Both the position numbers and the translations under genes were made by a program. Below the pieces are notes generated by a model, which was given only the letters and a program-made list of their open reading frames with translations, searched no databases and was not told the DNA's origin. 64,000 bases of DNA from Syntrophomonas sp. (GTDB lineage Bacteria; Bacillota; Syntrophomonadia; Syntrophomonadales; Syntrophomonadaceae): positions 1 to 64,000 of the forward strand of contig JAENYG010000015.1 of the NCBI GenBank assembly GCA_016841875.1, read 5' to 3'. Shown here one piece after another: positions 1 through 64,000 of the stretch; position 1 is the stretch's first letter; each line of letters opens with the position of its first letter.

Positions 1-3000
1 AGCAGATTCCTGCCAGTGCTGATATACAGGCATTTATCTTTAATGTGGCAGGCGCAGTAGGTATTTGTGCCATGCAGGGAGATGGTACCATAAGCGTACT
101 GCCTACAACATTTGTTAAGACCCCGATTACAGATGATTTCAATTTCCAGAGTACATCGATCAGCAGCAATGCCGATTTAAGGAGTCTGGTTGTAAGTGGA
201 TACGATCTGGACCCGGTATTTGATCCAGCCACGACCGGATATGCAGTAAGCATACCCAATGGAGTGGATAGTGTAGAGATCACCGCTGCCACAGCCGATG
301 CCAATGCTGCATTCACCATAAATGGAACCGCGGGTGTTAATGGTGTAGCCCAGACCAATGGTGACTTGATAGTGGGTGAAAACACCATCACCGTGGAAGT
401 AAGCTCGGCAGATAGTTCTGCCAGCAATACCTACAGCATTACCGTAACCCGGCAGGAAGTCAGCACCAATGCCGACTTAAGCGGTTTAAGTGTGACCGGG
501 TATGAACTTACCCCCGCTTTTGATTCGGCTGCCACCGGTTATGCAGCAAGCATACCTAATGAAGTGGAAAGCGTTGAGATAACCGCCACCACAGCCGATG
601 CCAATGCCAAGATAACCATAGGCGGAGCAGCAACCGTCAGCGGTACTCCCCAAACGGTCAGCGGCCTGGCCGTAGGAGAGAATAACATCGATGTAGTTGT
701 GACCGCTGAAGATGGCACCACCATTAAGACATATACCATTGTTATTACCAGGGCTGAGGCAGGTATAAGCAATAATGCCAATTTGAACGGCCTGACAGTA
801 ACTGATTATGCTATCGATCCGGCCTTTGGGGCTGAAACTACCGAATATACAGCAGAAGTGCCCAACACAGTGGAAAGCGTAGAAATTACCGCCACCACTG
901 CCGACGATAATGCAACGATTACTATTAATGGCACAGCAGCTGTCAACGGTACTCCGCAGACGGTGAGCGGATTGGTGATAGGAGAGAATAATATAGCTGT
1001 AGCTGTAACTGCTCAGGACACTACTACAGTAAAAACGTATACCATCACCGTTACCCGGGCAGCTGTGGTCAGCAGCAATGCTGATTTAAATAGTCTTAGT
1101 GTTAGCGGATATGAACTTACCCCCGTATTTAACGCGGCTACTATCGCATACACTGCCAGCATACCTGGCGAAATAGACAGTGTAGAGATAACTGCCAGCA
1201 CCGCCGATGCCAATGCCACGATAACTATAGGCGGAGCAGCAGCCGTAAGCGGCACCCCCCAGACAGTAAGCGGCCTTGCCATGGGAGATAATGAAATTGC
1301 TGTGGTGGTAACGGCACAGGATGGAACAACGGTTAAGACCTATACGGTCACCATTAACCGGATTGCCGATTATGCTACTGCTTTAAGCAGCCTGGGAGTT
1401 ACAGGCTATACCCTGGATCCAGTCTTTACGGCAGAGACCGCCGGGTACGCAATAAGCATACCCAATGAAAAGGACAGCGTAGAAATAACCGCTGTTACAG
1501 CTGATACCAATGCCACCTTGACCATAGGCGGAGCAGCAGTTGCTAGCGGCACCCCGCAGACGGTAAGCGGACTGCTGGAAGGGGTAAACACTGTAAATAT
1601 ACAGGTAACCTCTGCCGATGGTAATACCTTCAATACTTACACTATTACCATCACTCGGACCGGTGCAGGAGATCTGCCCCAGACTCCCGAGGCCTACGCT
1701 GAGAGCCATAATGCTCTCTATGGTGATCGGATAGCGAGTGGAAATTACTTCGCTGGTGCCGTTCTAGAGGAAGGCACCCTGGAAGTATGGGGAGACAATG
1801 GTTATGGACAAATGGAAGTACCGCCGGAAGCAACTGAAATCAAAGCCCTGGATGCAGGACCACAGCATTTTCTCGCATTGACAGAAAATGGTACAGTTGT
1901 GGCCTGGGGCTGGAATCACTGGGGGCAATGCGATGTCCCGGCCGAGCTGGATGGAAAAATTGTTAAGGCCGTTGCGGCAAGCATGTATAGTTCAGCTGCC
2001 CTTACAGAGGACAATCAGATAATTAGCTGGGGACGCTACAGCGGAGCAGTTACAAGTTCAAACGATCTGGTTGACATAGATGTAATGGGTTCTTATCTGT
2101 TGGCCCTGGCTGCGGATGGAACAGTTGAAGCCTGGGATAGTAGCAGTTTTTCATCTTGTACGGTCCCGGATGGTTTCAGCGGGGATGTAGTAGATATCAA
2201 AGCAGGAAACGTCCATGCGCTGGCTTTGAAGAAGGATGGTACTGTAGCCACGTGGAATGATACTTATCTGCCTACCGACCTGTCAGGTGTTAGAGCTGTT
2301 GCAGCAGGGGGCAGCCAATCTGCTATACTCTTCGAGGATGGTACAGTAAGGGTATGGGGATATGATAGTTATGGACTGCTGGATGTACCAACTGACCTGC
2401 AGCCGGTAGAGGCATTGGCCGCTGGTGATAATAATATGTATGTCCTGCAGGCGGATGGTACCATAGTATCCTGGGGTTTAAATAGGAAGGGTGAAGGGGA
2501 TGTACCAGAAGACCTGAACCTGTACAGTGAGGTCAGCACCAATGACCGCCTGGTAAACCTGACTGTAGAAAGTGATGCGGGTGAACTTATAATCTATCCC
2601 CTGTTTAACTGTGAACAGACCGAAGGATGTGTAGATATTGCTAATGATATAGGAGAAGTGCGTATTACTGCGCAGGCCTATAGCAGTACAGCGATTCTAA
2701 CAATAAATGGAGATATAGTTACTTCTGGCATGCCTTTAATGATAAATGGCAGCGATCTGAATGTTGGTGATAATAATATTGAAATAGTAGTGACGGCAGC
2801 CAGCGGCAGCCAGCGCAGCTACACCTTGAACATCAAGAGAGTCGGTGCAGGTTATGTACTTCCAGATATGCCGCAGACTCCGGAAGCCTACCAGGAGAGT
2901 GATTATGTGGTTTACAGCCGCCGTATGGCGAGTGAGAACGAGACTGTTCTGGCCGTGAAGAAAGATGGTACGGTTGTAGCCTGGGGGCAGGGTAATACTA

Positions 3001-5174
3001 ATATGCCGTCCGATGTGGTTGATGTTATAGCTGTAGCTGCCGGACCCAGTCACAGCCTGGCATTGAAAGAAGACGGCACGGTAGTGGCCTGGGGGCCTGA
3101 AGGTAATAGTGATTATGGCCAGTATGATGTGCCGGCCGATTTGGATGATGTGGTTGATATCAGTATAGTTGGTTATTCTTCGTTTGCCCTGGATAGAAAT
3201 GGTAAGGTTACAGCCTGGGGGAGAAACCAGTATGGTGAATGTGATATACCTGAGACTTTGAGCGGGGTAGTGGATATCCAGGGTGGAACTCGTCATATGC
3301 TGGCCCTAAAGTCCGATGGCACGGTAACTGCCTGGGGTGATAATTATTTTGGCCAGTGTGACGTGCCGGCAGGCCTGGACCATGTAGTAGCGGTTGCAGC
3401 CAGTTTCCGGCATAATGTTGCTCTCAAGGATGATGGTACTGTGGTGATCTGGGGCGGAGAAGATACTAATTATGCCATAGAGAATATAAATCCCCAGTAT
3501 GTCAAGGGGATTGCAGCGGGTACAAATTATGTTGCTGCCTTAAAATGGGATGGCAGTCTGATGCTCTGGGGTAATAGTTATAATGAAATAAAGGACGTTC
3601 CTCTGGAGTTGGATAAAGAGATCCTGGCTATCAGCGGTTATGCCAGCATTGATCATATACTGTACCTGAACCAGGACGGCACGCTGGGTATATTCGCAGA
3701 AGATGAGAAGTTTGGCATAGTTGACATACCCTCCTGGTTAAACCTGTTTGAGGATGATGTGGAATACAACTGGTCATCTCCGGATATCCCCCAGACTACG
3801 GAAGAGTACGCGGCCAGTGACTATGTTCAGGCTGCGGCCAGGGTATGTCGTCCATCAGGGGGATATGCCATTCTGAATATGGACGGAACAGTCAGATATA
3901 TTCAGATCTCCGGTGATGATTACTACGGGTTAGCTGAGGTGCCGGAAGGCTTGAGTCATGTTACCGCAATAGATACTCAATATACTTATAATATCATGGC
4001 TTTAGGGGAAGATGGCAGTGTAACAGTCTGGGGTCTTAACGACGACGGCCAGTGTAACGTGCCGGAAGAAGTGCAGGACATTACCGCTATAACCTCCACG
4101 GGAGCTACAAATAACTGCTGTCTGGCCTTGAAAAATGATGGTACCGTCATCGCCTGGGGTAATGACAGTTACGGGCAGTGCCAGGTGCCGGAAGGGCTGA
4201 ATGACGTTACCGCCATTGCGGCCGGCAGTGATCATTTCCTGGCCTTAAAGGAGGACGGTACAGTAGCGGCCTGGGGTGATAATACTGATGGTCAGTGCAA
4301 TGTACCAGATGGTTTGAATGATGTTGCCCGTATATTTGCTCATTACAATTTTTCTTTGGCCTTAAAAAAAGATGGTACAGTAGCAGCCTGGGGCAGTAAT
4401 TATGATTCAAGTGGTATTAATTATCGGGGTCAATGCGATGTGCCGGAAGGATTGAGCGGGGTGGTAGACATCTGTATAAATGGATATACATGTATAGCCC
4501 TGAAAAACAACGGTACGGTAGTCGTATGGGGTGATAATATACGTGGTTTGCGTAACGTTCCCCCTGACCTGCACGATGTCGCAGCGGTTGGTGATGTATA
4601 TGCCAGTGCTGTAAAAGTAGACGGTACCGTAGAAGCCTGGGGTTACCCTAGTTATCAGTATCCTGATGGGCTGATGACCAGTCTGACCAATGTATTGACT
4701 GTATCGGAAGGTATTGTCATCTTCCGGGATGGCACTCTTAAATATGCTTATGATGATGCGGTTACTGCGCTGATGGAAGGACTGAATGTGCTGTCCGGCC
4801 ACTACTTTGCAATAGATGAGGTAGAACTGCTCAATTCGGCCGGAAACAATATCAGTACGGTAGCCAGCCAGGGCGGATACCGCATCCAGGCCGGGATAGA
4901 CAACAACTATGCCAGCCCGGCCAATGGACTGACTATTATCCAGGTTCGCGGCGGTGACAGTGCTGACAGCGAAAGCGGCGGCCAAGTGATGGGGTGTGTA
5001 GGTATTTCCAGCGAAATCCCGGTAAGCGGTGCTACCGTCAGCAGCGATTTCACCCTGCCGGCAGGTGTCAGCGGGGAAGCCTATGTAGACGTCTTCGTCT
5101 GGGAAGACTGGGAGACCATGGTGCCCCGGGCCGCAGCCAACCAGGAATTGAGTTTTATGGTAAGCGAAGAGTAA
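1..5174 (+). CDS. Giant surface protein with cadherin-like and RCC1 repeats (5' partial)
   Basis: The reading frame is open to the left edge, so the GTG at 45 is probably internal and the gene starts upstream. Counting from 45, residues about 40-535 hold five cadherin-like beta-sandwich repeats, each opening with a motif like NADLxxLxVxGY. Three RCC1-type propellers follow (from about residues 542, 940 and 1246). Each opens with PQTPEAY or PQTTEEY and has about seven blades of the type DGTVxAWGxN-YGQCDVP. A sixth sandwich lies between propellers 1 and 2. The last ~120 residues are non-repetitive. No SLH domain or transmembrane anchor is visible here, so anchoring and export signals must lie upstream if present. 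Probable secreted or surface binding protein; ligand unknown. Confidence 0.85.
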   Translation, partial: QIPASADIQAFIFNVAGAVGICAMQGDGTISVLPTTFVKTPITDDFNFQSTSISSNADLRSLVVSGYDLDPVFDPATTGYAVSIPNGVDSVEITAATADANAAFTINGTAGVNGVAQTNGDLIVGENTITVEVSSADSSASNTYSITVTRQEVSTNADLSGLSVTGYELTPAFDSAATGYAASIPNEVESVEITATTADANAKITIGGAATVSGTPQTVSGLAVGENNIDVVVTAEDGTTIKTYTIVITRAEAGISNNANLNGLTVTDYAIDPAFGAETTEYTAEVPNTVESVEITATTADDNATITINGTAAVNGTPQTVSGLVIGENNIAVAVTAQDTTTVKTYTITVTRAAVVSSNADLNSLSVSGYELTPVFNAATIAYTASIPGEIDSVEITASTADANATITIGGAAAVSGTPQTVSGLAMGDNEIAVVVTAQDGTTVKTYTVTINRIADYATALSSLGVTGYTLDPVFTAETAGYAISIPNEKDSVEITAVTADTNATLTIGGAAVASGTPQTVSGLLEGVNTVNIQVTSADGNTFNTYTITITRTGAGDLPQTPEAYAESHNALYGDRIASGNYFAGAVLEEGTLEVWGDNGYGQMEVPPEATEIKALDAGPQHFLALTENGTVVAWGWNHWGQCDVPAELDGKIVKAVAASMYSSAALTEDNQIISWGRYSGAVTSSNDLVDIDVMGSYLLALAADGTVEAWDSSSFSSCTVPDGFSGDVVDIKAGNVHALALKKDGTVATWNDTYLPTDLSGVRAVAAGGSQSAILFEDGTVRVWGYDSYGLLDVPTDLQPVEALAAGDNNMYVLQADGTIVSWGLNRKGEGDVPEDLNLYSEVSTNDRLVNLTVESDAGELIIYPLFNCEQTEGCVDIANDIGEVRITAQAYSSTAILTINGDIVTSGMPLMINGSDLNVGDNNIEIVVTAASGSQRSYTLNIKRVGAGYVLPDMPQTPEAYQESDYVVYSRRMASENETVLAVKKDGTVVAWGQGNTNMPSDVVDVIAVAAGPSHSLALKEDGTVVAWGPEGNSDYGQYDVPADLDDVVDISIVGYSSFALDRNGKVTAWGRNQYGECDIPETLSGVVDIQGGTRHMLALKSDGTVTAWGDNYFGQCDVPAGLDHVVAVAASFRHNVALKDDGTVVIWGGEDTNYAIENINPQYVKGIAAGTNYVAALKWDGSLMLWGNSYNEIKDVPLELDKEILAISGYASIDHILYLNQDGTLGIFAEDEKFGIVDIPSWLNLFEDDVEYNWSSPDIPQTTEEYAASDYVQAAARVCRPSGGYAILNMDGTVRYIQISGDDYYGLAEVPEGLSHVTAIDTQYTYNIMALGEDGSVTVWGLNDDGQCNVPEEVQDITAITSTGATNNCCLALKNDGTVIAWGNDSYGQCQVPEGLNDVTAIAAGSDHFLALKEDGTVAAWGDNTDGQCNVPDGLNDVARIFAHYNFSLALKKDGTVAAWGSNYDSSGINYRGQCDVPEGLSGVVDICINGYTCIALKNNGTVVVWGDNIRGLRNVPPDLHDVAAVGDVYASAVKVDGTVEAWGYPSYQYPDGLMTSLTNVLTVSEGIVIFRDGTLKYAYDDAVTALMEGLNVLSGHYFAIDEVELLNSAGNNISTVASQGGYRIQAGIDNNYASPANGLTIIQVRGGDSADSESGGQVMGCVGISSEIPVSGATVSSDFTLPAGVSGEAYVDVFVWEDWETMVPRAAANQELSFMVSEE

Positions 5175-5206
5175 AGATTTGTTGATAATGTAGATTGTAT
5201 ACGGGG

Positions 5207-5303
5207 GAAGCAAGGGGACGGTTCTCTTGCTTTCTTACCAGTAAAATGAAAAGCAATAATTCCCGTTATCAAGAAGGAAGCAAGAGAACCGTCCCCTTGC
5301 TTC
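5207..5303. repeat. REP-like inverted repeat pair (RAYT family)
   Basis: Left arm 5207-5234 and right arm 5275-5303 are reverse complements with about one mismatch and a ~40-base spacer. The core is GGGGACGGTTCT. The same core occurs around the RAYT transposase at 49.1 kb and at 63.7 kb. Here the flanks extend with GCAAG rather than GCGGTT, so this is a sequence variant of the family. The hairpin sits between two surface-protein genes and could also stop transcription. Confidence 0.8.
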
Positions 5304-5350
5304 AACGAGGCGACAAAACATAAACCTGGAAAAGTAAGGGGGTTATAATT

Positions 5351-6838
5351 ATGATTTGTTTTAATAGGTTTAGCCTAATAAAATTACTGGTTAGTGTTCT
5401 GGTAATAAGTATCCTTTTTAGCTGCCTTTTGATAGGTAAAGCACAGCTGTTAGCTGCCGATAATCAGATAGCTTTAACGGTAACAGGGGATGGGGTGGAA
5501 AGAACGGTAGAATTCACCCTGGAAGAATTGGAAGCCCTGCCGCAGGCTGTTTATACTTATTCTGGCTATAACCACTGGCCTTCCCTGCAAATTTTTACGG
5601 ACATGCAAGGACCGACTTTGAAAACTCTTTTGAATGAAGCCGGGCTAAAAGATAATGCGACTCTTATCCGGGTAAAAGTAGATGAGGCGGTTTATTTTGA
5701 ATTTACCAAAGACCAGCTTTTGGAGGAACCCCGCTACTACTTTCCAGAGGGTGAAAAAGAGGAAAACCTCAGTATATGGCCCCCGGTTCGCATTGAAAAA
5801 GGCAAGAAACTGGTAGAAACCATGATTGCCTTGAATAAAAATAACGGCAAACTGCTTTATGGACAGTGTGCCATCAATGAGCCCACCTGCTGCATAAACC
5901 GCATGTTAAGCGGGCTGTATCAGGGAGGAACCATAGAGGTATTGACCACCCCGCTGCAGCAGTGGGATGCTCCTCAGCCGGATGTGGCACCCGGGATGGT
6001 ACCTGCCGGAACCCAGGTCACCATTCAATATAAGGATGGAACTCCTTATCATGCCCTGGTCTATTATACCCTGGATGGCAGTGAACCTGGTTACGGGAGC
6101 AGTATAGCCAATATCAGCTATCCCCATTTTCAGCCCGAATTGAACAAGGCTATAACTATTAATAAGAGTTTAACTATCAAGACCCTGACTATCGGTATGG
6201 GTAAACTGGACAGCGAGGTGGCCACCTATGAATATCTGGTGGCGGGGTCGCCATCATCTTCAGCAGGGAGCAGGCAGTTTGTGGACCTGCAGAACCACCC
6301 GGCCCGGGATGACGTATATGCCCTGGTAGACAAAGGGATCATCAACGGGATGAGCGCCACTGAATTCCAACCGGAAGGAAAATTGACCCGGGCTCAGATT
6401 GCCAAACTGTTAACCACAGCTTTACAGCTCACTGCCGAGCAGGGTAAAACCCTTACTTTTACAGATGTACCGGTCAGCTCCTGGTATTATGACCCGGTCA
6501 GGGCTGGAGTACAGGCCGGTTTGATAACCGGATATAATGCCAGTATTTTCGCGCCGGATGAATATGTAAATCATGAACAACTGGCGGTTATGATTGCCCG
6601 GGCACTAAAAACGCGTTCCGGGATGGAAATATCTGCGAGTAGTGCCGAACAAATAATAAACCAATTCCGTGATAAAGGAAATATATCGTCCTGGGCAAGA
6701 CAGGACATAGCTTTACTGGCGAACTGCGGCATTATAGAGACAGCGAATGGGGGTGCGTTTAGCCCGCAGGCACCTGCTAATCGGGCTGAGGCGGCGGTAA
6801 TGATAGCAGGTATGTGCAGAGAACTGAACCTATTGTAA
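5351..6838 (+). CDS. SLH surface protein with SUOX-like and chitobiase-C-like domains
   Basis: 495 residues. A signal peptide covers residues ~1-36 (LLAADNQ region). A domain resembling the molybdopterin-binding fold of sulfite oxidase follows (~38-190: LTVTGDGVERTVEF, TLEELEALPQ, PTLKTLLNEAGLKDNATL), but I see no cysteine at the usual Mo-ligand position. A chitobiase/hexosaminidase-C-type sandwich (YYTLDGSEPGYGS) spans ~205-290, and three SLH domains fill ~300-495 (LTRAQIAKLL, NRAEAAVMI). SLH domains bind cell-wall polymer, so it sits on the surface. Start: ATG behind AAGGGGG. It is paralogous to the genes at 9656 and 6953 and first in the uptake cluster. The fold is probably used for ligand binding rather than redox catalysis (inference). 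Confidence 0.85.
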   Translation: MICFNRFSLIKLLVSVLVISILFSCLLIGKAQLLAADNQIALTVTGDGVERTVEFTLEELEALPQAVYTYSGYNHWPSLQIFTDMQGPTLKTLLNEAGLKDNATLIRVKVDEAVYFEFTKDQLLEEPRYYFPEGEKEENLSIWPPVRIEKGKKLVETMIALNKNNGKLLYGQCAINEPTCCINRMLSGLYQGGTIEVLTTPLQQWDAPQPDVAPGMVPAGTQVTIQYKDGTPYHALVYYTLDGSEPGYGSSIANISYPHFQPELNKAITINKSLTIKTLTIGMGKLDSEVATYEYLVAGSPSSSAGSRQFVDLQNHPARDDVYALVDKGIINGMSATEFQPEGKLTRAQIAKLLTTALQLTAEQGKTLTFTDVPVSSWYYDPVRAGVQAGLITGYNASIFAPDEYVNHEQLAVMIARALKTRSGMEISASSAEQIINQFRDKGNISSWARQDIALLANCGIIETANGGAFSPQAPANRAEAAVMIAGMCRELNLL

Positions 6839-6952
6839 AGGTTTAGTTCGAGAGAGTGTGTAAGATGTGAGGCAGGGTGTTTATCATAGACCGGTGTTGA
6901 ACCCAAGTGAAGCAGGAAAGGTGGCGGATAGGCCACAGGGGAGGGAGAATTT

Positions 6953-8764
6953 TTGCTTGAGCCAAGAAGTAGATCAGGCTTCATAATACTGACCATGTCG
7001 CTGACACTAGTAATGCTGATATGCAGCAGCCTGCTGTCAGCCTTCAGCTGTGCTGCGGCCAGTGATAACGAGGCACTGCCACGTTTAAGTGCCTTGAGAA
7101 CACCGCCAGCCCTGGTGGCAGATACCAATCTTAATGTAGTCAATAAGTCGGTGAAATTGACTTTTAATGATGATGGGAGCTGGAGGGAAGCCATAAGCAG
7201 TATTCTGGTTGATGGAACAGCTCTGGATGGTGAGAAATATACTATTAGCCAGGGCCAGATCACTATCGATAAATCAATGTTTCGGACTTCTAAAGATTAT
7301 ACGATCTCGGTTAAAGCGGACGGATATGCTGATGCCGGGATCAGCCAGATTATCGGTTTGTTTTGTATTACAGGAGATGGGGTCAGGGAGGAGACCGTCT
7401 TTACTCGTGCTCAGTTGGAAGCGATGCAGCAGGAGAGGACAGTATTCTCAGCCACCAATGATTTCCCCATGGATTTTCCGGTAGCAGCTGAAGGAATTCC
7501 CCTGCAGGTGCTGTTGGATTATGCCGGTATTAAAGCAGAGGCCCAGTTGATTTCTTTTAGGGCTACGGATGGTTATTGGAGTGATTTTACCAAAGATGAA
7601 TTATTACAGCAGAAGCGTTACGTTTTCCCGGCCCGAACCGAAGTAATGCCGCTGCTTGCCCTGAAACGGGTAGAGAGATCAGACGATTTTGCTGATATGG
7701 ATACTGCTTATACCCCGGTATTATGCCTGGGGCAGCGCGCAGCAACCGAACAGACGGTCTTGACCTTTGTTAAGCTGGTGCAGACTATTACTGTTACAAA
7801 CGGACCTCTGGAAAGATGGGAACCGCCAATTGCCAAAATCATCGATTCGCTTTCAGGGCATAAAAATGAGCTACCTGGAGGGGAAGTTAAAAAAGGTGCG
7901 CAGATTGTCCTGACTGGGAATGCCAAAACTAAAATTTATTATACTACCGACGGCAGCGAACCTGACCTTAACAGCAGGATATATAATCTCCACGGTTGTG
8001 GACCGATGGCAGGTCAGGATGAACCTATTGTTATTGACACTGACACAATTGTTAAGGCCAAGGGAGTATGGCCTGGCAAATTGGATAGTGAAACAGCTGT
8101 TTTCAGCTTTACAGTATTAGATGATTCGATTGCTGCACCGGAAAAAATAATCGGGGAATTTATCCCAGAAGAGAAATCGTCAGCAGCTGAGTTTGCTTTT
8201 TCTGATATCCAGCACAGCTGGGCTAAAGAGGATATCGAGCAGCTGGCCAGGAGAAAGCTTATTACAGGCAGGAGCAGTACCATCTATGAACCGGAAAGTA
8301 AAATCACCCGGGCTGAATTCGCTGTTTTGCTGGTGAGAGCTTTAGGTCTGCAGGAAAAAGTATTAACGGAAGGACAGTTTACCGATGTGGTCCCAACCGA
8401 CTGGTGTGCGAGCAGTATAGCTGCTGCCGCAGCCCAGAATATTATTTGCGGTTACGAGGGGCAGCTTTTTAAACCTTGTCGCAGCATCACCCGAGAAGAA
8501 ATGGCAGTTATGATTTTTCGGGCCGCAGGCATTGCGGGTAAAGATAATGATTTATCGATGGTAGAGCAGGAGGAAATCCTGACTCAATTTCAGGATAGAG
8601 ATAAAATTTCATCCTGGGCTCGGCAGGAGGCAGCTTTGATGGTCAAGGTCGGAATAATCCAGGGTACGGCAGGAGAGGAATTTGCCCCGCAAAGGGAGGT
8701 GGACCGGGCTCAAACTGCTGCTGTTTTAATGAGGTTTTTAACTTATGCTGATTTGGATAGTTGA
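6953..8764 (+). CDS. SLH surface protein with HID/DUF1533-like, SUOX-like and chitobiase-C-like domains
   Basis: 603 residues from a TTG start behind GGGAGGGAG. Signal or anchor ~10-36. Residues ~55-130 match the DUF1533 / hemoglobin-interacting type domain (LTFNDDGSWREAI, YTISVKADGYADAG). A SUOX-like domain follows (~135-285: CITGDGVREETVFTRAQLEA), then a chitobiase-C-like sandwich (IYYTTDGSEPDLNS) and three SLH domains (~415-600). It is the only member of the set with the HID-like module, which in the streptococcal Shr protein contacts hemoglobin. That makes a tetrapyrrole or haem-protein ligand a possibility, but the domain is common in SLH proteins of unknown role. Confidence 0.82.
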   Translation: MLEPRSRSGFIILTMSLTLVMLICSSLLSAFSCAAASDNEALPRLSALRTPPALVADTNLNVVNKSVKLTFNDDGSWREAISSILVDGTALDGEKYTISQGQITIDKSMFRTSKDYTISVKADGYADAGISQIIGLFCITGDGVREETVFTRAQLEAMQQERTVFSATNDFPMDFPVAAEGIPLQVLLDYAGIKAEAQLISFRATDGYWSDFTKDELLQQKRYVFPARTEVMPLLALKRVERSDDFADMDTAYTPVLCLGQRAATEQTVLTFVKLVQTITVTNGPLERWEPPIAKIIDSLSGHKNELPGGEVKKGAQIVLTGNAKTKIYYTTDGSEPDLNSRIYNLHGCGPMAGQDEPIVIDTDTIVKAKGVWPGKLDSETAVFSFTVLDDSIAAPEKIIGEFIPEEKSSAAEFAFSDIQHSWAKEDIEQLARRKLITGRSSTIYEPESKITRAEFAVLLVRALGLQEKVLTEGQFTDVVPTDWCASSIAAAAAQNIICGYEGQLFKPCRSITREEMAVMIFRAAGIAGKDNDLSMVEQEEILTQFQDRDKISSWARQEAALMVKVGIIQGTAGEEFAPQREVDRAQTAAVLMRFLTYADLDS

Positions 8765-8810
8765 TTAGGTAAAGAAAATATTTCACAATAATAATCCTGG
8801 GGGGAGCGGG

Positions 8811-9371
8811 ATGATGAAAAGCAATGTTAACGAAAACGGAAACAGCAGATCCAAAAAATGGCTTATTATAGGGGTCGGACTGCTGCTGGTAATTGCGGCG
8901 GTTTCCTGGTATTTCAGCCGTGATAGAGGCGGTTTACAGGAAGGTACCGTAATAATTACAGCCGGTGATAAGACCCTGGGCAGTTTTACTATTGAAGACA
9001 TTAAGGAAATGCCGGCGGTAGAAAAAAGTCTGGTTGTAACTCCTAATTGCAGCGGTGCCTGTGGCAATGATAATGATACTCCGGTTGAACATTTGTATAC
9101 CGGGGTGCCGCTGATTCAGGTGCTGAACAGTATTGACCCGACAATAACCCAAAGATATAACAAGGTCATAACCAGGGGGATCGACTACTACAGTCAGGTT
9201 ATGGAGATGTCGGAAATCAAAAAGGCTGATGAGGTATATGTGATGTATCAGGATTTTGGTGAGCCTTTAAAAACCCTGAGTGATGAGGAAAGAAGCATAC
9301 ACCTTATTGTCTGCAGTGATGAGTCAGGACAGCGTTTTACCAGGTATCTGGTGAGTCTGGAACTTCAGTAA
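8811..9371 (+). CDS. Membrane-anchored single-domain SUOX-like protein
   Basis: 186 residues. A positively charged N-terminus and one transmembrane helix (~16-35) are followed by one SUOX-like domain (~45-186: GTVIITAGDKTLGSFTIEDI, GVPLIQVLNSID). Unlike its paralogues it has a cysteine pair, Cys80 and Cys84 (NCSGAC), near the position where true sulfite-oxidase-family enzymes carry the molybdenum-ligand Cys. It may therefore be a real redox protein, or bind a metal or thiol. ATG at 8811 or 8814 behind GGGGGGAG. It lies 46 bases after the preceding SLH gene, in the same cluster. Confidence 0.75.
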   Translation: MMKSNVNENGNSRSKKWLIIGVGLLLVIAAVSWYFSRDRGGLQEGTVIITAGDKTLGSFTIEDIKEMPAVEKSLVVTPNCSGACGNDNDTPVEHLYTGVPLIQVLNSIDPTITQRYNKVITRGIDYYSQVMEMSEIKKADEVYVMYQDFGEPLKTLSDEERSIHLIVCSDESGQRFTRYLVSLELQ

Positions 9372-9655
9372 GGGGAGGCACTATACATAAGTTAGTAATT
9401 CAGATTTCGCACTTCACATTATTGTGATGGTTACGGCATGGCGAGCATTATGCTTTGTCCCGCCGTCAGCAGGTCTTAGTTAAGTAAATGGAGGAATATC
9501 GTCTCAATACGTATGCTTGCTATTTGAGTTGTGTGTGCGCGTTAAAGCGCCTTACCTTCCTTGCTAAGACAGGCATAAAACTTGCTAGGGGGGGCAAATG
9601 CGAAAGTTGAGTTATTAAGTTAGTGCCTAGTTCCAAAAAGGAAAGGTGGAGAAAA
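9372..9655. other. 284-base leader between surface-protein genes
   Basis: No convincing gene and no riboswitch class that I can recognise. Two short direct repeats of AAGTTAGT are present near its ends. Its length, compared with the 46-120-base gaps elsewhere in the cluster, suggests an internal promoter or an untranslated leader for the gene at 9656. Confidence 0.4.
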
Positions 9656-11107
9656 GTGATCAATTTGAAAAGTTTGGGATTAGGGAAGATGCTGGCGGCT
9701 GTAGTAGGGATAAGTCTGGTATTAAGTTTTTTAGTCATTATTCCCCTGCAGGAGGCAGGTGCGGAGGAAGAGATAGTATTAACCATAACCGGAAATGGGG
9801 TTGAAAAAGAGGTCACGTTTACTATGGCTGATCTGCGGGTTCTGCCCCAGAAGACATATACCTATTCCGGGTATAATCACTGGCCGGCTTTAAAAGTATT
9901 TAAAGACCGGACTGGTCCTACTCTGCAGAGTATTCTGAATGAGGCGGGATTAAAAGATAATGCTACTCTCTTGAAATTTAAACCGTGCGGGGGGATATAT
10001 GTCCATGTTGACTATACCATCGAGCAGATGCTGGAAGAACAGCGCTATTATTTCCCTGAAGGCGAAGTGGAAGGTGATGTGGCAAGCTGGCCCCCAAAAA
10101 GGGGTGAAGCCGGAAAAACTCCAGTGGAAACCATAATTGCTCTGGATGATTCTGATGGCAGGTTGTGCTTCGGCCAGGTAGCTCCTAATGAGCCTACTGG
10201 CGGTGATTGTGTCATGATTCAGCAAATAATCGATAATGGCGTGCTTGAAGTATCTGCTGAAGACTTAAGACAGTGGCCGGTACCTTCAATTGATTGTCCT
10301 TCCGGTACTATCAGTGCAGGAACGAAAGTTTCACTGATAAAGCCAGATGAAGTACCGGATAATGTCATGATGTATTATACCCTGGACGGTTCCGAGCCGA
10401 CTTATGGGAGCTATATCTTCAATATCAGCTACCCCAACTTTCAGGCATTTCTTAATGCACCGATACCAGTTAATGAGGATACGGTCATTAAAGCCAAAAC
10501 TATTGGTTTCGGCCGGCTGGATAGTGAGGTAGTAACTTTTAGCTACCAGGCGGAAAAGAATTTTTCCGATACGGTGGGGCACTGGGCTAACGATAACATA
10601 AAGTATCTGGTGAGTAAGGGAATAGTCAGCGGTATGAGTGATACGGAGTTTAAACCTGAGGCAAAGGTTACCCGGGCTCAGTTCGCCAAAATGTTAACGG
10701 CCGCTCTAAAGATTGACCCAATCAAGGGCTCGAGTCTGACTTTTAGAGATGTACCGGATGACGCCTGGCATCACGATTATATAGCAGCTGCAGTCAAGGC
10801 GGGCCTGATTACCGGTTATGATGAAACTACTTTTGGACCTGATGATAATATAAGCCGGGAGCAGATGGCAGTTATCATTTCCCGGGCACTGCCTGCAGCT
10901 TCTTCCCTGAACGCGGATGATATACAGGGGGTATTGAGCAGGTTTAAGGATAATGGGGACATAGCATCCTGGGCAGAAAAGGGAGTATCTGTAGTGGTAA
11001 ACTGCGAAATAGTAAATGGCATGACTGAGGATACTTTTGCCCCCGAATTATCTGCTAGCCGGGCTGAGGCTGCAACTATTATTTATAGGATGTACCAGCA
11101 GTTATAA
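9656..11107 (+). CDS. SLH surface protein with SUOX-like and chitobiase-C-like domains (paralogue of 5351)
   Basis: 483 residues from GTG 9656, preferred over the upstream in-frame GTG at 9623 because GGAAAGGTGG lies just before it. Signal peptide ~1-36 (QEAGA cut region). SUOX-like domain ~40-190 (LTITGNGVEKEVTF, GPTLQSILNEAGLKDNATLL), chitobiase-C-like sandwich (MYYTLDGSEPTYGS) and three SLH domains (VTRAQFAKML, ISREQMAVII, SRAEAATII). Domain order and many peptides match the 5351 product, so the two arose by duplication. The YSGYNHWP segment is shared and replaces the expected Cys-containing motif. Confidence 0.85.
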   Translation: MINLKSLGLGKMLAAVVGISLVLSFLVIIPLQEAGAEEEIVLTITGNGVEKEVTFTMADLRVLPQKTYTYSGYNHWPALKVFKDRTGPTLQSILNEAGLKDNATLLKFKPCGGIYVHVDYTIEQMLEEQRYYFPEGEVEGDVASWPPKRGEAGKTPVETIIALDDSDGRLCFGQVAPNEPTGGDCVMIQQIIDNGVLEVSAEDLRQWPVPSIDCPSGTISAGTKVSLIKPDEVPDNVMMYYTLDGSEPTYGSYIFNISYPNFQAFLNAPIPVNEDTVIKAKTIGFGRLDSEVVTFSYQAEKNFSDTVGHWANDNIKYLVSKGIVSGMSDTEFKPEAKVTRAQFAKMLTAALKIDPIKGSSLTFRDVPDDAWHHDYIAAAVKAGLITGYDETTFGPDDNISREQMAVIISRALPAASSLNADDIQGVLSRFKDNGDIASWAEKGVSVVVNCEIVNGMTEDTFAPELSASRAEAATIIYRMYQQL

Positions 11108-11222
11108 GCACTGGGAAAGACAGATTTGGATCAATAACAAACCGGTACTAAATCCTGACCTTTGGAATAGTGAGGTTATAGGGAGAAAATAGTAGTATTT
11201 AACTTTTATGGAGTGAATCGAA

Positions 11223-12461
11223 ATGCGAGTGAAAAAGTGCAGAGCCAATTCCGGACTCAATCAACTTATTACTTTTGTTCTAATGGGGATAATGCTGTTC
11301 AGTTTACCGGGATTTGTTCATCCCAGTCCGGCAGGTGCGGTCTGTGGCAGTGTAGGAGTACCCTCCGATACCCTGACCATCAAAGTAGGTTATTTTGGCG
11401 GACCCTATTACACTAAAAAAGTCTATACCTTGACCGATTTTGATACCCTGTTCCAGGTTCAGCAGGCTTATACTTTTATGGATAGCATGGGGGCTATATG
11501 TGTAGATGCAGCTGTAGGGGTGAAATTAAGCGATTTACTAATAGATGCTGGAGTAGATGTTAACTCCATTCAGACTTTCTACATTAATACCAATGATGTT
11601 GAAGTTGGATGGTATATTAACCTGGATAGATCGGAATTGCTGGATACACCGCGGTATTATTATCCCAGCCTGCCGTCGCACTGGGATTACGATACCAAAT
11701 CTCCCAAGGAGGGGGCTTTAGATGGAGCGGTGCGGGTGGAACCTATCATAGCTTATAAGGACAACTGGCGGAGATATGACCCTACCCCGCATTTCGACAA
11801 TTATGATACATCCTCCAGGTTTCGGCTCTTGTTCGGACAGAAAAACGTTTTGGAGGATAATGCCTATCAATCCGCTAAATGGATACATACCATTGAAATT
11901 ATGCTGGGGGGTATGCCTCCAGCCCAGGTAAGTCTGGATCAGGATTGGGTGAATCTCAAAGTGGGCAGCACGGTCCAGCTGACAGAAATTGTAGGTCCAG
12001 ATGAGGCTACTGACAAAAGTGTAAGCTGGAGTTCCAGCAACCCGGATGCAGCCATAGTTGATGAAAATGGCCTAGTTACAGTTGTTGGTGAGGGCACGGC
12101 GGTTATAACCGTAACCACCATAGTTGGTGAGTTAACGGCTAGCTGCATTGTTAACGGCCCGGATCAGAGTACCGTTGCGCAAAATAGCGGTGGTAATCTG
12201 ACCGATAATAGTGGAGAGGCAGCAGCAATCAACAATCAACAGCATCTGATCGAAAGGGAGCTGGCAGAAAATGTTGTATACCTGGAAGAAGCAGGTGAAC
12301 AGCCCTGGCGGGTATTTGAGATGTCTGCTGATGCTGTAGCTCTGCAGCAGCAGGAAAGAGACCATGTTTTAGATACTTACGCTGCGATATTATTTTTGCT
12401 CTTATTTATATTTGGCTCAGGTAAAAGATACATTGAATATGCAAGGGAGGTAGCAATGTGA
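11223..12461 (+). CDS. Exported SUOX-like / BIG2 protein with C-terminal membrane anchor
   Basis: 412 residues. Signal peptide ~1-40 (HPSPAGA). The N-terminal ~190 residues look like a diverged SUOX-like domain (VGVKLSDLLIDAGVDVNSI, PRYYYPSLPS). A BIG2 immunoglobulin-like domain covers ~236-314 (VSLDQDWVNLKVGSTVQL, VSWSSSNPDAAIVDENGLVT). After a polar linker, a hydrophobic helix (AAILFLLLFIFG) and a basic tail (KRYIEYAR) form a stop-transfer anchor. Its stop codon overlaps the GTG of the ExbB-like gene (ATGTGA), so the two are translationally coupled. It is the best candidate for the part that links surface domains to the membrane motor (inference). Confidence 0.78.
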   Translation: MRVKKCRANSGLNQLITFVLMGIMLFSLPGFVHPSPAGAVCGSVGVPSDTLTIKVGYFGGPYYTKKVYTLTDFDTLFQVQQAYTFMDSMGAICVDAAVGVKLSDLLIDAGVDVNSIQTFYINTNDVEVGWYINLDRSELLDTPRYYYPSLPSHWDYDTKSPKEGALDGAVRVEPIIAYKDNWRRYDPTPHFDNYDTSSRFRLLFGQKNVLEDNAYQSAKWIHTIEIMLGGMPPAQVSLDQDWVNLKVGSTVQLTEIVGPDEATDKSVSWSSSNPDAAIVDENGLVTVVGEGTAVITVTTIVGELTASCIVNGPDQSTVAQNSGGNLTDNSGEAAAINNQQHLIERELAENVVYLEEAGEQPWRVFEMSADAVALQQQERDHVLDTYAAILFLLLFIFGSGKRYIEYAREVAM

Positions 12462-13111
12462 TAACTTCTATTTTAACACCACTCCAGGATACCATGCATT
12501 CCATTTCCACTGGCTTACTTATGCCTACCATTGCAGTACTGCTGCTCATGTTGGCTGTTACGGTAGTGGAGTTCGGAGGGCTGATGACGGAAATCATCTT
12601 CGAGCGGCGTAAAGTAAAGATAAATATCCCAGAGATGCTGGAAGCTTTTCAGGGCAATAGTAATGAGAAAATCATGGAGGAGATTACTAACAGCCATTTG
12701 TTCCGACGACAGAAGGCTGCTTTAGGGGAGCTGATCAACCACAGCAGCTTGCCGGAGGTATCTCTGCAGGCTGTTGCCCGCAGGTTATTGTCCGAAGAGG
12801 AGCTGCATTATGCTAAAATAACCTCTCGTACTGATCTGATCGCCCGGGTGGGACCTATGTTTGGATTGATGGCCACTCTGATACCACTCGGACCGGGTCT
12901 GATTGCTATGGGGCAGGGAGATACCAAGACTCTGGCTGATTCTCTGCTAACTGCCTTTGATGCTACAGTTTCAGGTCTGGCGGCTGCGGCGATATGCTTT
13001 GCTATTTCTCGTCTGCGGAGAAGATGGTATGAAGATTATATGAGCTCACTTGAAGCATTTATGGAAAGTTTACTGGAGGTGTTTGCCCGTGAACGGGGGA
13101 CTAAGGAGTAA
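12458..13111 (+). CDS. MotA/TolQ/ExbB-type proton channel protein
   Basis: 217 residues. One N-terminal transmembrane helix (~18-42), a cytoplasmic segment, then two helices (~130-190) with the ExbB/TolQ-like stretch GPMFGLMATLIPLG, TLADSLLTAFDATVSGLAAA. ExbB-family proteins form the ion-conducting stator that drives a partner across the envelope. GTG start overlaps the stop of the preceding gene. It is followed, with overlap, by a single-helix protein carrying an ExbD-like aspartate, so both halves of a motor are present. A flagellar MotA role is unlikely: no motility genes are nearby and the protein is short. Confidence 0.85.
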   Translation: MITSILTPLQDTMHSISTGLLMPTIAVLLLMLAVTVVEFGGLMTEIIFERRKVKINIPEMLEAFQGNSNEKIMEEITNSHLFRRQKAALGELINHSSLPEVSLQAVARRLLSEEELHYAKITSRTDLIARVGPMFGLMATLIPLGPGLIAMGQGDTKTLADSLLTAFDATVSGLAAAAICFAISRLRRRWYEDYMSSLEAFMESLLEVFARERGTKE

Positions 13112-13403
13112 AAGGCTGAGGGCAGCAGAAGAAGTAAATCCACTTGAGGGTGCAGTTAATATTGTAGATGCTATGCTGGTATTTGCCTGCGGATTGATGC
13201 TTTCTCTGGTCATTCACTGGAATGTTAATCTGGACCAGGTAGGAGCGCAGGTAGAAGTTCAGATGGGCCAGGAGGTGACTGAAAGTCCGGAAATAGAGGA
13301 CAACCTGATCAAAAACCAGAATGAAGGGGGCCTTTATGAAAAAATGGGAACCGTTTATAAAGACCCTGATACCGGACAATTATTCATGGTTACTACTGAA
13401 TAA
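13089..13403 (+). CDS. DUF2149 / ExbD-like single-helix motor partner
   Basis: 104 residues from GTG 13089, chosen because GGAGGT lies 9 bases before it; it overlaps the ExbB-like gene by 23 bases. A short cytoplasmic N-terminus is followed by NIVDAMLVFACGLMLSLVI, which mirrors the VDVMLVLLIIFM helix of ExbD/TolR. Asp27 occupies the position of the proton-carrying Asp. The C-terminal ~55 residues would lie outside and are short and acidic, without the TolR/ExbD periplasmic fold that I know. This matches what I remember of DUF2149 proteins. Confidence 0.72.
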   Translation: MNGGLRSKRLRAAEEVNPLEGAVNIVDAMLVFACGLMLSLVIHWNVNLDQVGAQVEVQMGQEVTESPEIEDNLIKNQNEGGLYEKMGTVYKDPDTGQLFMVTTE

Positions 13404-13510
13404 CTTAATTTTGCTGGACAGATTTATATAGAATATGTCGGTTTTTCAGTATAAAATCCCCTGCAGGTAAAGCGGGAAAATGTATTTTAGATAAAGAGTG
13501 GTGAAAAGAT

Positions 13511-14083
13511 ATGGGGATTGGGCAGAAGATATTTGATAGATTTTCTCTCTATGATTTGATTATTATAGCCATGATGTCGGCTCTGGGGATTGCTATAAAG
13601 CCAATCATTGCGCCGCTGAGTCACATCCTGATTGGGCCGCTGCTTATTCCGCCCGGAGCGGTTACCGGTGGATTATATATGATCTGGCTGGTCTTGGGAT
13701 TTGGTATTACCGGTAAAAGGGGGACTATGACCTTGATTGGCTTGGTCCAGGCGATCCTGGTTATAGCCACCGGAATGGTTGGCTCCCAGGGGGTGATGAG
13801 CTTGCTTACCTATACTATGCCAGGTGTGGCGGCCGACCTGGGACTTTTAATAATAGGGCACCGGGTCTGCTGTATGCCCTGTGCCTTTCTGGCCGGGCTC
13901 TTATGCAATGTTACCGGTACCGTTATGGTGAATTTGGTATACTATCGTTTCCCTTTGATTCCATTGCTCTTTAGCTTGAGTCTTGCTGCTCTATCCGGGG
14001 GCATAGGTGGTCTAATCGCCTTTAAGATTGTACAGCAGATACGGAGATTCCAGAAGCCGAACTGGGATATAAACCAGGGGTAG
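13511..14083 (+). CDS. ECF transporter substrate-binding (S) component
   Basis: 190 residues, almost all hydrophobic, with about six transmembrane helices. The N-terminal pattern SLYDLIIIAMMSALGIAIKP is typical of ECF S components. It is followed by the A, A' and T components of one transporter, so this is a dedicated (group I) ECF module. The substrate is not readable from sequence. The FmdE-like and SUOX-like neighbours hint at a metal or metal cofactor. Start ATG 13511 behind GAGTGGTG. Confidence 0.75.
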   Translation: MGIGQKIFDRFSLYDLIIIAMMSALGIAIKPIIAPLSHILIGPLLIPPGAVTGGLYMIWLVLGFGITGKRGTMTLIGLVQAILVIATGMVGSQGVMSLLTYTMPGVAADLGLLIIGHRVCCMPCAFLAGLLCNVTGTVMVNLVYYRFPLIPLLFSLSLAALSGGIGGLIAFKIVQQIRRFQKPNWDINQG

Positions 14084-14142
14084 GTTGGCGTAATGATGAT
14101 AGTTGACGGGATCGAAATTAAAGTTAAGGTGGAAGCACGCTT

Positions 14143-14874
14143 ATGGATGCGGTGACAGTTAAAGACTTGAGTTATCAGTATTGGTCGGAAGGACCGTGGG
14201 TATTGAAAAATATTAATTTCCAGGTGGCCCGGGGTGAAATGCTGGTGATAACCGGACTCAGCGGCTGCGGTAAAAGTACGCTTTGCTATTGTTTGAGTGG
14301 AATTGCCGGGCATAGACGGGATGGAGTTATGCAGGGACAGGTACTGGTGAATGGAAAGGATGTCCAAGAATTAAGAGCAGCCAGTCTGGCTCTGGAAGCA
14401 GGTATGGTCTTTCAGGACCCGGATACCCAGCTTTTTTCCTCAAGCGTGGAAGACGAAATTGCCTTTGGCCCAGAGAACATCTGCCTTCCTCCAGGTGATA
14501 TCCGGGCCAGAGTCGATAATGTTCTTGACCTGCTGGGGATTTCCTCATTAATGGAGGCTAATCCTTACCACCTTTCCGGGGGAGAGAAGCATCTGGTGGC
14601 CCTGGCTGCAGTATTAGCCCTGGACCCGCCGGTATTGATATTGGATGAAGTGATGTCCCGGCTGGACAAGCAGGGTGTGCAGCGAGTGGCAGATGTTCTT
14701 AAAAGACTTAGAGCTGCCGGGAAGACTATAATTGCGGTTGAGCACCGGCTGGAAACCGTAACTTTTGCTGATCAACTGATGGTGCTGGCAAAAGGGACTC
14801 TGGCTCGATTGGGACCAATAGAAACGATTCTTGCTGATCAGGAGTTTCTGGCTGCCCAGCACTTAACCGATTAA
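14143..14874 (+). CDS. ecfA1: ECF transporter ATPase A1
   Basis: 243 residues. Walker A GLSGCGKST (38-46), Q-loop FQDPDTQLFSSSV, signature LSGGEKHLVALA, Walker B VLILDEVMSRLD, switch His in AVEHRLE. The phrase DPDTQLF is characteristic of ECF/CbiO ATPases. It powers uptake together with the second ATPase and the T component just downstream. Start ATG behind AAGGTGG. Confidence 0.9.
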   Translation: MDAVTVKDLSYQYWSEGPWVLKNINFQVARGEMLVITGLSGCGKSTLCYCLSGIAGHRRDGVMQGQVLVNGKDVQELRAASLALEAGMVFQDPDTQLFSSSVEDEIAFGPENICLPPGDIRARVDNVLDLLGISSLMEANPYHLSGGEKHLVALAAVLALDPPVLILDEVMSRLDKQGVQRVADVLKRLRAAGKTIIAVEHRLETVTFADQLMVLAKGTLARLGPIETILADQEFLAAQHLTD

Positions 14875-14908
14875 TAATCAAAGGATATAAAAAGCCGGGG
14901 GGATATCA

Positions 14909-15601
14909 GTGCATTTTTTAGAATTAAGCCAGGTGAATTTCCATTATCCTAAACAAGAGAAACTGGCGCTGGATAATATCAACCTGGAAATAGAGCAAAA
15001 ATCAATAACCGCTGTCATCGGACCCAACGGCAGCGGTAAGACTACCCTGAGCAAAGTGATGATCGGAGTTTTTCCGGCGACCGGGGGAAAAATTCTGTTG
15101 CAGGGCGATCCGGTAAGCGAATTATCGCTGGCGGAAATCGGACGGAGCATCGGATATGTGTTTCAGAATCCTGATTTACAGCTTTTTTGCGGTACAGTAG
15201 CTGAAGAAATCGGGTTTGGCTTGATCAACCGGGGGTGTGAGCCGGACCGGGTAAAGGAAAAAGTGGATTTCTACCTGGATTATTTTCAACTGGCTGAATA
15301 TCGAAATGCCTTTCCCCTGCATTTAAGCCAGGGAGAAAAACAACGAGTAGCTATAGCCTCGGTACTGGCTGCTGAGCCGGAGTTCTTGATTCTGGATGAA
15401 CCTACTATAGGGCTGGATACCTATCGCAAAAAGATCTTAGAAGGTTATTTGCAAAAGATCGCCTGTTCTGGCCGGGGAATGGTCTTGATCAGCCATGATA
15501 TGAGTTTTGTAAATCGCTTGGCAGACCGGGTTATACAGATGGAAAACGGCCACATAGTGGATGATGGTGATTGGAAAGGAAACAACGGCTATGACGCTTG
15601 A
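14909..15601 (+). CDS. ecfA2: ECF transporter ATPase A2
   Basis: 230 residues from GTG, behind GGGGGGAT. Walker A GPNGSGKTT (38-46), FQNPDLQLFCGTV, signature LSQGEKQRVAIA, Walker B FLILDEPTIGLD, switch His LISHD. It pairs with ecfA1 as the second nucleotide-binding half. Its 3' end overlaps the T-component start, indicating one transcript. Confidence 0.9.
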   Translation: MHFLELSQVNFHYPKQEKLALDNINLEIEQKSITAVIGPNGSGKTTLSKVMIGVFPATGGKILLQGDPVSELSLAEIGRSIGYVFQNPDLQLFCGTVAEEIGFGLINRGCEPDRVKEKVDFYLDYFQLAEYRNAFPLHLSQGEKQRVAIASVLAAEPEFLILDEPTIGLDTYRKKILEGYLQKIACSGRGMVLISHDMSFVNRLADRVIQMENGHIVDDGDWKGNNGYDA

Positions 15602-16307
15602 TCCACGGACGAAGATGGTTATAGTTATTTGCCTCTCCACCCTGGCTTTGATTTATAACACTCCCGAACGGCTGTTACAGCTTCTGATAGTCACCGTACT
15701 GCTGCTGCTGCTTTTTAGAATCGATATTCGTTCGGTTTGGGTTTACTTGAAGCGTTTTTTACAGCTCATGCTGGTTGTTTTTATAATACAGTGCTTTTTC
15801 ACCCGAGGTGGGGAAGTATTATTATCCTTAGGCTCTGTGGAGTTAATAAGCAGTCAGGGCTTCTTGACCGGGGCCAGTCTGGTTTTGCGCATCATAGTAG
15901 TGATTTCGGCTGCGCTTATTTTAACCACATTCAGTTCCAGGGATTTTATTTTAGGGTTGGTACAGTGGAAAGTGCCCTATGAACTAGCTTTTATGGTAAC
16001 CATCGCCATGCGCTTCCTGCCCTTGTTTCGCGACGAATTTGTCAATGTAGTTACCGCAGTGCAGTTGAGAGGTGTGGAATTAAAGCAGGTATCCTGGGGC
16101 AAAAAAATTGAATTATTCCGCTGTCTATTGTTTCCGGTGGTCTTTGGAGCACTGCTGAAAGCCCAGCAGTTGGCGGTAGCCATGGAATCCCGGGGATTTC
16201 GGGCCTATCCCCGGCGTACCTATTTGAGACGATTGGATTTTATTTTAGTGGATTATGCCGTGATGTTGATTTTTGTAACTGTTACCATCATACTGATCGT
16301 TTACTAA
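15591..16307 (+). CDS. ecfT: ECF transporter transmembrane (T) component
   Basis: 238 residues from ATG 15591 (MTLDPRTKM), preferred over the upstream in-frame ATG because GGAAAGG lies before it and the family usually begins with such a segment. Several transmembrane helices. Two coupling-helix motifs with Arg-Gly are visible: VQLRGVELKQ and AMESRGFRAY. These motifs contact the two ATPases in EcfT proteins. It overlaps ecfA2 by 11 bases and completes the transporter. Confidence 0.88.
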   Translation: MTLDPRTKMVIVICLSTLALIYNTPERLLQLLIVTVLLLLLFRIDIRSVWVYLKRFLQLMLVVFIIQCFFTRGGEVLLSLGSVELISSQGFLTGASLVLRIIVVISAALILTTFSSRDFILGLVQWKVPYELAFMVTIAMRFLPLFRDEFVNVVTAVQLRGVELKQVSWGKKIELFRCLLFPVVFGALLKAQQLAVAMESRGFRAYPRRTYLRRLDFILVDYAVMLIFVTVTIILIVY

Positions 16308-16331
16308 TATTAAGTTGATAATTGAGAAAGG

Positions 16332-17156
16332 ATGTGTGATTCAATGGTACCTAATAATGAAACAGATACCTACACTGTAAAGCCGGTTGGTATAGTAAGA
16401 AGTGTATTCCAAGACCCGGCAGATGTTCCGATCAAAGGGGGGGAGGCACGGATTGAAATGTTCCCTGGATACCAGCAGGGGCTGCTGCGGATTGCAGAGA
16501 ACTCTCATCTGTGGATACAGATGTGGTTCCATAAGGCGGACCGTGATCTTTTAAGCGTGGTTCCAGGCAAGGTGAATTCTGATCTGCCTGAATATGGGGT
16601 TTTTTCTATTCGTGCGATAGGCCGGCCCAACCCGATTGGTTTGACTCTGGTCCGTTTAGAACGAGTAGAGGATAATCTTCTTTATGTAAGTGGTTTGGAC
16701 GCTATAGAAGGCACTCCGGTATTGGATATCAAACCTTACTATGAGCAGGAAATTGTTTTCTCCCCCATTACTCCATACATACGCCCTAAAAAAAGGGAAA
16801 TGCGTCAGGAGATCTTTCTTAAACAAGCGTTAAACCATCATCAGGAGAAATGTGCCGGATTGCTCCTGGGAGTGCGAATGGCTCTAATCGCAGATGATTA
16901 TTTTGGTCAATTAAATACCAGGGAATTAAAAATAACCGTAAACGGGTCATCGTGTCTGGCTGATGTATTACAGGGTTTAAGCAATGCCCGTTTGGCTAAT
17001 CCCCCACGATTTAGATATAACGAGACTAATGAGTTGGAACAAAGCATCTGGGAAAAGGATGGGAAACTCCTGACCATAACTGCCAGGCAGCTGATAACTG
17101 ATGATGAATTTCTTGATCTTGAAGATGAACAACTTTTTATTATTAACTTCGAGTGA
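16332..17156 (+). CDS. TrmO/TsaA-type protein with FmdE-like C-terminal domain
   Basis: 274 residues. Residues ~15-140 are TrmO/TsaA (YaeB) family: GRPNPIGLTLVRLE and LDAIEGTPVLDIKPY are family signatures. TrmO methylates threonylcarbamoyl-adenosine 37 of some tRNAs using SAM. Residues ~165-265 resemble FmdE (formylmethanofuran dehydrogenase subunit E): HHQEKCAGLLLGVRMA (His169/170, Cys174) and SSCLADVLQGL (Cys208) match the HGHxCPGLxLG and CAVDAIQ pattern of a metal-binding domain. TrmO-like proteins with this kind of tail may have a metal-related job rather than tRNA modification. ATG 16332 and 16344 are both possible. It lies 24 bases after ecfT, so is probably co-transcribed. Confidence 0.75.
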   Translation: MCDSMVPNNETDTYTVKPVGIVRSVFQDPADVPIKGGEARIEMFPGYQQGLLRIAENSHLWIQMWFHKADRDLLSVVPGKVNSDLPEYGVFSIRAIGRPNPIGLTLVRLERVEDNLLYVSGLDAIEGTPVLDIKPYYEQEIVFSPITPYIRPKKREMRQEIFLKQALNHHQEKCAGLLLGVRMALIADDYFGQLNTRELKITVNGSSCLADVLQGLSNARLANPPRFRYNETNELEQSIWEKDGKLLTITARQLITDDEFLDLEDEQLFIINFE

Positions 17157-17471
17157 TAGGGCAGGGGACGGTTTGTTGACTAATTTTAACGAAAGAGTAC
17201 TTAGGGGTCCGGCCTAAAGCTCAGTATTGAGAGTGGACCAGACCGGCCCGGCTCCGCCCAACTCCACTCTCATAATGTTTATTTCAGTTTTTGTAAAAGT
17301 AATTAGTAATTTAATCCTTATTTCAGGCAACCAGTCATGGTCAGTCTCTAAATTTCATTGGTACTACGTAGATCATCGGTTTGCCAAGAATTATTAATAA
17401 TACCAATGGATAGTATGAGTAAAGATCCTATTTTGGATAGTCAATAAGTCGTCTGCAGCCTCCTTGGGTAA
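17157..17471. other. Convergent intergenic region with half REP and inverted repeat
   Basis: No gene. A single REP-like arm (GGGGACGGTTTGTTGAC) lies at 17163-17179. A 9-bp perfect inverted repeat, GAGAGTGGA / TCCACTCTC, spans 17229-17271 with a GC-rich loop. It separates two convergent transcription units and may act as a bidirectional stop, but there is no clear T-tract. Confidence 0.5.
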
Positions 17472-18896
17472 TTACGACTTCAAATATTTATCCATGGCTG
17501 CAGCAGCTTTTCGACCAGCACCCATAGCCAGTATTACCGTTGCGGCTCCGGTAACTATATCTCCACCGGCGAAGATGCCAATACGGGAGGTCTGACCATC
17601 ACTATTGGCATCAATGGTACCATGTCTGCCAGTTTTTAGTCCCTGAGTGGTAGTCTGTATCAGGGGATTAGGACTCTGTCCGATTGCAACTACCACTGTT
17701 TCTACCGGCAGACTATATTCTGAGCCAGCGATATTGATTGGCGAACGTCGGCCTGAAGCATCGGGTTCACCCAGCTCACATTTAACGCAGACTAATTCCT
17801 TGACCCAATTTTCCTGGTCTCCTTTGATTTCAACCGGTTGAGTAAGCAGGTGGAATAAGATTCCTTCTTCATGGGCATGCTCGACTTCTTCGGCTCGGGC
17901 AGGCATTTCTTTTTCCGACCGGCGGTAAACGATATATACTTCTTCAGCCCCAAGGCGTTTGGCACAGCGAGCCGAATCCATAGCCACATTACCTGCTCCC
18001 AGAATTGCTACTCGTTTGCCGATGCGTATGGGGGTCAAATATTCAGGGAAACGGTAACCTTTCATCAAATTAACCCGGGTCAAAAATTCGTTAGCGGAGT
18101 AAACGCCGTTCAGGTTTTCACCGGGGATTCCCATGAAGTTAGGAAGGCCTGCTCCAGTGCCGATGAATATGGCCTGGTAACCCTGCTCCATCAGTTCATC
18201 CACCTTCATGGTGCGGCCAATTACTACGTTGGTCTGAATATCGACTCCCAACTGGCGTACATAGCCGATGTCTGCCTGTACAATGTCCTTGGGAAGCCGA
18301 AATTCTGGAATGCCATACATTAATACTCCACCTGCTACGTGCAGAGCTTCGAAAATAGTAACTGAGTAGCCCATCTTGGCCAGCTCTCCGGCACAGGTCA
18401 GCCCAGCCGGGCCGGAGCCGATAATCGCCACTTTGATGCCGTTGGCTGGAGCTATTTCCGGTACTTTAACTGTTCCCTGAGCTCGTTCATAATCGGCTAC
18501 AAAGCGCTCCAAACGACCTATACCTACCGGTTCACCTTTCTTGCCACGCACGCAGTACTTTTCACATTGGCTCTCTTGAGGGCAAACCCTGCCGCAAATG
18601 GCTGGAAGACTGCTGGTTTCTTTTATCTTTAAAGCTGCACCCACATAATTTCCAGTTTTTATTTTTTTTATGAAATCCGGAATAGCAATATCCACTGGAC
18701 AGCCCTGGCGACATTCCTCTGTCTTACATCCAAGGCAGCGGGCAGCTTCAAGCAGCGCATCCTCTTCTGTATACCCCAGAGCCACTTCAGTAAAATGATG
18801 GACCCGCTCCTCCGGGTTTTGTGAAGGCATAGGCCTCTTGCACGTGCTCTTGGTGGCTTGCTTTAATTCTTCTGCTGATGGCATCCGCATCGACAA
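17472..18896 (-). CDS. nfnB: NADPH-dependent ferredoxin:NAD oxidoreductase large subunit (NfnB/GltD type)
   Basis: 474 residues. N-terminal iron-sulfur cysteines CLGCKTEECRQGCP and CGRVCPQESQCEKYC, FAD site IGSGPAGLTCAGELAKMG, NADP site ILGAGNVAMDSARCAKRLG and C-terminal FAD contact GIFAGGDIVTGAATV. The family covers glutamate synthase small subunit, SudA and NfnB. The upstream, overlapping NfnA-type partner makes the bifurcating NfnAB complex the best reading: it couples NADPH oxidation to reduced ferredoxin and NADH chemistry. Start TTG 18896 or an ATG two or four codons later. It overlaps nfnA by 34 bases. Confidence 0.88.
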   Translation of the reverse strand: MSMRMPSAEELKQATKSTCKRPMPSQNPEERVHHFTEVALGYTEEDALLEAARCLGCKTEECRQGCPVDIAIPDFIKKIKTGNYVGAALKIKETSSLPAICGRVCPQESQCEKYCVRGKKGEPVGIGRLERFVADYERAQGTVKVPEIAPANGIKVAIIGSGPAGLTCAGELAKMGYSVTIFEALHVAGGVLMYGIPEFRLPKDIVQADIGYVRQLGVDIQTNVVIGRTMKVDELMEQGYQAIFIGTGAGLPNFMGIPGENLNGVYSANEFLTRVNLMKGYRFPEYLTPIRIGKRVAILGAGNVAMDSARCAKRLGAEEVYIVYRRSEKEMPARAEEVEHAHEEGILFHLLTQPVEIKGDQENWVKELVCVKCELGEPDASGRRSPINIAGSEYSLPVETVVVAIGQSPNPLIQTTTQGLKTGRHGTIDANSDGQTSRIGIFAGGDIVTGAATVILAMGAGRKAAAAMDKYLKS

Positions 18897-19729
18897 CCAC
18901 TCCCTTCGTTATGATGTTCGAACATGGCTCGCTTTTCCTCCTCTGTAAACATAAGCGCCCTCTGGCGGGCCAGTGTCCAATTAACCTTATGGCCGTCAAA
19001 CTCGGGCCCATCTACGCAAGCAAACTTGGTATCAGTTCCAACTTCAACACGGCAAGCACCACACATACCGGTGCCGTCTACCATAATCGGGTTTAAACTA
19101 ACTACAGTAGGAATACCAACTTCTTTAGTAACATCACAGACTGCCTGCATCATAACCATCGGCCCTATAGCCACAACCAAGTCTATTCCCCCGCGTTCCG
19201 TCATTAATTCTTTTAAAACTTCGGTAACAAAACCTTGGCGGCCATATGAGCCGTCATCAGTAGTAACGATGATTTCAGAACTGACCTTTTCCATCTCATT
19301 TTCAAGTATCAGCAGGTCGTGGCTGCGAGCACCTAAAATGCTTATTACCTCGTTGCCTGCCAGCTTCATCTCCCTGGCAATAGGATGAATAGGGGCTACC
19401 CCAACACCTCCGCCGACCATAATGACACGGCCGAATTTCTCAATATGGGAGGGCTGTCCCAATGGACCTGCGAAATCCAAGAAGTAGTCGCCTTCATTCA
19501 ATTTGGCCATTAGTTGGGTGCTTTTACCTACTACCTGGAAGATAACGGTAATTGTACCATGCCCCCGATCAAAGTCAGCGATGGTTAGTGGAATCCGCTC
19601 TCCTATTTCGTCTTTGCGCAGCATTACAAACTGGCCTGCTTGGCAGCTGGCAGCCACCAAGGGTGCTTGGACTTCAAACAGGATCATAAGATCTGGAATG
19701 AGTTCCTGCTTTTTGAGTATCTGATACAA
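18863..19729 (-). CDS. nfnA: NfnA-type ferredoxin-NADP reductase subunit
   Basis: 288 residues from TTG 19729, chosen because AGGAGG lies 8 bases before it; an earlier in-frame TTG at 19774 lacks this. Ferredoxin-reductase FAD/NAD fold (GQFVMLRKDE, ERIPLTIAD, GGGVGVAPIHPIAREM). A C-terminal [2Fe-2S] site has cysteines in GMCGACRVEVG and FACVDGPEFDG. The extreme C-terminus, CRCGCHQQKN, adds further cysteines and histidine that could bind metal. Small subunit partner of NfnB. The pair balances NADH, NADPH and ferredoxin pools, fitting a fermenting or syntrophic anaerobe. Confidence 0.85.
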   Translation of the reverse strand: MYQILKKQELIPDLMILFEVQAPLVAASCQAGQFVMLRKDEIGERIPLTIADFDRGHGTITVIFQVVGKSTQLMAKLNEGDYFLDFAGPLGQPSHIEKFGRVIMVGGGVGVAPIHPIAREMKLAGNEVISILGARSHDLLILENEMEKVSSEIIVTTDDGSYGRQGFVTEVLKELMTERGGIDLVVAIGPMVMMQAVCDVTKEVGIPTVVSLNPIMVDGTGMCGACRVEVGTDTKFACVDGPEFDGHKVNWTLARQRALMFTEEEKRAMFEHHNEGSGCRCGCHQQKN

Positions 19730-20432
19730 GTCATATACCTCCTTTTGATCAACAATATATAAACCACGTGTCAATTGACCCGTTATTTCTCAGCAATCAA
19801 TGGTGCAAAAAACGTGCCAGTAGGGAGTAGTGCTGTTGACGGGTCTGGTGGGTCCTTAAAAGCAATGAGCACTGCCACCAAACTGCCTGAAAGGGGCGGT
19901 ATTAAAGAAACTCAACTTTCTCATGTGATAACGATGGAACACTTTGCTATACCGCAGGGTGGGTCAGTTGTTGATATAAACTTCAATAACAATCAAATTG
20001 CCTTCGCGGGTAAGACAATAGATGAAGCTAGCCAATTAGTGGGAGAAAACGTTGTTTATTTATGGGTATCGTAAGTATCAGGTGGTAAAGTTAGCTCGTT
20101 TGATCAGTATTGGTAACAAGGTAAGACTTAAAAAGGGGAAATGCGAAGAGTATTATTATAGAACCAATTTCTCAGGCTTAGTGATACTGACTCAATACAC
20201 TCGAGAACATAGTATTTTTCAATATGTCCAACCAGTTCGTGGTGAAATGGCTTAAAATCAGCACATTTGTAACTGCGGAATCTTCCAGGCTATTAATATT
20301 GTTGTGCTGCGGGCTGCCAACCAGAATCTTTAACTATGGCAGGGATGGAATTCTCCGCACTCCACACATATAACCGTTCAAGGTTTTTGCCAATTTTGGG
20401 GTTAAAGGATATCATACACATCCCTATAATGT

Positions 20433-20488
20433 AGACGTCCCTGGTGTTGCTATTTTGGAAGCAATAGCACGGGACGTCTTTCCTTTGT
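20433..20488 (+). terminator. Hairpin followed by a T-rich run
   Basis: AGACGTCCC (20433-20441) pairs with GGGACGTCT (20471-20479), with an inner TTGCT/AGCAA stem. TTTCCTTTGTT follows. It may end transcription entering from the left and so insulate the sigma-54 promoter. No clear gene lies immediately upstream. Confidence 0.55.
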
Positions 20489-20742
20489 TAACACACCGTA
20501 CTCCATCTCCAAAGAAAGAATTATAAACGGAAACTGATACAGAGACAAAATAATTTGGGGAGCAAAACCATATGGATCTCCAATGAGTCACATTTGGTCA
20601 TGATTTAACTAGGAATTAATAAGTGTAAATAATGGCTAGTTAACTGGAATGCAAGGTGAAAATGCTCAAATCTTACGTTTTAGTCTGTTTATTAGTTTGA
20701 CGGCTTTTATAACAACAACTTTAAAAGGGAGCTTGAGTAAGC

Positions 20743-20836
20743 AACCCACAAATGACTTGAAATGCAAAAGTTGAGTTATCAGGGGTTCACGCGGGATTGG
20801 AGAGAAATCTGCGTTTTGATAAACCGAAATTGACTT
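20743..20836 (+). promoter_or_regulatory. Activator site pair upstream of operon I
   Basis: Two copies of AACCSA-N3/4-TGACTY: AACCCA-CAAA-TGACTT at 20743-20758 and AACCGA-AAT-TGACTT at 20822-20836, starts 79 bases apart. The same pair occurs before operon II (80 apart) and before the SDR remnant at 42.8 kb (63 apart). They lie 130-225 bases upstream of the sigma-54 promoter, the usual range for an enhancer-binding activator. I infer they bind the regulator encoded at 28651. Confidence 0.7.
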
Positions 20837-20967
20837 ATAAGGCGAGCTGAATTTATATCTGTTTACAATTTCTATTTTCAGTTCTGCTGATAAAGAATGA
20901 ACCGGTCGGCCTATAAAGACTAGGCCAATAGACGCCCTGGAACGCTTTAATTATAATTATCGGGCAC

Positions 20968-20983
20968 TGGCATAGTATTTGCA
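20968..20983 (+). promoter_or_regulatory. Sigma-54 (-24/-12) promoter of operon I
   Basis: TGGCATAGTATTTGCA matches the sigma-54 consensus TGGCAYRNNNNTTGCW at every defined position, with invariant GG and GC correctly spaced. It lies 54 bases before the SDR start codon. The identical 16 bases occur at 32091-32106. Confidence 0.92.
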
Positions 20984-21037
20984 ATTTATAGGGCCAAAGT
21001 CAATATGGTTCATAAAAATATTTGAGGAGGATAAAGA

Positions 21038-21871
21038 ATGTCGGAAAAAAAATTTGTCGATCCATACGGTATATTCACAACACGCATTGATGTTCCTGAC
21101 ACATTCCCTTCCAATTCAGATCTGTCAGGCAAAAAGGTCTTAGTAACGGGAGGTGGAAGAGGTCTTGGGGTAGGAATAGCTTTGGCATTTGCCGCCGCAG
21201 GCGCAGATGTAGCCGTTTCTGCCAGGACAGAGACTGATGTTAAAGAGATTGCTAAGCGTATCGAATCTAAAGGAGTTAAGGGACTTGCCGTTACCGGTAA
21301 TGTTAAAGATGCTCAAAGTGTTAAAGATATGATAGCTGCGGTGGTTGGGGAATTTGGCAGGATTGATGTTCTGGTCAACAATGCCGGTATCAGTCCCTGG
21401 GTATTGCGCCCCGAAAAGTATACCGAAGAACAGTGGGATGAAATGATGGGTATTAACCTCAAGGGATGCTGGCTTTGCGCCAAAGAAGCATTTCTGCAGT
21501 CAATGAAAGATCTTGGTAAGGGCAGAATCATTAATACTGGTTCAGCTTTTGGTATGATTGGTGACCACCGCGTACTTCCTTATTGCTCCAGTAAAGGAGC
21601 GGTATTAAACTTTGCCCGGGCACTGGCGATAGATTGGGCTCAGTACAATATCACGGTAAACAACGTGGCTCCAGGATTTTTCGATTCTCCCATGATCGAG
21701 GGATATAAGAACAATGAGGCTCTGGGGCAACAGATTCTGGACAAGGTGCCACTTGCACGCTGGGGTAGAATCGAAGAGCTGGTAGGGTCCTATATATTCC
21801 TGGCATCAGATGCATCCAGCTTCATAACAGGTCAGACCATTTATGTTGATGGCGGTATGACCATAATCTAA
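21038..21871 (+). CDS. Short-chain dehydrogenase/reductase (SDR)
   Basis: 277 residues. Classical SDR: nucleotide motif TGGGRGLG, NNAG (VLVNNAGISPW), catalytic Ser in NTGSAFG, and YCSSK as the YxxxK pair. C-terminal GQTIYVDGGM is typical. It oxidises or reduces a hydroxy or keto group with NAD(P). The ~25-residue N-terminal extension before the Rossmann strand is longer than usual. First gene of operon I, 54 bases after the sigma-54 promoter, behind TGAGGAGG. It could be a 3-hydroxyacyl-CoA or diol/hydroxyketone dehydrogenase; sequence alone does not decide. Confidence 0.88.
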   Translation: MSEKKFVDPYGIFTTRIDVPDTFPSNSDLSGKKVLVTGGGRGLGVGIALAFAAAGADVAVSARTETDVKEIAKRIESKGVKGLAVTGNVKDAQSVKDMIAAVVGEFGRIDVLVNNAGISPWVLRPEKYTEEQWDEMMGINLKGCWLCAKEAFLQSMKDLGKGRIINTGSAFGMIGDHRVLPYCSSKGAVLNFARALAIDWAQYNITVNNVAPGFFDSPMIEGYKNNEALGQQILDKVPLARWGRIEELVGSYIFLASDASSFITGQTIYVDGGMTII

Positions 21872-21954
21872 TTCTAAGTACTTTCCAAAAGAAGAAGGTA
21901 ATATGCAAACAATCAACAAGGCGAAATATTTAAGGAAAGGTAGGACATTTTTAT

Positions 21955-23115
21955 ATGAACTTCGAGTTAACAGAAGAAGAACGACTGATAAAAAATATGA
22001 CCAGGGACTTTGCGAATGAAGTAATCATTCCTCAGATTGACGAAGCCTATGAAACCAAGGAATTTCCTCTCGGAATATTCCAGCAAATGGCTGACCTGGG
22101 TTTGATGGGACTGAAGTATCCAGAAGAGTATGGCGGCAGTAGTGCAAGCAATATGGCCTATGTAACTGCCATGGAGGAAATAGCCAGGGGGGACTGTGGA
22201 GTAGGTCTGACCTGGGGAGTACATCAGACTTTAGGAAGCGTTTCTATTATTAAGTTCGGGACTGAACAGCAGAAGGAAAAATACCTGCCTAAGATGGCTG
22301 CTGGAGAGTGGTTAGGTGCATTTGGGCTTTCTGAAGCCAACGCCGGCTCGGATAATCAGGGCATGGAATGCAAGGCTGAACTTATGGATGATGGAAATTG
22401 GAAGGTCAATGGGACCAAGATGTTCATCAGTAACACCGGTACTCCCCTGAGTTTCGGTGGAATCTTCCTGTTTGTTACAGGCAAAACCGCAAGTGGGAAA
22501 AAAGAATTCACGTCATTTATCGTGGATAAAGACACCCCTGGCTACAGCATTGGAACCAAATTTAAGAAAATGGGCTTTGACTGGGGAGACACCCGGGAGC
22601 AGATTTTCGAAGATTGCATTCTATCAGATGAACAGCGCTTAGGGCCCCGCGGTAACGGCTTTAAGCAGATTATGGATACTCTGGATGCTGCCAGAATTGG
22701 ATATGCAGCAAACAGTCTGGGTATGGCAGTACGTTGTTATGATGAAGCATTAAAATATGGCAATGAACGCAAGCAGTTTGGACAGACCATTAACAGCTTC
22801 CAGGTTAGCTCTTTTAAATTAGCTAACATGGCTACTAAGATCGAACTTGCCAGACTCATGGTTCAAAAAGCAGCCTGGATGCGTGACAACAATATACCTC
22901 ATACCAAAGAAGCGGCCATGGCTAAATATTATGCCTCTAAAATCTGTATGGAGGTAGCCAGCGAGGCTGTTCAGATTCATGGTGGTTATGGATTTTCAGA
23001 AGAATACCCGGTTTGCCGTTATTTCAGATATGGCAAGATGATGGAGATAGGTGAAGGTACCAATGAGATCAATCAAATTGTTATTTCTCGTCACCTTGGG
23101 ATTGTTGGACTTTAG
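21955..23115 (+). CDS. Acyl-CoA dehydrogenase
   Basis: 386 residues, the standard size. FAD and substrate motifs FGLSEANAGSDNQGM and KMFISNTGTP; C-terminal IGEGTNEINQIVISRHLG contains the catalytic Glu of the GEGT motif, as in short- and branched-chain enzymes. It introduces an alpha-beta double bond in a CoA thioester and passes electrons to ETF. It lies between the SDR and a CoA-transferase, so the operon likely activates an acid to its thioester and oxidises it. No ETF genes are in the window. Confidence 0.9.
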   Translation: MNFELTEEERLIKNMTRDFANEVIIPQIDEAYETKEFPLGIFQQMADLGLMGLKYPEEYGGSSASNMAYVTAMEEIARGDCGVGLTWGVHQTLGSVSIIKFGTEQQKEKYLPKMAAGEWLGAFGLSEANAGSDNQGMECKAELMDDGNWKVNGTKMFISNTGTPLSFGGIFLFVTGKTASGKKEFTSFIVDKDTPGYSIGTKFKKMGFDWGDTREQIFEDCILSDEQRLGPRGNGFKQIMDTLDAARIGYAANSLGMAVRCYDEALKYGNERKQFGQTINSFQVSSFKLANMATKIELARLMVQKAAWMRDNNIPHTKEAAMAKYYASKICMEVASEAVQIHGGYGFSEEYPVCRYFRYGKMMEIGEGTNEINQIVISRHLGIVGL

Positions 23116-23137
23116 ATCTTAGAGAGGAGAGAGACAC

Positions 23138-24460
23138 TTGAAAAGACCATACAGATATACTCATGACTGGAAAGAGGAATATAATAGAAAACTGATCTCG
23201 GCAGAAGATGCCGTTAAGGTAGTAAAATCATTTGATCGAGTTTTTCTGCCCGGGTTTGGGGGAGATCCTCCTACTCTTTTAAATGAACTGGCTAAACGTG
23301 GAGACGAGTTAGAGGCAGTCGAGATTGTAAGCTGTAATCCGGTTATTCCATTTGAACACAGCAAGCCGGAGTACAACGGAATATTTATTGATAATCCATG
23401 GTTTGTTGGTGCTGGAGCACGTAAAGCCGTTATGGAAGGAAGGGGAACCTATACCCCGGTCAATTTTGGACATTATGCAAGGTTCATGAAAGATGTCGAG
23501 ATCAATGTAGGTATGATAATGGTTTCGCCTCCTGACAATTTCGGATACATGAGCTTTGGAATTATGACGGGTTATTCCCGCGCCATAATTGAAGAAGCAG
23601 ATATAGTGATTTTACAAATATCTGAACAACAGCCCAGATGTCTTGGAGACTGCTTTGTTCACGTTTCCGAAGTTGATTATATCGTGGAAGCCAACGATCC
23701 TATTCCGGCATTCCCGAAAGCGCAAGCCTCGGATATCGATAAGACCATGGCTGAGATCATTGCAGCAGAAATCGAAGATGGATCCACCATTCAGTTAGGA
23801 GTGGGGGGAACACCTAATACCGTAGGAATGCTGCTAGCCAGCAAACGCGAACTCGGTGTTCATTCGGAAATGATGATCGATGCATTTATTGATCTGCTGG
23901 AAGCTGGTGCTATCACCAATACCAAGAAGACCATGCATCCCGGCAAGTTCATCTGCACATTCGCTGGTGGTACCCGTAAACTGTATGACTGGATGGATAA
24001 TAATCCTCTGGTTGAAAATCATCCGGTTGGTTATACCAATGATCCCTATATCATCGGCCAACAACATAAACAGGTCTCCATTAACGCTACATTAGAAGTT
24101 GATTTGACTGGACAAGCCTGTTCTGAAAGTATCGGGACACGTCAATACAGCGGTTTTGGTGGTCAGTTGGATTTTGTTAGAGGCTGTATGTTATCACCGG
24201 GCGGAAAATCATTTTTAGTAGTACCTTCCACAGCTAATACTAAGGATGGAGTTGTATCCAGTATTGTGCCGACACTTAAACCCGGCGCAGGAGTGACGAC
24301 ACCAAGAGGTGATATACAACATGTAGTTACCGAATACGGTATGGTCAACTTGAGAGGCAAGAGTGTCAGACAGCGGGCCATGGATTTAATAGCCATTGCT
24401 CATCCCGATTTCCGTGCGGAATTAAAAAAGGAAGCCCAACGCTTGTTAATGATGCCGTAG
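23138..24460 (+). CDS. Acetyl-CoA hydrolase/transferase family CoA-transferase
   Basis: 440 residues from TTG behind AGAGAGGAGA. Two-domain family I CoA-transferase like 4-hydroxybutyrate or butyrate:acetate CoA-transferases: GVGGTPNTVGMLL, HSEMMIDAFIDL (Glu244 a candidate for the covalent Glu), INATLEVDLTGQACSESIG, GGQLDFVRG, VVTEYGMVNLRG. It moves CoA from acetyl-CoA (or similar) onto the pathway acid, so no ATP is spent on activation. Third gene of operon I, 22 bases after the acyl-CoA dehydrogenase. Confidence 0.88.
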   Translation: MKRPYRYTHDWKEEYNRKLISAEDAVKVVKSFDRVFLPGFGGDPPTLLNELAKRGDELEAVEIVSCNPVIPFEHSKPEYNGIFIDNPWFVGAGARKAVMEGRGTYTPVNFGHYARFMKDVEINVGMIMVSPPDNFGYMSFGIMTGYSRAIIEEADIVILQISEQQPRCLGDCFVHVSEVDYIVEANDPIPAFPKAQASDIDKTMAEIIAAEIEDGSTIQLGVGGTPNTVGMLLASKRELGVHSEMMIDAFIDLLEAGAITNTKKTMHPGKFICTFAGGTRKLYDWMDNNPLVENHPVGYTNDPYIIGQQHKQVSINATLEVDLTGQACSESIGTRQYSGFGGQLDFVRGCMLSPGGKSFLVVPSTANTKDGVVSSIVPTLKPGAGVTTPRGDIQHVVTEYGMVNLRGKSVRQRAMDLIAIAHPDFRAELKKEAQRLLMMP

Positions 24461-24875
24461 TTATTGTGAATTTATGGATGAGATCTTTATTTAATAAAAG
24501 AATTATATCCAACCATCCCGAAACTATGCGGTTGTGATTGCCTGGTCCACCCGGAGTTTAATCTAAAGACTGTCATAGGTTTCTAATCTTGGAAAAGAAT
24601 ATGTACAGAATTTATTGAATTAAACGGACCAAATTAAATTTGAAAGAGAAGGGGGGAGAGACGATCACAAATCAATGAATGTACAATACCTGCCAGCGGG
24701 GAATACTATGAGGGCTACAATGCCGTATTGTCGTTATTGCCTCATTATACAATAAGAAGAACTGGTGGGGTCAGTATATAATCTCGGATCCGTTGTCGGT
24801 ATTAACATTCGTAATTGGTTTGCTTCGAAATCAGGATAAGGGTTAGCGGAAAAAATGAAAGGGAGGAAGAAATCT
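24461..24875. other. Intergenic region within the catabolic cluster
   Basis: About 415 bases. No gene, no sigma-54 box and no activator site seen. It may hold an ordinary promoter or a long leader for the MmgE/PrpD-MFS genes. Confidence 0.4.
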
Positions 24876-26231
24876 ATGGATAGAACTGTAACTCAGGAAT
24901 TAGCCCGGTTTGCTGTAAATCTTAAATACGAGGACATTCCCCTCAATGTGGTTGACAAAGTAAAAACCTGTATTTTGCATGGTACCTGTATCGGTCTTGC
25001 AGGAATGGATATAATATTTGGCAAAATTGCCCGGGCTCAGATCAGTAAAGCTCCTACTGCGATTGGGAATGGGAGTGTAACACTCCTTGGTGACGGTACA
25101 AAGGTTGCAGTTATGGATGCCGCCTTTGCAACAAGTGTTTTGTTCCATGGAAGGGTTCAAGAAGACACCCACGGCACAACCCATATAGGAGCTATAAGTA
25201 TTCCCCTGGCAATTGCTCTCGCCGAAATGAACGGTCAAACTGGGAAGGATGTTATTACTGCCCTTACCGCAGCCTATGAAGTAGGAGGTGCACTGGGTAA
25301 AGATTACACTGCACTGACAACCCCAAGGGGGTGGAGAGCTAGTTCTATTTATGGAATCTTTAGTTCTACTACCGTTGCGGGTGTTCTAATGGGACTTAAT
25401 GAAGAGGAGATGACTAATGCATTAGGTCTTGCCAGTGCATTTGCCTTTGGAACGACGGAGAGTTTTAAACAAGCAACTATGGAATGGCGATTCGAAGTTG
25501 GGCTTGCTGCGAGAAATGGTTATTTAGCAGCAGTATTGGCCAAGGAAGGGGCACTATCCGCAGTTAATGCATTAGAAGGCGATATGGGTTTCTTCAGGGC
25601 CTTTGCGGGAACTCGCGAAAACCTTGATAAGATCACCGAAAACCTGGGAAAAGTATGGGAAACAAACAATGTGACATTCAAACTGTATCCTGTATGTGCT
25701 TTTAACCAGACCCAGGTTATAAATAGCATAGCATTGGCATCAGAGAATGACCTTGATCCGGCCCAAATTACTTCAATAGAAGTTAACATGAGTGAATATG
25801 AGGCTAATTATCCGGGTCAGATGAATTGGGGTCCATTTTCTACCCATGCCGGTACATTAATGAGTGCACCGTTTTGTGTAGCAGCTTCCCTGTTAAAGAG
25901 AAAATTGACTTTATCTGATCTGCATCAGTTTGAGGATACTGCTATTATGGATCTGGTCAACAAAACCAAAATAATCCCCAATCCCGAAATTGGATTCCTA
26001 TGTTCACGTATTGTGGTTACCCTTGTAGATGGAACAGTAGTAGAACGTCCTATGAATGTTACAGAACAGTACTATAATTTGGATTTTGTAAGGGATGTTG
26101 AGATGATGAGATCTATGAAGGACGAAATTGCGATCTCAGATGAGAAACTGGAAGCTCTTATCGCTTTTGTTAGGAGTCTTGAGCAACAAGCGAGCATGAG
26201 TGGATTTATAAGCGCAACACTAGTGGATTAA
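24876..26231 (+). CDS. MmgE/PrpD family protein
   Basis: 451 residues from ATG 24876, preferred over ATG 24855 because GGGAGGAAG precedes it. The family includes 2-methylcitrate dehydratase (PrpD), cis-aconitate decarboxylase and iminodisuccinate epimerase. Family landmarks are present but diverged: HGTTHIGAISIPLAIALAE, WRASSIYGIFSSTT, ALGLASAFAFGTTESF, LEGDMGFFRAFAG. The usual KRLHAG segment reads WRFEVG, so the active site probably differs from PrpD. It likely acts on a carboxylic acid brought in by the MFS carrier two genes downstream. Exact reaction unknown. Confidence 0.8.
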   Translation: MDRTVTQELARFAVNLKYEDIPLNVVDKVKTCILHGTCIGLAGMDIIFGKIARAQISKAPTAIGNGSVTLLGDGTKVAVMDAAFATSVLFHGRVQEDTHGTTHIGAISIPLAIALAEMNGQTGKDVITALTAAYEVGGALGKDYTALTTPRGWRASSIYGIFSSTTVAGVLMGLNEEEMTNALGLASAFAFGTTESFKQATMEWRFEVGLAARNGYLAAVLAKEGALSAVNALEGDMGFFRAFAGTRENLDKITENLGKVWETNNVTFKLYPVCAFNQTQVINSIALASENDLDPAQITSIEVNMSEYEANYPGQMNWGPFSTHAGTLMSAPFCVAASLLKRKLTLSDLHQFEDTAIMDLVNKTKIIPNPEIGFLCSRIVVTLVDGTVVERPMNVTEQYYNLDFVRDVEMMRSMKDEIAISDEKLEALIAFVRSLEQQASMSGFISATLVD

Positions 26232-26274
26232 TACTGGTTTGGTTCCTGAAATAATGTGGTTGGAGTGATTACTT

Positions 26275-26802
26275 ATGGGCTTGTATCAGTTTGAAAATTA
26301 TGTACCCAGGGTTGACCCATCGTCATATGTTCATCCCGAGGCAGTATTGATTGGTAATGTCAGTATCTCCGGGAACTGCTATATTGGACCGGGTGCGTCA
26401 ATACGGGCCGATTGGGGGAGCATCACTATAGGGCCAGGTTCTAATATTCAGGACCGAGTAGTTATTCACGTCAAACCAGAACACTCAGTAGTCCTTGGCG
26501 CTAATTCACACATCGGGCATGGTGCTATTCTACATGGACCGTGCCTGGGGTTCCATGTCTTTGTGGGTATGGGTGCCATTATAATGGACGAAGCTGAATT
26601 GGGTGATAATTGCTGTGTAGCTGCAGGGACACTTATCCCTGGTGGCATGAAAATACCAGCTAACAAACTTATCAAAGGCATTCCTGGAAGGATTGTTTCG
26701 GATGTATCTCTTGAAATGGCGGCAGAATTAGAAACAGCAACAAAGCACTACCAAGCCCTAGCTGAACGGTGCCTTAAGGGAATGAGAAGAATCGACTTTT
26801 AG
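26275..26802 (+). CDS. Gamma-carbonic-anhydrase-like hexapeptide protein
   Basis: 175 residues of left-handed beta-helix hexapeptide repeats (VLIGNVSISGNCYIGPGASI, ADWGSITIGPGSNIQ). The three zinc-ligand histidines of the Cam/YrdA/PaaY group appear in VIHV and HIGHGAILHG. Members include true carbonic anhydrases, CaiE, and PaaY, which is a thioesterase in phenylacetate degradation. Between a PrpD-type enzyme and an MFS importer, a CO2 or thioester role in the same pathway is likely. Confidence 0.85.
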   Translation: MGLYQFENYVPRVDPSSYVHPEAVLIGNVSISGNCYIGPGASIRADWGSITIGPGSNIQDRVVIHVKPEHSVVLGANSHIGHGAILHGPCLGFHVFVGMGAIIMDEAELGDNCCVAAGTLIPGGMKIPANKLIKGIPGRIVSDVSLEMAAELETATKHYQALAERCLKGMRRIDF

Positions 26803-26856
26803 TTAACACGTTTCCTATGTAGTTGTAAAGTTTAATTTTTGGAGGAGGTAATCAAT

Positions 26857-28197
26857 TTGTCTACCAAAGTTGCAGAAAAAATCTGGGGATACCGCCACGT
26901 AATATTGCTGCTGGTATGGGCATTATACATGATAAACTACCTGGATAGGATAGCAGTTTTAACATTTCTTCCCTATATTCAGAAGGATCTAAATTTAACC
27001 ACCGTTCAAGTTGGATGGTTGGGTTCTATATTCTTCTTTGGGTATGCTTTGGCACAATTTTCGGCAGGTTTTTTAGTTGATAAAATTGGTGCTAAGAAGA
27101 CCATGTCCATTGCCATAGTAGTCTTCACTTGTATTACCTTTTTAACTGGCTTAGTGCAGAATTTCACACAATTCATTTGCCTGCGTCTTGGTCTGGCCCT
27201 GGGTGAAGGTCACCATTATACTCCTGCAATTAGGGCTCTTGCCGACTGGACGCCGAATAATGAGAAAGGAAGAGCCAGTGGTATCTTTTCCACCGTTTTC
27301 GGGTTCGCCCCTATGCTAACGCCTATAATAGTGACCTCTATTGCTGTTGGTTGGTTTGGTGGAGCATGGAGACCAGTGTTCTACTGCCTTGCGGTACCAG
27401 GTCTTCTTGGAATAGTCTTGCTGCTGAAGTATATGCACGACACACCAAGCGATGGCCTTAAAAAAGGCGTAGTGAGACAAGGCGAATATGATATGATCGT
27501 AGAATCTGTAGGTCAGGATCAAAAAATTACCGGTATTAACTACAGTACCAAATTGATTTTTGGAGATAGTAAATTCTATTTATATTCCGTTGCCTGGTTC
27601 ATGCAGTTGATGATTTATTGGGGAATGACCACCTGGGTAGCATTTTTCCTGGTAACTGCGCATGGATTTAACATTAAAACCATGGGTATTCTAGCAGGTG
27701 TACCCTATGCTGCTGCGATTATTGCACAATTTTTAGGTGGAGTAGTTGCGGATAAATGGTTCCAGGGGCGCCCCCGCATTGTTTGCGTTATCGCTTTCCT
27801 GGGTTGTATTCCTTCTTTGTTTTTCCTCGGTCAGGTACCCCACGGCAGCATTGCTCCACTGGTAGTGCTGTTGGCTCTTTGCGGATTCTTTGTAAACTTT
27901 AACTGGGGTGTTATTCAGTCATACCCATCCTATCGTTATCCTAAAGAAATCGTGGGGCGCGCTATGGGTATTGCCAACGGAGTTGGCCAATTTGGTGCCT
28001 TTGTTTCTCCCATGATTGCATCATACCTGATCATTACAAATGCTTCGGGAGCTAGCGACTTTTCACGGGTCTTCACCTTCTGGGCCATAGCCGCAGCCGT
28101 AGCAGCCGTCGCATTTTTATTCCTGAAGGAAGAAGCGATCGATGCAGAACCATATAAAATTGTAAACAAGGTAAGCGAGGACAGAATAGCTTCATAA
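26857..28197 (+). CDS. MFS transporter (organic-anion type)
   Basis: 446 residues from TTG 26857 behind GGAGGAGG; the TTG at 26839 overlaps the ribosome site itself. Twelve hydrophobic helices. Helix 1 (YMINYLDRIAVLTFLPYI) and the loop GFLVDKIGAKKTM are typical of the anion:cation symporter branch that takes up sugar acids and other carboxylates. It ends the putative importer-enzyme set and is the likely entry route for the substrate. A 16-bp hairpin lies just after its stop. Confidence 0.85.
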   Translation: MSTKVAEKIWGYRHVILLLVWALYMINYLDRIAVLTFLPYIQKDLNLTTVQVGWLGSIFFFGYALAQFSAGFLVDKIGAKKTMSIAIVVFTCITFLTGLVQNFTQFICLRLGLALGEGHHYTPAIRALADWTPNNEKGRASGIFSTVFGFAPMLTPIIVTSIAVGWFGGAWRPVFYCLAVPGLLGIVLLLKYMHDTPSDGLKKGVVRQGEYDMIVESVGQDQKITGINYSTKLIFGDSKFYLYSVAWFMQLMIYWGMTTWVAFFLVTAHGFNIKTMGILAGVPYAAAIIAQFLGGVVADKWFQGRPRIVCVIAFLGCIPSLFFLGQVPHGSIAPLVVLLALCGFFVNFNWGVIQSYPSYRYPKEIVGRAMGIANGVGQFGAFVSPMIASYLIITNASGASDFSRVFTFWAIAAAVAAVAFLFLKEEAIDAEPYKIVNKVSEDRIAS

Positions 28198-28216
28198 AAA
28201 ACCATCCCGATGTCAT

Positions 28217-28257
28217 GTTATGTATTGTGCAGTTAAAATGGCTGCACAATACATAAC
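28217..28257 (+). terminator. 16-bp perfect hairpin after the MFS gene
   Basis: GTTATGTATTGTGCAG (28217-28232) and CTGCACAATACATAAC (28242-28257) are perfect reverse complements with a 9-base loop. No T-tract follows, so it may be a processing or stability hairpin or a factor-assisted stop rather than a classic terminator. Confidence 0.6.
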
Positions 28258-28306
28258 TGTATATTAGACAGGTAAAACTAGGATAGGTAAATAGGGGGTA
28301 TTTATC

Positions 28307-28534
28307 ATGTTAGACCTAATATTTTCTTCGTCATTTGTAATCGCTACAGTTCTACTGATCAGTTTTGTGGTAGTAGTCTTTGTATGGGATAGGAAGTATA
28401 TTGCTAGAACCTGTGATAAGTGCGGTCGTTCAAATTTTATACCTAAACGCGATCCCTTTTTTAATTGTAAATATTGTGGGGAAGACTTAGATGCCAGAGT
28501 TAAGGAGGCATTGCTTAAACGAAGCATTGGATAG
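28307..28534 (+). CDS. Small membrane protein with zinc-ribbon tail
   Basis: 75 residues. One N-terminal transmembrane helix (~8-27), then a cytoplasmic zinc ribbon with CDKCGRSNF and CKYCGEDL (two CxxC pairs about 20 apart). Start ATG behind AGGGGG. No function known to me. Placed between the importer and the regulator it could be a regulatory adaptor, or unrelated. Confidence 0.75.
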   Translation: MLDLIFSSSFVIATVLLISFVVVVFVWDRKYIARTCDKCGRSNFIPKRDPFFNCKYCGEDLDARVKEALLKRSIG

Positions 28535-28650
28535 GTATAATTATCATTCTTGAATAATCTATACTATATTTTGCTTAAAAAAGACAGAATACCTGTAATA
28601 TTATAATTGAATGTCGAATATTGAGAGTAGGCATTAAGAGGGGTGGAAGA

Positions 28651-30690
28651 ATGCTAAGTGCAATTGATTTTAGAGATGCTACTTACCCAACATTTACTCC
28701 AGACGTACCAGCATACGAAGCCATGGATATACTTAGTAATGTAAATGAATCTATTGGGTTTGTTGTTCAGGATGGCAAATATATGGGAGCTTTCAGGTTG
28801 ACAAGGAACAAGATCCAACAACTACCACCGAATTCACGCGTTGCCGATATTATTATTCGCAATTATCCTACTATTTTACCAGATACTCTCATTTATCAAC
28901 TTGGTTTAAAGAGTCTGCTTCCGGTGCCTCTTGTAAGCAGCCAGGGATTTTTCTATGGTGCAATTCAACCAGCTACAGTGTTTTCCTTCTATCAGATGTT
29001 TAGTACAACGCAATTTGGAGAGATACAAAATCACCTGAGTGTTGGTGTGATTTTTGAAAATGCGGAAGGATTAATAACGCAGATCAACAGCACTGCGATT
29101 AGAATTCTTGGTATTGAGGTCAAAGACGTTCTTTTTCAGCCTCTAACGCAGGTTATTCCTGAAGTCGATCAGGAGGAAATATGCAAGGTTAGAACCAATA
29201 TACAAAGGCATGGAAAGATTATTGATCTGAAAAGAAATATGGTTGAATTAAAAGGGCGTCAAATCGGATGTATGACCATATTAGAGGATATCTCCAGTCT
29301 GGTCAATGTTACAGCTGAGCTGTCAGGTTTTCATAACCTCACCGAGGAAATTGAAGCAATCTTTCGTTATGCTAGTGAAGGGCTATGTATTATCAATAAT
29401 AATGGAGTTATTTTAAAGAGTAATGATGCTTTATGTCAGGTCATGGGAGCTCCACGAGATCATATTGAAAATCGACATGTAAAAGAACTGAAAATGGATG
29501 GTATTATTGATGTGTCAATCGCCGAGGAAGTATTATCTAAAAAAGCTGAAGTAACCATCACCCAAAAATCAAACAAACAAAATCAATGGTTGACCACAGG
29601 AAGACCTGTTTATAATAAAGAAGGGAATATACTCTATGTGGTGTCAACAGCCAGAGATGTAATAAAGACCAATAGAATGTATCGCGCAGCTGGGGTTAAG
29701 CGGGATAAGTACACAATTATTGACACTAATACCAAGGAGATACTTAAGAAGGTTGGCATCATAGGTGAAAGCAGAAGTATGTCTAGCATTATTAATGTTG
29801 TTTCCCGCATTGCTAATTCTACAGTAACAGTACTCATTCAAGGTGAGTCAGGCACGGGGAAAGAATTGATTGCCAAGCTCATTCATGAATTCAGTGATAG
29901 AAAAATTATGGGTAAATTTGTAAGCGTTAACTGTGGAGCTTTGCCTAGAGAGCTTTTGGAGGCTGAACTCTTTGGGTACGTTGGGGGATCTTTTACGGGT
30001 TCCAAAAAGGAAGGGAAAAAAGGCCTTTTTGAGCTTGCCAATAAAGGGACGATATTCCTGGATGAAATCGGCGATATGCCTTTTGACTTACAGGTCAAAC
30101 TTTTAAAAGCCGTCGAATATGGTGAAATTGCAAAGGTTGGTAGTGCTGAAACGATTAAGGTGGACGCTAGAATTATCGCTGCTACCAATCAAAATTTACA
30201 TAACATGGTTGCTGATGGAACCTTCCGGGAAGATCTCTTTTACCGCCTTAACGTGATTCCTATAGTTGTACCACCTTTAAGGGAGAGGCGAGAAGAAATA
30301 GTAAGCTTATATGCATACTTCATTGATATGTTTAACAAAAAATATGATGCTAATAAGGAATTTTCTGTTGAAGCCCAAAATATACTGCAGAATTATAAAT
30401 GGCCAGGCAATATCCGAGAAATGAAGAACCTGGTGGAAAGATTGGTTCTGACAACCGAAGCTAATATTATAAGCGAGGAAGATTTGCCGGCTCAAATACT
30501 AGAGACACGGGAAGCTTTTGAAAAACAACCAGAATGCTCCCTGCGACAAGCAATGGAAAATGTGGAACGTCGTATCATATTAGATGCCTACGATCGTTAT
30601 GGCAGCACTTATAAGGTTGCCGAAGCATTGGATATCAGCCAAACATCAGTTGTTCGAAAACTGAATAAATATCTCCCATCAAACGTATAA
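28651..30690 (+). CDS. Sigma-54-dependent enhancer-binding activator of the catabolic regulon
   Basis: 679 residues from ATG 28651 behind AGGGGTGG; the upstream TTG 28621 lacks one. Residues ~1-125 look like a degenerate CBS-type pair, then two PAS-like domains (~130-330: GVIFENAEGLITQINSTA; RYASEGLCIINNNG). AAA+ domain: Walker A GESGTGKE (397-404), sigma-54 contact loop GSFTGS (446-451) in place of GAFTGA, Walker B TIFLDEIGDM, FREDLFYRLNVIPI. A C-terminal Fis/TyrR-type HTH (YKVAEALDISQTSVVRKL) follows. It probably senses a pathway metabolite and activates the promoters at 20968 and 32091. The substituted contact loop is unusual. Confidence 0.9.
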   Translation: MLSAIDFRDATYPTFTPDVPAYEAMDILSNVNESIGFVVQDGKYMGAFRLTRNKIQQLPPNSRVADIIIRNYPTILPDTLIYQLGLKSLLPVPLVSSQGFFYGAIQPATVFSFYQMFSTTQFGEIQNHLSVGVIFENAEGLITQINSTAIRILGIEVKDVLFQPLTQVIPEVDQEEICKVRTNIQRHGKIIDLKRNMVELKGRQIGCMTILEDISSLVNVTAELSGFHNLTEEIEAIFRYASEGLCIINNNGVILKSNDALCQVMGAPRDHIENRHVKELKMDGIIDVSIAEEVLSKKAEVTITQKSNKQNQWLTTGRPVYNKEGNILYVVSTARDVIKTNRMYRAAGVKRDKYTIIDTNTKEILKKVGIIGESRSMSSIINVVSRIANSTVTVLIQGESGTGKELIAKLIHEFSDRKIMGKFVSVNCGALPRELLEAELFGYVGGSFTGSKKEGKKGLFELANKGTIFLDEIGDMPFDLQVKLLKAVEYGEIAKVGSAETIKVDARIIAATNQNLHNMVADGTFREDLFYRLNVIPIVVPPLRERREEIVSLYAYFIDMFNKKYDANKEFSVEAQNILQNYKWPGNIREMKNLVERLVLTTEANIISEEDLPAQILETREAFEKQPECSLRQAMENVERRIILDAYDRYGSTYKVAEALDISQTSVVRKLNKYLPSNV

Positions 30691-30736
30691 CTCTCTGCTA
30701 TATATTTTTCTGAAATGGTACGTATGGGTTGGCCGT

Positions 30737-31546
30737 TTAATATAATCCTGGGCTGAATTTTCTCGGCCATGCCAACCTATCCATCTTAATGATGCTTACA
30801 TTCTTATCTGACTTTTCAATCAACATCCGGTCACCGTTGGTCAGGCAACGTTTATTTTCTCCATCCAGGGTAATTCCTGTAGCAAATTCACAATGTGACG
30901 TTATGGTCACCTGAGAATCTGAATCTACAATCAAAGCCCGTCCACAGGACAAGAGGGGACAAATCGGAGTAATAACCAGCGCTTTTACGTTGTCAGCAAG
31001 CACCGGACCGCCTGCTGAATATGAATAAGCTGTCGATCCGGTAGGTGTTGCGCAGATGACTCCATCCCCCCTATAGATGGAGTAGGGCTGATTGTCAATG
31101 GAAATACCTATAGTAATTGGACGCACGGCCTTTGATCTGATAACTACATCGTTTAGAGCCGTTCCCAACTCCACGCGTTTATCCCCGCTTATAAGCTCAG
31201 CCTTAATCATCAAGTGATTATCGAGACTAAATTGAAAATTGATGAGTCTGTCTAATGCAACCGACCAGTCATCTGGTTCTATGCTGGTTAAAAATCCGAT
31301 TTTGCCCAGATTGACTCCCAACAGGGGGATGCCCGTCCCGGCAATGTGATGGGCAGTTCTTAATATAGTTCCATCACCCCCTAAAACTACAATCAAATCA
31401 TTACTAATAGGATCAATATGATGGTCACTGATTTGATTACTATCCAAGATAGAAACTATAGCGCCTTTACCTATAAGGTCTGCACTAAAACGCTGGCTCA
31501 GTTGGTATGCTCGTGAGTCGCTTTTATGTAGAATCAAGACTTTCAC
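30737..31546 (-). CDS. nadK: NAD kinase
   Basis: 269 residues from GTG behind AAAGGTG. Signature motifs GGDGTILRTAHH, NLGKIGFLTSIE, ICATPTGSTAYSYSAGGPV and TLDGENKRCL. It phosphorylates NAD to NADP. It lies on the opposite strand between the two sigma-54 operons. Normally nadK sits with recN or dxs; this placement may be a second copy supplying NADP to the pathway or a simple rearrangement. Confidence 0.92.
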   Translation of the reverse strand: MKVLILHKSDSRAYQLSQRFSADLIGKGAIVSILDSNQISDHHIDPISNDLIVVLGGDGTILRTAHHIAGTGIPLLGVNLGKIGFLTSIEPDDWSVALDRLINFQFSLDNHLMIKAELISGDKRVELGTALNDVVIRSKAVRPITIGISIDNQPYSIYRGDGVICATPTGSTAYSYSAGGPVLADNVKALVITPICPLLSCGRALIVDSDSQVTITSHCEFATGITLDGENKRCLTNGDRMLIEKSDKNVSIIKMDRLAWPRKFSPGLY

Positions 31547-31835
31547 GATTAAACACCTTTCTTTATATCCAGTTCAAAACGGCCTGCAATACCATTGGAA
31601 CGATAATTAAAACTTCATATGAGATTTTTTTAGATAATGTTTCTCCTTATTATTTGTGCAATAAATGTGCCAACTCGTATGATGAAAGTTTCCTTAAAAG
31701 GTTGTTAATGGCAGCTCTTTTCAAGATATTTTCGTCCAATATCATAGCATATGTCCGGGGAGGCTATTCTAATAGTCTCAATTCTTGCTTTTGATAGTTA
31801 TCAGGGAGAGGAGCAGATATAGGCTCTGATTAAGT

Positions 31836-31930
31836 AACCCAAAAATGACTCGGGCCGCAAAAGTCTGAATAGTTGGGAGTTTAGATAAAATCAAGCGTAA
31901 GTTGATCAATTAGCAAACCGACTTTGACTC
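31836..31930 (+). promoter_or_regulatory. Activator site pair upstream of operon II
   Basis: AACCCA-AAAA-TGACTC at 31836-31851 and AACCGA-CTT-TGACTC at 31916-31930, starts 80 bases apart. Around the first site, 26 of 33 bases match the operon I copy by eye. It lies about 160-255 bases before the sigma-54 promoter. Confidence 0.7.
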
Positions 31931-32044
31931 GGTACTTATGCTTAAATATTGATTTTCATCTTCTCTCTGTCGTTGATGAGCATAACCTGCAAAGCGAACA
32001 GATTATGAAAGGCCGGTAAACGCCCATTATCAGGGAAAATATTG

Positions 32045-32085
32045 AAAGAGTGAGGACTGTTTTTATTACAGTTTTCACTCTTTTT
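32045..32085 (+). terminator. Terminator just upstream of the operon II promoter
   Basis: AAAGAGTGAGGACTGT (32045-32060) pairs, with two G-T pairs, with ACAGTTTTCACTCTTT, followed by Ts. It ends six bases before the -24 element. It likely insulates the promoter from upstream readthrough, although no + gene lies nearby. Confidence 0.7.
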
Positions 32086-32090
32086 AGATT

Positions 32091-32106
32091 TGGCATAGTA
32101 TTTGCA
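32091..32106 (+). promoter_or_regulatory. Sigma-54 (-24/-12) promoter of operon II
   Basis: TGGCATAGTATTTGCA, identical over 16 bases to the operon I promoter and a full match to TGGCAYRNNNNTTGCW. It lies 53 bases before the acoB start, almost the same distance as in operon I. Confidence 0.92.
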
Positions 32107-32159
32107 ATTTAAAGTACAAGAGAGCGACTACAGCAAAAAAAGGCAGAAAGGAGCTAGTC

Positions 32160-33128
32160 ATGAAAGATATCAGGTATATATTCGCTATTAAGGAGGCCAT
32201 GCAAGAGGAGATGGAGAGAGACGAAAACGTTTTTCTTATGGGCGAAGATGTAGGTCTTGCAGGCGGGTCATTTGGAGCAAGTAAGGGTCTTTTTGAGAAG
32301 TTTGGAGAGAAGAGGGTCATTGATACTCCCATCAGTGAGGCCGGTTTTACATCATTGGCAGCAGGAGCTGCATCCTGCGGGCTAAGGCCGATTATTGAGA
32401 TCATGTTCATGGATTTCGTTACCTGTTGTATGGATAGTGTGGTAAATCAGATCGCCAAGATGCGCTATATGTTTGGAAATCAATATGCTATGCCAATTGT
32501 AGTAAGAATGCCAGAGGGGGGCGGACAAAACGCAGGACCACAGCATTCACAGTGTTTAGAAGCCTGGTTTGCCCATGTTCCAGGCCTCAAAGTGGTTATG
32601 GCTGCTAATCCATATGATGTAAAAGGGCTGCTTAAATCATCTATTCGTGATGATAACCCGGTTATTTTTATCGAGAATAAGACCCTGCATGCTATGAAAG
32701 GGCAGATTCCCGAAGAAGATTATTTGATTCCCCTTGGTAAAGCGGATATTAAAAGAGTGGGCAGTGATGTAACTGTTGTGACCGCATCGCGTCTGGTGAA
32801 CGATTCACTAAAGGCTGCGGACCAGCTGGAGAAAGAAGGAATTAGCGTTGAGGTCGTCGACCTTATGACTATTCAACCCTGGGATAGAGAAACAGTTTTT
32901 AATTCAATAGGAAAAACTCACCGATTGGTAGTAGCCCACGAGGCAGTTAAACAGTTTGGGTTCGGAGCCGAGATATCAGCCGCTGTAAATGAAGAATTAT
33001 TTGACGAATTGGATGCTCCAATTTTCAGGGTAGGAGCACCATTTGTTCCCATCCATTATAGTCTCGAAAAATCTTATGTGCCGGGAGTTGAGGATGTTAA
33101 AAAAGCTATCATGGCTGCTATGGGATAA
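32160..33128 (+). CDS. acoB: Acetoin dehydrogenase-type E1 beta subunit
   Basis: 322 residues. Transketolase-type pyrimidine domain and C-terminal domain of 2-oxoacid or acetoin dehydrogenase E1 beta: MGEDVGLAGGSFGASKGL, DTPISEAGFTSLAAGAA, EIMFMDFV, VRMPEGGGQNAGPQHSQ, IFIENKTLH. With AcoA it uses thiamine diphosphate to cleave an alpha-hydroxyketone or 2-oxoacid and load an acyl group on lipoyl-E2. First gene of operon II. Its alpha partner is last (38011), an unusual separation. Confidence 0.9.
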   Translation: MKDIRYIFAIKEAMQEEMERDENVFLMGEDVGLAGGSFGASKGLFEKFGEKRVIDTPISEAGFTSLAAGAASCGLRPIIEIMFMDFVTCCMDSVVNQIAKMRYMFGNQYAMPIVVRMPEGGGQNAGPQHSQCLEAWFAHVPGLKVVMAANPYDVKGLLKSSIRDDNPVIFIENKTLHAMKGQIPEEDYLIPLGKADIKRVGSDVTVVTASRLVNDSLKAADQLEKEGISVEVVDLMTIQPWDRETVFNSIGKTHRLVVAHEAVKQFGFGAEISAAVNEELFDELDAPIFRVGAPFVPIHYSLEKSYVPGVEDVKKAIMAAMG

Positions 33129-33166
33129 GTCTCTGTATGTCAGGAGAAAAATAGGAGGTAATAATA

Positions 33167-34219
33167 ATGAAAGCTGCCGTTTGGTATGGTAAAGAAGACG
33201 TCAGAATAGAAAATTATCCTGAGCCCTCAGTTGAGAAAGGACAGGTTAAGCTCAAGATAAAGGCTTGCGGTATCTGTGGATCTGATTTACATGAGTACAA
33301 GGATGGACCTTTTGTCATTCCGGCCAGACCCCACCCCCTTACAGGAAGGTCACTGGGACCAGTTGTAGTCGGACACGAATTTGCGGGTGAGGTAGTCGAG
33401 ATTGGCGAAGGTGTGACAAAATGCAAAGTCGGCGATCGGGTTACTGTAAATCCTTTAATATATTGTGGTGAATGTCATTACTGTAAGAAGGGCGAATACA
33501 TCATGTGTACCAAGCTGGGTACGGCAGGGTTCGCCTGGGATGGCGGTTTTGCTGAGTATGGAGTTTTCCCTGAATATGGAATACACCAGTTGCCAGATTC
33601 AGTCAGTGATGAAGTAGGGTGTTTTGTTGAACCGGTAGCGGTTGCGCTGCATGCCGTTAACCGGAGTCGTATGAAGGTTGGAGCTAGTGTGGCGGTAATT
33701 GGAGCAGGACCGATAGGGCTATTAGTTTTACAATGTTGTCTGGCAGCTGGCGCAAAAGAGGTCTTTGTCAGTGAGCCTATGCAGGCACGACGTGAATTGG
33801 CAGCCAAGTTGGGCGCAACAGCGGTCTTCGATCCTACCCAATGTGATGTTGGCAAAGAGATCGGCAAGTATACCGATGGTCTTAAAGCGGATTGGGTCTT
33901 TGAATGTGTAGGAAATCAGATCACTTTCGATACAGCGGTTAAAGTAGGCGGCAGAAGAGCAATCATCTGCATTGTGGGCCTGGCATTAAAACCCATCGAA
34001 GTACCATTCTTACGCTTATGGGGCCAGGAAAAGGAGATAGTATTTTCTTCTGGTTATAATGATGAGTTTCCCACCTGCATAAGCTACCTGGCCGACGGTA
34101 GGGTGAAGGTGGAAGAAATGATAACAGCCAGGATTGGTCTGGATGACTATGTGGAAAAGGGAGTTAAGGAACTTATCAATAATGGGGACAAGCAAATTAA
34201 AATACTGGTCACCATGTAA
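33167..34219 (+). CDS. Butanediol-type zinc alcohol dehydrogenase
   Basis: 350 residues. Medium-chain dehydrogenase: catalytic zinc ACGICGSDLHEY and GHEFAGEVVE, structural zinc CGECHYCKKGEYIMC, NAD site VIGAGPIGLLVLQ. The segment DGPFVIPARPHPLTG resembles (R,R)-2,3-butanediol dehydrogenase. It would interconvert a vicinal diol and hydroxyketone, producing the substrate for the AcoAB enzyme. The native substrate may be larger than butanediol, given the other genes. Confidence 0.85.
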   Translation: MKAAVWYGKEDVRIENYPEPSVEKGQVKLKIKACGICGSDLHEYKDGPFVIPARPHPLTGRSLGPVVVGHEFAGEVVEIGEGVTKCKVGDRVTVNPLIYCGECHYCKKGEYIMCTKLGTAGFAWDGGFAEYGVFPEYGIHQLPDSVSDEVGCFVEPVAVALHAVNRSRMKVGASVAVIGAGPIGLLVLQCCLAAGAKEVFVSEPMQARRELAAKLGATAVFDPTQCDVGKEIGKYTDGLKADWVFECVGNQITFDTAVKVGGRRAIICIVGLALKPIEVPFLRLWGQEKEIVFSSGYNDEFPTCISYLADGRVKVEEMITARIGLDDYVEKGVKELINNGDKQIKILVTM

Positions 34220-34318
34220 AAAATAAACAAAATCTATCCAGCTTTGTTGTCCAGATCATCCAATCATATGCAAGAGTGACTAATAATACAACTTAGCTGG
34301 TTGAAGAGGAGGAAGGCC

Positions 34319-35101
34319 ATGAAGACATATAAAACAATTATTGTAGAAAAAGAGGAAGGCATTGGTACTCTAACTCTTAATCGTCCTGAGGTCTTCAATG
34401 CCATTAGTCAAGAATTGATCGATGAAATGCGAGATGCATTGCGGAATATAGATTTGGATGATGAAATCAAAGTTCTAATAATAACTGGCGCTGGCAAGGG
34501 TTTTCAGGCTGGAGCCGATATCAAGGAATTGAGTGAGATGACTCCTATAAATATACTCCGTTGGAATGAAGGCCTGGTAAGAGTTATTGCAGCATTAGAG
34601 AAGCTAAGACAACCTGTTATCGCAGCGATTAATGGCTTAGCTCTGGGTGGCGGACTTGAACTTGCTCTAGGTTGCCAGATCCGTATTGCTGTTACTGGAG
34701 CCAAACTCGGACTTCCCGAGGTTAAGCTTGGCATAATACCGGGAACGGGCGGGACTCAGCGGCTTCCACGGATCATTGGAAAAGGACTGGCTTATGAAAT
34801 GCTGCTGACCGGTGATCCTATTGATGCTGAGGAAGGATTGCGCATCGGCTTAATCAACAAGGTAGTTCCTAAAGGGGAAGCATTGAAGGCAGCAGACGAG
34901 ATGGCTCAAAAGATCGTATGCAATGGTCCGATAGCTCTGGAACTCTGCAAGGACGCAGTTGAGATTGGTATGGATTTGCCTTTGGAGCAAGCCGTACAGT
35001 ATTCCCAGAAGAATTGCGTAACCTGTTTTAGCACGGAAGACATGAAAGAGGGGACCACAGCCTTCATTGAGAAACGTAAAGCCGAGTTTAAGGGAAAATA
35101 A
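34319..35101 (+). CDS. Enoyl-CoA hydratase/isomerase (crotonase)
   Basis: 260 residues from ATG 34319 behind GAGGAGG. Oxyanion-hole segments FQAGADIKEL and LALGGGLELALG; both catalytic glutamates are in place (GGLELA and LPEVKLG); GTGGTQRLPRIIG follows. This fits an active hydratase. A crotonase inside an acetoin-dehydrogenase-type operon is unusual and ties operon II to the CoA-ester chemistry of operon I. Confidence 0.88.
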   Translation: MKTYKTIIVEKEEGIGTLTLNRPEVFNAISQELIDEMRDALRNIDLDDEIKVLIITGAGKGFQAGADIKELSEMTPINILRWNEGLVRVIAALEKLRQPVIAAINGLALGGGLELALGCQIRIAVTGAKLGLPEVKLGIIPGTGGTQRLPRIIGKGLAYEMLLTGDPIDAEEGLRIGLINKVVPKGEALKAADEMAQKIVCNGPIALELCKDAVEIGMDLPLEQAVQYSQKNCVTCFSTEDMKEGTTAFIEKRKAEFKGK

Positions 35102-35120
35102 TAGTAAAGGAGTAAAACAA

Positions 35121-36368
35121 ATGCCTATAAACATCGTAATGCCTAAATTAGGTTTAACCATGGAAGAAGGATTAATTACGGAATGGGCTAAAAAAGAAGG
35201 CGATTCCGTTACCAAGGGCGATATCCTTTTTATTATGGAAACAGAGAAGATTACCCAGGAGGTTGAAGCCCCTCAGGATGGTATATTAGCCAAAATTGTA
35301 GCACAAGCACAGGAAACGGTTCCGGTCGGTGAAACAGTAGCTTATATGCTCGAACCCGGAGAAGATCCCTCGAGTATTCCATCTACGGGCTCACCACAAG
35401 CAGTTAGTGTAGCTGAAGAAGAAAAACCAGCAGCGGCGGAGCAAAGCATACCACAGAATGAGCCGGCAGCGGGTGCGGGTTCCAGAATTAAGGCTAGTCC
35501 GTTGGCAAAGAAAATAGCCAAATCCTATAACCTCGATCTATCTCAAGTTATTGGAACAGGTCCCTCAGGCAGAATCGTTGCAGCAGACGTTGAAAAAGCT
35601 CACGAGTCAGGAACATCAACACCTGCAGCATCTGCACCAGTGGCAAATACAACAGTTGAGACAGATGTTGAGCTTGAGGCTGGTCAAACCCTGGTTCCTT
35701 TCACCGGTATGCGGAAGGCTATAGCCAAGAATATGCTCGCCAGCAAGCATGAGGCAGCTTCGACTTATATGTACAATACGGTGGATGCCAGCAAGCTCCA
35801 GGAAATGCGTGAAACACTATTGCCTTATGTGGAGAAAAAGTATGGCGTACGTATCACTGTTACAGATTTGATGATGAAAATTACAGCTATTGCACTTCGC
35901 GAACATCCGGTTCTCAATACCCGCTGGACTGAAAAAGGGATCATCTATAATTCCAAAGTGAATATGGGTATGGCAATGGCTCTTGACGAAGGATTGATCG
36001 TACTTTCTATCAAGGATATAAACTCCAAGAGTATAGGACAGATAGCATCAGATAGAGTTGCATTAATTAATAAGGGCAAAACTAATAGCTTTGGCCCGGA
36101 TGATATATCAGGCAGTACATTTACACTATCATCATTAGGAATGACTGGCCTGGAACAATTTGTAAGCATTATCAATCAGCCGGAAAATGCTATTTTAGCA
36201 GTAGCAGCTATCATTGATAAACCGGTTGTGGTTGATGGTGAGATAGTGATCCGGCCTATGATGAATGTCAATCTAACCTATGATCACAGGGTGATCGATG
36301 GGGCAGAAGCAGCCAAGTTTATGATGACCCTTAAAGAGTATATCGAAAATCCGATATTGGCTGTATAA
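35121..36368 (+). CDS. acoC: Dihydrolipoamide acyltransferase (E2)
   Basis: 415 residues from ATG 35121 behind AAAGGAG. Lipoyl domain with the lysine in METEKITQEVEAP (~residue 43), a Pro/Ala linker, E3-binding domain ASPLAKKIAKSYNLDLSQV / GTGPSGRIVAADVEKA, and catalytic domain ending TYDHRVIDGAEAAKFM with the active His. It transfers the acyl group from lipoate to CoA. The lipoate it needs may be attached by LplA, encoded at 40194. Confidence 0.92.
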   Translation: MPINIVMPKLGLTMEEGLITEWAKKEGDSVTKGDILFIMETEKITQEVEAPQDGILAKIVAQAQETVPVGETVAYMLEPGEDPSSIPSTGSPQAVSVAEEEKPAAAEQSIPQNEPAAGAGSRIKASPLAKKIAKSYNLDLSQVIGTGPSGRIVAADVEKAHESGTSTPAASAPVANTTVETDVELEAGQTLVPFTGMRKAIAKNMLASKHEAASTYMYNTVDASKLQEMRETLLPYVEKKYGVRITVTDLMMKITAIALREHPVLNTRWTEKGIIYNSKVNMGMAMALDEGLIVLSIKDINSKSIGQIASDRVALINKGKTNSFGPDDISGSTFTLSSLGMTGLEQFVSIINQPENAILAVAAIIDKPVVVDGEIVIRPMMNVNLTYDHRVIDGAEAAKFMMTLKEYIENPILAV

Positions 36369-36457
36369 ACAACATTAATCTCATTCAAATTCCATAATAA
36401 GTTGAGATGGATTCTTGACCGGAAGGAATTTAATGAAACCTGCTTAGGAGGATGGAA

Positions 36458-37840
36458 ATGTCTGAAAAAACTAAGATAATAATCGTTGGCGGTGGTGTAG
36501 GAGGATATCCTGCTGCCATACGGGCGGCTCGCATGGGTGCAGAAGTAACATTGATTGAAAGGGCTGATCTCGGGGGGACATGCTTAAACCGTGGTTGTAT
36601 ACCGACTAAAGCACTTTTGCAGGCTGGCAATGTAATTGAGACCATGAAAGAATCCGAACTATATGGTATCAAGTGTAAGGGTTACGAGTTGAATTTTGGT
36701 GCCGCTATGGCCAGGAAAGATGCGGTTGTGTCGCAGTTATGCAATGGAGTTAAATCCTTGCTGGGAGCCAAAAAAGTCAAGGTTATTAAGGGGACCGCTT
36801 CGTTTGTTGATGCTAAGACATTACAGATAGCAGAAACCGGCGAAAAAGTTCAAGGGGATAAAATCATCATCGCATCAGGATCTATTCCATCTAAGATTCC
36901 CATCGAAGGAATAGATCATCCCGATGTAATGGATTCAGATAAGGTTCTGGAGATGTCTGCCCTGCCGAAGAGTGTGGTTATTATCGGAGGAGGCGTAATA
37001 GGAGTTGAATTTGCCCAGTATCTTAACTCCATGGGATGCGCTGTAACTATTATTGAAATGATGCCCAATCTGGTATTCGGCGTGGATAAGGAAATCGCAG
37101 AACTTCTGCAAAAACTGGTTGTCAAGTCTGGAGTTAAGGTCATTACCAATGCATCGGTAAAGAGTATAGCTCATAAAAAGGCGGAGAATATTGTAACTTA
37201 TGCCCTGGGGGATAAAACCGAGACTGTAAGTGTTGAAAAAGTAATTCTAACGGTAGGAAGAAAGCCAGACTTTTCACTTCTTAACATTGAAAAGATTGGT
37301 GTGAAGACTGAAAAAGGCGCTATTGCAGTTAACGAATACATGGAGACCAATGTCCCTAACGTATATGCCGTAGGTGATGTGATTGGTGGTATAATGCTGG
37401 CTCATCTGGCGTCTGCCGAGGGCGAGTGTGCAGTTCAAAATGCCCTAGGCCATAAAGAAGCCATGAAATACAAAGCGGTTCCTGCCTGTATATATACCAC
37501 TCCTGAGGTAGCTTCAGTTGGGCTTACGGAAGAAAAAGCCAGGGAGTCTTATGATGTGCAAGTAGGTCGCTTTCCGATGCGGGGTGTTGGTAAGGCCCTG
37601 GTTGTAAATGAAGTTGACGGGATGGTCAAGATTGTAGCCGATAAAAAATATGGTGAAGTATTGGGAGTTCATATAATTGGTCCCCATGCAACAGATATGA
37701 TCGCGGAAGCAGTACTGGGAATGAACATGGAAATGACTGTCGAAGAGCTGGCTCATACCATTCATCCCCATCCGACTATATCGGAGGCTGTTATGGAGGC
37801 TGCATTGACACTATGCGGCGGCGCCATTCACATGCCATAA
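36458..37840 (+). CDS. acoL: Dihydrolipoyl dehydrogenase (E3)
   Basis: 460 residues from the second ATG (36458), since AGGAGG directly abuts the first one. FAD site IIVGGGVGGYPAAIRAARMG, redox disulfide GGTCLNRGCIPTK, NAD site VIIGGGVIGVEFAQ, C-terminal HTIHPHPTISEA with the catalytic His-Glu. It reoxidises dihydrolipoyl-E2 with NAD. The FAD motif has GGYPAA where most have GGYVAA. Confidence 0.93.
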   Translation: MSEKTKIIIVGGGVGGYPAAIRAARMGAEVTLIERADLGGTCLNRGCIPTKALLQAGNVIETMKESELYGIKCKGYELNFGAAMARKDAVVSQLCNGVKSLLGAKKVKVIKGTASFVDAKTLQIAETGEKVQGDKIIIASGSIPSKIPIEGIDHPDVMDSDKVLEMSALPKSVVIIGGGVIGVEFAQYLNSMGCAVTIIEMMPNLVFGVDKEIAELLQKLVVKSGVKVITNASVKSIAHKKAENIVTYALGDKTETVSVEKVILTVGRKPDFSLLNIEKIGVKTEKGAIAVNEYMETNVPNVYAVGDVIGGIMLAHLASAEGECAVQNALGHKEAMKYKAVPACIYTTPEVASVGLTEEKARESYDVQVGRFPMRGVGKALVVNEVDGMVKIVADKKYGEVLGVHIIGPHATDMIAEAVLGMNMEMTVEELAHTIHPHPTISEAVMEAALTLCGGAIHMP

Positions 37841-38010
37841 GACTAAACTTGATTATAAATTGATCATTATCTGGAAAGAACCATGTTGTATGACTGAAGC
37901 TGTCAATTCTTGAATCAAAGTCAATCTAGAATGGATGCCTATCGAACAGCAAGACAAGTGAGGGTTTCAAAAAACAGGATTTGATATCCAAAATGGAAGG
38001 AGAATATTTC

Positions 38011-38970
38011 ATGAAGAAGCTTAGCAATGAACAGTTAATTGAATTCTATAAAAATATGCTAAGAATTCGGAGAACAGAAGAAAAATTAATGGAAGTCTTT
38101 TCGGCCGGTGAGATTCAAGGTTTCCTCCATGTAAGCGTTGGCCAGGAATCAGCACCCGTAGCAATATGTGCCAACCTCAATGATGATGATTACATCGGTA
38201 CCACCCACAGGGGTCATGGTTATGCCATTGCCAAAGGAATAGACTTGAACCGGGCCATGGCTGAATTGTTTGGCAGGAAGGCAGGTTATTGCATGGGAAG
38301 GTCAGGATCTATGCATCTGGCTGACCTATCGAAGGGTGTTATGGGTGCCAATGGTATTGTGGGTGGTGGAATACCTATCGTAGTTGGGGCAGGCTTTGCC
38401 GCTCAATATAAAGGGACCACACAAGTAGCAGTATCCACTTTTGGAGATGGTGCTACCAATGAAGGAGCTTTCCATGAAGCTATGAATTTGGCCGCAGTTT
38501 TAAATCTCCCGGTGATTTTCCTCTGTGAGAATAATGGGTGGGCTGAATTTTCACCCAGACCAATCCACTGCAAAATTGAAAATCTGGCTGATCGCGCGGC
38601 TTCTTATGGTATGCCGGGAGTGATCGTTGGCAACGATGTCATTGAAATTTATCAGGCTTGTGCCGAAGCAGTTGCACGGGCACGCGCTGGCGAAGGCCCA
38701 ACCTTTATCGAAGTCAAAAATGATCGCTGGCATGGACATTTCGTAGGGGATGCCCAAAAATACCGGGGTAAGGAAAAAGTCGATGCTGCCATGGCAAAAG
38801 ACTGCATAAAGGACTTGGAGAACTTATTATTAAAAGAAAAAGCTCTTAAGAAACAAGATATTGAGAATATAGAGAAATCCATTGCAGATGAATTAGAAGC
38901 GGCAGTTGCTTATGCACGAGAATGTGCTTATCCAGATCCATCTGAGATGGCAGATGGATTATATGTATAA
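38011..38970 (+). CDS. acoA: Acetoin dehydrogenase-type E1 alpha subunit
   Basis: 319 residues from ATG 38011 behind GGAAGGAGA. Thiamine-diphosphate motif GDGATNEGAFHEAMNLA...NN is present (FGDGATNEG; CENNGWAEF). GTTHRGHGYAIAKG and GRSGSMHLAD are typical of E1 alpha. It forms the heterotetramer with AcoB. A 170-base gap separates it from acoL, so it may have been added later or have an extra signal. No sigma-54 box is seen in the gap. Confidence 0.9.
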   Translation: MKKLSNEQLIEFYKNMLRIRRTEEKLMEVFSAGEIQGFLHVSVGQESAPVAICANLNDDDYIGTTHRGHGYAIAKGIDLNRAMAELFGRKAGYCMGRSGSMHLADLSKGVMGANGIVGGGIPIVVGAGFAAQYKGTTQVAVSTFGDGATNEGAFHEAMNLAAVLNLPVIFLCENNGWAEFSPRPIHCKIENLADRAASYGMPGVIVGNDVIEIYQACAEAVARARAGEGPTFIEVKNDRWHGHFVGDAQKYRGKEKVDAAMAKDCIKDLENLLLKEKALKKQDIENIEKSIADELEAAVAYARECAYPDPSEMADGLYV

Positions 38971-39176
38971 GATCTATTAATGATTTTTATAATCATTTGT
39001 TAGATATCACCCCCCCTAGTAACCGGAAGAGAGTAATCCATATCGGATTTAAACGGCAGGCCGGAACCGAGTGCCGGCTTGCTGGGCCTTTCCGGTGTGG
39101 GCTTGGTGCCAAAAGAGAGGATTATTAATAATGGATTCAAGTACCAGGCGAAGTATTAAAGGAGAGAGGAATAGGG

Positions 39177-39998
39177 ATGAAGGTTAGCAAGGATATTCTA
39201 GAATCTTTTAAACAGGTAGCCCCCTATTTATCAGTACTCTTGAAACGAGAATTAGTCGTATTTATAACGGACAGAGAGGAGATAACTTACGTATACTCTA
39301 CGAATGCAAATATAATCAAGCAGGGAGAAAAAATTGTGCGGGGCGGAGCAGCCAACCGATGTATGTCACAGCAACATACGGTGGAAGCTATGGTTAATAA
39401 GGAAGACGCGGGTGTGGATTTAAGATCTGTGTTCATACCAGTTGCGGATAATCAAGACCAGATAGTAGGCAGCATTGGGGTATCGGTAGAGAGATCAAAG
39501 GAAACATCCCTGCTGGAAATATCACAAGCCCTCTCAGAAATGGCCCGGGAGGTTCAGGCTAGCACACAGGAGATGCATGGTTCTAGTGAGATCCTGCATC
39601 AGGAGTTCTCTATTACTTGTGCACTGGTTGATAACATGATCGAGGGAGTGAGGACAGTTTACCATATTGGGAACGTTGTTCGAAATATTGCCTCAGAAAC
39701 CAGAACCCTGGGGTTGAACGCTACTATTGATTCAGTGAAAGCTGGGGAAGCTGGGAGAAGCCTTGCGGCAGCAGCTAAAGAAGTTCGAACATTAGCGGAG
39801 AAAAGTGAAGAAATGGTAAAGGAAATGCAGGCAAAACTTGACCAAAATACGCAATTTGCATTCAAGGTTAGAAATGGCATGGATAAGGCAAATGAGTGCG
39901 TAGAACATCTAAACCAGGTAATACAGGAGATAGCAGAAGCTTGTATGCATTTAGAATCTACATCTTGGAAAATATTCTCAATGGCCAGGGAAATATAA
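39177..39998 (+). CDS. Soluble MCP-like signalling protein
   Basis: 273 residues, no transmembrane helix. Residues ~1-115 form a small sensor-like domain (LLKRELVVFITDREEITYVY; VFIPVADNQDQIVGSIGVSV), as in soluble chemotaxis-like sensors of Clostridia. Residues ~120-273 are a shortened MCP signalling hairpin with LNATIDSVKAGEAGRSLA and VRTLAEKSEEM. The bundle lacks the full length of a kinase-controlling tip, so it may act as a stand-alone metabolite sensor. It follows acoA and may be co-regulated. Confidence 0.78.
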   Translation: MKVSKDILESFKQVAPYLSVLLKRELVVFITDREEITYVYSTNANIIKQGEKIVRGGAANRCMSQQHTVEAMVNKEDAGVDLRSVFIPVADNQDQIVGSIGVSVERSKETSLLEISQALSEMAREVQASTQEMHGSSEILHQEFSITCALVDNMIEGVRTVYHIGNVVRNIASETRTLGLNATIDSVKAGEAGRSLAAAAKEVRTLAEKSEEMVKEMQAKLDQNTQFAFKVRNGMDKANECVEHLNQVIQEIAEACMHLESTSWKIFSMAREI

Positions 39999-40193
39999 TT
40001 TATAGTTCATAGTCTTGAAATAGATTATACGTGTATAAGTTGATTAATGAGTAAAATGAAATGATACTGCTCTGCTTAATTATAGAATAAACCGTATTCG
40101 TATTTAAATCTATCGACTTGTGGTTGAGATTTTGCTATAGAAAAATTGAACTGCTTATTTCTATAACGAATGAAAAAAAAGGTGGAATGCTGG

Positions 40194-41177
40194 ATGATCA
40201 GAATAATTAATAACTCTCGTGATCCATATTTTAATCTTGCCATGGAGGAGTATGTCGTGACCGCGATGCCGGAGGGAGAAGATTATTTTATTCTGTGGCA
40301 GAATGAGCCCACAATTGTGGTGGGGAGAAATCAGAACACTATCGAAGAAATTAACCTTGCTTTCGTAGAGACTAGGGGCATCAAAGTTGTAAGAAGAATG
40401 TCTGGAGGAGGAGCAGTATATCATGATCATGGCAACCTGAACTATACATTTGTAGTTCAGGAAGAAGGACGATTTCACAAATTTGATGTTTTTACCAGTT
40501 ATTTAATAAATACTCTCAGAAAGTTGGGAATTCAAGCCGAGAATAGTGGTAGAAATGATATAACCATTAATGGCAGAAAATTTTCCGGTAATGCACAATT
40601 CAAGCGTGGAAAACGTCTGCTTCATCATGGGACAATTTTATTTGATTCAAATTTAGATGTAATGGTTGAGGCTTTAAATGTTAAACCGGAAAAAATAAAT
40701 TCCAAAGGGATAAAATCAATAAAAAGCCGCGTAACCAATATAAAAGAACATATAAGCATACCATTGGAGATCAATGAATTTAAGGAACTCTTATATGAAA
40801 CCGTGTTGGATGCTAACAACGAGATCTCAACATATTATTTATCTGATATAGATCAGAAAGCGATATCCGATTTGAGAAATAAAAAATATGCCACCTGGGA
40901 TTGGGCTTTTGGAAGTTCTCCTCCTTTTACTATTCAGAAAAAGGGTAGCTTTAATTGGGGCAATATTGATATTCGGCTCAGTATAAATCAAGGATATATT
41001 ACTGAATGCAAGATATACGGCGATTTTTTTGCAGCAAAGGATATTGAAGAATTCGAAAAGATATTTGTAGGACTGGTTTATAGAAAGGATATTTTTGATA
41101 AGAATATTACTTCAGAGATTATTACAACGTACTGGCCATCTGCTAATGTTGATGAGATAATACAGCTTTTATTTTGA
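40194..41177 (+). CDS. lplA: Lipoate-protein ligase A
   Basis: 327 residues from ATG 40194 (MIRIINNSRDPYFNLAMEEY) behind AAAGGTGG. Signature WQNEPTIVVGRNQN, RRMSGGGAVYHDHGNLNYTF, and the lysine in GNAQFKRGKRLLHHGTILFD. It has the C-terminal accessory domain. It attaches scavenged lipoate, via lipoyl-AMP, to E2 proteins such as AcoC. Its placement next to operon II suggests dedicated supply. Confidence 0.93.
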   Translation: MIRIINNSRDPYFNLAMEEYVVTAMPEGEDYFILWQNEPTIVVGRNQNTIEEINLAFVETRGIKVVRRMSGGGAVYHDHGNLNYTFVVQEEGRFHKFDVFTSYLINTLRKLGIQAENSGRNDITINGRKFSGNAQFKRGKRLLHHGTILFDSNLDVMVEALNVKPEKINSKGIKSIKSRVTNIKEHISIPLEINEFKELLYETVLDANNEISTYYLSDIDQKAISDLRNKKYATWDWAFGSSPPFTIQKKGSFNWGNIDIRLSINQGYITECKIYGDFFAAKDIEEFEKIFVGLVYRKDIFDKNITSEIITTYWPSANVDEIIQLLF

Positions 41178-41230
41178 TATGAAATACGAAGATTTTGAGC
41201 AACGAAGATCAAGGGATTGGAGGAATTCTA

Positions 41231-41998
41231 ATGGATAGCGCAATTAAAGGATTAAAAGATCTCGATAATCATAGGCTGTCTGAATTAGTAATTAATATGT
41301 TTCACCAGATCATGGTTCATCATACCATATACTTTTTGGAGGTAGAACACCAATTTGGTATGCCAGGTGCACTCGAGATTATGGAAAAAGCATTTCCCCA
41401 GAGTTACAAAGCACAGATGAAACGATTAGGAAAAACGCTGGGAATAGAATTGGAAGATGCTATTCCTAAGGCTTTAATAGACATGCCAAAGGAGCAGTTG
41501 CTTGAATTAATTAGATCTTTAGGTGCAAACTGGTTAGCTGGCGATGGAATATGGTTTCAGGCCATAGAACAAAATTACAGTGTATTAGATGCACAGCGTT
41601 GTGCGGGTGGTGCAGTAGGAAAATTTTGTGCATTTGAAGCAAGTTCAATAAAGAAATTTTTGGGCCTGCCGAAATTAGCAGGATTGGAAGGTCTTAAACA
41701 AGCACTCAAATTCAGATTATATCATCAGGTTAATGTTCAGTCTATTGTTGACGAAAGCCCGAACAGCATTATTTTTTATATGAATGAATGTATCGTACAA
41801 TCTACAAGAAAACGCAAAGGTTTGGACGATTATCCCTGCAAGTCAACCGGAATGATGGAATATAGATCTTTTGCTGCCACAATCGATCATCGAATTGTAA
41901 CGGAATGTTTAGGTTGTCCACCAGATTCTCATCCGGAGGACTGGTATTGCGCCTGGAAGTTCTCCATTCCCCCCAATAGAGAAGATATAAGAGTTTAA
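41231..41998 (+). CDS. DUF6125-like cytosolic protein
   Basis: 255 residues from ATG 41231 behind GGATTGGAGG. Soluble, with helical N-terminal half and conserved-looking Cys and His: CAGGAVGKFCAFEASSIKKF, MNECIVQSTRKRKGLDDYPC and a late ECLGCPPDSHPEDWYCAW. Proteins of this type (DUF6125) are related to L-2-amino-thiazoline-4-carboxylate-hydrolase-like folds, with no firm function. The three cysteines near the C-terminus could bind metal or a cofactor. Confidence 0.6.
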   Translation: MDSAIKGLKDLDNHRLSELVINMFHQIMVHHTIYFLEVEHQFGMPGALEIMEKAFPQSYKAQMKRLGKTLGIELEDAIPKALIDMPKEQLLELIRSLGANWLAGDGIWFQAIEQNYSVLDAQRCAGGAVGKFCAFEASSIKKFLGLPKLAGLEGLKQALKFRLYHQVNVQSIVDESPNSIIFYMNECIVQSTRKRKGLDDYPCKSTGMMEYRSFAATIDHRIVTECLGCPPDSHPEDWYCAWKFSIPPNREDIRV

Positions 41999-42038
41999 AT
42001 GCTTCCTTGAGGATATAAAATAAACCATTATCTATTAC

Positions 42039-42115
42039 CTGAGTTTATCGTTTGGTAAAATGGCTACTATTTCGCCCCCCCTTCCTAGATTCCAGCCCTC
42101 AAACGATAAACTCAG
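42039..42115 (+). terminator. 16-bp inverted repeat after the DUF6125 gene
   Basis: CTGAGTTTATCGTTTG (42039-42054) and CAAACGATAAACTCAG (42100-42115) are perfect reverse complements with a 45-base loop and TTTTAA after them. Likely 3' end of the operon II region transcript. Confidence 0.6.
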
Positions 42116-42340
42116 TTTTAATACACTGTCTGCCAACCTGATTCCTTGTGAAGAGCATTGTTTTTAGTAGTTAACACAAACTTTGTAATAAAATGAATAG
42201 TGATAGGAGCCTAATATATAGTTTCTTAGAATCCCGAACCATCCGATCTTTGCACCAATCATTTTAGCAACTTGCATGGCTTATTTCCTACTCAACACTT
42301 GCTATATAGAATCATACTTATACTCCGGAATTAAAAAAGA

Positions 42341-42367
42341 GGGGTCACTGAATATATCAGTAACCCC
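42341..42367 (-). terminator. Terminator-like hairpin on the minus strand
   Basis: GGGGTCACTGA and TCAGTAACCCC pair with one mismatch around a 5-base loop. Read on the minus strand it is followed by CTCTTTTTT. No minus gene ends directly beside it. Confidence 0.5.
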
Positions 42368-42684
42368 AAAAGGAAGAGTTTAAATGTTAAGTGAACTTAT
42401 AAGAAAATTGATATTGGCTGGTTTACATGCAACAGTGGTTTTTTGGTAGCCATCTTGAGTCTACGAATGATTACCAATTGTTTTCTTAATATTACTAATG
42501 CAATAAACATGCCAATTGATATGTAAAAACCGTTGCCAGGTCATTATTCAAGAACCTTTCCCGATTGCTAGCTAAGATTGATTATGTCATTCCAGGAGAG
42601 GGGCCGAGGGTATGCGTCTATACACTCATAATGCTATGTGTAATGGTATATTTATGGTATTTGGAAATTACAGGGTTAGAAAGT

Positions 42685-42762
42685 GAGCCATAAATGACTT
42701 GGCTAGATCGCAGTTATTTAAACCTATTGGCTCAATATAAAATAACAAACCGATATTGACTT
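42685..42762 (+). promoter_or_regulatory. Third activator site pair
   Basis: GAGCCA-TAAA-TGACTT (42685-42700) and AACCGA-TAT-TGACTT (42748-42762), starts 63 bases apart. The cores match those of operons I and II. No -24/-12 element lies between it and the next gene, so the promoter may have been lost. Confidence 0.6.
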
Positions 42763-42826
42763 GCTTGCATCAGTAAGTACTTATCATGATGCTGAACCAA
42801 ACAGCGGACAGAAGGGAGTGCGTTTT

Positions 42827-43198
42827 ATGGAGGGTTGGGACATGTTTTGGGTAAGAGTAATAGAACCAAATGTATTAATAATATCAGGTCATCAAAAAAG
42901 AATAAGTCGGAATATCGGAAAATATTATGCCAATTTAGGTGCTAAGGTAATAATAGCTGATATCAGCCAGGAGGATCGCCAAATCATTATTGAAAGTCTT
43001 AATGAAAAGGGTATAAAATATGCTTCAATTACCAGGGAATTATGTAATAATGATGAAGCCAGGGAAGTGCTATATCATTGGCTAGACGACTGTATGAAAT
43101 TTAGAGTGGTAATTAATTTAGCGGGTGAAGAGGTTTTTAATACAAGTAGATTAAAAGATATTCTAGAGTCTCAAGGTGGAATTTTATATACAGTATGA
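42827..43198 (+). pseudogene. Truncated, diverged SDR-like protein
   Basis: 123 residues from ATG 42827 behind GGGAG. It looks like the N-terminal half of an SDR: a strand-turn-helix (VLIISGHQKRISRNIGKYYA), acidic strand end (VIIADIS) and VVINLAGE at the NNAG position. The TGxxxGxG glycines and the YxxxK half are missing. It may be the remnant of a third regulon gene, or a short protein with a new role. It is preceded by the regulon's activator sites. Confidence 0.6.
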
Positions 43199-43241
43199 AG
43201 ACTCGTTAAAAATCGTAGGGAACCTAATGGTTCTGATTTAT

Positions 43242-43550
43242 TTATATCTTTTGACGAAATGACTCCTGGTTTGACTCTGCATATATACTTTCGATGCTTT
43301 GAAATCTACGATTACGCAGATATAATAGAATATCAATTGATACCATAGTCATATTAATAAGATAAAGATATATTACATAATCATAGCTATAAAAAATCTT
43401 ATGAAGAATGCTACAGACATATCCTGATAAAGCTATCAATAAAAAAACAAGGCTCTTACCTTTAGTAGATCTGGATGTATATGATTTGTGGATGGAAAAT
43501 GGCCAGGCAGATCCCCAGCATACTAACATCAAAATTTCAAAAATACTCAT
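43242..43550 (-). CDS. Small PQ-loop-like membrane protein
   Basis: 102 residues, three hydrophobic helices (~4-18, 33-50, 58-78). SIHKSYTSRSTKGKSLVFLL resembles the first repeat of PQ-loop / SemiSWEET-type proteins. Start ATG behind GGGAGGC on the minus strand. Such half-transporters work as dimers; the substrate is unknown. Confidence 0.65.
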   Translation of the reverse strand: MSIFEILMLVCWGSAWPFSIHKSYTSRSTKGKSLVFLLIALSGYVCSILHKIFYSYDYVIYLYLINMTMVSIDILLYLRNRRFQSIESIYAESNQESFRQKI

Positions 43551-43596
43551 ATGTCATAGCCTCCCATTTATATTCTCTACTACACAATTTTAGAAA

Positions 43597-44367
43597 CTAA
43601 ATGTATATATAATCACCTATATCTTCAAAAAAAACTGTATCTATAAAGTGTTTTTCTACCGTCCTAAAGCTTTTCCTAGTTGCATCTATCCAACCACCGC
43701 TATCCAACTCCCTGTATGGCAAATGAACTGCGGCAATTTTTTGAGGGTTGATATATTTTTCAATCACTTGTCTGGCTGAAGAAAGACCTACATAAGGAAA
43801 AGGCACTATGAGTAAATCTATGTTTTTTTCAATCAGATTAAGGTTGATATAGTTATCACTAATGGGTTTAGCGTCTCCTACATGTAAAATTTTCTTTCCG
43901 CCTACTTCAATAAGATAGGCAAAATTTTCCACATATTTATATTCATCTCCCTCATGCAAAAGAGAAATGGCCCAAATTTTAACACCATCAACTTCATGCA
44001 AATTCTCATTTAGTCCCATTAGAGTATTGGCCTGTATCAATTGACTATTTGCCCACCCCGAATGCAGTCTGCATATTTCTGAAATTGCATCTTGATTAGC
44101 AATAACAACGGTATTTGGATGATGCTTTAAAAAATTAACTGTACTTTGGGGATCAAAGTGATCAGGATGATGATGCGTAAAGAGTATGAGGTCAATGTTT
44201 TTATAAGGGGAAATACCTCTAATTATTTGAGTTTGTATTTCTAACGGCGGATTTTTAAATATTGGGACCACTGAATTACATAAGCCATCAACAAGTACTT
44301 TTTTTTTATTAAAAGTTAATAGAACTCCAGCATTTGATACGTAGGATATCTTGCAAAATCGTTTCAT
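43597..44367 (-). CDS. MBL-fold metal-dependent hydrolase
   Basis: 256 residues. Zinc motif THHHPDHFD (HxHxDH type), later His in LHEGDEYKY and LHVGDAKPI, and a C-terminal AAVHLPYREL. It resembles the UlaG/YtnP-like branch of metallo-beta-lactamase-fold enzymes (lactonase or phosphoesterase). No substrate can be inferred; the neighbours are unrelated. Confidence 0.82.
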   Translation of the reverse strand: MKRFCKISYVSNAGVLLTFNKKKVLVDGLCNSVVPIFKNPPLEIQTQIIRGISPYKNIDLILFTHHHPDHFDPQSTVNFLKHHPNTVVIANQDAISEICRLHSGWANSQLIQANTLMGLNENLHEVDGVKIWAISLLHEGDEYKYVENFAYLIEVGGKKILHVGDAKPISDNYINLNLIEKNIDLLIVPFPYVGLSSARQVIEKYINPQKIAAVHLPYRELDSGGWIDATRKSFRTVEKHFIDTVFFEDIGDYIYI

Positions 44368-44618
44368 TTGTTATTCAAAACCTTCTTCATAAATTTCTAT
44401 AATACTAAACGTATTCTAGTCGCTCCCTACACCCCTTAAAAGTCCAAATTTAACATTAACACTCTTCTCCAAATTAATTGCAAATATCATGCCATTCTAA
44501 GGAGTCAGGCCTGACAATAATTGGGCGGAAGCGGTTCTGTATACATGCTTGTAAATCATATACAAATAGACAATATATTGATAAAATATACTTTATATAT
44601 TTCGAAAGAGGTTCTCAG

Positions 44619-44735
44619 ATGGCAGAACTAACAACTGAAGAACGTTAGATGAGATTGCCGAATACTTGAGTTAGCAAGGTTACAACTTATAGCTGGATAG
44701 ATAAAAAAACAAATGCCTGCACTAGGGTCTGCTGA
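44619..44735 (+). pseudogene. Remnant of an excisionase-type (HTH_17) DNA-binding gene
   Basis: Pieces in two frames, MAELTTEER, DEIAEYLS and SKVTTYSWIDKKTNACTRV, line up with the usual EIAEYLxVSKxTIYxWIxxxxIPAxRVG segment of excisionase/MerR-like proteins. Stops and at least one frameshift interrupt it. It lies just before transposase remains, so this stretch is a decayed mobile-element zone. Confidence 0.5.
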
Positions 44736-44829
44736 ACGTTAGAACCCGCATAAACACTGGGCTTGAAGGAGTTTTGCCAGGTATAATAGTACATAGAAAC
44801 AGAAATTTATCATATAAAAACCTTGCATT

Positions 44830-45513
44830 TGGAGTGTGCCTTTATGTACTGCGCGGCACAAAAGTGCGGGAGCACTCCTGATACAAAACCGAAAATCCGG
44901 GTTGGATAGAGATAACGTAGGAGAAATAGCGGAAAGTCCTTATATGCAATTCTTCATTGGGCTGCCGTCCTTTGTCAAGGAAGCTCCCTTTGATGCATTC
45001 CTCATGACTCATTTCCGGAAGAAGAGGTCGAATCGTGAGCTTGCATATGCCGTTTGTCAGACCCATCGTTCGTGGCAAAGCTAGGGCCGAGGTGGAGTTT
45101 GGCGCCATACCGGCAATCGTATCGTTGATGGATATAGTTTCATGGAAAATGTAAGTTATAATGATAACGGGACAATCTTGAACCAGTCCATGGAAAACTA
45201 ACGTCAAAATACGGTTTTATCCTGAAGTCGTAATGGCCGACAATATCCAAGCGTAATCCGGAAAATTAATAGTTCTGCAAAAAAAATATAACATCCAGCT
45301 TAGTGGGCCGTCCATCGGGAAGACCAAAAACTTATTAGTAATCATGAAAGAACAAAGAAGCTGGAAAAACAGGATGTAGGAATACGAAATGCCGTCGAAG
45401 GAAAATCCGAAGAAGGCAAACATTTTTATGGGCTGGGCCTGATTGTGGCACAGCTCAAAGAAACCAGCGAAACACTATTGCCATGCGGTTCCTGGTATTG
45501 AACCTGGAGCAGT
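44830..45513 (+). pseudogene. Degraded IS5/IS1182-type transposase
   Basis: Fragments in shifting frames: IAESPYMQFFIGLP and PFDAFLMTHFRKKRS (44.93-45.03 kb), EFGAIPAIVSLMDI (45.09 kb), IRNAVEGKSEEGKHFYGLGL and IVAQLKETSET (45.38-45.47 kb), then AMRFLVLNLEQ in another frame. These are the N-terminal, middle and C-terminal landmarks of IS5/IS1182-group transposases, in order, but only about half the normal length. Inactive. Ends of the element were not recognised. Confidence 0.75.
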
Positions 45514-45643
45514 GACTTTAGATTCTTTAATGCAAATTTATCAGAGTGTATTCTGGGTGGCTAGACTTGGATTTTAATGAAATTAACTCGCTGTTTAAGC
45601 AAACCCTGATTAATATAAAAATAGTGCAGAATGGAGTGGGGTT

Positions 45644-47020
45644 ATGAAAGTAAATATCACAGAAACTGTTTTAAGAGATGCAAACCAGTCTTTGATCGCA
45701 ACACGAATGCCTTTAAGTGATTTTGAAGGAATTCTTGAAAAAATTGACAATGCGGGATACCATTCAGTGGAATGCTGGGGTGGAGCAACTTTTGACTCCT
45801 GCCTCAGATACTTGAATGAGGATCCCTGGGAAAGACTTAGAAAAATCAAATCAAAAATCAAGAAGACCAAGCTCCAGATGCTTTTAAGGGGCCAGAATAT
45901 TGTTGCCTACAAGCATTATTCTGATGATGTGGTCAGAAAGTTTGTCGAACATGCCATCCAAAATGGAATAGATATCATGCGGATCTTTGATGCCCTTAAC
46001 GATTTTAGAAATATTGAAGTGGCTGTGGATCAGACCTTGAAAAGCGGGGGCCATGCACAAGGCACTATTTGCTATACCATAAGCCCCATTCATAATCTTG
46101 AAAATTATGTGAAGTTGGGAAAACAGCTGGAAGGTATGGGCGTAGACTCCATCTGCATTAAGGACATGTCAGGAATCATGGGGCCTCAGGAAGCCTATGA
46201 TTTGATCAAGGCATTAAAGGAAACTGTCAATAAGCCTATTGTACTTCACACCCATTCTACCACCGGTCTTGGTCCGATCACCTATTTTAAGGCCATTGAA
46301 GCTGGTTGTGATGTCATCGATTGTGCTATTTCTGCTTTCTCCGGCGGTACATCCCAGCCTGCCACTGAATCCTTGCATTTCGCATTGAAGCAGTCAGGCT
46401 ATGAAACAGGACTCAACGAAGCTATTCTTAAAGAAATCAACGATTTCTTTAAACCTGTTAAAGATAAATTTATTCAATCCGGTGTGCTGGACCCATATGT
46501 CCTCGGTTCAGAGACAGATGCCCTGGTTTACCAGGTGCCCGGAGGAATGCTCTCAAATCTCATTTCCCAGTTGAAGCAGAATAATTCTTTAGACAAACTG
46601 GCAGAAGTGCTGGAGGAAATTCCCAGAGTCAGAAAAGACCTGGGATACCCTCCCCTGGTAACTCCTATGAGTCAAATAGTTGGCGTTCAGGCAACTACTA
46701 ATGTGCTATTGGGAGGAAGATACGAGAGTATATCCACGGAAGTAAGGTCCTACTTTAAAGGTGAATATGGCAAGGCCCCCGGTGAAGTAAATGCAGAACT
46801 TGTGAAAAAGGTTCTGGGAGATGAAGAGCCTATGACCCAGAGATTTGCAGATACTCTGGAACCCGAATTTGAAAAGGCCAAAAAAGAGATAGGCGACATG
46901 GCCAAAAACGATGAAGATGTGCTTTCTTATATTATTTTTCCACCGATTGCTGAAAAATTCTTCAAGTATAGAGAAGAAAGCGCTGCTTTAAAAGTGAATT
47001 ATACAATAATGAAAATGTAA
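45644..47020 (+). CDS. oadA: Oxaloacetate decarboxylase carboxyltransferase subunit
   Basis: 458 residues. HMGL-type carboxyltransferase: TETVLRDANQSLIATRM (metal Asp), DIMRIFDALND, ICIKDMSGIMGP with the catalytic Lys, and metal-ligand HTHSTTGLG. It moves the carboxyl group of oxaloacetate to biotin. It lacks the biotinyl domain found at the C-terminus of many OadA proteins; that domain is encoded separately at 47416. It resembles the pyruvate carboxylase B / transcarboxylase 5S form as well, but the downstream OadG and OadB fix the assignment. Confidence 0.9.
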   Translation: MKVNITETVLRDANQSLIATRMPLSDFEGILEKIDNAGYHSVECWGGATFDSCLRYLNEDPWERLRKIKSKIKKTKLQMLLRGQNIVAYKHYSDDVVRKFVEHAIQNGIDIMRIFDALNDFRNIEVAVDQTLKSGGHAQGTICYTISPIHNLENYVKLGKQLEGMGVDSICIKDMSGIMGPQEAYDLIKALKETVNKPIVLHTHSTTGLGPITYFKAIEAGCDVIDCAISAFSGGTSQPATESLHFALKQSGYETGLNEAILKEINDFFKPVKDKFIQSGVLDPYVLGSETDALVYQVPGGMLSNLISQLKQNNSLDKLAEVLEEIPRVRKDLGYPPLVTPMSQIVGVQATTNVLLGGRYESISTEVRSYFKGEYGKAPGEVNAELVKKVLGDEEPMTQRFADTLEPEFEKAKKEIGDMAKNDEDVLSYIIFPPIAEKFFKYREESAALKVNYTIMKM

Positions 47021-47032
47021 AGGAGGGTGTCT

Positions 47033-47380
47033 ATGAATTTAGCGGATAGCTTGATGGTATCCCTGATTGGTTTTGCTGTTGTGTTTTTAGTGCTAGTTCT
47101 GCTGAGCTTTTTAATAAAACTTCAGTCTTTAGTTGTGGGATATATCATGGCACCTAAGCGTAAGCTGAATGGAACAGATACAAGAAATGTCACGAGTGAG
47201 GCAGAAACAGCCGTTACCGCAGAAGGGCCCGAAGCAGTTGATGAAGGATGGTCTGCAGGTGAATTAAGGCTTTTAGGTGTTGATGAGAAAACGGCTGCAA
47301 TGATTATGGCCATTGTGAGCCATGAGTCTCAAATACCTTTGTCCGAGCTGCAATTCAAGATGATCAAGGCAATTAATTAG
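47033..47380 (+). CDS. oadG: OadG-type small membrane subunit
   Basis: 115 residues from ATG 47033 behind AAAGGAGG. One N-terminal transmembrane helix (~7-32), a charged linker and a C-terminal soluble region (LRLLGVDEKTAAMIMAIVSHE). OadG holds the decarboxylase complex together and binds zinc in characterised enzymes. The expected His-rich tail is not seen here. Confidence 0.78.
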   Translation: MNLADSLMVSLIGFAVVFLVLVLLSFLIKLQSLVVGYIMAPKRKLNGTDTRNVTSEAETAVTAEGPEAVDEGWSAGELRLLGVDEKTAAMIMAIVSHESQIPLSELQFKMIKAIN

Positions 47381-47415
47381 AACATACGAATCCTACTAAT
47401 AGGGGGATAATGGGA

Positions 47416-47802
47416 ATGAAATACATAGTAACCATTAATGGTAAGAATTACGAAGTTGAAGTTGAAAAAGGACAAGCAAATATCGTAAAGACCACTCAAG
47501 CTGCCGTAGTACCTGTACAGGAAGTTGTGCCAGTATCAGCTGCTCCTGTAACACCTGCTGCGCCGGCAGCTCAGGCTAATACAGTCGCTGGCGAGCCCCT
47601 GAAATCTCCACTACCGGGTACCATCCTGGCTGTGAATGTACAACCAGGTGCATCAGTGAAAAAAGGCGATGTTTTGTTTATTCTTGAGGCCATGAAAATG
47701 GAAACCGAGATTAAAGCTCCGAGAGATGGAGTGGTTTCACAGATTATCGTTGCTAAAGGAGCGTCTGTATCAACAGGTGACATCCTTCTTGCGCTGCAGT
47801 AG
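47416..47802 (+). CDS. Biotin carboxyl carrier subunit of the decarboxylase
   Basis: 128 residues from the second ATG (47416), better spaced from GGGGG. A short N-terminal strand pair (YIVTINGKNYEVEVEKG), a Pro/Ala linker, then a biotinyl domain with the modified lysine in EAMKMETEIKAPRDG. It shuttles carboxyl-biotin between OadA and the membrane pump OadB. Confidence 0.92.
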   Translation: MKYIVTINGKNYEVEVEKGQANIVKTTQAAVVPVQEVVPVSAAPVTPAAPAAQANTVAGEPLKSPLPGTILAVNVQPGASVKKGDVLFILEAMKMETEIKAPRDGVVSQIIVAKGASVSTGDILLALQ

Positions 47803-47816
47803 TGGGGGGAATAATA

Positions 47817-48965
47817 ATGTCTTTCTCTTTATTTGATACACTCTTGAAAATATGGAATAATTCCGGTTTCCCGGCCATGACCTGGCAGGAGGCGGTGATG
47901 ATTCTTGTTGCCTGTATCCTGATTTATATGGCAATTGTGAAAAAGTATGAACCTTTGCTGCTCTTGCCCATTGCATTTGGTGTGATTCTGGCCAACCTGC
48001 CAATGGCCAACCTTATGGCACCACCGTCTGCTGATCATTCCGTAGCAGGAGGAATCCTGTATTATATTTACCAGGGAGTAAAGCTGGGGATTTATCCTTC
48101 CCTGATATTCCTGGGGGTTGGTGCTATGACCGATTTTGGCCCCCTGATCGCCAGGCCTTCCAGCTTATTTCTGGGAGCGGCCGCACAGCTGGGTATCTAC
48201 ATCGCCTTTACTGTTGCGATTTTCCTGGGCTTCAACCCTCAGGAGGCTGCCTCTATTGGGATAATTGGCGGCGCTGACGGCCCAACTGCCATCTTTCTTA
48301 CCGCCAAGCTGGCGCCTGAATTGCTTCCAGCGATCGCCATTGCAGCATATTCCTATATGGCCTTGATTCCCATGATTCAACCGCCCATCATGCGGCTTCT
48401 TACCAGTAAAAAGGAAAGAGAAATTGAAATGGTGCAGCTTAGAGAAGTATCCAAGACTGAACGAATCGTATTTCCTATAGTTGTTACTATTGTAGTGTCC
48501 ATGCTGCTTCCTTCTGTTGCGCCGCTTATCGGCATGTTGATGCTGGGTAATCTGTTCAAGGAATCCGGCGTGGTGGAAAGGCTCAATAATACTGTACAGA
48601 ATGCACTTATAAATATCGTGACTATATTCCTGGGCACTACCGTGGGCGCTACGGCAGTTGCAGAAACATTCTTAAGTCCTGAAACACTAATGATAATTGC
48701 GTTGGGGCTGATGGCGTTCATGTTTAGTACTATGGGCGGCTTGTTGTTGGGCAAGCTCATGTGCTTCCTGTCCGGCGGCAAAGTTAATCCCCTCATAGGT
48801 TCCGCAGGTGTTTCGGCAGTTCCTATGGCTGCGAGGGTATCCCAGGTGGAAGGCCAAAAGGCCAACCCAGAGAACCACCTGCTCATGCATGCCATGGGGC
48901 CTAATGTTGCTGGGGTTATAGGATCTGCAGTTGCTGCAGGCTTCCTTATGACCATGTTTGGTTAA
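47817..48965 (+). CDS. oadB: Sodium-pumping decarboxylase beta subunit
   Basis: 382 residues from ATG 47817 behind GGGGGG. Integral membrane protein with about nine helices; GIIGGADGPTAIFLT contains the sodium-binding Asp, and YSYMALIPMIQPPIMRLL is a family hallmark. It decarboxylates carboxybiotin and exports sodium, giving a sodium gradient without a respiratory chain. Four-gene operon with 12-35-base gaps. Confidence 0.92.
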   Translation: MSFSLFDTLLKIWNNSGFPAMTWQEAVMILVACILIYMAIVKKYEPLLLLPIAFGVILANLPMANLMAPPSADHSVAGGILYYIYQGVKLGIYPSLIFLGVGAMTDFGPLIARPSSLFLGAAAQLGIYIAFTVAIFLGFNPQEAASIGIIGGADGPTAIFLTAKLAPELLPAIAIAAYSYMALIPMIQPPIMRLLTSKKEREIEMVQLREVSKTERIVFPIVVTIVVSMLLPSVAPLIGMLMLGNLFKESGVVERLNNTVQNALINIVTIFLGTTVGATAVAETFLSPETLMIIALGLMAFMFSTMGGLLLGKLMCFLSGGKVNPLIGSAGVSAVPMAARVSQVEGQKANPENHLLMHAMGPNVAGVIGSAVAAGFLMTMFG

Positions 48966-49010
48966 TAAAATGCTTGAAGGACCACAATAAAAATATTACA
49001 TAATATTAAT

Positions 49011-49048
49011 AAAAAGCTGGGGGCATGGTATTTTGTCTCTAGCTTTTT
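49011..49048 (+). terminator. Probable terminator of the oad operon
   Basis: AAAAAGCT and AGCTTTTT form an 8-bp stem with a 22-base loop, ending in TTTTTTA, 45 bases after the oadB stop. Confidence 0.5.
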
Positions 49049-49062
49049 TATTTAAGGTACGA

Positions 49063-49939
49063 GGAAACCAAGGGGACGGTTCTTGCGGTTACATAACCTT
49101 CTGATTCTTGTTATAATAAACCAGAGGTGAGTTAATGTGCCAAGAAATGAAAGAAAGCGAAGCGAAAGCGGAATCTATCATATTGTCTTAAGAGGATCCA
49201 ACAGACAGACTATTTTCGAAGACGAGGAAGATGCTATAAGATTCCTGGAAACTTTACAAAGATATATGGATACAAGTGGCTATAAGATATATGCTTATTG
49301 TTTAATGGGAAATCATGTTCATTTACTGCTTAAGGAAGAACGAGAAGAATTGGAGATCATTATGCGGCGTATAGGAGCCAGCTATGTGTATTGGTATAAT
49401 TGGAAATATCAACGATGCGGGCATTTATTTCAGGACAGATACAAAAGTGAAGCTGTTGAAGATGATAAATATTTTTTAGCTGTCTTAAGATATATATACC
49501 GAAACCCTTTAAAGGCAGGAATCGTAAAGGATATTGCTGAGTACAAATGGAGTAGTTATTCGGAATATACAGGAAAAAGAAAAATAACCGATACAGATTT
49601 TACGCTGAAGCTGTTTGATGAGGACAAGGAAAAAGCAATTGCTAGTTTTAAAGAGTTTCATAAGACAACGAATAATGATAAATGCCTGGATATAACTGAA
49701 AGAAGAAGGATATCGGATGAGGAAGCAATTACAATTATAAAAAAAACATGCAGTGTCAGCCAATGTTCAGGTGTTCAAAATTTGGAAAAGGATAAAAGGG
49801 ATATGTTTTTGAAGGCATTGAAAGATGAGGGGCTATCCACAAGACAATTGGCGCGATTAACAGGGATTAGCAGAGGTATTATTTTGAAGGCGTAATCTAA
49901 AACTGACTACCGACCACAAGAACCGTCCCCCCTGGTTCC
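49063..49939. mobile_element. RAYT/REP element: transposase flanked by inverted repeats
   Basis: Left arm 49063-49090 (core GGGGACGGTTCTTGCGGTT) and right arm 49912-49939 (core AAGAACCGTCCCC) are inverted copies bracketing the transposase gene. The same palindromic unit occurs alone at 63718-63789 and, as a variant, at 5207-5303. RAYT transposases act on REP hairpins in this manner. Confidence 0.8.
49137..49895 (+). CDS. REP-associated tyrosine (IS200-like) transposase
   Basis: 252 residues from GTG, behind GAGGTGAG. HUH-type nuclease: metal histidines in GNHVHLLLKE, preceded by YKIYAYCLM; catalytic Tyr region YIYRNPLKAGIVKDIAEY. N-terminal SGIYHIVLRGSNRQTIF is typical of RAYTs. The C-terminal third adds an HTH-like segment LSTRQLARLTGISRGI, present in one RAYT branch. 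Intact, so it may still act on the repeats listed. Confidence 0.9.
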   Translation: MPRNERKRSESGIYHIVLRGSNRQTIFEDEEDAIRFLETLQRYMDTSGYKIYAYCLMGNHVHLLLKEEREELEIIMRRIGASYVYWYNWKYQRCGHLFQDRYKSEAVEDDKYFLAVLRYIYRNPLKAGIVKDIAEYKWSSYSEYTGKRKITDTDFTLKLFDEDKEKAIASFKEFHKTTNNDKCLDITERRRISDEEAITIIKKTCSVSQCSGVQNLEKDKRDMFLKALKDEGLSTRQLARLTGISRGIILKA

Positions 49940-50047
49940 TTTTTGAAATAAGCATTGCTAAGCACCCATCGTTATTTACAATTGTTGATATCCTAAGTGA
50001 ACTCGAAAATTACCTTCTAGATGCCGTCAAAACTGCGGTCAACCAGT

Positions 50048-50081
50048 AAAAAAGGCACTTCTATTATCGTCAGAAGTGCCT
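50048..50081 (-). terminator. Rho-independent terminator of tRNA-Arg
   Basis: Read on the minus strand, AGGCACTTCT and AGAAGTGCCT form a perfect 10-bp stem with a 9-base loop, ending in six Ts. It begins 12 bases after the tRNA 3' end. Confidence 0.9.
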
Positions 50082-50092
50082 GATTTTATCGA

Positions 50093-50167
50093 TGGTACGC
50101 CCGAGAGGAATCGAACCTCCGCACCCGGCTCCGGAGGCCGGTGCTCTATCCACTGAGCTACGGGCGC
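50093..50167 (-). tRNA. tRNA-Arg (anticodon CCG)
   Basis: On the minus strand all four arms fold: acceptor GCGCCCG/CGGGCGT, D-arm with AGCTCAGTGGATAGAGC, anticodon stem CCGGC/GCCGG around CTCCGGA (anticodon CCG), T-arm GGAGGTTCGATTCCTC. CCA is encoded. It reads CGG arginine codons. A strong terminator follows. Confidence 0.95.
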
Positions 50168-50212
50168 ATATTGCTTGATTATTATACCAGAATAAACCGC
50201 AGGGGTCAAAAC

Positions 50213-51604
50213 CTATGCGGAAAGATTATTATTTTGTGGTGGCATCCGGGTTTTAGCAGTGAGAATAGAGACAAAAAGACCGCACAGGGTGATAAAGGCT
50301 GAGATTCTGAATACCATGCCTACCGCTTTCATATAAGCAATATCCGGGGTGAACAGCTGCTGTTGGGTATTAATCAGCATAGTAAAGATACTGGCCGAGG
50401 CAGCGATGCCCAGGGAAATGGAAAAATTGCGAGTAGTTGCTGTGAATCCCCCGGTATAACCGGCTTTTTCTCCGGGGATGGACCGGAAAATGCTGCTGCT
50501 GTTGGGAGATGCAAAGAATCCCATTCCAATGCCTATAAGCAGTAGGCCTGTGGTAATTTTTAATGTACTGCTGCCTGAGGACAGGGTAGAAAGGATCAAA
50601 TGAGACAGGGTCATTAAAAATAAGCCTATAGATGTTAAACGACCTGGCCCTATTCGATCGGAAAGGCTTCCGGTCAAGGGAGCTGTAATGGCTAAACACA
50701 CAGGCGGGATGGTCATGTAAAGACCCATCAACTGGGGAGAGAACTGCATAACATCTTCCATGTAAAATGGGATTAGAAAAATGACCCAGATTTGGGACAT
50801 TTGAGCTATAAAAATCATTATATTGCCAAAGAAAAAAGTTTTTATCCTAAGTAGGGCAAAATCTAGCAAGGGCTGGACTTGATTTCTCTCATAAATATAG
50901 AAGGAAATCAGCATTACTATAGCGATAATAGCAATAATAGGAGCTGCTGCGCTATCATATGATAACGACAGCAAAAGCAATACCGAGCCCAGGGCCAAAA
51001 GCAGCATACCGACCATATCATAGTGCCCCCGTTCCGGGTTTAAAGGTTGAGCGGGCAGGTATTTAAGAGCCAGGTAAAAACCAATCAAACCTATGGGGAT
51101 ATTGACCAGGAAGATCGAGGACCAGCCAAAATTAGCCAGGATAACTCCACCAATGACCGGCCCGGTCATGTTGCCGATCCCTACCATGCTGCTGGTGAGC
51201 CCCAGGGCTTTGCCTTTCTCCCCAGCGGGAAAGGTATTGGAAATAATTCCAACCCCGGTGGACATCATCATACTGGCCCCAACTGCCTGGAAAAGACGAC
51301 TGGCGATAAGATAATGCAGGGTAGGGGATATACTGCACAAAAAGGACCCGCCGGTAAAAAAGAGAAATCCATAAGCATATACTTTTTGGCTGCCGACCTG
51401 GTCTCCATATTTTCCGAAGAATAAAAGGGTGGCAGTGATAACCAGCATATAGGAAGTAGTGACCCACTGCACTTGATTCATGGTGACCGAGAAGCTTTCC
51501 GCTATTATAGGATTGGCTATATTTAAAATACTTCCATCCAGGGTAGAGATAAATATCCCGGCACAAATTATACCCAGGACCTGCCATTTTATTTCCAACT
51601 TCAT
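50213..51604 (-). CDS. DHA2-family MFS drug exporter
   Basis: 463 residues, about 14 hydrophobic helices. QWVTTSYMLVITATLLFFGKYGDQVG and motif C in GMTGPVIGGVILANFGWSSIFLVNIPIG (seen as GNMTGPVIGGVILANFG) place it in the EmrB/QacA group of proton-driven exporters. N-terminal STLDGSILNIANP is characteristic. Substrate unknown; stands alone. Confidence 0.88.
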   Translation of the reverse strand: MKLEIKWQVLGIICAGIFISTLDGSILNIANPIIAESFSVTMNQVQWVTTSYMLVITATLLFFGKYGDQVGSQKVYAYGFLFFTGGSFLCSISPTLHYLIASRLFQAVGASMMMSTGVGIISNTFPAGEKGKALGLTSSMVGIGNMTGPVIGGVILANFGWSSIFLVNIPIGLIGFYLALKYLPAQPLNPERGHYDMVGMLLLALGSVLLLLSLSYDSAAAPIIAIIAIVMLISFYIYERNQVQPLLDFALLRIKTFFFGNIMIFIAQMSQIWVIFLIPFYMEDVMQFSPQLMGLYMTIPPVCLAITAPLTGSLSDRIGPGRLTSIGLFLMTLSHLILSTLSSGSSTLKITTGLLLIGIGMGFFASPNSSSIFRSIPGEKAGYTGGFTATTRNFSISLGIAASASIFTMLINTQQQLFTPDIAYMKAVGMVFRISAFITLCGLFVSILTAKTRMPPQNNNLSA

Positions 51605-51768
51605 AGGCGCTACCTTCCCGCTTCCACTTGCCGGACTAATATTGTGTATTCAAAAGCCAAGCATATTAGAATGAAATTCCATTATATTGCTTTATCAATT
51701 ATAGAACAGACCATTAAAAAGATGAATAGGGCAGGGAAAAAGAAAGGTGACGATCACTGATGGCTGTT

Positions 51769-52725
51769 TTATTTTTCGCGTAATACTTTTATGATGGCGT
51801 CAGTCAGGCTGTTTATGGCAATTTGGACATGCTCTTCACTCATGGATTCAGTACCGCATTCAAATAAAACAGAGGTGGGATATAAATCTTGATTGTAATC
51901 GCCTTTACCCATGAATATACCGCGCATGAGACCGGGATGCAACTCGTCTGCAGCAGCTTTTATCCTTTTCGCATATTCCAGGTTGGTCTGCATGTTGGGA
52001 TTGCTGCGTCCGATAACTATCATTATTCTAGATGAATCAACCCCATTGATGGTAGTTTGATAAGCCTCAGTCGGGGCAGAATCTCGGTGAATATCAAAAA
52101 CTGCATCAGGCTGCTCCTTTATCAGCTGTACGGCAGTCCGCCGGGAGCGATTATAGGCGTTGATATCATGAGGGTCATGTAGGTTTTCGCTGTGGGTGGC
52201 ACTTACCCCTTCCTTCTGCAGAGCGGTCTGAAAAACTTTACCTAGATCCAGTACGTCACCATTGCCAGGTTCGCTGGCGGTGCCGGAAGTAGGTGTAAAA
52301 GATTCATCAGTGTGAGTATGATATATGACCACATGGGTATTTTCCAGGGATACCGCGGCAGGAATACCACTATCAAAAACCATTTCACTGAAGGGAACAC
52401 TTAAGACCTTTTCTGAACGGTTTGGATCAGGGACTTCTGTTTTTATCTCGGCTACTCCTTCGCTGCCGGAAACTTTGGTGACTATATAGTGCTGGTTTTT
52501 CTCGTTTATATATTCATCCTCGACGTTGACCGGCTCGCCAGTCTGGAAAATAATATTTCCTTCGGTATCTTTGACCGTGATACATTTTATTTCAGCACTG
52601 GAATCACTGCTGTAGTATTTAGGTGCTGGTCTAGTTCCATAGATATTGAAAAGATATGCCCCAATCATGACCAGCAGCAAAATCAAGAAGAAAGCCCAGA
52701 TATATCTTTTGTTTAAGGTATCCAT
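51769..52725 (-). CDS. spoIIP: Stage II sporulation protein P
   Basis: 318 residues. N-terminal transmembrane anchor (~9-28), then the SpoIIP amidase/endopeptidase domain: VVIYHTHTDESFTPTSG (zinc His), LDLGKVFQTALQKEGV, VFDIHRDSAPTEAY and SVLFECGTESMSEEH. It degrades septal peptidoglycan during engulfment with SpoIID and SpoIIM. It shows the organism belongs to a spore-forming lineage. The N-terminal spacer is somewhat short. Confidence 0.92.
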   Translation of the reverse strand: MDTLNKRYIWAFFLILLLVMIGAYLFNIYGTRPAPKYYSSDSSAEIKCITVKDTEGNIIFQTGEPVNVEDEYINEKNQHYIVTKVSGSEGVAEIKTEVPDPNRSEKVLSVPFSEMVFDSGIPAAVSLENTHVVIYHTHTDESFTPTSGTASEPGNGDVLDLGKVFQTALQKEGVSATHSENLHDPHDINAYNRSRRTAVQLIKEQPDAVFDIHRDSAPTEAYQTTINGVDSSRIMIVIGRSNPNMQTNLEYAKRIKAAADELHPGLMRGIFMGKGDYNQDLYPTSVLFECGTESMSEEHVQIAINSLTDAIIKVLREK

Positions 52726-52834
52726 AAAAAAACCGCCTTTTCATATGCCTGCTAATATTATGTGAAAAGTACGGTTTGATTATTAGTATTAATCCATGGT
52801 AATCCTTGATTTTTTAAGAAGCTGCTGGAAAGGA

Positions 52835-54112
52835 TTATAGATTGTTATCCCAGCTGGCCAGGTATTTTTCTTGTTCGCCGGTAAGCTGGTCGATATTAAC
52901 TCCAGATGCCTGGAGTTTTAGATTTGCAACCTGGCAGTCTATCTCCTGGGGAACATCGTAAACATGAGTACCCAGCTTATCACTGTTTTCAATTACATAA
53001 AGCAGAGACAATATTTGCAGGGAAAAACTGAGATCCATTACCTCAGCCGGGTGTCCGTCACCGGCTGCTAAATTTACCAGCCTTCCTTCGGCCAGCAGGA
53101 ATAATCGGCGGCCATCTGCCAAAAGATATTCTTCTATATTATCCCGGGCTTTACGTTTGCTCACGGCCAATGAATCTAAATCCGGTTTGCTGATTTCTAC
53201 ATCAAAATGGCCGGCATTAGCCAGGATAACATTATCTTTCATAAGCTCCATATGTTCTTTGCGGATCACATTAATATTTCCGGTCACAGTTATAAAAACA
53301 TCGCCTATCCGAGATGCGTCAGACATAGTCATAACCTCAAAACCGTCCATAATTGCTTCATTAGCTTTAATAGGATCGATTTCGGTAATAATAACCCTGG
53401 CACCCATACCTAGAGCTCGCATAGAAACGCCTTTTCCACACCATCCGTATCCTGCTACTACTACATTCTTGCCGGCTACTACCAGGTTAGTGGTCCGATT
53501 GATACCATCCCAGACCGACTGGCCAGTTCCATAACGGTTATCAAAAAGGTATTTCATGTAGGCATCATTAACCGCAATTACCGGAAAGGCAAGAGCACCG
53601 TCCTTATCCATCGACCGTAACCGGAAAATCCCGGTAGTAGTCTCCTCGCAGCCGCCGATAATCTGCCGGGCCTGCTCGGGACGCTCTTTAACCAGGATAG
53701 AAATCAGATCTGCTCCATCGTCTATAAGCGTATCGGGATTATTATCCAGGGTCAGGTGCAGAAAACGGTGATAATCATGAGTGTTCTCACCATGGACGGC
53801 ATATATGGTTATACCGCTGTCAACCAGTGCAGCCACCACATCATCCTGGGTAGAAAGCGGGTTGCTGGCACATGCTGCTACCCGTGCTCCAGCCGCCTGC
53901 AGGGTCTGTAAGAGATAGCCGGTTTTTGCCTCCAAGTGCAGGCAGCAGGCGATGGTGTGTCCCTGCAAGGGTTTGGATTTGGTCAGTTCCTGGTTTATAG
54001 CACTAAGAACCGGCATATTATTTTTTACCCAGGCCAGCCGGGTATAACCCGAGGGAGCCAGATCAGGATCTTTGATTACCGAGGGAATCAATTTATTGAC
54101 AATAGTTTTCAT
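52835..54112 (-). CDS. ahcY: S-adenosylhomocysteine hydrolase
   Basis: 425 residues, the short prokaryotic/archaeal form lacking the ~40-residue insert. Signatures [50 protein letters not shown] site [28 protein letters not shown]. It splits SAH to adenosine and homocysteine, keeping SAM-dependent methylation running. ATG behind GGAGG. It lies 109 bases upstream of spoIIP on the same strand. Confidence 0.95.
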
Positions 54113-54222
54113 TTCATAACCTCCGTTAGTTTATACAGGTTCTAGAATATTATAAGGCAATTCGTGATTTAAGTGAATCTTCATGTCTTCCCTTATGTAT
54201 ATTTTGAAATATGATTAGGTGG

Positions 54223-54273
54223 TTGACAGAACAAGTGTTCGCAGTTAAAATATACATAACAGAACATGTGTTC
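54223..54273 (+). promoter_or_regulatory. Promoter overlapped by two LexA (SOS) boxes
   Basis: TTGACA (54223-54228) and a TAAAAT-like -10 at 54246 with a 17-base spacer. GAACAAGTGTTC (54229-54240) sits directly after the -35, and GAACATGTGTTC (54262-54273) lies near the start site. Both fit the Firmicute LexA consensus GAAC-N4-GTTC. Expected to be repressed by LexA and induced by DNA damage. Confidence 0.8.
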
Positions 54274-54302
54274 GCAAATAAAGTTAGAGGAAGGTGTAGA
54301 TA

Positions 54303-54410
54303 ATGTTCGAAGGAATAAGCAGAAAAGAATTTATAGAAGCAGCTGTAGGAGCGGTCTGCACGGTAGTCATGGGATATCTGCTATCGGTGGGTTTCCTGCT
54401 GGTTTTTTAA
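54303..54410 (+). CDS. SOS-controlled 35-residue membrane peptide
   Basis: 35 codons from ATG behind AGAGGAAGGTG. Amphipathic N-terminus MFEGISRKEFIEAAVGA, then one hydrophobic helix (VCTVVMGYLLSVGFLLVF). No family recognised. LexA-controlled single-helix peptides elsewhere act as division inhibitors (YneA, SidA) or depolarising toxins (TisB); this one could be either. The reading frame, ribosome site and promoter fit together, which supports it as a true gene. Confidence 0.7.
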   Translation: MFEGISRKEFIEAAVGAVCTVVMGYLLSVGFLLVF

Positions 54411-54619
54411 ACCGATTATTAATAACAACACTGCAGCCATAGTACCGAAGATAATATTCAAATTAATGAAGAAATTTTATTACATATTGTCGTTCCTCCG
54501 CATAGACTTTATAAATGGGAAGCCGCCTTTTCCGGTAAATTGAAATATGTGCACAGGTGTTCTATACTGAGTGCACGGTAGTTATATAGGAAATTGCATG
54601 CAGCGGGGGGGGAATTAAT

Positions 54620-55003
54620 ATGAACCAGGAAGAGCAATTAGGCCGAAATTGGGCGATGGGATGCCATCTTTCAGCTCTAGCCTTATATCTAGGGATACCT
54701 TTTGGCAACATACTGGGGCCCATGATTATTTGGCTGTTGAAAAAAGATGAGTTTCCACTGGTAGATGAACAGGGCAAAGAGTCTTTGAATTTTCAAATTT
54801 CACTGCTGTTATATGGAGCAGCAGCAGTCATTTTGATGGTTATTTTCTCATTGACCATAATATTAATACCACTGGCGATAATACTGGGGATGCTGCTCCT
54901 GGTATACGGCTTGGTTAACCTGATTATTATCATAATTGCCGCCTTAAAGGTCAGCAATGGGGAGTCGTTCAGGTATCCACTGACCATGAGATTATTAAAA
55001 TAA
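54620..55003 (+). CDS. DUF4870 small membrane protein
   Basis: 127 residues. Three hydrophobic segments. WAMGCHLSALALYLGIPFGNILGPMIIWLLKK and DEQGKESLNFQIS (split here: HLSALALYLGIPFGNILGP; DEQGKESLNFQIS) are the DUF4870 hallmarks. Function unknown. ATG behind a G-run. Confidence 0.85.
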   Translation: MNQEEQLGRNWAMGCHLSALALYLGIPFGNILGPMIIWLLKKDEFPLVDEQGKESLNFQISLLLYGAAAVILMVIFSLTIILIPLAIILGMLLLVYGLVNLIIIIIAALKVSNGESFRYPLTMRLLK

Positions 55004-55206
55004 TAATGAAATAAAGTCAACCATAAAACGGGTCTGATTTAGTTTAGTTCAGCTTATCAACAGAGACGGCAGAATGAATAGAAAAAAGCTCCCCGATTTG
55101 CTAATCTAATGTGGTTTATCTACCACAAAAGGAATGGCAAGAGGAGGAGTCCAATAGAGGAAAATAGCGTATCACATAAAGAAGTATATAAATAACATAT
55201 CCCGAA

Positions 55207-55245
55207 ATGTGGCAGGAAAACAGCATTATTTATTTCCTGCCACAT
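55207..55245. terminator. 13-bp perfect hairpin after the alcohol dehydrogenase gene
   Basis: ATGTGGCAGGAAA (55207-55219) and TTTCCTGCCACAT (55233-55245) pair perfectly with a 13-base loop. It lies 40 bases past the stop of the minus-strand gene. No strong T-tract. Confidence 0.55.
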
Positions 55246-55284
55246 ATTACGCAGTGCATTATTTATTTAAATTAAGCCGCGTGG

Positions 55285-56340
55285 TTATTTCTCATACGGG
55301 GTAACTACCCACTTTAAACAGTTTTCTTTCTTGCCGCCAAAAACATCATAACCTTTAAGAATGTCGTTTAATGGAGCGCGATGGGTAATTAAATAATTCA
55401 TGTTGATCTTCCCGGCGCGAATAAGATTGATCAATTCTGGAATTCTATTTGCGTTTACAAGTCCCATTTTAATCGTAATGTTCTTAATCCACAGCTCATT
55501 CATAGCCAGTACCTGTGGCTGCTCAAAAACACCCAGGATAGATACGTTACCTCCAGCTCTAACCGAATCAAGAGCCAGTTCATACGTTCCCTTAGCCCCA
55601 ACGGCTTCGATAGTCCGGTCAGCACCGCGACCATTGGTAAGTTCTTTGATAGCTTCTGGAACATTTACTTTATTGGGATTAAGTCCAATATCTGCTACTC
55701 CGTTCTTTACGGCTTCATCCAGGCGCGACTGAACCATATCCACGGCAATGATTTTAGATGGTCCCCACAATCTTGCAGTAGCCATAGCGCACATCCCAAC
55801 CGGACCGGAACCCATAACTGCGACCGTATCACCAGGCTCTATGCTGGCATTTTCGGAACCCATATAGCCGGTTGAAAGTATATCTCCTACAAATAATACA
55901 TCTTCCTCAGTAAGACCTTCAGGAATGTTGAATAGACCCAGGTTAGCATGCGGAACCCTTACGTATTCAGCCTGGCATCCGTCAATTATATAACCAAAAA
56001 TCCAACTTCCGGTTTCACAATGCGAGTAAATACCCCGAACGCAATAGAAACACTCTCCACACTGGGTAACGCAAGATACCGCTACTTTATCGCCAACTTT
56101 TGAGTTTCTTACTGCGGGGCCTACTTCCACGACCTCGCCGACAAATTCGTGCCCAATAACTCTGGGGTCCTGGACTTGTGGCATACCCCCATGCCAGATG
56201 TGAATATCAGTGCCACAAATGGTGGAGGTTGTCACTCGGATAATGGCGTCATCAGGTTCAATAATCTTGGGCATGGGAACATCCTCAAGAGCAATCTTTT
56301 CCGGGCCATGGTAGACTAAAGCTTTCATTGTATCAGCCAC
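55285..56340 (-). CDS. Zinc-dependent alcohol dehydrogenase
   Basis: 351 residues from GTG behind GGAGG. Medium-chain family: catalytic zinc STICGTDIHIWHGG and GHEFVGEVVEVG, structural-zinc region CGECFYCVRGIYSHC, cofactor site VMGSGPVGMCAMATARLWG. FGYIIDGCQAEYVRVPHANLG resembles the secondary-alcohol (isopropanol-type) dehydrogenases of clostridia. Monocistronic with a long upstream region. Substrate uncertain. Confidence 0.87.
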   Translation of the reverse strand: MADTMKALVYHGPEKIALEDVPMPKIIEPDDAIIRVTTSTICGTDIHIWHGGMPQVQDPRVIGHEFVGEVVEVGPAVRNSKVGDKVAVSCVTQCGECFYCVRGIYSHCETGSWIFGYIIDGCQAEYVRVPHANLGLFNIPEGLTEEDVLFVGDILSTGYMGSENASIEPGDTVAVMGSGPVGMCAMATARLWGPSKIIAVDMVQSRLDEAVKNGVADIGLNPNKVNVPEAIKELTNGRGADRTIEAVGAKGTYELALDSVRAGGNVSILGVFEQPQVLAMNELWIKNITIKMGLVNANRIPELINLIRAGKINMNYLITHRAPLNDILKGYDVFGGKKENCLKWVVTPYEK

Positions 56341-57010
56341 AATAATTACCTCCTTTTTTTGTTTGGGACAGTGTCGCCGAATTTATTATTGATATGATTC
56401 TTTACCTAAACACTCATAATACACTCATAAAGCGACTATTAGTCGTTAAAATTGGCAGTTTTATTCCTAATCACCTGTTAATATCACGAAACAGGAAATT
56501 ATAACGGTAATGTGCACATTAAACAGCATACTCGTACAAAGGCCATAAATACGATAATAAAGATGGTAGCACTACAAGTGTATGCTGTGGTTCTACATTA
56601 TACGCACAATTTCGACAAATAACAATACATTGTACTAAAGGTCTTTTTCACAAACAAATGTGTATATAATATTTTGGTATTTGTTACCTTTGGTACAGGT
56701 AAAATGACTTCTGCCTCATGATACCTAGAAATATTCAGTGCTGCAGAAAAAACCGGAGTGAAGTGTGATTGATACCCTGTTTGGGAAAAATACATCGGGT
56801 CTAATTACTGTCACGCTGGTTTCGAACCTGATGATAGTATTATAACCGCGCAAGGTACATAGAATACCTGTCATATCACTGCCCCATCATTTTCAGTTTA
56901 TTTTGCTGCAGAATTTGCAGGTTTGCAGAGTATCGTTATTGAATAAATCTCTATAGGAGTAATGCTTTTATTTATAAAGGGTGAAGAATCCTATTTAAGG
57001 AGGCAGATTA
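56341..57010. other. Divergent intergenic region
   Basis: About 670 bases, AT-rich. No recognisable gene, activator site or sigma-54 box. A short repeat CACTCATAA occurs twice near 56410-56430 and may be an operator of the alcohol dehydrogenase gene; this is weak. Confidence 0.4.
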
Positions 57011-57559
57011 ATGGCCAGAATTGAAGTAATATCTGGTCCCATGTTTTCTGGGAAGACTACTGAGCTGGTGAGGCGGCTGGAAAGATATACTTTGGCTAAG
57101 AAAAAAGTAGTATTTTTCAAACCAGCGTTGGATTTGAGAACGGATAGTAAAGTGATGATTGCTTCTGCCAGGCAGGAATTCGGTATAGAAGTCTTAACCC
57201 TTTATCAGCCGGTAGGTATTGAAGCAGATGTGGTAGCCATAGATGAAGCTCAGTTTTTTCCAGAATGGATTGTGAGCTACTGCCAGTCTTTAAAAGACCA
57301 GGGCAAAACAGTTATTGTGTGCGGTCTGGACATGGATGCCCGGCGATTACCTTTTGGCAGTCTGGGAAACCTGATGGCTATAGCTGATTCAGTAACTAAA
57401 CTGACCGCAGTCTGTGCCTGCGGCCAGGATGCAGTATTTACCTGGTTGAAAGAAGGATTGCCCGAACAGGATGGTAATGTAATACTATTGGGCAGTCAGG
57501 AAAAATATGAGCCATGTTGCAGGGAATGCTATAATCAAAAGATTTCCGTTAAGCGTTGA
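57011..57559 (+). CDS. tdk: Thymidine kinase (type II)
   Basis: 182 residues. P-loop GPMFSGKTTELVRRLERY, Walker B VVAIDEAQFF, lasso/zinc region with CACGQDAVFTW and CCRECY. It phosphorylates thymidine for salvage. Slightly short at the C-terminus but all motifs are present. ATG behind AAGGAGG. Confidence 0.94.
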   Translation: MARIEVISGPMFSGKTTELVRRLERYTLAKKKVVFFKPALDLRTDSKVMIASARQEFGIEVLTLYQPVGIEADVVAIDEAQFFPEWIVSYCQSLKDQGKTVIVCGLDMDARRLPFGSLGNLMAIADSVTKLTAVCACGQDAVFTWLKEGLPEQDGNVILLGSQEKYEPCCRECYNQKISVKR

Positions 57560-57598
57560 TTATAAAGCGTTTTCATATGCGAGATAGGAGGTATCCAG

Positions 57599-58279
57599 AT
57601 GAAAAGGAAGACGATAGAAATTGTTCCTGGCGTTTACATGGTAGGTGGTCCGGGAGTTAGTAATGCGGATGATTGCTGTGTATATCTTATCGAGAGTGAT
57701 GACGAACTGTGTATAATTGATGCTGGTGCCGGCAAGAGTGCAGGACTTATCTTAGACCTGATAAAGAAATCGGGTTTCAATCTGGATAAGGTGCGCTTCA
57801 TAGTGATAACTCACGGCCATATCGATCATATTGGCGGGCTGAAGAAATTCCGTGATTCATTAAATTCACAAATTATTGCCCATACTCTGGATCTGCCTGC
57901 TATCGAAGAAGCCCGGCCGGAATTAACTGCAGAGGCCTGGTATGGAGTTAAGTATGAAGGAGTAAAGGTTGACCGGGCTTTAGACAGAGATGAAAGTTTT
58001 CAATTGGGAAATATTGAATTTCATTGTATACATACCCCCGGACATACCCCGGGCAGTATATCCGTATATACAGAAATTGGGGGTAAGAAAGTCTTGTTTG
58101 CACAGGACGTGCACGGACCGTTTTTTAAAGAATGGGGTTCTGATAAACAGCAGTGGCGAGATTCGATGCAGCTGCTGCTAGGGTTAAATGCTGATGTATT
58201 GTGTGAAGGTCATTATGGTGTATATTCACCGGCGGCTCAGGTTCGATCTTATATAGAAGGCTATCTGCAGAAGTTTTAA
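57599..58279 (+). CDS. MBL-fold hydrolase (glyoxalase II-like)
   Basis: 226 residues. Zinc motif THGHIDHIGG, later HTPGHTPGSISVY, FAQDVHGPF and EGHYGVYSP supply the other ligands. Glyoxalase-II-like branch; hydrolyses a thioester or related bond. It lies 25 bases before the broken macro-domain gene, an association that suggests NAD or nucleotide metabolism only loosely. Confidence 0.85.
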   Translation: MKRKTIEIVPGVYMVGGPGVSNADDCCVYLIESDDELCIIDAGAGKSAGLILDLIKKSGFNLDKVRFIVITHGHIDHIGGLKKFRDSLNSQIIAHTLDLPAIEEARPELTAEAWYGVKYEGVKVDRALDRDESFQLGNIEFHCIHTPGHTPGSISVYTEIGGKKVLFAQDVHGPFFKEWGSDKQQWRDSMQLLLGLNADVLCEGHYGVYSPAAQVRSYIEGYLQKF

Positions 58280-58303
58280 AGTGTATCTATCAGGAGGATA
58301 TTT

Positions 58304-58757
58304 ATGCAGTTCTTTTATCAGGGTGTTGATTTGCAAATCATACAGGGGAATATAGTGGATCAGAAAGGAATAGATGCGGTGGTGAATGCTGCTAATGCCG
58401 GACTGAGAAAGGGTGCCGGAGTGGCAGGTGCCATACATCAGGCAGCAGGACCGGAATAAGAAAGTTATTCATTGCCTGGGACCAATTTATGGCGTTGATG
58501 AGCCGGCAGATCAGCTGCTGGCAGATTGTTATCGTAATGCATTGAAACTTGCGGATAAGCATGAACTCGGCTCTATTGCATTCCCTGCCATTTCCACCGG
58601 TATATTTGCTTATCCAGTGGAAGCAGCCGCGCTGGTGGCTCTAGGAGCCATAATCGAAACCATACCAGTTTTAGAGAATATAAGGATGATCAGGTTGGTT
58701 CTGTTTGATCTTTCGGCACTAAATGTTCATCTCCGGGTTATGAAAGGCTTGTTATAA
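58304..58757 (+). pseudogene. Macro-domain protein broken by an internal deletion
   Basis: ATG 58304 behind CAGGAGGAT opens a good macro domain ([35 protein letters not shown]) that stops at 58457. The second half, KKVIHCLGPIYG, ADQLLADCYRNALKLA, SIAFPAISTGIFAYP, continues in another frame to 58757. About 25 residues between the two are missing compared with a normal macro domain. A deletion with frameshift is the simplest reading. Intact relatives bind ADP-ribose or hydrolyse O-acetyl-ADP-ribose. Confidence 0.85.
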
Positions 58758-58762
58758 TAATC

Positions 58763-59317
58763 CTACCTCCATTCCTCAATCCAATAGTAGCTGATCTGGT
58801 CAGTTCCAAAATTATTGGCATCCAACCGGTTGTAATAATTGGCCGTACCAAAATATATATCCACCCAGTATGGATACTCAGGCCATAAACCATAGTATAC
58901 ATCTCCGGTGTCCATCACCTGAAAGGAGGTGTATTCATCTCCCTGTACCTGGATAGGTTCTTCCAGGTAAAGAGTGGTTCCAAAAGGAATAGACGGTTTT
59001 AAGGGGCTTCCCCCGGCATTGATCGGGTAAATTGGATGCATGGCTACACCGCCGATAAAGTATTCCTGCCCATTGGCAGCTACCGGAGCATAGGCTTCTT
59101 CAACATATGCTGTGGCTCGCTGGTTTTCAACTGAGAATTTAATATACCACTGGGTATCTTCGTTATCCTGCGGCTGGGTTTCTGATGAATCAGGCTCGGC
59201 TGGTTTCCGGCTGATTTTATCACGGGAATTGGCTATTATTAGAGTAGCTGATATAATCAGCAGTATAGTAATAAAGGCAGCTAAAATAATTATTCGCAGA
59301 TGTCTGGTGTCTAACAT
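58763..59317 (-). CDS. 3D-domain envelope protein
   Basis: 184 residues from ATG 59317 behind CGAGGTG. N-terminal transmembrane helix (~9-29), polar linker, then a 3D domain (AMHPIYPINAGGSPLKPSIP, FQVMDTGDVYYGLWP, WVDIYFGTANYYNRLD) named for its three Asp residues and shared with MltA-type lytic transglycosylases and Rpf/YabE proteins. Probably cuts or binds peptidoglycan at the cell surface. Confidence 0.8.
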   Translation of the reverse strand: MLDTRHLRIIILAAFITILLIISATLIIANSRDKISRKPAEPDSSETQPQDNEDTQWYIKFSVENQRATAYVEEAYAPVAANGQEYFIGGVAMHPIYPINAGGSPLKPSIPFGTTLYLEEPIQVQGDEYTSFQVMDTGDVYYGLWPEYPYWVDIYFGTANYYNRLDANNFGTDQISYYWIEEWR

Positions 59318-59475
59318 ACTCTGCACCTCGTTTTTGTTACTTTGTGCAGGATGACCAGTATTTATAAAGGCCAAATATTAACTTGAAAACCTATGTTTGA
59401 TTAAAACGTAAATTATTGATCGAGTAAGCTATAATAATCTATGGAGAAGAGAACTGGAAAGGAGATATTTGGAAA

Positions 59476-59919
59476 TTGGGCAGTAAAAATCTGGGGATCG
59501 ATGAAAGACTCTTTGATCATATAGTCGGAACAGCAGAAGATATGCCATTTTACACTTTGTTAGGTGTAAGTATCAGTGCAGTTGGACCAGGATACGCGGA
59601 ATTAAGTGTTACTACCCGCAGAGATCATGCAAACCCTCTGGGGACGGTACATGGAGGATTGCTTTTAACTATGGCTGATGGAGCTATGGGGAATGCTATA
59701 CGCAGCTTGGGAATGATAGGAGTTACAGTAGATTGCAGCACCGCTATGATTTCTCCTACCCCTTTTGGGGAAAAAATTGTCGCCCAGGGCCGGGTGTTAA
59801 AAGCAGGCAGAAACATGATATTTGCTGAATCTAAGGTATTTGCAGGAGAAAAGCTGCTGGCTGATACCCGGGGCACGTTTTATAAAACCAGCGATATAGA
59901 TTACCGGAATCAGGGGTAG
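59476..59919 (+). CDS. PaaI-type hotdog thioesterase
   Basis: 147 residues from TTG behind AAAGGAG. Hotdog fold with DHANPLGTVHGGLLLTMADG (catalytic Asn/His-Gly-Gly region) and VTVDCSTAMISPTPFGEKI. Hydrolyses acyl-CoA thioesters. It lies 6 bases before the DUF3343 gene, in an operon with it and probably with the helicase. Confidence 0.87.
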   Translation: MGSKNLGIDERLFDHIVGTAEDMPFYTLLGVSISAVGPGYAELSVTTRRDHANPLGTVHGGLLLTMADGAMGNAIRSLGMIGVTVDCSTAMISPTPFGEKIVAQGRVLKAGRNMIFAESKVFAGEKLLADTRGTFYKTSDIDYRNQG

Positions 59920-59925
59920 AAGAGC

Positions 59926-60228
59926 ATGAGCATTAATCTGATGGAAATTAGTAATTACGCTATTATCACTTTTGGCTCCACATCTTATGCACTAAAAGCC
60001 GAAAAAATAATGAAAAATCTGGTAAAGCTTCATATGATTATCCCGACTCCCCGAGAAATATCAGCCAGTTGTGGACTGGCTTTAAAAATAGATCCTTCCT
60101 TTTTGGACGAGTGTTTCCAGATATTAGCCCAGGAAAAGGTGCCGGTTGAGGAAGTTTATAGGATAGAAGAGCAGGGTAAGAAAAAAGTACTTAACAAAAT
60201 CACTTTGGATCAGCTTCCACCTACTTAA
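59926..60228 (+). CDS. DUF3343 protein
   Basis: 100 residues. AIITFGSTSYALKAEKIMK and REISASCGLALKID are the DUF3343 hallmarks; the Cys in SASCG is conserved in the family, which has been proposed to carry selenium or sulfur. No selenium genes lie in the window to support this. Confidence 0.85.
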   Translation: MSINLMEISNYAIITFGSTSYALKAEKIMKNLVKLHMIIPTPREISASCGLALKIDPSFLDECFQILAQEKVPVEEVYRIEEQGKKKVLNKITLDQLPPT

Positions 60229-60262
60229 AAAATCTACTAAGTTATAGAAGGGATTAAACAGT

Positions 60263-62344
60263 ATGCCTGGATATGAGCTGGAAAAAACCGCCGACTATTT
60301 TCAGCCGGGAGGTCCTGTAGACAGGGCTGTTCCCGGATTTGTTTACCGGAAGGAACAGGTCAGCCTGGCTCAGGGTATAGCCGATGCCTTTACCAACAGT
60401 GAGTTTCTGGTGGCAGAGGCGGGAACTGGAGTTGGGAAAACCTATGCTTACCTGCTTCCTGCATTTTTATGGGCACTTATTGAGAAAGAGAGAGTAGTGA
60501 TATCTACTCGTACCAAAGCTCTGCAGCAGCAAATTATAGGAAGAGATATCCCCGATCTGCTGGAAGCGGCATCTCTGGATCTGAAATTTATGGAAGCCAA
60601 AGGCCGGGAGAATTACCTGTGTTGGAACAAGTATACTTCTATACTGGCAGGCAAACAAACCCTAAATGAGTCTCAACAGCTGTTTATTACCAGGATTTTA
60701 AGCTGGGCTGAAAAGACCTTGACCGGGGATAGAAAAGAGTTGAGCATCGGAGCTGACCTTATGAAGCACTGGCCTTTACTGGCTGCGGATCGCAGGGGAT
60801 GTCGCAAAGATTTGTGTCCTTATCATGATAAATGTTTTCGCCTGAAAATGATGAAAAACCTTCATAGAGCCGATATCATAGTGGTGAATCATGCCCTGTT
60901 GCTTTCCGATTTACAGGTTAATAACAGCATCCTGCCGGAGTATAAATATCTTATAATAGATGAGGCCCACCATTTTGACCGGGAGTCCTTTGATAAGCTA
61001 TCCTGCAGTTTTTCATATCTAGAGACCAGTGACCTTCTTAATGCATTATATTTCAAAGATAAGAAATATGCCCGTGGATATATACAGCATTTAAAGGGCA
61101 GATATCCCAATCTAATAGAGTCATTGAACGGGGCAGGCGAGCTGGTAAGTAAATCTCTGCAAATCTTGGAAGAGATATTTTCTATTCTAACCAGCAGCAG
61201 AATATCTAAAGAAAGCAGTTATTCCATGGTGATCGAATATCAGCACTTGGAACAATCCTGGTTCGGGAAACTGCTGGATACTTATCAAGAATGGCAGGTC
61301 AATACCAATGTTTTATTAGATAAATTAAGGTCTATCCAGTCAGAATTGGCTGGACAGGAAGAAGAAGGGGAAATCAACGGGTTCGTCAATGCCCTGCAGG
61401 AATTGGCAGAATATGCCTACTCAATAATGGAAGAAAACCTGAACCATTCAGACAGCATCAACTGGATAGAATACAAAGATGGATGGGCTTCTGCACTGGT
61501 ATCATCATACGTGATGATAGGAGATATTCTTAAAGAACGTTTATACAACCGCCTGGAAAGTATGATAATGGTTTCAGCAACCCTGGCGGTAGAAGACCGT
61601 TTTGATTATTATCTGGATAAGGTGGGACTGAGTGAATACCTGCAGGATGAACGAGTGAGGACCTTACTGCAAAAATCACCCTTTGATTATGAAAAACAGG
61701 CGGTTCTTTATACCGTATCAAATATGCCGCCGCCTAACAGTCAGGAACACAGCCAGGCAACAGCCAGGGTATTGTTAGATATTATCGATGCTACCGGGGG
61801 AGGTATGCTAATATTATTCACCGCCCGCAAGCAGATGCAGGAGGTGGCAGCTGCCATTAAGCCGTTGTGCCGGGGGCGGGGGATAAACCTTCTGGTACAA
61901 GACGAAAGCGGAGCATCGGGATTACTCCTGGAAGAATTTATAACCAGCAAAGATTCAGTACTTTTAGGACTGGAAACATTCTGGGAAGGAATCGACGTAA
62001 AAGGAGATGCCCTGCGATGCGTGGTTATAGTCAAACTACCCTTCAGATCACCATCAGACCCATTTTGTATAGCCTCCGATAAGCATTGTCAATTCCATAA
62101 AAGGAACAGTTTTCAGCATTTTATGCTGCCCGATGGGGCTATGCGCTTCAAGCAGGGAACGGGACGCTTGATCAGGAGCGAAACTGATCGCGGAGTAGTA
62201 GTGGTCTTAGATAACCGACTGGAGAAACGCAATTACGGAAGAACCTTTAAGAACAGCATTCCTATCCTGCGGACGGTATCATTGCAGGAAAAAGATCTGG
62301 CTGAAGAGATTCGAAGATTTATTGCAGGTGAGGATGATGAATAA
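60263..62344 (+). CDS. DinG/XPD-type ATP-dependent DNA helicase
   Basis: 693 residues. Walker A AEAGTGVGKTYAYLLPA, DEAH box (IIDEAHHFD), cysteines of an iron-sulfur cluster (CWNKYTSIL, then CRKDLCPYHDKCFR), HALLLSDLQV, and C-terminal motifs LILFTARKQM, GLETFWEGIDVKG, GTGRLIRSETDRGVVVVLDNR. A 5'-3' helicase for repair of structured DNA. No N-terminal exonuclease domain of the Bacillus DinG type. Confidence 0.9.
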   Translation: MPGYELEKTADYFQPGGPVDRAVPGFVYRKEQVSLAQGIADAFTNSEFLVAEAGTGVGKTYAYLLPAFLWALIEKERVVISTRTKALQQQIIGRDIPDLLEAASLDLKFMEAKGRENYLCWNKYTSILAGKQTLNESQQLFITRILSWAEKTLTGDRKELSIGADLMKHWPLLAADRRGCRKDLCPYHDKCFRLKMMKNLHRADIIVVNHALLLSDLQVNNSILPEYKYLIIDEAHHFDRESFDKLSCSFSYLETSDLLNALYFKDKKYARGYIQHLKGRYPNLIESLNGAGELVSKSLQILEEIFSILTSSRISKESSYSMVIEYQHLEQSWFGKLLDTYQEWQVNTNVLLDKLRSIQSELAGQEEEGEINGFVNALQELAEYAYSIMEENLNHSDSINWIEYKDGWASALVSSYVMIGDILKERLYNRLESMIMVSATLAVEDRFDYYLDKVGLSEYLQDERVRTLLQKSPFDYEKQAVLYTVSNMPPPNSQEHSQATARVLLDIIDATGGGMLILFTARKQMQEVAAAIKPLCRGRGINLLVQDESGASGLLLEEFITSKDSVLLGLETFWEGIDVKGDALRCVVIVKLPFRSPSDPFCIASDKHCQFHKRNSFQHFMLPDGAMRFKQGTGRLIRSETDRGVVVVLDNRLEKRNYGRTFKNSIPILRTVSLQEKDLAEEIRRFIAGEDDE

Positions 62345-62414
62345 AATGTAACTCTTTTTGATATATTTTCATAGTATGCATAAAGAGCAAGTCAGCTTAA
62401 AGGAGGATTCCATA

Positions 62415-62480
62415 ATGCGAGTATACTATATTAAAATACCAGGATTTCTGCGTAACGTACTGCTTAAGATTTGGGGTTGA
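62415..62480 (+). CDS. spoVM: SpoVM-like spore coat anchor peptide
   Basis: 21 residues from ATG behind AAAGGAGG. MRVYYIKIPGFLRNVLLKIWG lines up without gaps with Bacillus subtilis SpoVM (M-x-x-Y-x-I-K-x-P-x-F-L; Pro9 conserved). SpoVM is an amphipathic helix that binds the convex forespore membrane and recruits SpoIVA. Tyr4, Ile6, Lys7, Pro9, Phe11 and Leu12 match. Slightly shorter at the C-terminus than the 26-residue Bacillus form. Confidence 0.85.
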   Translation: MRVYYIKIPGFLRNVLLKIWG

Positions 62481-62528
62481 TGCAAGCTCATTAACAAATA
62501 AACATAATTCCTGCAGGGGGCCGGTTAG

Positions 62529-62618
62529 ATGTTAGGAATGCGATTAAAAGCTGGGATTTTCCTGATTATGGCCGGTATCTTTCTGCTTTTAGCCACTATC
62601 TTAGAAAAATACCTTTAG
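62529..62618 (+). CDS. Small single-helix membrane peptide
   Basis: 29 residues, MLGMRLKAGIFLIMAGIFLL then LATILEKYL: short basic start, one transmembrane helix. Ribosome site GCAGGGGG precedes it. No family recognised. It lies 48 bases after spoVM, so a sporulation link is possible. Confidence 0.5.
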   Translation: MLGMRLKAGIFLIMAGIFLLLATILEKYL

Positions 62619-62651
62619 TTTGGGATTAAAGACCTATCTTATATCCACCAG

Positions 62652-62693
62652 CCAAAAAACGGACCGTATATAACATGCGAGTCCGTTTTTTGG
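62652..62693. terminator. Bidirectional terminator
   Basis: CCAAAAAACGGAC (62652-62664) and GTCCGTTTTTTGG (62681-62693) pair perfectly around a 16-base loop, with T-runs on both strands. It serves the convergent spoVM-side and TIGR04086 units. Confidence 0.88.
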
Positions 62694-62753
62694 TATATGG
62701 ATATGCGAGTTTCATACAGTTTAGCCCGATAGGCTGCTCCCAGTATCCGGGCA

Positions 62754-63128
62754 TCAAATGTTGTTGCTTAAACCAACTCCCAGTATACCACCTAAACCTC
62801 CCGATACCGCACACAGCATTAAGGTGAAAAGAAAAGTTTTCATGCTGATTAAAGAGGGATTGAAAATCAAAGTCGATATGAACATAAGGATAAAGAACGC
62901 TACTCCAATATTAATCCCGCGCAATAGCCCTTTGGAACCATGGGCTTTACTAACGTGACAGGCTCCCCAAAAAACACTGATTACCATAATTACATTTCCC
63001 AGGGGGGCAAAAAGGGTTTCTACCAACCCGGTATAATAGATAAGTAATGTTGCCAGAAGGGAAAGTACAACAGAAGCCGCGAGGGTCTTGCCCAACCCTA
63101 CAAGTTCTATTGACAGGTTTCTAAGCAT
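62754..63128 (-). CDS. TIGR04086 family membrane protein
   Basis: 124 residues from ATG 63128 behind AGAGGAGG; the longer frame to 63221 has no ribosome site. Four transmembrane helices with the pattern seen in the TIGR04086 family of spore-formers: LVGLGKTLAASVVLSLLATL, WGACHVSKAHGSKGLLRGI, SGGLGGILGVGL. Function unknown. Confidence 0.85.
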   Translation of the reverse strand: MLRNLSIELVGLGKTLAASVVLSLLATLLIYYTGLVETLFAPLGNVIMVISVFWGACHVSKAHGSKGLLRGINIGVAFFILMFISTLIFNPSLISMKTFLFTLMLCAVSGGLGGILGVGLSNNI

Positions 63129-63234
63129 AAAAAAACACCTCCTCTGTATGCAAAATATGCTTGTCAACTGCAATTTATTACTTTTACAATCCAAGAAAAG
63201 GTGAAAATTAACATAAATCATAAATCATGTTAAT

Positions 63235-63624
63235 TTAGATAAAAGAAATCAGTACAGTTCTGCTGCGGGGTCCATCGAATTCGGCGAAGAATACACCCTG
63301 CCAGGTTCCCAGAGTGAGCCTTCCCGCCTGGAGAGGAATGATTTCGGATGACCCCAGCAGACTGGCTTTTATATGGGCATCGGAATTGCCTTCCATATGC
63401 TTGAATTGCATATAATCTGGAACCAGATGGTTGACGCCCAATAGGATATCGACTTTGACATCCGGATCAGCATTTTCATTAATAATGACTGCGGCTGTAG
63501 TATGTGGAACGAATACCAGGCAGGCTGATTTGTTTTTCCCATGTTCCAAAGCCAGTTTATTGATTTTATCTGTGATGTCGATTAATTCGTTTTTATGACT
63601 GCTTTTCACAGTAAGGTTATACAT
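63235..63624 (-). CDS. YjbQ/UPF0047 family protein
   Basis: 129 residues. CLVFVPHTTAAVIINENADP, HMEGNSDAHIKASLLGSSEI and LGTWQGVFFAEFDGPRSRTV are the family hallmarks with metal-binding histidines. Members are annotated as secondary thiamine-phosphate synthases from genetic suppression in E. coli; the physiological reaction is unsettled. Confidence 0.92.
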   Translation of the reverse strand: MYNLTVKSSHKNELIDITDKINKLALEHGKNKSACLVFVPHTTAAVIINENADPDVKVDILLGVNHLVPDYMQFKHMEGNSDAHIKASLLGSSEIIPLQAGRLTLGTWQGVFFAEFDGPRSRTVLISFI

Positions 63625-63717
63625 GATTTGACCTCCCTAAGATAAATTCAATTAGAATTATAACCTAAATTCAATCCTTCTATCATAAAAATAGAATATA
63701 TCATCGAAGGTGTAGGT

Positions 63718-63789
63718 GAACCACGGGGACGGTTCTTGCGGTTGGACGAAGTAAGCAAGGTTAAACCGCAAGAACCGTCCCCGTGGTTC
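63718..63789. repeat. Perfect REP-type inverted repeat
   Basis: GAACCACGGGGACGGTTCTT... (63718-63743) and its exact reverse complement (63764-63789), 26 bp each, with a 20-base spacer. Same unit as the arms around the RAYT gene. It ends 21 bases before the next start codon. Confidence 0.9.
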
Positions 63790-63810
63790 AGGCGGGAGAA
63801 GGATAGAAAT

Positions 63811-64000
63811 GTGCAGCAGGTATTGATAATGGGCCTGGCAGCAGGACTATGCACAGTCCTGGGGGCAGGCATGCTTTTTATTAAAAAAAACTGGAATGAC
63901 CATTCCCTGGCCGTATTCCTTGGATTGGCAGCAGGGGTGATGGCAGCGGTGGTATTAATCGACATGCTTCCATCCGCCCTGCTGTATAATAGCAGAGCCG
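63811..64000 (+). CDS. ZIP-family metal transporter (3' partial)
   Basis: The first 63 residues from GTG 63811 behind GGGAGAAGGA. Two hydrophobic helices: VLIMGLAAGLCTVLGAGMLF and LAVFLGLAAGVMAAVVLIDM, ending in LPSALLYNS. LGLAAGVMAAV and the Pro that follows are typical of ZIP zinc/iron uptake proteins. The gene runs off the right edge. Confidence 0.75.
   Translation, partial: MQQVLIMGLAAGLCTVLGAGMLFIKKNWNDHSLAVFLGLAAGVMAAVVLIDMLPSALLYNSRA

Follow-up and report, generated by a model that had tools for sequence, protein, structure and literature searches.

The 64,000-nucleotide stretch of Syntrophomonas sp. DNA analysed here (the window) carries a 35-codon gene whose product is, judged from its sequence and its promoter, very probably an SOS membrane peptide. 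The peptide is conserved in one family (Syntrophomonadaceae) and resembles no protein family described so far; two LexA sites almost certainly make its gene inducible by DNA damage. That it is an SOS division inhibitor working like SidA, SosA and YneA is on balance probable.

Promoter and paired operators

The features of the locus, all on the forward strand, are the following.

54223..54228, + strand: -35 hexamer TTGACA (TTGACA, TTTACA or TTGACG in nearly all homologs)
54229..54240, + strand: LexA-type box 1, GAACAAGTGTTC, within the -35/-10 spacer and kept in homologs
54246..54251, + strand: -10 hexamer TAAAAT, from promoter analysis
54262..54273, + strand: LexA-type box 2, GAACATGTGTTC, covering the expected transcription start and kept in homologs
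54289..54296, + strand: Shine-Dalgarno-like GAGGAAGG, from the sequence; homologs have a purine-rich Shine-Dalgarno (SD) sequence in the same place
54303..54410, + strand: peptide ORF, 35 residues, stop included; predicted single membrane helix, under purifying selection

The initial annotation had described two GAAC-N4-GTTC boxes over a good promoter and a ribosome site leading into the ORF, and this order and its coordinates were confirmed. The promoter, TTGACA-17-TAAAAT, agrees with the consensus at 11 of 12 positions (54223-54251); box 1 occupies the 17-nt spacer, box 2 begins 10 bp 3' of the -10 hexamer, and the ATG at 54303 opens a frame that ends at 54410 and yields MFEGISRKEFIEAAVGAVCTVVMGYLLSVGFLLVF. 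The window contains no exact GAAC-N4-GTTC match besides these two boxes (0.45 would be expected by chance), and a pair within 60 bp occurred in 0 of 300 first-order Markov windows. Within the 3.97-Mb host genome the peptide locus was the sole GAACN4GTTY pair at 13-22 bp spacing, and the reversed pattern, used as a control, gave 0 matches. GAACN4GTTC sites occurring singly are not unusual (39 in the host genome, versus 29 for the reversed control pattern), so that single-box matches prove little and the weight is carried by pairing and conservation.

One LexA was found in the host, its gene lying on contig C42 and the peptide on C2. The host lexA promoter box is CGAACATGTGTTTT, its core is the same as that of box 2 (GAACATGTGTT), and host-genome matches to GAACRNRYGTTY also precede addB, ruvC, recA and lexA. 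Across the family, a GAACN4GTTT box was present in the lexA promoters at 17 of 18 loci examined, mostly as CGAACN4GTTTT, and CGAACN4GTTTG was present at 16 of 18 recA loci examined; the lexA, recA and ruvC genes of C. difficile carry the same GAACN4GTTT form (PMC4234289). When 84,980 species genomes were scanned for this promoter with paired boxes, independently of the peptide, 64 loci were returned. Twenty-one of these lead to the peptide, all in Syntrophomonadaceae, and other loci precede recA, lexA, Y-family polymerases, YneA-size LysM proteins (in Alicyclobacillus, LysM proteins of ~100 aa and YneA type) and PC4 proteins.

Because the host lexA carries the same core and the paired promoter precedes SOS genes elsewhere, the peptide boxes are, on sequence grounds, LexA boxes, and LexA control is strongly supported. 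The flanks of the boxes (AGAAC...GTTC, versus CGAAC...GTTT at lexA and recA) could be taken to indicate a repressor other than LexA, an explanation that the same two observations make very improbable. As palindromes, the peptide boxes come closer to perfection than the lexA and recA boxes do, a hint that the peptide is repressed more tightly and induced later.

Several other occurrences of the boxes were recorded. In about a dozen species of Sporolactobacillus (L059, L080, L081 and others) the paired-box promoter stands before a PC4-domain protein of ~91 aa, and in Chloroflexi/Anaerolineae (L053, L065, L069, L098, L107) before a conserved Cys-rich protein starting LNLKPCPYR. On three rumen/viral contigs (L052:6124-6171, L093:7392-7439, L207:1539-1586) it is followed by no plausible ORF; a similar GC-rich sequence containing GCATACGCGA comes after the promoter and may encode a small RNA controlled in a LexA-like manner. 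Genome G025, which lacks the peptide, has four exact GAACN4GTTC sites in 104 bp (G025:C1:1510027-1510130; L130/L132) beside a phage-like-looking ORF of 423 aa, possibly a LexA-controlled prophage. In G000, a hydrophobic ORF of 22 codons, VNVYEVILYITVILFTLALIAK, has a good SD and, ~70 bp upstream, a LexA-like box, GAACAAATGTTT (G000:C32:2606-2617; L196); the ORF resembles short holin-like toxins and may encode another SOS membrane peptide of this genome.

Conservation of the peptide frame

A direct search with the peptide sequence found full-length relatives, and a search with a profile of 28 rows, in which matches were counted at E<=0.01, found relatives in 41 of 54 Syntrophomonadaceae genomes from ~19 genera, including Syntrophomonas zehnderi OL-4 (L051), S. 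palmitatica (L055) and Thermosyntropha lipolytica (L076). The profile did not find the peptide in 9 other genomes of the same class, and among 398 genomes across the phylum it gave, outside the family, just weak partial matches inside longer frames. The homologs range from 34 to 41 residues; Met1 and Tyr25 are invariant, Glu/Asp9 is present in 41/41, and Phe2 and Lys/Arg7 in 40/41 each. In all 17 close pairs examined pS exceeded pN, by a narrow margin where counts were small. Synonymous and replacement changes numbered 4 and 0 for G000/G002, 15.5 and 6.5 for G000/G004, and, with small counts, 3.8 and 6.2 for G053/G035 (pS 0.17, pN 0.08). Conservation and the excess of synonymous change strongly support a translated frame, and on this evidence the 35-codon ORF is a real gene rather than a chance one.

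The operators are conserved with the frame. When at most two core mismatches in all were allowed, two boxes 25-33 bp apart (30 bp in 21) were present in 38 of 41 homologs; the other three are G007, whose perfect pair is spaced by ~37 bp, G034, whose boxes are degenerate, and G009, which has none, and this brings paired operators to 39/41 (38 strict and one at wider spacing). In most homologs ~14-46 nt separate box 2 from the ATG. The close relative G003 (L219 / L101) has 244 nt between box 2 and the start, through either a leader insertion or an added regulatory leader.

Flanking genes change from genus to genus. In the genus of the window and one other, the peptide is accompanied by a divergent upstream gene of 425 aa, which by eye we take to be adenosylhomocysteinase-like, and by a DUF4870 gene; elsewhere other genes adjoin it. 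In the window the latter encodes a downstream membrane protein of 127 aa (54620-55003), and it is beside the peptide in only these two genera. Since the neighbours vary between genera, the conserved unit is taken to be the promoter plus the peptide. It is very unlikely that the frame is incidental and that the boxes control a small RNA or a longer transcript instead. The same-strand DUF4870 gene 200-320 bp downstream in the two genera and the homolog with the 244-nt leader would fit such a transcript, but length, start, SD and residues are kept in ~19 genera, synonymous changes exceed replacements per site, and the downstream genes change while the frame stays, so that this explanation is already contradicted. 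A frame lost while the boxes served a longer transcript was the case that the initial annotation had set against itself; when the comparison was run, frame and boxes proved to be conserved jointly and the downstream genes not, and the annotation was not refuted.

No copy was detectable in 13 of the 54 family genomes, including three of one genus (g22), one of which is a single contig. The missing copies are partly real and partly due to genome incompleteness, and a paired-box search in genomes without the peptide, including the three g22 genomes, found no replacement peptide. Because 13 of 54 genomes have no detectable copy, the function of the peptide would be dispensable or replaceable, a point against the division-inhibitor reading.

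Membrane helix and candidate functions

AlphaFold2 predicted one helix at residues 7-34 with a mean pLDDT of 91.5. The N-terminus is of the KKE type and the membrane stretch is uncharged; residues 13-34 contain no charge or His in 40/41 homologs. The predicted helix and this stretch strongly support the single-helix membrane peptide proposed at the outset. As the basic pair 7-8 precedes ~22 uncharged residues, the positive-inside rule points to an N-in, C-out topology with almost nothing outside. Small residues occupy positions 13, 16, 17, 24, 28 and 30 of the membrane stretch, which together with the fixed Tyr25 form the kind of pattern expected of a helix that packs on another. The statement that the sequence matches no known family was borne out: no credible match was found in Pfam, NCBIfam or PHROGs, tblastn against phage and plasmid records gave no match, and a PDB profile search gave one meaningless 13-residue match. 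When viral contigs were scanned for the paired-box promoter, two loci were found, neither with the peptide, and no description of the peptide was found in the literature on LexA with Syntrophomonas.

The proposed mechanism is that of a monocistronic SOS gene. In the absence of damage, LexA dimers on the two near-perfect operators, one in the spacer and one at the start site, would close the promoter tightly; upon damage, RecA filaments would provoke LexA self-cleavage, the promoter would open and the 35-residue peptide would be made. Its short basic N-terminus would stay cytoplasmic and residues ~12-35 would span the membrane once, and the helix with its small residues and Tyr25 could then pack onto a transmembrane helix in the machinery of septal wall synthesis (FtsW or partners), pausing division during DNA repair as do SidA and the membrane segment of YneA.

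An apparent vacancy in the host family also points to division. No LysM frame shorter than 286 codons, and no LysM protein of YneA size, was found in the host, and the lexA loci examined in the family have no LysM gene and no YneA-like divergent gene; in G064, a relative from the same phylum, a LysM gene of 107 aa lies divergent to lexA. Ten genomes were covered by the LysM search, and YneA-like proteins without a recognisable LysM would escape it. The checkpoint slot thus appears vacant in the family, and since it looks empty the peptide is the obvious candidate to fill it. SidA, of 29 aa, targets FtsW (PMC4211646); TM7 of FtsW is bound by the YneA membrane helix, and ChiZ, SosA and SidA have been modelled there too (PMC13396833). 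The YneA membrane helix alone localises without a division block (PMC13396833), and because it is insufficient and the peptide has no outside domain, SidA is the sole close functional precedent.

A TisB- or DinQ-type membrane toxin, by which SOS-induced depolarisation would bring damaged cells into dormancy, is the less probable of the two parallels drawn initially, and would look alike in sequence to a division inhibitor. The peptide matches this class in size, LexA control and single helix, its double-operator promoter would be tightly closed, and dinQ likewise has two LexA operators (PMC3567139). However, TisB requires charged or polar residues along its helix and C-terminal lysines (K12, Q19, K26/K29; PMC11449926), whereas the membrane stretch of the peptide is uncharged with no hydrophilic face, and at the window locus its hydrophobic moment is low (0.06-0.16) and it has no basic C-terminal tail. 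The mostly short leader likewise differs from the long inhibitory leader of type I toxins, and Rfam contained no known RNA family at the locus. Of the two parallels, by analogy, the one with division inhibitors (SidA, SosA, YneA) fits better and that with TisB worse. Antisense promoter-like matches at the locus were near chance level. A strict hairpin with T-run was conserved as a 3' terminator in just 4/41 homologs, and a terminator-like match over the last codons of the ORF was not accepted as real.

Small single-helix peptides often bind and tune larger membrane proteins. An SOS-induced modulator of a membrane system other than division (a protease, a transporter, or a respiratory or proton-pumping complex) is accordingly conceivable, although rather unlikely. 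The conserved small-residue/Tyr face would fit a specific helix partner and the peptide is confined to one family of energy-limited syntrophs; against this, no conserved neighbour names a partner and the Gram-positive SOS precedents are division inhibitors. Slightly more doubtful is the idea that the helix binds a target new among SOS peptides, for instance a membrane complex for proton or electron transfer in these energy-limited syntrophs, so that metabolism instead of septation would slow down after damage.

Unrelated tiny membrane proteins have given rise to SOS division inhibitors time and again, and the target that these share, FtsW, has only begun to be understood. The homologs amount to an alignment of ~40 natural variants of a minimal SOS membrane peptide that lacks any further domain. 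They show clear conserved positions (Phe2, Lys/Arg7, Glu/Asp9, Tyr25), come from a group in which a checkpoint protein was not found here, and offer a convenient way to ask if a helix on its own can act as a checkpoint. They also illustrate how operator and frame conservation can reveal a 35-codon gene that the searched family libraries lack.

Comparison with known SOS peptides

TisB and DinQ of Escherichia coli are, like the peptide, LexA-controlled membrane peptides, of 27-29 residues, and dinQ has two operators; both have antisense-RNA antitoxins, for which Rfam gave no match at the peptide locus, and TisB differs in needing for toxicity a charged amphipathic helix, which is not seen in the peptide. 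SosA of Staphylococcus aureus is also LexA-controlled, small and single-helix with no LysM, but it has 77 residues and an extracellular C-terminus and adjoins lexA, whereas the peptide has 35 aa with its helix predicted to run to residue 34. YneA of Bacillus subtilis likewise comes from a Firmicute SOS gene under LexA boxes and has one membrane helix, and the YneA-like genes of Alicyclobacillus share the paired-box promoter with the peptide; in contrast, YneA has an essential LysM domain and is usually divergent from lexA, and the peptide has neither, its 35-residue frame being without a Pfam match and so without a C-terminal LysM. SidA of Caulobacter crescentus is LexA-controlled like the peptide and, at 29 residues, is likewise an inner-membrane peptide made of a single helix without further domains. 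This likeness is one of architecture only: SidA is alphaproteobacterial and acts on FtsW, whereas the peptide belongs to one Firmicute family and stands behind a paired GAACN4GTTC operator.
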